From the IMG/VR virus record IMGVR_UViG_3300027906_000202, positions 1 through 20,005 of that record: 20,005 bases of DNA; one strand, written 5' to 3'. The position numbers and the translations under genes are program-made. The number at the start of each line of letters is the position of its first letter. Positions within the stretch are counted from its first letter, which is position 1. Below the pieces are notes generated by a model. That model ran no database searches and was not told the DNA's origin. It saw only the letters and a list, made by a program, of their open reading frames with translations. The stretch is from a virus. Positions 1 through 20,005 of the stretch are shown piece after piece.

Positions 1-78
1 AATGTCAACGCCAATTGGGTCAGGGTTAAATTCGATAAAACCTCGGGTTCTTTGGATAAAGTTTTACTAAGAAATTAG
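1..78 (+). CDS. 3' end of an unidentified upstream gene (partial)
   Basis: Frame 1 is open from the window edge to a TAG at 76-78 and gives 25 residues ending in DKVLLRN. It ends just before the promoter and start of the primase gene, as expected for the end of an upstream gene. The peptide is too short to identify. Codon use is not strongly diagnostic, and frame 2 also contains a short ATG-initiated reading frame that stops at about 70. The assignment is therefore an inference from position and strand. Confidence 0.4.
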   Translation, partial: NVNANWVRVKFDKTSGSLDKVLLRN

Positions 79-106
79 TTGACTTTATTCTAATTGGTGT
101 TATAAT
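79..106 (+). promoter_or_regulatory. Sigma70-type promoter for the primase operon
   Basis: TTGACT (79-84) and a perfect TATAAT (101-106) are separated by 16 nt, and a TG dinucleotide at 98-99 makes an extended -10. This is close to the bacterial housekeeping consensus, so the unmodified host polymerase should recognise it (early-type expression). Transcription is predicted to start near 113, only about 3 nt before the primase ATG at 116, leaving no room for a ribosome binding site. Confidence 0.75.
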
Positions 107-115
107 AGTTTTGTT

Positions 116-1093
116 ATGCATCATCACGAACTCGTAGACAACGTACATAGATTACTTATGGATAATTTGCCAATCAATAGTGGCAAAACTCCTAGTGGCT
201 GGACTACATTTAATTGTCCAATGTGTACTGATAAGAGAAAACGTGGTGGTGTTATACAAAGTAATGCTAAAATAAGTTATCATTGCTTTAACTGTGGATT
301 TACAACTGGGTGGGCACCAAGTCCTAAACTAGGTGGTAAGTACAAAAAGTTATGTGAAACTTTGGGTGTGCCAGCAACTGACATACATAAAGTTGTTTTA
401 GATTTAATGCGACATGCAGAAGAACTAGAAACTGAAGATAATTCAGATTATGTTTATACTGCCGCAAAGTTTGAAACTAGACAACTTCCAGAGGAAACCT
501 CGATTGTAGATGATTTACCTGATGACAACAAAGTAAAGCAATATGCTATACAACGTGGCTTATTAGGAAACTATCCTCTATTACATATTAACAACAGTAT
601 GTATAATGCAAGATTAGTTGTACCTTTTATGTATAACAATCAACTAGTCGGCTGGACAGGTAGGCACATAAACCCACCCAATAAAGAAACAGCAAAATAT
701 CTTCTTAACATGCAAAGTGGATATGTGTTTAACATAGATAAATTTGTTGACACAGATAGAGAAGTTGTAGTTGTTGTTGAAGGCGTATTTGATGCAATAT
801 TAATAGATGGTATTAGTGTGTTAGGTAATGGCGTAACAGCCGAACAGGCACATTTAATAGACAAACTTAATAAACGTGTTATACTATGTCCTGATAGAGA
901 TGAAGCAGGTAAAGAACTTATTGATAAAGCAATAGAACTAGGATGGGAAATTAGTTTTCCACCTTGGAGCAGTGATTGTAAAGATGCCGCTGATGCTGTA
1001 AATAAATATGGTAGGTTACTTACTTTAGCAAGTATTATAAAACATGCTAGTAGTAATACAGTAAAGAACAAAGTAAAGGCAAAAATGTTATGA
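116..1093 (+). CDS. T4 gp61-like DNA primase (zinc ribbon + TOPRIM)
   Basis: This 325-residue protein has the primase architecture of T4 gp61 and DnaG. It should make RNA primers for lagging-strand synthesis together with the helicase encoded at 1838. An N-terminal zinc ribbon is formed by C34, C37, C57 and C60. A TOPRIM fold follows, with the hydrophobic strand and acidic residue VVVVVEG (E222) and the metal-binding pair in PDRD (D260, D262). The chosen ATG (116) lies about 10 nt after a strong TATAAT and has no Shine-Dalgarno; the next in-frame ATG (158) also lacks one and is still upstream of the zinc ribbon, so 158 is a possible alternative start. The gene ends in an ATGA overlap with the SGNH-like gene, implying translational coupling. 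Confidence 0.9.
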   Translation: MHHHELVDNVHRLLMDNLPINSGKTPSGWTTFNCPMCTDKRKRGGVIQSNAKISYHCFNCGFTTGWAPSPKLGGKYKKLCETLGVPATDIHKVVLDLMRHAEELETEDNSDYVYTAAKFETRQLPEETSIVDDLPDDNKVKQYAIQRGLLGNYPLLHINNSMYNARLVVPFMYNNQLVGWTGRHINPPNKETAKYLLNMQSGYVFNIDKFVDTDREVVVVVEGVFDAILIDGISVLGNGVTAEQAHLIDKLNKRVILCPDRDEAGKELIDKAIELGWEISFPPWSSDCKDAADAVNKYGRLLTLASIIKHASSNTVKNKVKAKML

Positions 1094-1845
1094 AGTTATT
1101 AGTAAACGGATGTAGTTTTACAGGAGGTAATGAGGTTATACACGATGAAAGTGGAACATTAGCACCTATACCTGACTATGTTTGGTCTAACCACACAGGT
1201 GTAGATACAACTAATATAGCAATAGCAGGTAATAGTAATGATAAAATTGCTAGAACAACAATAGAGCATTTAAGTAAAAATAATTATGATGGTGTTATTG
1301 TTCAATGGTCAGCATTGTATAGACTTGAACGTTATATAGAACAATATAAGTTATGGGGAAATATTTGTAATGTACCCGGAGTTCTGCATAAAGAAGATAC
1401 AGTACCAAACCAAGTTGAGCAACGTGATGGGGAACAGTTGTTTGGATTGCATTTCGATAAATTTGAAGAAGACCACGGAGAAAAGTTAAATACATTAGAT
1501 AAACTACTAACGGCGGCATCTAATAACTATATTTGGCTAAACAGTGAAGTTGATTATAGAATACAGTTTATGCAAGATGTGTTGTTAATGCAATATGCAT
1601 TAGAAAAAATGGATATGCCTTATTTGTTTACTAGTATGTCTCAACATAGTCATAGCAAATTTTTAATTTGCCAAACTGACTATGAAATACTATTGAAAGA
1701 TAGATTAGATATGAGCAAGTGGACTAAAAGACCACTAACACATATTGTAAGTAATGATACTAGTGCTGATGGTCATCCAAATGAACAAGGGCATAAAAAG
1801 ATTGGTGCTGAATTAATGAGGGAGTTTAGAAGAGTAAATGGATAA
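1090..1845 (+). CDS. SGNH/GDSL hydrolase-like protein
   Basis: This 251-residue protein has the sequence blocks of SGNH hydrolases (esterases, lipases and deacetylases acting on acyl or acetyl groups). Block I is GCSFT near the N-terminus with candidate nucleophile S9. A Gly/Asn-containing AGNSN block lies near residue 46, and a C-terminal DGHPNEQGH block supplies candidate catalytic D227 and H229. There is no signal peptide, so it should act in the cytoplasm. It overlaps the primase by 4 nt and the helicase by 8 nt, which places an apparent hydrolase inside the replication operon. Its substrate cannot be read from sequence. The family call is fairly secure; enzymatic activity is inferred. 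Confidence 0.7.
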   Translation: MKLLVNGCSFTGGNEVIHDESGTLAPIPDYVWSNHTGVDTTNIAIAGNSNDKIARTTIEHLSKNNYDGVIVQWSALYRLERYIEQYKLWGNICNVPGVLHKEDTVPNQVEQRDGEQLFGLHFDKFEEDHGEKLNTLDKLLTAASNNYIWLNSEVDYRIQFMQDVLLMQYALEKMDMPYLFTSMSQHSHSKFLICQTDYEILLKDRLDMSKWTKRPLTHIVSNDTSADGHPNEQGHKKIGAELMREFRRVNG

Positions 1846-3220
1846 TATAGAGAACTACACAGAAGAAATACAAGAAATGTACTTAAATTTCTTGGTAACT
1901 GATCCTGAACTATTTGTTAGAGTAAACAATATTGTTGAACCTTATATGTTTAACAAAAGGTTTCAAGATACAATCAAATTTTTAAAACAGCATAGTGAAG
2001 AATATAGTGCTATTCCAACTATTGACCAAATTAAAGCAACAACAAATGTAGAATTAGAACGTATAGAAGGATTAACATCTAATCATTCAGATTGGTTCTT
2101 AGATAGTTTTGAAAGATTTTGCAGACACAAAGCATTAGAAAAAGCAATACTTGATAGTACAGACTTATTAGAGAAAGCAGACTATGGAGCAGTAGAGAAA
2201 AAAATTAAAGATGCAAGTCAAGTTAGTCTTGTAAAAGATTTAGGATTAGAGTATTTTGAGAATCCAAAAGAACGTTTACAATATATTAAAAGCCAAGCAG
2301 GTGCAGTTAGTACAGGTTGGAAAATGTTTGACCAAAAACTTTATGGTGGGTTGAATAGAGGAGAGATTACAATCTTTGCTGGTGGTTCTGGTGCAGGTAA
2401 AAGTTTATTCTTACAAAACTTAGGTGTTAATTGGAGTTTAGCAGGACTTAATGTAGTTTACATTAGTTTAGAATTAAGTGAACAATTAATTAGTATGCGT
2501 CTTGATGCTATGGTAAGTGAATATAGCACAAAAGAAATTATGAGAAATATGGACGATGTAGATTTAAAAGTTCGTATGAAAGGAAAAGGTGCAGGTAAGT
2601 TTAGAGTAAAACAAATGAGCAGTGGAGTAACTGCAAATGATATTAGAGCATTTGTTAGAGAGTATGAAATAAACACAGATGTAAAAGTAGATTGTATTTT
2701 AGTTGACTACTTAGACTTAATGAGTCCTATTAGTGCTAAAGTAAGTCCAGGTGATTTGTTTATTAAAGACAAGTATGTATCTGAAGAGTTGCGTAATTTA
2801 GCAATGGAATCTCAGACATTATTTGTTACAGCATCACAGTTGAATAGAGGTGCAGTAGAAGAAATAGAATTTGACCACCATCATATTGCAGGTGGTATTA
2901 GTAAAATACAAACAGCAGATAATGTTGTAGGTATTTTTACAAGTAATGCTATGAGAGAACGTGGAAGATATCAAATACAGTTTATGAAAACACGTTCTAG
3001 TAGTGGTGTTGGTAGTAAAGTAGACTTAAAATTTAATCCTGATACACTTAGAGTAGAGGATTTAGATGAAGATGACGAAGATACACTAACAATGACATCT
3101 GGAAACTTAATTGACCAACTAAAAAGATCCAATAGTATTAAGGCAGACGAGCCAGAAGCACAAAAAACTATCAGTACTGCATTGAACATGCAGGAGTTCA
3201 TGAAGAAAAATGACCTTTAA
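1838..3220 (+). CDS. T4 gp41-like replicative DNA helicase (DnaB family)
   Basis: This 460-residue protein is the hexameric 5'-3' replicative helicase that works with the primase encoded at 116. A helical N-terminal domain (about 1-140) precedes a RecA-like motor. Walker A is GGSGAGKS at 182-189, the catalytic glutamate lies in SLEL at about 212, Walker B is CILVD at 286-290, and a sensor-like ASQLNR follows at about 332-337. The C-terminal tail after about 410 is acidic, then variable. Its length matches T4 gp41 (475 aa). The start overlaps the end of the SGNH-like gene, so the three genes at 116-3220 form one transcription unit. It ends 2 nt before a late promoter that begins the next block. 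Confidence 0.93.
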   Translation: MDNIENYTEEIQEMYLNFLVTDPELFVRVNNIVEPYMFNKRFQDTIKFLKQHSEEYSAIPTIDQIKATTNVELERIEGLTSNHSDWFLDSFERFCRHKALEKAILDSTDLLEKADYGAVEKKIKDASQVSLVKDLGLEYFENPKERLQYIKSQAGAVSTGWKMFDQKLYGGLNRGEITIFAGGSGAGKSLFLQNLGVNWSLAGLNVVYISLELSEQLISMRLDAMVSEYSTKEIMRNMDDVDLKVRMKGKGAGKFRVKQMSSGVTANDIRAFVREYEINTDVKVDCILVDYLDLMSPISAKVSPGDLFIKDKYVSEELRNLAMESQTLFVTASQLNRGAVEEIEFDHHHIAGGISKIQTADNVVGIFTSNAMRERGRYQIQFMKTRSSSGVGSKVDLKFNPDTLRVEDLDEDDEDTLTMTSGNLIDQLKRSNSIKADEPEAQKTISTALNMQEFMKKNDL

Positions 3221-3222
3221 AT

Positions 3223-3230
3223 GATAAATA
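3223..3230 (+). promoter_or_regulatory. Late promoter (GATAAATA)
   Basis: An exact GATAAATA lies in the 32-nt gap after the helicase stop, matching the T4 late core TATAAATA except at the first base. With T4 geometry, transcription would start at about 3236, giving a short leader that contains AGGA (3243-3246) ahead of the ATG at 3253. It marks the switch from the replication operon to the late block. Confidence 0.75.
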
Positions 3231-3252
3231 TGCATATAAGATAGGAAATAAT

Positions 3253-3519
3253 ATGTCTATGAGAAAATCGAGGAGCATTTTAGAAGAGTTAAACTCTATC
3301 AGTGTTGATAGAAGTCGTCATCATGTTCTCGAAAATAGAGTACAACATTTAGTTAGTAGTGCTGAAAACATTAAAGCAATTCTACGTGAATCTTATAGTC
3401 CAGAAGAAGCATTGGACTTAGAACGTAGACTAATAAACTCAATTAAATCAGGTGATTCTAAAAAATTCTCTCGTGGCATAAAGAAAGTTGTTGCGGAGAG
3501 CGAATCAAATGAGAGTTAA
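3253..3519 (+). CDS. Small helical protein of unknown function, late-expressed
   Basis: This 88-residue charged protein is probably mostly helical. Its centre (about 23-80) contains a patterned segment with SYSPEEALDLERRL and a KKFSRGIKK stretch. No catalytic motif, membrane segment or signal peptide is visible. It resembles small proteins seen downstream of the helicase in marine T4-like phages, from memory and unverified. It has its own late promoter (3223) and a weak AGGA ribosome binding site. It ends 11 nt inside the next gene, so the two are probably co-translated. Function is unknown. Confidence 0.75.
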   Translation: MSMRKSRSILEELNSISVDRSRHHVLENRVQHLVSSAENIKAILRESYSPEEALDLERRLINSIKSGDSKKFSRGIKKVVAESESNES

Positions 3520-4759
3520 GGACATTATAGAAGCACCAGGTGACGGTAGAGGTAGAGCGGCAGGTTCTGCCAAAACACAATACAAAAAAGATGGTACTCC
3601 CGGAGCAGGCAGAGTAGCAAGATCCAATAACCAATTTAGAAGTGTACCAAAAGGCACTAACGATCCTAGAGGATCTGACAATCCTATGAATCCTTTAGGT
3701 GATCCAGGTAAGCAAAACCAAGCGGGTCAAGACACTAAATTTAAAAGAGCAGACCAACAAATTAATCAAAAATTTGGAAATGATGATTCATTAGCAGGTG
3801 GTTCTAGCAGAATAGCACAATTCAAAAAAGACAAAGAAGAAAAAGCAAGAATGCAAAAATCACAGACCAAAGGTGATATTGGCAGATTTGCAGATGACCG
3901 TGCTTTATGGAAACCTGGTAAAGTTATACAACACCCAAATGGTTTAATGTATCAACTATTAGGTAAAAAAGAAGGTTGGATAGAAGTAACAGGACCTACA
4001 GTAAATAAAAAAACAGGAGAAGTAACAAAACCTGAATTGGCAAAACCAACTCCAGGCGGAAAAGCGGCTCCTATGGATAGTCAGTTAGGTAAAGACCTTA
4101 ACACATTATTAAAAGATCCAAAAGCAAATATTGACCAAACTATAGGTTCTAAAATTAAAGGTGCATTACAAAAAGGCGTTGCAGGTGCGGCGGCTAAAGC
4201 AGGAATGAGCAATTTAGCATCTAAAACAAGATCCGATCCAGATGCAAGTGCGGCACAAAAAGTTGGTGCTACAGTAGGTGCTGGTATTGGTAGAGCAATG
4301 GCAAACGTATTAAGAAGACCTAAAGGACAACCTGCACCAGATAAAAAACAAATGTCAAATGTTGGTAAATTAGACATGAAAGCATTTCAATCTAGGATAA
4401 TGAAGTCTCAAGACCCAGCAGAAAAATTGGCACTTGCAACAGATATGCTTGATAAAATTGCTGTACAAAAATCAAGAAACATAAGTGTAGAACCATATTT
4501 AGATAGTTTAGGTCCTATGTTAAAAGCAAGTGGTTTACAAAAAACTAATGCACAAGAATACCAAGCACTTGTTACAAAAGCAAGAGGCATGAGAGAGGCG
4601 GCATTTAATTACTTTAACAAGTTAATAGAAACAGTAGGAATAACTTGGGAGCAATTAGGTTATAAAGTAGTACTTTCAGAAAACAAAGGTGATGACATTA
4701 TTTTAATTCCTACAAAAGACATCGAATTACAACAACTTAAATCATTAGCAGGAGTTTAA
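3509..4759 (+). CDS. Basic low-complexity protein with capsid-targeting-like N-terminus
   Basis: The start is placed at ATG 3509, behind GGAGAG at 3495-3500, rather than at the upstream in-frame TTG at 3488, giving 416 residues. The N-terminus MRVKDIIEAPG fits a T4 capsid-targeting sequence with an I-I-E|A site for a gp21-type prohead protease. Residues about 10-135 are polar, basic and probably disordered. Residues about 210-270 are rich in Ala/Gly/Lys and could form an amphipathic or membrane-active helix. A more ordered C-terminal part starts at about 285. No enzyme motif is visible. Context and N-terminus suggest a packaged internal or core protein, which is an inference. Confidence 0.8.
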   Translation: MRVKDIIEAPGDGRGRAAGSAKTQYKKDGTPGAGRVARSNNQFRSVPKGTNDPRGSDNPMNPLGDPGKQNQAGQDTKFKRADQQINQKFGNDDSLAGGSSRIAQFKKDKEEKARMQKSQTKGDIGRFADDRALWKPGKVIQHPNGLMYQLLGKKEGWIEVTGPTVNKKTGEVTKPELAKPTPGGKAAPMDSQLGKDLNTLLKDPKANIDQTIGSKIKGALQKGVAGAAAKAGMSNLASKTRSDPDASAAQKVGATVGAGIGRAMANVLRRPKGQPAPDKKQMSNVGKLDMKAFQSRIMKSQDPAEKLALATDMLDKIAVQKSRNISVEPYLDSLGPMLKASGLQKTNAQEYQALVTKARGMREAAFNYFNKLIETVGITWEQLGYKVVLSENKGDDIILIPTKDIELQQLKSLAGV

Positions 4760-4760
4760 T

Positions 4761-6035
4761 ATGCGAGTTCAAGAGTTCACTAAACCTCTTGTTACTCGGT
4801 TGCTAACTGAAAGTGCCGTTGTAGAAGCAGAAGGCAAAAACACCCACTTAGAACATTTGGAAGATAACATATTCAACAAAGGATATGATGGAGCCAAAGA
4901 AGCAGTAAACTATTTGTACAGTCTACATGAAATGTTAGACGGCAGTACAAACTCACCAGTATCAATGACAACAAAATGGGATGGTGCTCCAGCCATTGTA
5001 GCAGGTAAAGATCCTGAAACAGGTAAATTTTTTGTAGGTACTAAAGGAGTATTTGCACAAAAACCTAAAATTAATTTTACTGAGAAAGACATAGAAGCAA
5101 ATCATCCAGGAGAAGGGTTACAAGACAAATTAAAATTAGCATTGATGACATTAAAAAAACTTAAATGGAATACAGTTGCACAAGGTGATTTTTTATTTGC
5201 AAAAGATACATTAAGTATGGATGATATAGACGGTGAAAATTATTTAACTTTTACACCTAATACTTTAACTTATGCAGTACCTTCACAAACACAATTAGCA
5301 TCAGATATTGTAAAAAGCGATATTGGTATTGTATGGCATACAGAATATGTAGGCGGCCCTACACTAGCAGACACTACAGCAAAGTTTGGCTTTGATAGTA
5401 GTGTGTTAGGAACAGCACCGGGTGTTTGGCATAGAGATGCAATTATTAAAGACCTAAGTGGTACAGTAACATTTACAGCAGGTGAAAGTGCAGATATAAT
5501 GCAGGCTATTAGTATTGCAAATGATTATTTAAAAAGTATAGACGGTGAAACATTTGCATGGTTACAACAAGGAACAGATTTAATAGGTAAAAACTTTTTA
5601 CTACAACTTAAAGCACATGTAAACAATGCCATTAGAGCAGGTGGATTTGAACAAGATCCAAATAAGTTTGCACAAGACTTTATACAAAAGTATGTAGACT
5701 TTATGACTAAAGAAATAGACAAAGTAAAAACACAAAAAACTATAGATGCTAAAACAGACTTAATGGTTAAGGGAGTTGCATTTATTAGGCAACACTTACA
5801 AGGAATAATTAGTGTATATGATTTATACTTAAAAATAATAGAAGCAAAAGTTAAAATAGTAAGAAAACTAGAACAAATAAGAGTAATGGATACATTTGTA
5901 CAATCAGATGATGGTTTTGAAGTTACTGGAGAAGAAGGTTTTGTTGCTGTAGACAGAATGGGTAATGCTTTAAAAATAGTAGATAGATTAGAGTTTAGTA
6001 GATTAAACTTTGATACAGGAAAACCAGCAACATGA
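4761..6035 (+). CDS. Ligase-like covalent nucleotidyltransferase (DUF6267-type), possibly packaged
   Basis: This 424-residue protein carries the signature of the DNA/RNA ligase and capping-enzyme superfamily. Motif I is K72-W-D-G75, where K72 would carry AMP or GMP. FVGTKG follows at 91-96, and QGDFLF at about 141-146 could be the acidic motif III. Near the C-terminus EGFVAVDRMG (392-401) followed by LKIVDR (404-409) resembles motifs IV and V. The long spacing between motifs I and IV is unusual and implies a helical insertion. From memory it matches the phage family DUF6267. The N-terminus MRVQEF is capsid-targeting-like, with L-T-E|S and V-V-E|A cleavage candidates at 15-23. AGGAG at 4750-4754 supports the start. 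It overlaps the next gene by ATGA. Confidence 0.7.
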   Translation: MRVQEFTKPLVTRLLTESAVVEAEGKNTHLEHLEDNIFNKGYDGAKEAVNYLYSLHEMLDGSTNSPVSMTTKWDGAPAIVAGKDPETGKFFVGTKGVFAQKPKINFTEKDIEANHPGEGLQDKLKLALMTLKKLKWNTVAQGDFLFAKDTLSMDDIDGENYLTFTPNTLTYAVPSQTQLASDIVKSDIGIVWHTEYVGGPTLADTTAKFGFDSSVLGTAPGVWHRDAIIKDLSGTVTFTAGESADIMQAISIANDYLKSIDGETFAWLQQGTDLIGKNFLLQLKAHVNNAIRAGGFEQDPNKFAQDFIQKYVDFMTKEIDKVKTQKTIDAKTDLMVKGVAFIRQHLQGIISVYDLYLKIIEAKVKIVRKLEQIRVMDTFVQSDDGFEVTGEEGFVAVDRMGNALKIVDRLEFSRLNFDTGKPAT

Positions 6036-7102
6036 ACATACCAACAGATGTAGAAAATTTTATAGGTAGACTTAATCCAATGGAAGTTGGAGTAGATACT
6101 GTTGGCGATTATGTTATACATTATGAAGGCTTTAGTGATGAATGCAATGATGGATATGATGATGAACAAATACATCAAATTTATAAAGATGTTTATAAAG
6201 ACTTCGATGAACGTTCAAATGCAAAACCAATAAAACGTGGTCATACATATGATGAATTAGGTGTTGACCATAATCCTGTGTTGTATAGCATTTATAAAAA
6301 AGAAGATGTTAAAGAAAGTAAGTTTTTACTTATTGATGAAGATTTAAGCGAAAGTAGACTGTTTAGATTTACTATGAGTTTCCAAAGATTAACTGGCAGA
6401 GATGTTTGCGACTTATTATATGCAGAAACACTTGCAACATATATGTTTGCATTAGATGAAAAACAACAAGATTATGGAACTGCATACGCAAGAAAAACAA
6501 CACAATATGGTCCTTATTCAGTATTTAGAACTAGTGCAACGGATATATACATGCTGGCTTTTGCTATTAATCAACCTGATTACAAGTCATTAAAGTTAGA
6601 TCCTAAGGATAGAAGAATGTTAAACAACCTTAGTTTTAACAATAGACAGCACTATATGTTTATGAACAAAATTGCTAGATATACACCTAGTAGAAGTGAT
6701 GCTAGTTCGTACTTAATTAGATTAGAAGCACAATTAAAAATGAGTATGTCTAGACATGGTGCTCTCTTTAAGCAATTTAGAAGATTAATTTTAGATTGGC
6801 CAGATTTAAAATACAGTCAAAAGCAGTATGTTATTGCAAAACTAATGCAAATAATTAGATTAAAAGGTAAAGGTACAGAAATATTCCCACATTTGGTTGC
6901 AATGAAAACTAGTAGAAGATATGATAATGTTAAACCAGCAAAACCAACAAGCAATTTGAAAAGAGCCGCCGCTACAGTTGGTGGTGCTTATGTTGGTAGC
7001 AAGTTAGTTCCTAAACTTACTAAGAATAAATTAGGAAGTAAAACTGGTGCTGGTATAGGAGCCATTGCAGGTTATTGGGCAAGTGGACGTAAAAAAGTAT
7101 AA
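6032..7102 (+). CDS. Unknown late protein with glycine-zipper-like C-terminus
   Basis: This 356-residue protein is not recognised. The first 90 residues are acidic and tyrosine-rich. Residues about 110-290 look helical and mixed-charge. The C-terminus (about 310-350) is rich in Gly/Ala/Ser with GGAYVG and GAGIGAIAGYWASG, a pattern typical of glycine zippers that insert into or perturb membranes, ending in basic RKKV. It lacks the capsid-targeting-like N-terminus of its neighbours and is translationally coupled to the ligase-like gene by an ATGA overlap, which suggests the two products work together. The stop codon lies inside the late octamer for the next gene. Confidence 0.8.
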   Translation: MNIPTDVENFIGRLNPMEVGVDTVGDYVIHYEGFSDECNDGYDDEQIHQIYKDVYKDFDERSNAKPIKRGHTYDELGVDHNPVLYSIYKKEDVKESKFLLIDEDLSESRLFRFTMSFQRLTGRDVCDLLYAETLATYMFALDEKQQDYGTAYARKTTQYGPYSVFRTSATDIYMLAFAINQPDYKSLKLDPKDRRMLNNLSFNNRQHYMFMNKIARYTPSRSDASSYLIRLEAQLKMSMSRHGALFKQFRRLILDWPDLKYSQKQYVIAKLMQIIRLKGKGTEIFPHLVAMKTSRRYDNVKPAKPTSNLKRAAATVGGAYVGSKLVPKLTKNKLGSKTGAGIGAIAGYWASGRKKV

Positions 7103-7105
7103 ATA
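7098..7105 (+). promoter_or_regulatory. Late promoter (perfect TATAAATA), leaderless geometry
   Basis: This is the only exact T4-consensus octamer among the eight candidates. It overlaps the stop codon of the upstream gene and ends 5 nt before the ATG at 7111. In T4 the octamer spans -13 to -6, so transcription would start on the A of the start codon. No Shine-Dalgarno is visible before that ATG. A chance AT-rich match cannot be ruled out. Confidence 0.6.
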
Positions 7106-7110
7106 CAGTT

Positions 7111-7656
7111 ATGAGAATCAACGAAGTTTTAAATAGTAAAAATTATATCACAGAAGAAGACACTATGACTTTGGCTGATGTACAAGTTATGTATGGCGAT
7201 GATCCTGAAATGATGGCGGCTATACAAAAAGCAAAGATGTTACCAAAAATTAAAACTTGGGACCAAGCAATAGATAAAGCAAGTGCTGATATGCGTAGAA
7301 ATGCTAACAAAGGTCAGCAAGCCGCACCAGATAGAAAATTTGCATCTAACAGTAGAGCAAAAGGATGGGACGATGAAACTCATGGTCATTTAAGAAAAGC
7401 AAAAGCAAAAGCCGCCGCAAAAGCACAAAAACCTATGTCAGGTGATGGCGAAACAGGTGAAATTAATAGAGCCGCTGGCACTTTCATGAAGTCTGTTGGC
7501 GATGCTATGGATACAATAAAACACGGTTCAATGGGAGACATCAATACTGCTGTAGACAGAGGAAAACACGTAGGTAAAGACGGCATGGAACTGTGGAATG
7601 TAACGGCAAAAACAAAACGTTCTAAAGACAGAGGCGGAAACTTCGGCTCTAGATAA
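7111..7656 (+). CDS. Basic late protein with capsid-targeting-like N-terminus
   Basis: This 181-residue, strongly basic protein has no recognised domain. The N-terminus MRINEVLNSKNYITEED fits the shared pattern, with an I-T-E|E cleavage candidate at 13-16. The middle contains an Ala/Lys-rich run (about 90-107) that would be helical and DNA-binding in character. The end is rich in Lys, Arg and Gly. There is no ribosome binding site before ATG 7111 and a late octamer sits 5 nt upstream. An alternative start at 7165, behind a purine-rich AGAAGAAG, would remove the targeting sequence. A packaged DNA-associated protein is the best guess. Confidence 0.75.
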   Translation: MRINEVLNSKNYITEEDTMTLADVQVMYGDDPEMMAAIQKAKMLPKIKTWDQAIDKASADMRRNANKGQQAAPDRKFASNSRAKGWDDETHGHLRKAKAKAAAKAQKPMSGDGETGEINRAAGTFMKSVGDAMDTIKHGSMGDINTAVDRGKHVGKDGMELWNVTAKTKRSKDRGGNFGSR

Positions 7657-7693
7657 TCAATCAAAAACATATTTTATTAACTCTATTTTATTC

Positions 7694-7701
7694 GATAAAT
7701 A
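7694..7701 (+). promoter_or_regulatory. Late promoter (GATAAATA)
   Basis: An exact GATAAATA lies in the 79-nt gap before the small protein gene at 7736. The predicted start at about 7707 falls inside the left arm of a hairpin (7702-7724), and AGGAG follows at 7725-7729. The rest of the gap upstream (7657-7693) is AT-rich without a convincing terminator. Confidence 0.8.
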
Positions 7702-7724
7702 ACATTATAGTAAAACTATAGTGT
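7702..7724 (+). promoter_or_regulatory. Hairpin straddling the late start site, next to the ribosome binding site
   Basis: ACATTATAG (7702-7710) pairs with CTATAGTGT (7716-7724): nine base pairs, one of them G-U, with loop TAAAA. The right arm abuts AGGAG at 7725-7729. Read-through RNA would fold it, while RNA starting at about 7707 would lack over half of the left arm. Confidence 0.6.
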
Positions 7725-7735
7725 AGGAGAATAGC

Positions 7736-8059
7736 ATGGCACTTACAAGAGTAAATGGTGGTGTTGAAGAAGGACAATTACTTGTTGGTTCTTTAACTCA
7801 TTTAATTATAGACGAAGTTGATGGTACAGATAATATCAGTAACTTCGGATTTACAAGTGGTAACCCTGATCCGGGTGAAAAAGTTGTGCAGGCAATTTCT
7901 GTACATTGTACACCAGTTCTCATTAATTCTGCAAACGCAAGAGTAATGTATATTGGTGTTGAAGGTTCACCTAATACAACTGCAATGGCGGCGTCTATTA
8001 ATAGTGTTTTATCTCACAATAACGCAACTGTTACAGCAGGAAGTTACATTGTAGCATAA
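7736..8059 (+). CDS. Small late protein, probable virion component
   Basis: This 107-residue protein is neutral to acidic, rich in Ser, Thr, Val, Asn and Gly, with alternating hydrophobic residues suggesting a beta-sheet fold. No signal peptide or catalytic motif is visible. It has its own late promoter (7694), a consensus AGGAG and a strong terminator (8077), the arrangement expected for a highly expressed structural protein such as a head decoration or tail protein. It shares M-[AS]-L-[TN]-R at the start and a V-V-Q-x-I...P...N pattern with the product of the gene at 8618, suggesting distant homology. The structural role is inferred. Confidence 0.85.
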   Translation: MALTRVNGGVEEGQLLVGSLTHLIIDEVDGTDNISNFGFTSGNPDPGEKVVQAISVHCTPVLINSANARVMYIGVEGSPNTTAMAASINSVLSHNNATVTAGSYIVA

Positions 8060-8076
8060 GTTTAATTTAAAACTGA

Positions 8077-8105
8077 AAAAGCACACCTCGAGTGTGCTTT
8101 TTTTT
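8077..8105 (+). terminator. Rho-independent terminator
   Basis: AAAAGCACAC (8077-8086) pairs perfectly with GTGTGCTTTT (8092-8101) around loop CTCGA, and the T run extends to 8105. The next late promoter starts at 8106, directly after it, so the two cassettes are separated with no spare sequence. Confidence 0.93.
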
Positions 8106-8113
8106 GATAAATA
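8106..8113 (+). promoter_or_regulatory. Late promoter (GATAAATA)
   Basis: An exact GATAAATA begins immediately after the U tract of the preceding terminator. The predicted start near 8119 gives a leader of about 25 nt that contains AGGAG just before the ATG at 8144. Confidence 0.82.
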
Positions 8114-8143
8114 ACTGCAACTATATATAATTAGGAGAATAAA

Positions 8144-8515
8144 ATGGCTCAAACTAAAGTAGCACCAACTTTCGTAGATGAAGATACATTCTTTATTGGG
8201 AAAAAAGTAACATTAATAGAAATTACTTATGCGGCGGCGGTTAATGCCAAAACAGGACCTTTATCAGCAATTCAGGCAACTCATGAAGCAATTATGGGAG
8301 CAGGTTTTAATATTTTAGGTTATGGCGCATTAACAGATACAAATACAGTATCAGCAATGATGATTGAAGGCGAATATGGAACAGATACATATGATGGATC
8401 TAATTCAGAAACAATAGCGGCTCACTTAGAAGATGTTGTACAAGCATTAGGCACAGTAGACGGAATTAACCTCGGTGGCACAGCAATCGCGGCTAAAGCC
8501 TTTGCATTAGCATAA
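8144..8515 (+). CDS. Small late protein, probable virion component
   Basis: This 123-residue protein is acidic and rich in Ala, Thr and Gly, with a hydrophobic AAAVNAKTG segment and an Ala-rich C-terminal end. It has no signal peptide, membrane helix or known motif. It is flanked by its own late promoter and terminator and has a consensus AGGAG ribosome binding site, so it should be expressed strongly late in infection. A VVQAL stretch near its C-terminus recalls the VVQ motif of the two flanking small proteins, but the rest does not align well, so I do not claim homology. A capsid decoration or tail role is plausible from context only. Confidence 0.85.
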   Translation: MAQTKVAPTFVDEDTFFIGKKVTLIEITYAAAVNAKTGPLSAIQATHEAIMGAGFNILGYGALTDTNTVSAMMIEGEYGTDTYDGSNSETIAAHLEDVVQALGTVDGINLGGTAIAAKAFALA

Positions 8516-8534
8516 ACTAATTTTAGATAATTTA

Positions 8535-8566
8535 AAAATCCTCGACTTTGTTCGGGGATTTTTTTT
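8535..8566 (+). terminator. Rho-independent terminator
   Basis: AAAATCCTCGA (8535-8545) pairs with TCGGGGATTTT (8552-8562), 11 base pairs with one G-U, around loop CTTTGT. A T run continues to 8566. It ends the cassette starting at 8106. Confidence 0.92.
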
Positions 8567-8588
8567 GACTACATGTTCTGACAAAAGT

Positions 8589-8596
8589 GATAAATA
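8589..8596 (+). promoter_or_regulatory. Late promoter (GATAAATA)
   Basis: An exact GATAAATA lies 22 nt after the preceding T run. The predicted start at about 8602 gives a leader of about 16 nt containing AGGAG (8607-8611) before the ATG at 8618. With no terminator seen downstream, it may drive 8618-17650. Confidence 0.8.
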
Positions 8597-8617
8597 CAAG
8601 TTATACAGGAGACACAC

Positions 8618-9022
8618 ATGAGTTTGAATAGAAAAGGAGCGATGGGCTCCGTAGAAGTACTAACAGGTAACATAGAATTTTTTACTTTGTTTACTACTTT
8701 GGATATAACAGTAACAGGTGATTATAACGATAGTAGTCAAAAAGACTTCGAGAGTGTAGTTCAATGTATAGGATTAAGAGCGATGCCAACAGTAATGAAT
8801 AACCCAGTAGCATTAAACGGTAGTGGTTCAAATGTTTTAGAAAATTATGGTGCACCAACTTTAACTGGTTCAGGATATATTTTTAAATTTGCCACAGAGA
8901 TACCTGGTGCTCATAGTGTAGATACATTAAAAGATGAACTAAATGGAATTGTATTGAACGCAGGAGTTATAGATACCAAGAGTACTGTTAATATGGAATT
9001 TACTAAACAGGATCTATTATAA
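8618..9022 (+). CDS. Small late protein, probable virion component
   Basis: This 134-residue protein appears beta-rich, with Thr/Gly/Asn-rich turns and no signal peptide, membrane helix or enzyme motif. Its N-terminus (MSLNR) and a VVQCIGLRAMP...N segment at about 45-60 match the pattern of the protein encoded at 7736 (MALTR; VVQAISVHCTP...N), suggesting divergent paralogues. AGGAG precedes the start. Unlike the two cassettes before it, no terminator follows: its stop overlaps the next start as TAATG, so the late transcript continues downstream. A structural role is inferred from this layout. Confidence 0.85.
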   Translation: MSLNRKGAMGSVEVLTGNIEFFTLFTTLDITVTGDYNDSSQKDFESVVQCIGLRAMPTVMNNPVALNGSGSNVLENYGAPTLTGSGYIFKFATEIPGAHSVDTLKDELNGIVLNAGVIDTKSTVNMEFTKQDLL

Positions 9023-9288
9023 TGAAAAAATCAGAACAGCAAGGAAAATTAGACCAACAGTTAGAACAAAACAAACAAGTTTATGCTGAGTCTAATAATT
9101 TAGAAGCACACATTATTGCTGACATGTTGCGTATTGAAAGCATTACGACAGAGTTAAGAGAGTTTAAAGAAGATACAAAACACAGATTAAACAAAATAGA
9201 GAATTGGCTAGTTGCAATAGTAGGAACATCATTTACAACACTTATTGCAATAGTAGTTGGTTTACTAGTAAACCTATTTGGAAGTTAA
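9022..9288 (+). CDS. Small tail-anchored membrane protein (XhlA/holin-like shape)
   Basis: This 88-residue protein has a charged, Gln/Glu/Lys-rich N-terminal part with coiled-coil character (about 5-60) and one C-terminal transmembrane helix (about 62-86), followed by only a couple of residues. That shape matches XhlA-type hemolysin/holin accessory proteins and other phage membrane proteins with cytoplasmic coiled coils. It could act in lysis or membrane remodelling, but no endolysin or spanin is nearby. It overlaps the preceding gene by 1 nt and is followed after 1 nt by the basic protein gene, so all three share the late promoter at 8589. Confidence 0.75.
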   Translation: MKKSEQQGKLDQQLEQNKQVYAESNNLEAHIIADMLRIESITTELREFKEDTKHRLNKIENWLVAIVGTSFTTLIAIVVGLLVNLFGS

Positions 9289-9289
9289 T

Positions 9290-9589
9290 ATGAGATTAGA
9301 CGAAATAGTTAATGAAGAAGAAATTTTTGAAGCCCGAATGGTTTGGCGTAAAATGGGTAAGAAAATTAAACGTGCTGTAAGGTGTACAACCGGCAGACGT
9401 AAAGGTAGAGTTGTGAGTAACCCAGCACAATGTTCTGCTCCCATTAATATGAAAAAACGTATGGTATTAAAAAGAACAAAAGCAAAAATGGGTAAACGTC
9501 TTAGCAGAAAAGCAAACAGAACTAAAAGACTTAATCCAGCAAGTAGACGTTTAAGACAGTTAAACAGAAGTACTAGAGCCAGAAGATAA
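9290..9589 (+). CDS. Very basic, probable DNA-binding packaged protein
   Basis: The start is set at ATG 9290, one base after the preceding stop, instead of the in-frame ATG at 9278. This gives 99 residues. MRLDEIVNEEEIFEARM fits the capsid-targeting pattern, with an ideal I-F-E|A cleavage site at 12-15. What remains is dominated by Lys and Arg, including a VRCTTGRRKGR segment and a second cysteine at about 45 (PAQCSAP); a two-cysteine metal or disulfide site is possible. The C-terminus is almost histone-like. DNA condensation in the head is the natural inference. Similar proteins occur in marine T4-like phages, as I recall. It overlaps the giant gene by 1 nt. Confidence 0.82.
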   Translation: MRLDEIVNEEEIFEARMVWRKMGKKIKRAVRCTTGRRKGRVVSNPAQCSAPINMKKRMVLKRTKAKMGKRLSRKANRTKRLNPASRRLRQLNRSTRARR

Positions 9590-12500
9590 TGAAGTTTAAA
9601 GATGTTAAAACATTAGAAAGCATATTACTGGAATACGGAATGAAGTCTGGTTCCAGCACACCAACTGCTCAACAGCAGACCGGTGCAAATGCAAAAGCAA
9701 ACAAAACTAAAAGTCCAACAACATCTAACACACCTAAAAAAGCAGACCAAGGCAGTCCAACTGTAGGCGATAAAAATGCACCAGAGCCTATAGAGCCACA
9801 ACAACAATCAGCAAAAGATATTGAAAAAGATGCAGTAATTGTAGGAAAAGATAATAAAAACAAAAAAGTTGTATCACCCGTAGGTCAAGGAAACTTACCA
9901 GATGCAATGGTAGTACAAGATGATGATGGCGAGTATGAAGTTATTGACCAAAATGAAAAGGTTGATGCACTATCCCCAGAAGATGCAGAACAAGTAGGAA
10001 AAGATCCTAGTTTACTAGCAAAAGGAAAAGGTGCCTTTGGCGCCGGAGCAGGTGCTGTTGATACAATAGCAAATTTAATGGCATCAAAAGACCCTAATGT
10101 AAAAGAAGGCAAAATACGAAAACGTATTAATAAAAAAGCACTTAATAAATTAAAGCCTAGAGTAAGACAAGAAAAAGGTAGAGTTAAAAAACTTGCAAAA
10201 ATAGGATTAAAAGAAGCACCTGAAAAACTATTCGAAATAAATTTTAGAAATAAGGACGTTATTAACAGTTCACTTGATGCACAAATACGTTGTGGTTGGG
10301 AGGCAGAAACTGTATGGGAAAATATATCAGGACCTAGTGATGATATAGACAACTTAACTCTTAATGAAGTTGATGAACAGTTTGGCGGCGTTGATTGGGA
10401 CGGTTTATCAGAAAGTTATACAGAATGGTTGTATGATAACAAAGTAGAAGAATTTATAGATGACCTAATTCAAGAATTCATCAACGAACGTGAAGATGAC
10501 GAAGATTATATCAATGAATTTATAGAAGATGAAGGCATAGAAGAATCAGATTGGGATGATTACAGAGAAGGTGTACTAAGAACTGAATACGGTGATGAAA
10601 GATTTGAAGAAGAAGGTGCTGATGAATTGTCTGAATTGTATGGATATGAAGATGAAAATTGGGCAAGAGAATATGTTGATGAATATAGAGGCAGTGACTT
10701 TAGAGAATACTTAAGAAACATAGCAGAAGAAGATGATGATATAAAACAAGCGGCATACGAAGAAGCCAGTGAAAATTATGATTATGACGATTATATCAAT
10801 GACACATATTACAGCATGAGTGAATTCTGTGATAATTGGGACATTGATTACAGTAGCGGAGGTAATTTAGAAGAAGTAGCAGACAAATTAGAAGATTGGA
10901 TATCCGGCCAGAGTGCTTTCCACGACCATAGACCTGACACAGGTTCATATGGAGATACTAGTGGAGATACTACAGAATATGCTGTTGAAACAGATAGTAG
11001 TATTGATGGATATGGTACTGGTGCTGAAATTATATCACCTGTGTTTAGTACTCCAAGAAGAATGTTAAAAGAAATGGACAAGTTCTTTAAGTTTTTACAA
11101 GGTGAAGGAGTTGTAACAAATAATAGTACTGGATTACACATTACTATGAGTTACTTTCCACAAGAAGGCGAAACTGTAAGTCATGAAGAAGGTTCAAGCA
11201 ACGTAACAGCAAACAAAGTTAAGATGGCTGTATTGCTAGGAGACCAATACTTGTTAAGTCAATGGGGAAGGGACCGCAACACTTATACAAAGAGCCAATT
11301 AAAAGAATTACAAACAGCAATTCAAAACTTAAAGAGAGAAGGGCGAGGAACAGATGCAATTAAAGAAGCAGAAAAATTTTTAGCAAAACACATCAGTGAA
11401 GATAAGTTCCGCTCAATACATTTTAAAGGTCAAACAGACCAAAAAACAAAAACAAAATTAATAGAATTTAGAATAGGTGGTGGAGAAGACTACCATGAAG
11501 AATTTAAAAAAGTGTTTAGTTCTGTAGTAAGATATGCTACTACAATGATTGCTGGACACACGGATCAATATCAAGGTGATTATGTAAAAGCATTACTTCG
11601 ATTAATGAATAACATGGATAAAATAGCAACCAGCGATGAAGAAGAAGTAGAAAATTTAAAAAATCAACATTCAGACTACGCAGGACATCCTATTTTAGAT
11701 ACACATAAAGCAATAGTAGGTGCTAAACACTATTTAGATTTTACTCAGAAAATGCTTAATTCAATGGAAGATTTACACAAAGCATCATTGTATCTAGATC
11801 CAAAAGCAGACAAGAAATGGAAAAAGGAATGGGTAGACTTTTTAAAAGGTACCGGCAGTAATTTGGATGATTATGATAGTAAAATAAGAAAAGCATTAGA
11901 CAAGATTCCAGGTAAAAAAATTACAGAAGATAAAGATAGAGAAGACCAGTCTATTAAAGCATATATGCAACCTGAAACAACACCACCTAGTGAAAGAGCA
12001 TCTGATAAACGTAAAGACGGTTTACGAAAATTTAGTGAAGCGATGGGTATGGTAGCAGTAGATATTAGTAATAAGACTGCAAGGTCACAACCTAATGCTA
12101 AAAGTATTGGAGCATTGAGAAGTTTCTTAAAAGAGCATGAGATTTCAGATACTGAATTAGACTTAAACATAAGAAATGCTTTAACTGATATAAACTTTGG
12201 CTCTGGTGAAGATACTAAAAACACTCAAAAAGCCAAACTGGAAACACTTAGACATGGTATTAATACTCTTATACAAAGAGATATTATATCTAGACCAGAT
12301 TATGCAACTAGTCCGCAAGTCGAAGCAATGGCTAAAGGTCTTTGGAATGCTTTTAATGATGAAAAATTTGATGATAGAGCAAGAAAAGAATTAATACAAC
12401 TAGTAATTAATATGCGTACAGGTGACCTATCACAAGGTTCTGTGGACGATACAGAAGTTAAAAGAGATGTAGCAATACTTCTTGACCAAGCAAAAGACAA

Positions 12501-15500
12501 AAGAGAGTTTAATGACTTTTATAATACAATAGTTGGAAGAAGGTTAACCACTGGTCACCCAGATGGAGTTTTAACACCTGGTAGTATTTTCTCCAAAGCA
12601 GATTTTGATAAATTGGTAAGTTTCCTTAAAGGGTTTGAATCTTATACACAACCTGTAAACAGATATCACAATCCTAATTTATATAATGATGATAGTTATG
12701 AAGAAAATTCATTAAGCAAATACACATTATTGTTAAGAAGAAGATTTGAATATTTAGAAAATCAGTTTGATAGTGACAAATCATTAGCAACACAATCTCT
12801 AGAGAGAATGTCTAAATTAGTAGAAACTTATTATCAAGAAAATCAATCAGGACAGTTTGAATGGCCCGACATATTTGGTATAGATGAATTAGAATTAAGA
12901 AATCCAGAACCAACTGATCCTAGAGTTAAAAAAATGTCTGAAGAAGATAAAGATACAATATTAGATTTATATGGAGACAATGACGGAACACCTTATTTAG
13001 GAATAAATTCGTATAAAGTAGAAAGAATTCAAAGTTCATTAGATGATATTGCTAGAGGTGATGTAGAACGAAGAACAATTTCTAATATGAGTGAATTTGT
13101 TACAGATAGTATTAGAGAGGCACTAGGAGCCTATTATAGAAACAAAGAAAGATATCCAGAGTATTACAAATTTGAAGAAGTTAAAAATCTTATTAAAGAA
13201 AGATTTGAAGGCTTGCGAGATTTTATGCGAGGCATTGACAAAATTTTTGTAGATAATGGATTTGATAGTCAAGATGAAATTATTAAACGTAAGCAACAAA
13301 TAGACAAAGACGCAAAAGAATTTGCAAAACTTCAGAGGAATAAACCTTTAGCAACTGTTAATTTACCTTCCCATTCTATAATGTATATGGACAACATTTC
13401 ATATGAAAGATTTGAAGAGTATGTTGACGAAAGAGAAAATTCAGATGATACTGATGCACCAGTGAATACTGCAAGAGATGTAGTTAAAAAAATAATTGCG
13501 GGTGCTAGGCAAGTGAATGGTCATGTAAATTCCGGACATGCATCAATATATGTAGTACCAGCGGCACATTGGGGTCCATGTGGAGATGCTGTTAATGGAA
13601 TGGAAATTATTAAACTACAACAACGAGTTGGTAACATGTCCCAAGCATGGCGTGTAAAAAATTACCATGCCTTGCTTGAAAAGTTTGCAGAAACATATCA
13701 AGAAAATTTCGAACGATTACAAAGGACAGACTTATATAAAGTTATTGATGGAACAGATAGGTCAAAATTAAGCAAACACTTTGGAATACAGTTTACTGGT
13801 AAATTAGATGGTAGAACAGGAATGGGAGATGTAGAAGACTTAATCCCAAGAGAGAAGTTAAACAATAAGTATTCAGGTGAACCATTAGATAGAAATAGTG
13901 CTATTAGTTGGGCTATAAACAATGACGAAAATGAGAAGAAACAATTCCACGCATATGATTTTGCAAAGTATCACGGTAACGAAGCAGATAAAATTAAAGA
14001 ACTAGTTGCTAAAGAAATGAAAGACAACGATAGAAGTTTTGGTGTTGCTATACAAAAAGTAATGGAGCGAAGTCCAAAAGGCGTAATGGTAATAGATAAT
14101 GACAAAATTGCAAAAGCGGCTGGTGTTGAACACATGGAACGTGAAGCATCTAACACTATTCAAGATGCCACAAATTGGGGCAACCTAGCAGACTTCTTTA
14201 AAATAGAAAGAGGTGTAGACAATCAAGGTCCAAACATGTTAGAGAAAGTTTCTAGAACATTTGACGGTGACCATAATTGGAGACCAGAGCCAAACCCAGA
14301 TGCTTGTTGTTTGGAAAGATGGGTAGCATGTGTAAAACATGCCACCGAGTATATCAAAATGAATTATACAGTTAGTGCTGGAAACTATTTTAGAAAAGAA
14401 AATGACGGCAGTCCGGGTGATGACGTAGGTTCTATTTATGGTGATTCAGGAAGTAATCCTCCACCAAGCAGAAGAGGACGAGCAGATGGTGTCGGCATCA
14501 CATATAATAGCGATGAAGAAGTAACTGAACAAGATTACGAAAAAGTCAGATCCGAATATATTGATTTTGATAGGATGATGAATGCGGGTATGCAAAATTA
14601 TATGGTCAGACCCGACGTAAACTTATTGGTAGGTTTCTTGAAGAATCCAAACAATGATGAGGAATTCAAACAGGCTGTTTTACAAAGCATGATGAAAGAA
14701 AAATTACTAGGTTCAGAACCAAACGATTGGCAAGGTCATTTAGCAAGAGCCAGACAGTTTTATGCAGATAGATATAATGAGAGTGTTTTTGATAGATTCG
14801 ATAAACTACCTTTACAAGAACAATTAATTATTTTAGAAAAATCAACTGTATTATCTGAGATAAGTGATACTAAAAAACGTGAACTAGAATATGAATTAAG
14901 GAATGAACCTAAAAATAACTATGCTGTAATTATAAATGGTAAAACGTGGAAAATAGTTTCTAGTGAAGACAGAGCAAAAAAGATGGTTAACACACTTGTA
15001 GGAAAAGGCAAAGATGCTAGGTATAGTGAAACAGGTCAACCAGTTAATGAAAGTGTACCAACTATTAAAACAACAAAAATTTTAAATGATATATTAGCAG
15101 ACCATTTTCCAGTAGGTGACCTTAAGAAACAAATGTTAGCCTTTCAGGCTATACCTATTCCTCAAATGTTAAATCAGTTTAGAGAGTTAAGAGGAGAAGC
15201 AGGTGATGATGCATGTGCAAGAGGCATTGTAAGATACTATGTAAATGCATTACCAAAAGAACAACAAGACCAAATAGAGTTAAATGAATGGGCAAAAAGC
15301 AAAGTTAGAAGTTTAATAGAATCCAAAGGTATTATGGGCAGAGTACAAGGTGATACTTTTTTAAAAGGAGATGATAGATTAGAGTTTCAAAGTGTAACTT
15401 TATACCCTACAGAAGAAATGGAGTTTAACTCTCCTGAACAAAGAGATGATTTTATACAACAATTAGAACAAGAACTAAACAGTCAAATAGAATGGACAAA

Positions 15501-16647
15501 TACTCCTAATAAAGGTAGTTTAGCATTTGGTGTGGCAATACTAACAGACCCTGCATTAGATGATAAAATAACATATTGGGGAAGATACTTTAAACAAAAA
15601 ACAGCAGATATGATGGGTAAATGGAGCAATAGCCAAGTACCTGTGGGTTGGAAACTACAAACTGCTGGAGCAATGAAGTTAGATATTGGTATTGATCCAC
15701 AGCACTTGATTAAAACAGATGACCCCTTTAATGGTGTCTTAGACGTCATACAAGCAGTCAAAACTAACTCTGCCGGTAATGAACTATCTGAATCATTAGT
15801 CAACGCACTAGAGACTATACATACGCAAGAACACCCAGTATTTCCAGGTCAAATAGCAAACTTACCAGCATTAAGAGATTATTTTGGTGAGATTATGGGT
15901 CCAGTAGCATTAATGAGTGAAATGGTAGGTGGACAGGCAGATAATGCCAAAGCAGATTTATTAAAAGGTTTACCTTGGTCAAATTGTAGTATATTTTGGC
16001 CCATGGCGATGAATGCCCCACTAGTTGATAGTTACTTTACAGCACCAGACGGTACTAGAGTAGGTATTAGTAGTAAAGGCGGTAAAGGTGCAAAAGCAAG
16101 TGTTAAAAATATACAAGATGCTATATTAAAAGCACCAGAAGAATTAAAAGCACAATATCCTACAACAGTTAATGTTATTAATATTGTACAAAGCAATAGT
16201 GCTAAAGATGGTCCATTTAGATTAGCAGAATTATATAATATTTTACCACAAGGATTAGAAGAAGAAATAAATGGATATATTCAAGAAGGAAAACAAGACT
16301 ATGCTGGATTAAGTCCTGCATGTACAGAATTATTCAATTACGGAACACCAAGACAAGATGTACCAGGATTTAATACAGGTTATGCTATGTTGGCTCTACT
16401 TGCTAAAAAAGTAACAAAAGCAATAAACACATCAGGTCCAGAATTTGGACAAGGCTGTGTAGCATTCCTTAACCAATCCAGCATTGTACAGTTGTATTGC
16501 AAAATGGGTAAAATGGGTGACGATGCTAGAGTAACAGGATGGGAGGCTGTATATCCGCCAAACTTCCAAGGTACAGTAGAAATAGATGGCAGTAAAAATT
16601 ACTACAGTTCGAGAATAGGTGGTAAGTTTGCCTTTGGATTTAAGTAA
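9589..16647 (+). CDS. Giant multidomain protein with amidoligase-like domain
   Basis: This is a single uninterrupted 2,352-residue protein, over a third of the window. Its start MKFKDVKTLESILLEYG is capsid-targeting-like with L-L-E|Y at 13-16. Residues about 18-100 are Gln/Lys/Pro-rich linker, and 160-215 are strongly basic. Residues 235-243 (CGWEAETVW) and 465-484 (VETDSSID, GAEIISP with E480), NSTGLH (512-517) and EFRI (626-629) match amidoligase_2 (ATP-dependent amide-bond-forming) signatures. Between the first and second of these lies an extremely acidic stretch (about 250-450). A small domain with YAVIINGKTWKIV lies at about 1780-1825. The C-terminus has D2147...SSK2163 in a nuclease-like spacing. 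No membrane helix is seen. Amidoligase is fairly likely; the rest is unknown. Confidence 0.8.
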   Translation: MKFKDVKTLESILLEYGMKSGSSTPTAQQQTGANAKANKTKSPTTSNTPKKADQGSPTVGDKNAPEPIEPQQQSAKDIEKDAVIVGKDNKNKKVVSPVGQGNLPDAMVVQDDDGEYEVIDQNEKVDALSPEDAEQVGKDPSLLAKGKGAFGAGAGAVDTIANLMASKDPNVKEGKIRKRINKKALNKLKPRVRQEKGRVKKLAKIGLKEAPEKLFEINFRNKDVINSSLDAQIRCGWEAETVWENISGPSDDIDNLTLNEVDEQFGGVDWDGLSESYTEWLYDNKVEEFIDDLIQEFINEREDDEDYINEFIEDEGIEESDWDDYREGVLRTEYGDERFEEEGADELSELYGYEDENWAREYVDEYRGSDFREYLRNIAEEDDDIKQAAYEEASENYDYDDYINDTYYSMSEFCDNWDIDYSSGGNLEEVADKLEDWISGQSAFHDHRPDTGSYGDTSGDTTEYAVETDSSIDGYGTGAEIISPVFSTPRRMLKEMDKFFKFLQGEGVVTNNSTGLHITMSYFPQEGETVSHEEGSSNVTANKVKMAVLLGDQYLLSQWGRDRNTYTKSQLKELQTAIQNLKREGRGTDAIKEAEKFLAKHISEDKFRSIHFKGQTDQKTKTKLIEFRIGGGEDYHEEFKKVFSSVVRYATTMIAGHTDQYQGDYVKALLRLMNNMDKIATSDEEEVENLKNQHSDYAGHPILDTHKAIVGAKHYLDFTQKMLNSMEDLHKASLYLDPKADKKWKKEWVDFLKGTGSNLDDYDSKIRKALDKIPGKKITEDKDREDQSIKAYMQPETTPPSERASDKRKDGLRKFSEAMGMVAVDISNKTARSQPNAKSIGALRSFLKEHEISDTELDLNIRNALTDINFGSGEDTKNTQKAKLETLRHGINTLIQRDIISRPDYATSPQVEAMAKGLWNAFNDEKFDDRARKELIQLVINMRTGDLSQGSVDDTEVKRDVAILLDQAKDKREFNDFYNTIVGRRLTTGHPDGVLTPGSIFSKADFDKLVSFLKGFESYTQPVNRYHNPNLYNDDSYEENSLSKYTLLLRRRFEYLENQFDSDKSLATQSLERMSKLVETYYQENQSGQFEWPDIFGIDELELRNPEPTDPRVKKMSEEDKDTILDLYGDNDGTPYLGINSYKVERIQSSLDDIARGDVERRTISNMSEFVTDSIREALGAYYRNKERYPEYYKFEEVKNLIKERFEGLRDFMRGIDKIFVDNGFDSQDEIIKRKQQIDKDAKEFAKLQRNKPLATVNLPSHSIMYMDNISYERFEEYVDERENSDDTDAPVNTARDVVKKIIAGARQVNGHVNSGHASIYVVPAAHWGPCGDAVNGMEIIKLQQRVGNMSQAWRVKNYHALLEKFAETYQENFERLQRTDLYKVIDGTDRSKLSKHFGIQFTGKLDGRTGMGDVEDLIPREKLNNKYSGEPLDRNSAISWAINNDENEKKQFHAYDFAKYHGNEADKIKELVAKEMKDNDRSFGVAIQKVMERSPKGVMVIDNDKIAKAAGVEHMEREASNTIQDATNWGNLADFFKIERGVDNQGPNMLEKVSRTFDGDHNWRPEPNPDACCLERWVACVKHATEYIKMNYTVSAGNYFRKENDGSPGDDVGSIYGDSGSNPPPSRRGRADGVGITYNSDEEVTEQDYEKVRSEYIDFDRMMNAGMQNYMVRPDVNLLVGFLKNPNNDEEFKQAVLQSMMKEKLLGSEPNDWQGHLARARQFYADRYNESVFDRFDKLPLQEQLIILEKSTVLSEISDTKKRELEYELRNEPKNNYAVIINGKTWKIVSSEDRAKKMVNTLVGKGKDARYSETGQPVNESVPTIKTTKILNDILADHFPVGDLKKQMLAFQAIPIPQMLNQFRELRGEAGDDACARGIVRYYVNALPKEQQDQIELNEWAKSKVRSLIESKGIMGRVQGDTFLKGDDRLEFQSVTLYPTEEMEFNSPEQRDDFIQQLEQELNSQIEWTNTPNKGSLAFGVAILTDPALDDKITYWGRYFKQKTADMMGKWSNSQVPVGWKLQTAGAMKLDIGIDPQHLIKTDDPFNGVLDVIQAVKTNSAGNELSESLVNALETIHTQEHPVFPGQIANLPALRDYFGEIMGPVALMSEMVGGQADNAKADLLKGLPWSNCSIFWPMAMNAPLVDSYFTAPDGTRVGISSKGGKGAKASVKNIQDAILKAPEELKAQYPTTVNVINIVQSNSAKDGPFRLAELYNILPQGLEEEINGYIQEGKQDYAGLSPACTELFNYGTPRQDVPGFNTGYAMLALLAKKVTKAINTSGPEFGQGCVAFLNQSSIVQLYCKMGKMGDDARVTGWEAVYPPNFQGTVEIDGSKNYYSSRIGGKFAFGFK

Positions 16648-16648
16648 T

Positions 16649-17650
16649 ATGCGATTAATAGAATTACAGATAGAACGTCCAAAGTCAGACAAAAACTTCC
16701 CAAGAAATATAATGCCTCAAATAAGAAAAGGCGATATACAAGATTCACCTTTTGAATACTCTAAAGAAAAAATAGATATAGAGAAACTAATGCCTGTACA
16801 AAACCAACGTGTACAAGGTATGCATGATAGAGCAAAGAAGGGTTTTGATGATGGTAGCATAAGACCTATTGTAGTTGATAAAAATAATTATATTGTAAAT
16901 GGACATCATAGATTTGATGTTGCATTACAAATGGGTTTAAAGAAAATTAAAATATTAAGAGTTGATGCTACAATAGAAGACTTAATTGACCACTTTAGTA
17001 ATACATCAAGTGATGCACCTACATTTGAAGAAATAATGAAACAAAAGTTAGCAAAAGCAATGGAAGGTGATGTTGTAGATTTCCCTGGAACGTATTATAA
17101 AAAGGAATATGTTACTATAAATGGCGTAAAGATGCTCAGAGATGTTTGGGACTATATGAGCCAAGACAGAGAACATGCCCATGGATATGATGATAATTAT
17201 GTTCCAACCCATAAAGGTCTCACTAATTTTACAGGCGATGAAGATCCAAGAATTTTAAAGAGAGCATATCAAATGGAATTGAGAAACTTTATAGATGAAC
17301 TTGAAAACAATGACTTTGATATGGACCCACAACCATTTATAGATGAACTAGACCGAATAGATGAAGATTGGGCAGAAAGATACAATCTAAATCCTAGTGT
17401 TAAAAAATATGTAGATGATAACTTATGGAAATTGTCTACTGTAGACGTAAAAGATTTAGATGACGAAGCACACGATGACCAATTTGGTAGAGTAATTGAT
17501 GTTGACCCAGAAGATGCAGATAGTGTCCATTTAGATGACCCAATAATAGTACATGCTGATGGAAAAACAGTACTAGATGGCTTTCATAGAGTTTATAAAG
17601 CAAAAGAGTTAGACGTAAAAGTATTACCAGCATATATACCTAAGCAGTAA
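16649..17650 (+). CDS. Protein with two ParB-like domains and capsid-targeting-like N-terminus
   Basis: The start is set at ATG 16649, one base after the giant gene's stop, not the in-frame ATG at 16619 inside that gene; this gives 333 residues. The first ParB/sulfiredoxin-like domain (about 42-107) has IDIEKLMP, then IRPIVVD and the nucleotide-binding NGHHR at 84-88. A second, more divergent one (about 285-330) has DPIIVHADGKTVLDGFHR (DGFHR 310-314). The acidic middle (about 190-290) may be a linker. ParB-like folds bind or hydrolyse CTP/ATP, nick DNA, or act as kinases, so the activity is open. MRLIEL resembles the shared N-terminus, though the L-I-E|L site is weaker than in the others. Confidence 0.75.
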   Translation: MRLIELQIERPKSDKNFPRNIMPQIRKGDIQDSPFEYSKEKIDIEKLMPVQNQRVQGMHDRAKKGFDDGSIRPIVVDKNNYIVNGHHRFDVALQMGLKKIKILRVDATIEDLIDHFSNTSSDAPTFEEIMKQKLAKAMEGDVVDFPGTYYKKEYVTINGVKMLRDVWDYMSQDREHAHGYDDNYVPTHKGLTNFTGDEDPRILKRAYQMELRNFIDELENNDFDMDPQPFIDELDRIDEDWAERYNLNPSVKKYVDDNLWKLSTVDVKDLDDEAHDDQFGRVIDVDPEDADSVHLDDPIIVHADGKTVLDGFHRVYKAKELDVKVLPAYIPKQ

Positions 17651-17657
17651 ATATACC

Positions 17658-17665
17658 AATAAATA
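17658..17665 (+). promoter_or_regulatory. Late promoter (AATAAATA), leaderless geometry
   Basis: An AATAAATA octamer ends 6 nt before the ATG at 17672, which predicts an mRNA with about one leader base. ATGTGT (17665-17670) and ACACAT (17683-17688) could pair in read-through RNA with the start codon in the loop; the left arm would be missing from the late transcript. No Shine-Dalgarno is visible. Confidence 0.5.
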
Positions 17666-17671
17666 TGTGTT

Positions 17672-18982
17672 ATGCAAATAGCACACATCCAAAATCCTTT
17701 TTATGAGTTTATTAAGTCTTGTAATGAGCCTTGGATAGATATTGACAATATTCCAAGAACTAGTAGAGACCATATACTTGGTACATGTACATTTTTTGAT
17801 ACATATTGGAAAGACATTAATAAGATAAGCAACTATATTCCTACATTATATATTATAAGTTTAGATGGTATAGGCTCTAAAGAGTTATATAAGATTTGGG
17901 AAAAACATCATTTAACAAATAAAACACTAATACCTGAGCATATTATAAACAATGATAAAGCAGTAATACTATTTGATAATAGTGCTGAAGGACATTGTGA
18001 TGAATATATGTTTAAGTTCGTATCTCAAGTAGTTGACATGTATAAGTTAAATCCTAACACAACATTTTATGGTAATAGTGCTATTAATATTAAAGAAATA
18101 CACGAAAAGACAGACTATAAAAATTTTAAAACAATGTATCTTGCTAATTTTCAGGAAGATACTATGGCAGAATTATATGACGAATTAAAAGATTTAGAAG
18201 TTACATATGATAATAAAACTAATTTGTTTAGTTGTTTAAATAATGCTCCAAAACCACACAGAGCATTATTGCTAGGTGCTATACCAAATACAGTAGATAG
18301 TTTAATTAGTACTCCAACTGTAGACTGGCAAGACATACATTCTAATACTATTGAATACTTGTTAGAGCAATCAGAGAGAAAACAAATATCTGCAGATGAT
18401 TTTGACGAAGGATTAAAATATTTAAACAGTTTAAAAGAATCGTATCCTAGAACAATAGATGATAGAACAGATGATGTTGTACACATGAAACAAGTTTCTG
18501 CAGACAATGACTTTATTAACAAATTATTAGATTGTGATTTTCAGTTAATTACAGAAACTTTTTGTGACCACACATTAGTAATTACAGAAAAAATCTTTAA
18601 AGCAATAATTATGAAACAACCTTTTGTAATTTTAGGACCTAACAGAATATATAAATTCTTACAACAACGTGGATATAAAACATTCGACCATTTACTTGGC
18701 TTAAACACATGGAAAGGTACAAGTAATTATGATAGTGAAACTAATGTTATTAGCAAAATAAAGTTTTTAATACAGCATTTAGAGACATTATCCATGTATA
18801 AAGACAATAATACACAATGGCAAGAGATAGAACAAAAGAATAAATTAGATGCAGAACATAATTTTGAAGTATTTAAAACTAATATGAATAAAATTATAGG
18901 CTCTGCCACTGACGGTTTAGATAGTTGGTTAGAAAATTATGAAGATTTTAATATGCTTTTTGAAATTGATATAGATAAATAG
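17672..18982 (+). CDS. Glycosyltransferase-like protein (TEK motif)
   Basis: This 436-residue protein has a C-terminal segment (about 292-343) with CDFQLITETF, then VITEKIFKAI, MKQPFVILG and LQQRGYKTF. This arrangement, with an acceptor/nucleotide-sugar site at the TEK motif followed by a conserved PF-x-x-x-G, is typical of GT-B glycosyltransferases of the fucosyltransferase/exostosin-like type found in many phages. The N-terminal half shows no clear fold. It may modify glycans or virion or host surface components. A late octamer sits 6 nt before the start and no ribosome binding site is seen. Its stop codon is embedded in the next late promoter. The family is moderately sure, the substrate unknown. 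Confidence 0.6.
   Translation: MQIAHIQNPFYEFIKSCNEPWIDIDNIPRTSRDHILGTCTFFDTYWKDINKISNYIPTLYIISLDGIGSKELYKIWEKHHLTNKTLIPEHIINNDKAVILFDNSAEGHCDEYMFKFVSQVVDMYKLNPNTTFYGNSAINIKEIHEKTDYKNFKTMYLANFQEDTMAELYDELKDLEVTYDNKTNLFSCLNNAPKPHRALLLGAIPNTVDSLISTPTVDWQDIHSNTIEYLLEQSERKQISADDFDEGLKYLNSLKESYPRTIDDRTDDVVHMKQVSADNDFINKLLDCDFQLITETFCDHTLVITEKIFKAIIMKQPFVILGPNRIYKFLQQRGYKTFDHLLGLNTWKGTSNYDSETNVISKIKFLIQHLETLSMYKDNNTQWQEIEQKNKLDAEHNFEVFKTNMNKIIGSATDGLDSWLENYEDFNMLFEIDIDK
18974..18981 (+). promoter_or_regulatory. Late promoter (GATAAATA), leaderless geometry
   Basis: GATAAATA encodes the last residues and most of the stop codon of the upstream gene and ends 5 nt before ATG 18987. T4 geometry puts the first transcribed base on that A. 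No Shine-Dalgarno is present. Confidence 0.55.
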
Positions 18983-18986
18983 TAGT

Positions 18987-19178
18987 ATGAAAATTAAAGA
19001 TATCATAATTAATGAAACAGCATCAGTAGGAGGCATGAGTGCAGGAGCAGTTGCAACAGTAGTTAAGCCTATTGCTAATGATGTCCAACGTGTTGTTCAA
19101 AAACCTAAGAAACCTAAAAAGATAGGCAAAAAGAAACCAGGACCTAAAGGTAAAAAAAGTACTTTACTAAGGAGATAG
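18987..19178 (+). CDS. Small basic protein with capsid-targeting-like N-terminus
   Basis: This 63-residue protein starts MKIKDIIINETASVGG, which fits the shared N-terminal pattern with an I-N-E|T cleavage candidate at 8-11. A Gly/Ala/Val stretch (about 14-28) could be membrane-active or a short helix. The C-terminus (about 39-63) is a lysine/proline-rich tail. Small size, positive tail and targeting sequence together suggest a packaged DNA-associated peptide similar in concept to T4 internal proteins. The start has no Shine-Dalgarno and lies 5 nt after a late octamer. The next gene begins 1 nt after the stop, behind AAGGAGA within this gene. Confidence 0.75.
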   Translation: MKIKDIIINETASVGGMSAGAVATVVKPIANDVQRVVQKPKKPKKIGKKKPGPKGKKSTLLRR

Positions 19179-19179
19179 C

Positions 19180-19398
19180 ATGAGAATAGTTGTTTCTAAA
19201 CATGGCCCAACGTTTTGCAGTTCTAAAGAGTTTCAGTTATTTGACAAACTTCGTCACGAAAAAGGTATATATGAATGTAACCTTTCTGAAAATGATATAC
19301 ACACATGTAATGAATTAAGACAAAGAGGTTTAGTTTTAAAAATTAATGATAATGGTCAAACAAAATACAAAGTCTACCCGCAAGAAGAGACTAACTAA
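19180..19398 (+). CDS. Small hypothetical protein
   Basis: This 72-residue protein has an alternating helix-like pattern with LRHEKGIYEC and NELRQRGLVLKI, reminiscent of a small winged-helix or KilA-like DNA-binding fold, but too short to assign. Three cysteines (about 13, 32, 43) are present without a clear zinc pattern. A strong AAGGAGA ribosome binding site precedes the ATG within the 3' end of the previous gene. The gene downstream starts 47 nt before this one's stop in another frame. Function is unknown. Confidence 0.7.
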   Translation: MRIVVSKHGPTFCSSKEFQLFDKLRHEKGIYECNLSENDIHTCNELRQRGLVLKINDNGQTKYKVYPQEETN

Positions 19399-19840
19399 AA
19401 AGCAGAAAGAAGCAATCGCTTCAAAATTAGAAAATACTGTAAAAGGTGTTAGCAAAAGAGGTTTATTTTTTAAATCAAAAGATAAATTTGGCGAATGGAC
19501 TATTGTAGATGGTAAAACAAAACAAGAAGTTTTTAAGAATATTATATTAGTAGAGTCTGCTAATATGATGCTTAAAACACTTAACAAAGCAAATCCTAAG
19601 CAATTACAAAAAATAATACCAAGTTTTCACGAAACACTATATGCATATCAACAACCAATATGGAAACATATGAATGATATATTCTTTTATAAGCACACAA
19701 TGAAAACCACTAAAGATACTACTTTATTCCATGCCACAGAGGCAAGAGTAGATATGTCATTAATGAAATTACGTCATAGTAGAGAAGAATTACACAGTAA
19801 ATTAGACATAAATTCACTCCACGGCATACACCTAGCCTAA
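19352..19840 (+). CDS. Hypothetical basic helical protein, overlaps previous gene
   Basis: This 162-residue protein begins with a basic Lys/Thr/Arg-rich stretch (about 5-25) and then a mostly helical, mixed-charge body without a recognised motif. ATG 19352 is chosen; ATG 19346 two codons upstream is equally possible and neither has a clear ribosome binding site. No in-frame ATG occurs between the end of the previous gene and residue 70, so a real 47-nt overlap between the two genes is likely rather than a mis-start. The gene is followed by the inverted-repeat/late-promoter region. Function is unknown. Confidence 0.65.
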   Translation: MVKQNTKSTRKKRLTKKQKEAIASKLENTVKGVSKRGLFFKSKDKFGEWTIVDGKTKQEVFKNIILVESANMMLKTLNKANPKQLQKIIPSFHETLYAYQQPIWKHMNDIFFYKHTMKTTKDTTLFHATEARVDMSLMKLRHSREELHSKLDINSLHGIHLA

Positions 19841-19857
19841 ACCCGTCCAAATAAAAA

Positions 19858-19872
19858 CGCAAAATTTTTGCG
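19858..19872. repeat. Short palindrome CGCAAAA-T-TTTTGCG
   Basis: A perfect inverted repeat with 7-nt arms around one base lies between the gene at 19352 and the last late promoter. A hairpin of about five pairs could form in RNA, but no U tract follows, so it is not called a terminator. Its right end overlaps the next inverted repeat by CG. Confidence 0.5.
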
Positions 19873-19909
19873 ATAATTGATAAATACAATTAACAAATTA
19901 TCATTATCG
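19871..19909 (+). promoter_or_regulatory. Inverted repeat enclosing a late promoter and abutting the ribosome binding site
   Basis: CGATAATTGATAA (19871-19883) pairs with TTATCATTATCG (19898-19909): 12 pairs with one bulged T and a 14-nt loop. The late octamer (19879-19886) lies in the left arm and loop, and the GGGA at 19909-19912 begins at the end of the right arm. Late RNA starting at about 19892 would lack the left arm. Confidence 0.65.
19879..19886 (+). promoter_or_regulatory. Late promoter (GATAAATA)
   Basis: An exact GATAAATA sits 33 nt before ATG 19920. The predicted start is about 19892, giving a 28-nt leader with a weak GGGA ribosome binding site. The intergenic stretch 19841-19919 holds only this promoter and the two inverted repeats. 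Confidence 0.8.
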
Positions 19910-19919
19910 GGAAAATAAA

Positions 19920-20005
19920 ATGAAAATTAACAATTTTAACAAAACAGGTTTAGATAAGGTAAACGAATTAAATTCTTACCTTAAAGAAAACCATGGAGTT
20001 AAAGT
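19920..20005 (+). CDS. 5' end of a late gene (partial)
   Basis: An open frame begins at ATG 19920 behind GGGA and a late promoter and runs off the window after 28 codons. It starts MKINNFNKTGLDKVNELNSY, only partly like the shared capsid-targeting pattern: MKI is present but the acidic residue at position 5 is missing. The peptide looks helical and charged. The product cannot be identified from this fragment. Confidence 0.7.
   Translation, partial: MKINNFNKTGLDKVNELNSYLKENHGVK

Follow-up and report, generated by a model that had tools for sequence, protein, structure and literature searches.

A predicted ligase-type nucleotidyltransferase with a candidate capsid-targeting leader in marine T4-like phages

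Marine T4-like phages carry a widespread gene whose product belongs to DUF6267 (PF19782), also known as phrog_455 and, in cyanophages, as T4-GC 71; neither Pfam nor PHROGs gives it a function. Here, we describe a full-length member of this family from a 20,005-base virus record, referred to below as the window. Structure models indicate that the protein almost certainly has the fold of the ligase-type nucleotidyltransferases, and its N-terminal sequence is probably a capsid-targeting propeptide of the kind that T4 uses for proteins packaged in its head. The family itself was already known, without a function; the ligase-fold reading, from models and motifs, and the leader reading, from sequence patterns, are made here.

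Family membership and active-site motifs

The gene lies downstream of primase and DnaB-like helicase genes in the window, and its translation is 424 residues long. The protein matches DUF6267 with an E-value of 1.3e-102 (344.4 bits, against a curated cut-off of 27) over model positions 1-376 of 376, and it matches phrog_455 with an E-value of 1.1e-96. Relatives occur in 468 of 50,697 phage records, mostly those of Synechococcus and Prochlorococcus phages, and in hundreds of marine contigs. The literature searched, which covered few subscription journals and preprints, contains no mention of DUF6267; PF19782 and phrog_455 do not occur in the 12 papers listed out of 34. Conservation was scored on 361 relatives from viral and genome contigs plus five named phages, aligned to the profile. 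The profile matched 363 loci, with a usable full-length start in 267; seven named loci were dropped deliberately, and others for having no start codon by rule, for truncation or for an X. The most divergent relative, L363, is 26% identical. Some relatives (L328-L363) come from metagenome-assembled genomes (MAGs) labelled archaea, Planctomycetota, Chloroflexi and others; these are probably phage contigs binned into MAGs of those labels.

The features of the gene, all on the + strand, are as follows; counts are of relatives that share the residue.

4761..6035, +: DUF6267/phrog_455 protein, 424 aa, with a predicted ligase-type covalent nucleotidyltransferase fold and an N-terminal leader (Pfam, PHROG, AlphaFold2, VIA-align)
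4761..4811, +: residues 1-17, leader MRVQEFTKPLVTRLLTE, a possible propeptide for capsid targeting whose predicted cleavage site follows L15-T16-E17 (sequence, model, leader count)
4845..4865, +: conserved box H29-x-x-H32-x-E34-D35, immediately N-terminal to the core (H29 360/360, H32 359/360, D35 358/360 covering)
4974..4991, +: motif I, K72-W-D-G75-A-P77, with K72 predicted to accept the nucleotide (K72, D74, G75 and P77 each 361/361; strand-loop-strand in the model)
5043..5045, +: K95, an invariant basic residue (361/361) that would take the place of the motif Ia Arg, by position
5181..5189, +: motif III-like Q141-G-D143, with D where most ligases have E (D143 361/361, Q141 360/361)
5256..5273, +: P166-N-T168..Y171, an invariant stretch particular to the family, lying between motif III and H193 (P166, N167, T168 and Y171 361/361)
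5337..5348, +: H193-T194-x-Y196, candidate motif IIIa (H193, T194 and Y196 360/360 covering)
5478..5879, +: helical insertion, residues about 240-373 (~130 residues), six helices in the model, reduced in the short relative L362
5934..5945, +: motif IV, E392-G-F-V395 (E392, G393 and V395 359/359 covering)
5973..5987, +: motif V, K405-I-V407-D-R409, with V407 for the second lysine (K405 359/359, R409 358/358)

An earlier note, made from the DNA letters, had picked out K72-W-D-G75, a GDF segment at about residue 142 and EGFV...LKIVDR near residues 392-409 as ligase motifs I, III, IV and V. The translation bears this out at every point, with K72-W-D-G75-A-P77, G142-D143-F144 preceded by Q141, E392-G-F394-V395, and L404-K405-I-V-D-R409; the distance from motif I to motif IV, given as about 320 residues, is exactly 320. 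The note had staked its reading on the conservation of K72, and this residue is identical in 361 of 361 relatives. Because the protein belongs to a defined Pfam and PHROG family and these residues are invariant across its relatives, the K72/D143/E392/K405 motifs are not chance matches.

The active site departs from that of well-studied ligases in motifs III and V. The motif III Glu is D143 in all 361 relatives, a conservative change, and the second lysine of motif V is V407 (of 359 relatives, 351 have V and 8 have I), so that the KxK typical of the T4 Rnl2 family is missing. With these substitutions, normal ATP-driven adenylylation cannot be assumed. According to excerpts of PMC3149579, the corresponding lysine of T4 Rnl2, K227, binds the AMP phosphate, and a K227Q mutant is poor at adenylyl transfer yet still seals pre-adenylated ends. 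There is a natural precedent for V407 in a Diplonema ligase, whose motif V reads K175-x-V177 (PMC4599027, in part), and the invariant R409 could supply the charge that is missing at V407. Ligase-like chemistry is thus plausible for DUF6267 from its residues and models.

Predicted fold and nearest structural relatives

An AlphaFold2 model of the window protein, built with 73 sequences, has a pLDDT of 88.9 and a pTM of 0.85. It was compared by VIA-align with PDB chains pre-ranked by Foldseek. The top match is the Naegleria gruberi RNA ligase (PDB 6vt1, 5cou; Z 8.7, rmsd 3.8, 184 residues aligned); other matches include TbREL1 (1xdn, Z 7.9), T4 Rnl2 (Z 7.5) and T4 Rnl1 (Z 7.2). By the tool's own warning, a best Z of 7-8 is often reached by models that have no clear match. 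tRNA ligases are also among the matches, and the best 50 listed are all polynucleotide ligases. Since a Z near 8 is not decisive alone, a second model (pLDDT 83.4) was made for L362, a family member that is both short (323 aa) and divergent, with 28-37% identity to its relatives. Its top match is again the Naegleria RNA ligase (Z 9.0, rmsd 3.8, 177 aligned), and its best 50 matches listed are likewise all polynucleotide ligases; the two models share much of one family's alignment and are not fully independent. The structure comparison proposed in the earlier note therefore returned a ligase-type nucleotidyltransferase fold in both models, and together with the invariance of K72 this supports the note's reading of a divergent, ligase-like nucleotidyltransferase.

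Other searches were less informative. Foldseek found no match in the PDB at an E-value of 0.001 for either model and by itself would not have settled the relation to ligases; the ligases among the weak direct hits of the window model were adenylation domains of LigA (4glw, 1b04, 1tae, 5fpo). A capping enzyme was considered and put low, as guanylyltransferases appeared only as weak Foldseek rows for the L362 model. Against PDB chains, neither phmmer with the window protein nor hmmsearch with a family alignment (72 of 73 chosen relatives; L263 omitted) found a ligase, the best hmmsearch hit being ribosomal eS8, which spans only the charged helical part. A comparison by hhalign with T4 Rnl2 as a single-sequence template gave an E-value of 0.29 over an unrelated region, i.e., no profile similarity was detected.

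In the window model, strand 68-72 has K72 as its last residue, strand 139-147 contains D143, E392-G-F-V leads into strand 393-397 and K405 falls within strand 403-406, a placement consistent with motifs I, III, IV and V. The unusual spacing between motifs I and IV is due to the helical insertion at residues about 240-373; in L362, the same Lys-to-Glu distance is 237, ~80 residues fewer. The earlier note had seen no obvious OB-fold, and indeed the ORF stops 15 residues after R409, with no further strands in the model. The C-terminal OB-fold with motif VI that is typical of DNA ligases is therefore absent from both translation and model.

Likenesses to characterized ligases are structural and partial. 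The window protein is about 11% identical to the Naegleria RNA ligase, whose aligned range reaches the chain end (residue 339), and to TbREL1; it differs from them in lacking the second motif V Lys, the motif III Glu and the N-terminal OB domain, and in having the long helical insertion. With T4 RNA ligase 2 (rnlB) and RNA ligase 1 it shares motifs I and IV, the first Lys of motif V, and the fold. It differs from T4 Rnl2 in the replacement of K227 by V407 and of E99 by D143, and the N-terminus of T4 Rnl2 has no capsid-targeting leader. We also know of no capsid leader on RLIG1 (human C12orf29, Yasminevirus), which otherwise offers a useful comparison. As described in excerpts of PMC11494293, RLIG1 has a KxDG motif and a His as motif IIIa, the viral enzyme, an RNA ligase, lacks the domain with which T4 Rnl1 binds RNA, and its top Dali hit is the Naegleria RNA ligase; the window protein has the same KxDG, a His at the motif IIIa place and no recognizable RNA-binding domain. 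The spacing of 13 between E392 and K405 equals that between E240 and K253 of viral RLIG1, whereas motifs III and IIIa are 21 residues apart in RLIG1 and 50 in the window protein.

The N-terminal leader and its distribution

The targeting N-terminus claimed in the earlier note holds up as a motif: residues 8-25 are predicted to be disordered (pLDDT < 50), and the leader ends in an L/I-x-E site directly before S18, with cleavage predicted at L15-T-E17/S18 (slashes mark cleavage sites). In T4, the gp21 prohead protease cuts after L/I-x-E, and positions 4 and 7 of the IPIII leader serve mainly targeting, and positions 8 and 10 processing (PMC9026906, in part). T4 ipII and ipIII begin with MKTYQEFIAE/A; DUF6267 N-termini of like pattern include MKKFSTFITE/Q and MKTFKKFIAE/D. 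Many DUF6267 proteins thus share the leader type of T4 IPII, IPIII and Alt: positions 4 and 7 are bulky or aromatic, position 8 is L/I and position 10 is E, and the predicted cut follows L/I-x-E. In contrast, the leader of the window clade, roughly M(K or R)FxEISKPLVTxLLTE/S, is longer and looser than the T4 form, with its predicted cut at 17, and the cargo is unrelated to those T4 proteins.

Leaders were counted on 113 representatives at 85% identity, using patterns drawn up after the family had been viewed, so that the counts on DUF6267 are not blind. The strict T4 positions (a bulky residue at 4, an aromatic residue or His at 7, L/I at 8 and E at 10) occur in 59 of the 113 representatives, compared with 3 of 4855 internal methionines of neighboring proteins. 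Either form, i.e., a relaxed version of the T4 pattern or that of the window clade, occurs in 84 of 113 representatives, in 23 of 4855 internal methionines and in 1 of 73 gp41 helicases. Broken down by source scan, either form is present in 22/24 (window), 45/49 (DLP6), 16/25 (genome contigs), 1/7 (HTVC008M) and 0/8 (P-HM2, the cyanophage type) representatives; strict T4 spacing is found in 0/24 window-scan versus 43/49 DLP6-scan representatives. Because the patterns were written post hoc on DUF6267, leader counts over the rest of the genome are the better test. Of the 206 ORFs on a 137-kb contig, 7 begin with a leader, where 1.2 are expected, and these include DUF6267 and an adjacent HAD phosphatase; on an 83-kb contig of the window clade, the figure is 5 of 80 ORFs, DUF6267 among them, where 0.5 are expected. 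Of the 19 genes called in the window, 7 carry one, versus 1 of 147 internal methionines.

A T4-type prohead protease (PF03420) and a capsid protein (PF07068) were each found in 7 of 12 relatives' contigs, including the 83-kb window-clade contig; the five contigs without them are each < 100 kb, and no gp21-type protease was found in the window itself, a 20-kb fragment. The occurrence of a T4-like leader in phages that encode a T4-type prohead protease gives the idea of injection a concrete basis. On the sequence pattern, we consider the N-terminus a probable capsid-targeting propeptide, and the protein is likely to be packed in the head of the window's phage.

Published virion proteomes bear on this in part. 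S-SZBM1_141 (DUF6267) is absent from the 30 proteins of the S-SZBM1 virion proteome, although 139 and 140 are present (PMC9146016), and SCREM2_gp87 (DUF6267) is absent from the 52 proteins of the S-CREM2 virion proteome (PMC10665884). Both phages are cyanophages, and the cyanophage-type members of the P-HM2 scan have no leader. Cytidylyltransferases of the DUF6267-linked kind have been detected in virions of S-SM1 (PMC3037559), S-SZBM1 (PMC9146016) and S-CREM2 (PMC10665884). The literature searched, with its small share of subscription journals and preprints, yielded no virion proteome of a leader-bearing relative and no leader on, or virion form of, such a ligase; a text search of the DLP6 paper found no mass spectrometry.

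Gene neighborhood, alternative readings and possible role

In HTVC008M, Melnitz, S-PM2, P-HM2, Syn9 and S-SZBM1, uvsX and gp41 are found a short way upstream of the DUF6267 gene; in DLP6, both are no more than 10 kb from it. Around it in the window are the following leader-bearing genes.

3509..4759, +: upstream neighbor, 416 aa, leader MRVKDIIEA (no Pfam or PHROG match, searched as a 423-aa version from 3488)
7111..7656, +: downstream ORF, 181 aa, leader MRINEVLNSKNYITEE (ORF list, leader scan)
9290..9589, +: basic protein, 99 aa, leader MRLDEIVNEEEIFEA (leader scan)
9589..16647, +: 2352-aa protein, capsid-type leader MKFKDVKTLESILLEYG (no Pfam match below E 0.4); residues about 470-520 recall what we take to be an amidoligase motif pattern
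16649..17650, +: 333-aa protein, ParB-like similarity (phrog_8071, phrog_620), weaker leader MRLIELQIE (PHROG, leader scan)
18987..19178, +: 63-aa protein, leader MKIKDIIINETA (ORF list, leader scan)

Neighbors were counted for the 80 representatives with at least 2.5 kb on either side, 59 outside the window clade and 21 within it. Outside the clade, a nucleotidyltransferase with an FGRxNPPTxGH motif is found near DUF6267 in 53 of 59, a Zeta/AAA_33-type kinase in 10 and a HAD phosphatase in 7; within it, the 21 representatives show 3 weak nucleotidyltransferase hits, one kinase and no HAD phosphatase, and the window has no linked nucleotidyltransferase. Kinase and phosphatase identities are Pfam matches, those of the HAD proteins being weak; the Pfam scan of neighbors covered 90 of 125 listed proteins. 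We rejected the idea that a kinase, a phosphatase and the ligase generally form one operon (kinases 11/80, HAD phosphatases 7/80; 1/21 and 0/21 in the window clade). Several of the neighboring nucleotidyltransferase, kinase and phosphatase proteins start with a similar leader, which suggests an injected set working on nucleotide or nucleic-acid ends.

Individual neighborhoods offer further observations. HAD-type phosphatases of ~200 aa with T4-like leaders lie beside DUF6267 at L257:5396-5998, L353:9463-10068, L286:2457-3062 and L293:4845-5447. Zeta-toxin/AAA_33-type P-loop kinases with leader-like N-termini adjoin it at L081:13724-14383, L166:5104-6372 and L317:4171-5013; Pfam E-values for kinases of this type next to DUF6267 range from 4e-9 to 3e-13. 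Directly upstream of DUF6267, and with leaders, are proteins at L273:5211-5996, L280:5204-5998 and L081:10929-11984, in which D...ExK-like motifs seen by eye recall PD-(D/E)xK nucleases; the L273 protein and its L264 relative have no Pfam match. In S-PM2 (L084:7992-9771, L365:5992-7767), the DUF6267 gene is two ORFs in NC_006820 and one 591-aa protein in LN828717, a discrepancy that is a frameshift or sequencing difference. The "cytidyltransferase" label of the S-PM2 gene was rejected for DUF6267 itself, as the LN828717 protein consists of DUF6267 with a distinct part after it, and NC_006820 has the gene in two pieces.

Several readings other than a packaged ligase have to be weighed. The enzyme could form the Lys-NMP adduct and pass the nucleotide to a protein or small molecule, e.g., host RNA polymerase or a metabolite, without sealing nucleic acid, with the HxGH neighbor acting in the same pathway. 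The model has no recognizable RNA- or DNA-binding domain or OB-fold, the FGRxNPPTxGH protein is nearby in most representatives outside the window clade (53/59) and is joined to DUF6267 in the 591-aa S-PM2 protein (LN828717), and T4's injected Alt is a protein-modifying enzyme (PMC9026906, in part). We nevertheless hold such an NMP-transferase to be unlikely: the nearest folds, among the matches listed, are all polynucleotide ligases, and the linked nucleotidyltransferase is missing or unrecognized in the window clade (3 weak hits in 21, none in the window). We give a similarly low standing to an ordinary, unpackaged ligase working inside the cell like T4 Rnl1, Rnl2 or gp30, with a leader that is coincidental or otherwise used. 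This would suit a gene that in most contexts lies just downstream of the replication genes gp41, uvsX and polymerase, the rarity of the leader among cyanophage-type (0/8) and HTVC008M-scan (1/7) members, and the two virion proteomes, S-SZBM1 and S-CREM2, neither of which lists DUF6267. It sits poorly with a leader frequency more than a hundredfold that at internal methionines, with T4 positions kept in 59 of 113 representatives, and with the adjacent-gene cytidylyltransferases detected in S-SM1, S-SZBM1 and S-CREM2 virions (PMC3037559, PMC9146016, PMC10665884).

The catalytic residues themselves bear on two further possibilities. A pseudo-enzyme, in which the fold was kept for structural work in the head and catalysis was lost, could explain V407, the D for E in motif III, and the loss of the motif IV lysine to D398 (61 of 73 sequences). 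Against this, K72, D74, D143, E392 and K405 do not vary in 359-361 relatives down to 26% identity, which fits catalysis, not a scaffold, and motif V of the Diplonema RNA ligase sequence likewise reads K-x-V (K175, V177; PMC4599027, in part); we regard loss of activity as quite improbable. The slimmest chance goes to an NAD+-dependent ligase whose released NMN would be returned to NAD+ by the linked, NMNAT-like nucleotidyltransferase. In LigA, the NMN-binding part precedes the core, and the conserved H29xxH32xED box occupies that place here; LigA adenylation domains (4glw, 1b04, 1tae, 5fpo) are also among the weak direct Foldseek hits, and the linked family is annotated as NMNAT-like (phrog_3462, 2e-4; PMC10665884, in part). 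However, VIA-align ranked ATP-dependent RNA ligases first, and the partner nucleotidyltransferase is absent from the window.

The explanation we favor, with fair rather than high confidence, is a divergent covalent nucleotidyltransferase of the polynucleotide ligase superfamily that is packed in the head, cut at LTE/S, injected, and active on nucleic-acid ends. Of its parts, covalent nucleotide chemistry seems quite likely for the window protein, and the odds that nucleic-acid ends are the substrate are about even. Residues 1-17 would dock the protein into the prohead core, the T4-type prohead protease would cleave after LTE17, and the mature enzyme would be ejected together with the DNA. In the host, K72 is predicted from the fold and the invariant residues to accept a nucleoside monophosphate, with AMP the most likely one; D74, K95, D143, H193, E392 and K405 would form the pocket for it. 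In the least certain step, the 5'-phosphate end of an RNA or DNA may receive the nucleotide, with a joined or a 5'-adenylated end as the outcome. Host-inflicted breaks, e.g., in tRNA or in the incoming genome, might thereby be handled before phage gene expression.

If the capsid leader on DUF6267 is what it appears to be, nucleotidyltransferase activity would be delivered before expression, unlike in T4, whose RNA repair enzymes are made after infection. A bolder and doubtful extension is that marine T4-like phages inject a ready-made, capsid-borne kit for nucleic-acid end repair, in which the DUF6267 enzyme is accompanied, in some of these phages, by leader-tagged partners: HAD phosphatases, P-loop kinases of the Zeta/AAA_33 type and HxGH nucleotidyltransferases. 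Were this true, host-cleaved RNA or incoming DNA would be repaired or re-tagged before the first phage transcript, and RNA-cutting defenses would fail from the first minute. The leader would also make it easy to list, from sequence, which proteins uncultured marine phages inject, and a widespread gene of marine T4-like phages that previously had no function gains, through its predicted ligase-type active site, a direct biochemical test.

Follow-up and report, generated by a model that had tools for sequence, protein, structure and literature searches.

The window, an entire viral record of 20,005 b, contains an open reading frame for a giant protein of 2,352 amino acids (positions 9589..16647, + strand) that starts with ATG and has no internal stop codon. 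The translated product has a computed mass of about 266 kDa and a pI of 5.0. Related giants carrying an amidoligase domain range from 1,595 to 2,404 amino acids and are spread over many other viral contigs; they were gathered by pattern-based scans, so that their numbers provide no estimate of prevalence, and the family is known from uncultured contigs only. Because giants of the same family occur with an intact frame in many of these contigs, an assembly artefact or a fusion of separate frames was dropped as an explanation. The dN/dS values indicated purifying selection along the whole protein. A megablast search with the window DNA against isolated phages gave no match, and sequence searches of the giant against Pfam, PHROG and PDB yielded no useful match. 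As these direct searches were uninformative, the link to amidoligases was made only via the relatives of the protein.

The deduced protein (features below are all on the + strand) can be divided into an N-terminal tag (9589..9639), a poorly conserved linker rich in S, T, G, P, Q, A and N (residues 18-195, 9640..10173), an amidoligase domain of the glutamine synthetase type (residues 205-690, 10201..11658), a middle region with no recognised domain (residues 701-1815, 11689..15033), a connector (residues 1816-1900, 15034..15288) and an exchangeable C-terminal module (residues 1909-2352, 15313..16644). The middle region is shortened in the related giants of loci L063 and L068 and absent from that of L067.

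The N-terminus that the earlier note had described as shared was recovered in seven genes of the window with the consensus M-[KR]-hydrophobic-x-[DE]-hydrophobic. In the following, a slash marks the site after the tag. The set includes the genes at 3509..4759 (MRVKDI, in full MRVKDIIE/APG), 4761..6035 (MRVQEF, MRVQEFTKPLVTRLLTE/S), encoding a DUF6267 protein, and 7111..7656 (MRINEV), encoding a 181-aa protein with the start MRINEVLNSKNYITEE, as well as the gene directly preceding the giant at 9290..9589 (MRLDEI, MRLDEIVNEEEIFE/A), the stop codon of which overlaps the ATG of the giant. The giant itself starts with MKFKDV and is followed by a gene for a protein with a ParB-like domain and the tag-like start MRLIEL (16649..17650) and by a gene for a tagged basic protein of 63 amino acids (18987..19178, MKIKDI, in full MKIKDIIINE/T). 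The very basic product of the 9290..9589 gene is small and rich in K and R and resembles a basic internal head protein.

The window phage is a marine-type phage. Relatives of the DUF6267 protein were detected in 466 phage records, mostly of cyanophages, and also in pelagiphage HTVC008M and in Methylophilales phages, and the helicase of the window most closely resembles its counterparts in the jumbo phages PA5oct, Phosso and Atu_ph07. Three further observations were made by eye: the DUF6267 protein contains the stretch T-K-W-D-G-A-P-A, which is reminiscent of motif I of nucleotidyltransferases and ligases; an open reading frame at 1090-1845 with the start MKLLVNGCSFTGG, located beside the primase and helicase genes, appears similar to GDSL/SGNH hydrolases in its first residues; and a radical-SAM-like reading frame (CNAACPVCVRR) lies downstream of the giant in L004 (13112-14401).

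Amidoligase domain of the giant protein

The motifs on which the earlier note had based an amidoligase signature (GxExE, ETDSSID, GAEIISP, NSTGLH and EFRI) were all verified residue by residue, namely G236-W-E238-A-E240, E467-T-D469-S-S471-I-D, G478-A-E480-I-I-S-P, N512-S-T-G515-L516-H517 and E626-F-R628. Their order is that of the Amidoligase_2 family (PF12224), in which GxExE, ExDxS, GxEIxSP, GLH and EFR follow each other, whereas the spacing, which the note had also ascribed to this family, departs from that in a compact Amidoligase_2 protein, since GxExE and ETDSSID are approximately 225 residues apart. Most of this distance is taken up by an acidic segment (residues 255-445, 10351..10923; 35% D+E, pI 4.1) that is all-helical in the AlphaFold model. 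In all of the 26 sequences compared, the most divergent of which share 30% identity, the same residues occupy twelve key motif positions, and few stretches of the giant are as well conserved as this region, the dN/dS of which is low. This indicates that the motifs did not arise by chance.

Neither the window giant nor its amidoligase domain matched any Pfam profile, including PF12224, over threshold, and the acidic helical insert separating the first motif from the others probably contributes to such low scores. With respect to the PF12224 cut-off of 22 bits, the orthologues of L036 (30.3 bits) and L063 (26.9 bits) scored above it and those of L046 and L061 just under it, and seven of the 26 members of the family profile matched PF12224 at E <= 1. 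Moreover, residues 463-674 of the giant matched AUZ94978.1 (L019:11419-12921), a protein of 500 amino acids encoded by Agrobacterium phage Atu_ph07, with an E value of 6e-6, the tblastn alignment covering only 9% of the giant; this protein itself scores 30.2 bits against PF12224. The profile A5, built from the amidoligase regions of the 26 sequences, picked AUZ94978 out of the 490-kb Atu_ph07 genome at an E value of 6e-27, and the motifs ExDxS, E-x-x-SP, TG-x-H and EFR line up in the alignment. A scan of cellular genomes with the same profile yielded no confirmed match.

The AlphaFold model of the domain (pLDDT 81.4) allowed the structure-based comparison that the earlier note had proposed. 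Among the PDB matches listed, 50 of 50 were glutamine synthetases or related ligases, the best with an E value of 4e-3 and a probability of 0.99 at a low TM score of about 0.2-0.26. Viral amidoligases were retrieved from an E value of 6e-18 onwards, the closest being 'amidoligase enzyme' proteins of uncultured Caudovirales in UniProt/BFVD (for example A0A6J5LC14, 1,071 aa), and the Atu_ph07 protein followed at 5e-9. The profile matches to the Atu_ph07 protein and to orthologues recognised by PF12224, along with the fold comparison, bear out the amidoligase identity proposed earlier, and the domain almost certainly belongs to the amidoligase fold and family. It differs from typical Amidoligase_2 proteins by its location in a tagged protein of 2,352 residues, by the long acidic helical insert and by the score of the window copy under the HMM threshold. 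The insert and the position of many members, including that of the window, under the Pfam cut-off might suggest a degenerate amidoligase that retained the fold for binding and lost catalysis. Against this, all twelve motif residues are invariant in the 26 sequences and dN/dS of the domain is low, making such a loss highly improbable. Judging from the residues conserved, the domain is very probably catalytically active.

Connector and exchangeable C-terminal modules

Pairwise comparison of the giants revealed a constant N-terminal part and variable C-termini, an arrangement absent from the earlier note, which had mentioned neither the exchangeable C-terminal module nor the connector nor the stand-alone form of the module. 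The connector of about 85 residues (LLADHFPVGDLKKQMLAFQAIP...DACARGIVRYY) was present in 20 of the 23 compared proteins and is kept while the adjoining module changes. Type A modules terminate the giants of the window and of L026, L028, L046, L051, L061-L063 and L068 and are also found in L067, whereas type B modules are present in L023, L024, L027, L033, L038, L043, L044 and L048. Type C, corresponding to phrog_3560, occurs in L031 and L036, where it sits before a terminal connector. A comparison of types A and B by hhalign gave no match past the edge of the connector, and tblastn searches with both types against isolated phages likewise gave no match.

Type A additionally exists as a stand-alone protein of 448-449 amino acids that carries its own tag and starts with MRAKEFIIEAKG or MRAKEFLSESKG; such copies were found in L009-L017, L066 and L070-L074. 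Those of L066 (7962-9329) and L070 (7962-9326) are encoded by phages that are otherwise different. In L067 (positions 6036-9353) a protein of 1,103 amino acids combines tag, connector and type A module without the amidoligase domain, and about 400 residues in the middle of this protein lack any match. The giant of L033 is C-terminally fused to a Cu/Zn superoxide dismutase (13578-14759; PF00080, E value 1e-44) and a ParB-like domain, and in L001, L005 and L008 the giant is followed by tagged genes that, by eye, start like the superoxide dismutase part.

Conserved acidic and lysine residues are common to the three module types. In type B modules, such as those of L023, L048 and L044, the residues E, D and E-x-K are invariant in eight sequences that are 21-35% identical to the first, and this E...D...ExK pattern corresponds to the active-site arrangement of PD-(D/E)XK nucleases. 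Type A contains the conserved residues E2101, D2147 and S2161-S-K2163, with the serine standing where PD-(D/E)XK enzymes have D or E. Type C, with conserved E, D and S-x-K, is shared with cyanophage ACG-2014f, in which the phrog_3560 protein AIX32097.1 (L084:2713-4014) displays the same E...D...SxK residues. The AlphaFold model of type A gave no match among PDB folds, and no fold is therefore claimed for it. Type B gave no match in Pfam and only chance matches in sequence-profile searches of PDB, the cyanophage protein of type C gave only chance matches in a PDB sequence search, and PADLOC returned no hits. As none of the searches with profiles or folds bore out a nuclease, we infer this activity from the motifs. 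The nuclease reading is stronger for type B, which is probably a nuclease, than for type A, for which the chances of such a function appear to be slightly below even.

N-terminal tag and candidate packaging signal

The giant starts with the tag MKFKDVKTLESILLEYG, a putative capsid-targeting peptide with a gp21-type site (L-L-E15/Y), and residues 1-30 show a dN/dS of 0.04. In phage T4, the protease gp21 cleaves after L/I-X-E, and internal proteins bear capsid-targeting propeptides of 10-19 residues (PMC9026906). The tag pattern was detected at 104 of 663 gene starts in the collected loci compared with 8 of 3,253 internal methionine positions, figures that depend on a pattern picked after inspection, on loci gathered around the cassette, on mechanical gene calls and on related, hence non-independent, genes. 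After gene starts had been re-picked, an L/I-x-E site within residues 6-20 was counted in 92 of 122 tagged proteins versus 16% of the untagged ones, and the excess disappeared further downstream. Composition-preserving shuffles of the tagged N-termini yielded a mean of 32 sites (SD 4.4) against the 92 observed, and with similar N-termini removed the site was present in 81 of 108 proteins versus 28.6 +/- 4.2 after shuffling. The residue most commonly following the site was alanine or serine. These statistics support the interpretation of the shared N-terminus as a putative targeting peptide with a gp21-type site and lend weight to the packaging-type N-terminus postulated in the earlier note.

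The distribution of the tag was further inspected in a 340-kb contig carrying the giant L063. In the 180 kb that were read, the strict tag was found in 7 of 229 reading frames, five of which are located at 193.7-204.5 kb around the giant. A genome-wide bias of gene starts was dropped as an explanation of the tag, which is largely confined to the cassette in this contig. The same contig encodes a protease of the gp21 family (Peptidase_S77); no such protease was found in ten other contigs with relatives, which may be fragments. From the tag and its site, packaging of the giant in the phage head appears reasonably likely. An ordinary intracellular enzyme would alternatively remain unpackaged and act on a small molecule, phage DNA or a protein, with the shared N-terminus docking the cassette proteins on one partner. 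The restriction of the tag mainly to one cassette would fit this explanation, as would neighbouring genes for DUF6267, ParB-like and Cu/Zn superoxide dismutase proteins, none of which is a known head protein. It is nevertheless unlikely in view of the frequency of the protease-type site after the tag, far above that in shuffled sequences, and of the presence of the same cassette in the contig encoding the gp21 homolog.

The protein of Atu_ph07 shares with the giants not only the homologous domain but also a tag-like start (MRWQDI...KLTE), and it is the only tag bearer among about 75 genes of this phage that were checked. It is a single-domain protein without connector or C-terminal module. Its gene lies two genes from the portal gene and within CDS 170-215, the range in which the virion proteins of Atu_ph07 cluster (PMC6102473). 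As a tagged amidoligase of an isolated and cultured phage, encoded beside the portal, it offers a direct test case.

The tag with its L/I-x-E sites, its presence on many neighbouring genes and the location of the Atu_ph07 homolog beside portal and prohead genes would also fit a protein of the internal prohead core or scaffold, whose large body would mainly serve to fill or shape the head while its enzyme domains act on phage structural proteins, for instance by cross-linking them through amide bonds in maturation. Swappable modules and stand-alone module copies are atypical of scaffolds, the L067 form lacks the amidoligase altogether, and the strict conservation of the motifs points to an enzyme, although a structural substrate would be compatible with it. 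A core or scaffold function is thus considered improbable.

Proposed role of the giants

On balance, the giant is best described, with somewhat better than even confidence, as a modular, probably head-packaged phage effector resembling polyvalent proteins. The N-terminal peptide would dock it in the prohead core, a gp21-like protease would probably cut the tag at L-x-E, and the protein would be delivered together with the phage DNA. The amidoligase domain, judging by motifs and homologous folds, would use ATP to couple a carboxylate with an amine, and the conserved connector adjoins a swappable module that, by its E...D...(E/S)xK residues, is possibly a nuclease. Host or competitor molecules may be its targets at an early stage of infection; whether it acts on them after injection is evenly balanced. 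The tagging of host proteins suggested in the earlier note would be one option among others for its substrate. The confinement of the tag mainly to the cassette in the 340-kb contig counts against a packaged effector, as docking elsewhere than in the head is possible, and so do the lack of a fold match for type A and of an alignment with type B past the connector edge, together with the position of the window protein alone below Pfam thresholds.

Polyvalent proteins of phages and plasmids are thought to be delivered along with DNA (Iyer et al. 2017, PMC5512222), and the giants are comparable in being very large, multidomain phage proteins with diverse, shuffled effector domains. The words amidoligase and glutamine synthetase are absent from the text of that study. 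As none of the polyvalent marker domains (LPD, MPTase, ART and others) was detected over threshold in the giants, with a weak LPD3 match (E value 0.003) in one relative, the giant is termed polyvalent-like rather than a member of this class. T4 internal proteins and Alt, with their targeting sequences cut by gp21 (PMC9026906), share the short N-terminal peptide ending in L/I-x-E; the internal proteins differ in being small and unrelated in sequence, and the packaging of the giant is predicted. The analogy with the virion RNA polymerase of phage N4 drawn in the earlier note proved loose, since tag placement and architecture are nearer to T4 internal and polyvalent proteins. A more far-reaching and tentative reading considers the giants as polymorphic, capsid-delivered weapons, in which a constant chassis of tag, amidoligase and connector would carry swappable nuclease-like tips exchanged from phage to phage, in a manner likened to the tip exchange of polymorphic bacterial toxins. 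In the literature searched, packaging of an amidoligase giant was not described, and large phage proteins named 'amidoligase enzyme' are present in UniProt.

Phage amidoligases are widely annotated. The occurrence of an amidoligase in a tagged, modular giant connects such an enzyme with the virion and with phage entry, and the question of its role thereby becomes testable. Moreover, the shared cassette tag could help to predict the packaging of uncharacterised gene products in these phages, and the connector points to the places in which new nuclease-like effectors can be sought. If the giants indeed serve as capsid-delivered weapons, they would be the first case of an injected amidoligase to become known, and would bring about a covalent modification of host components as infection begins.
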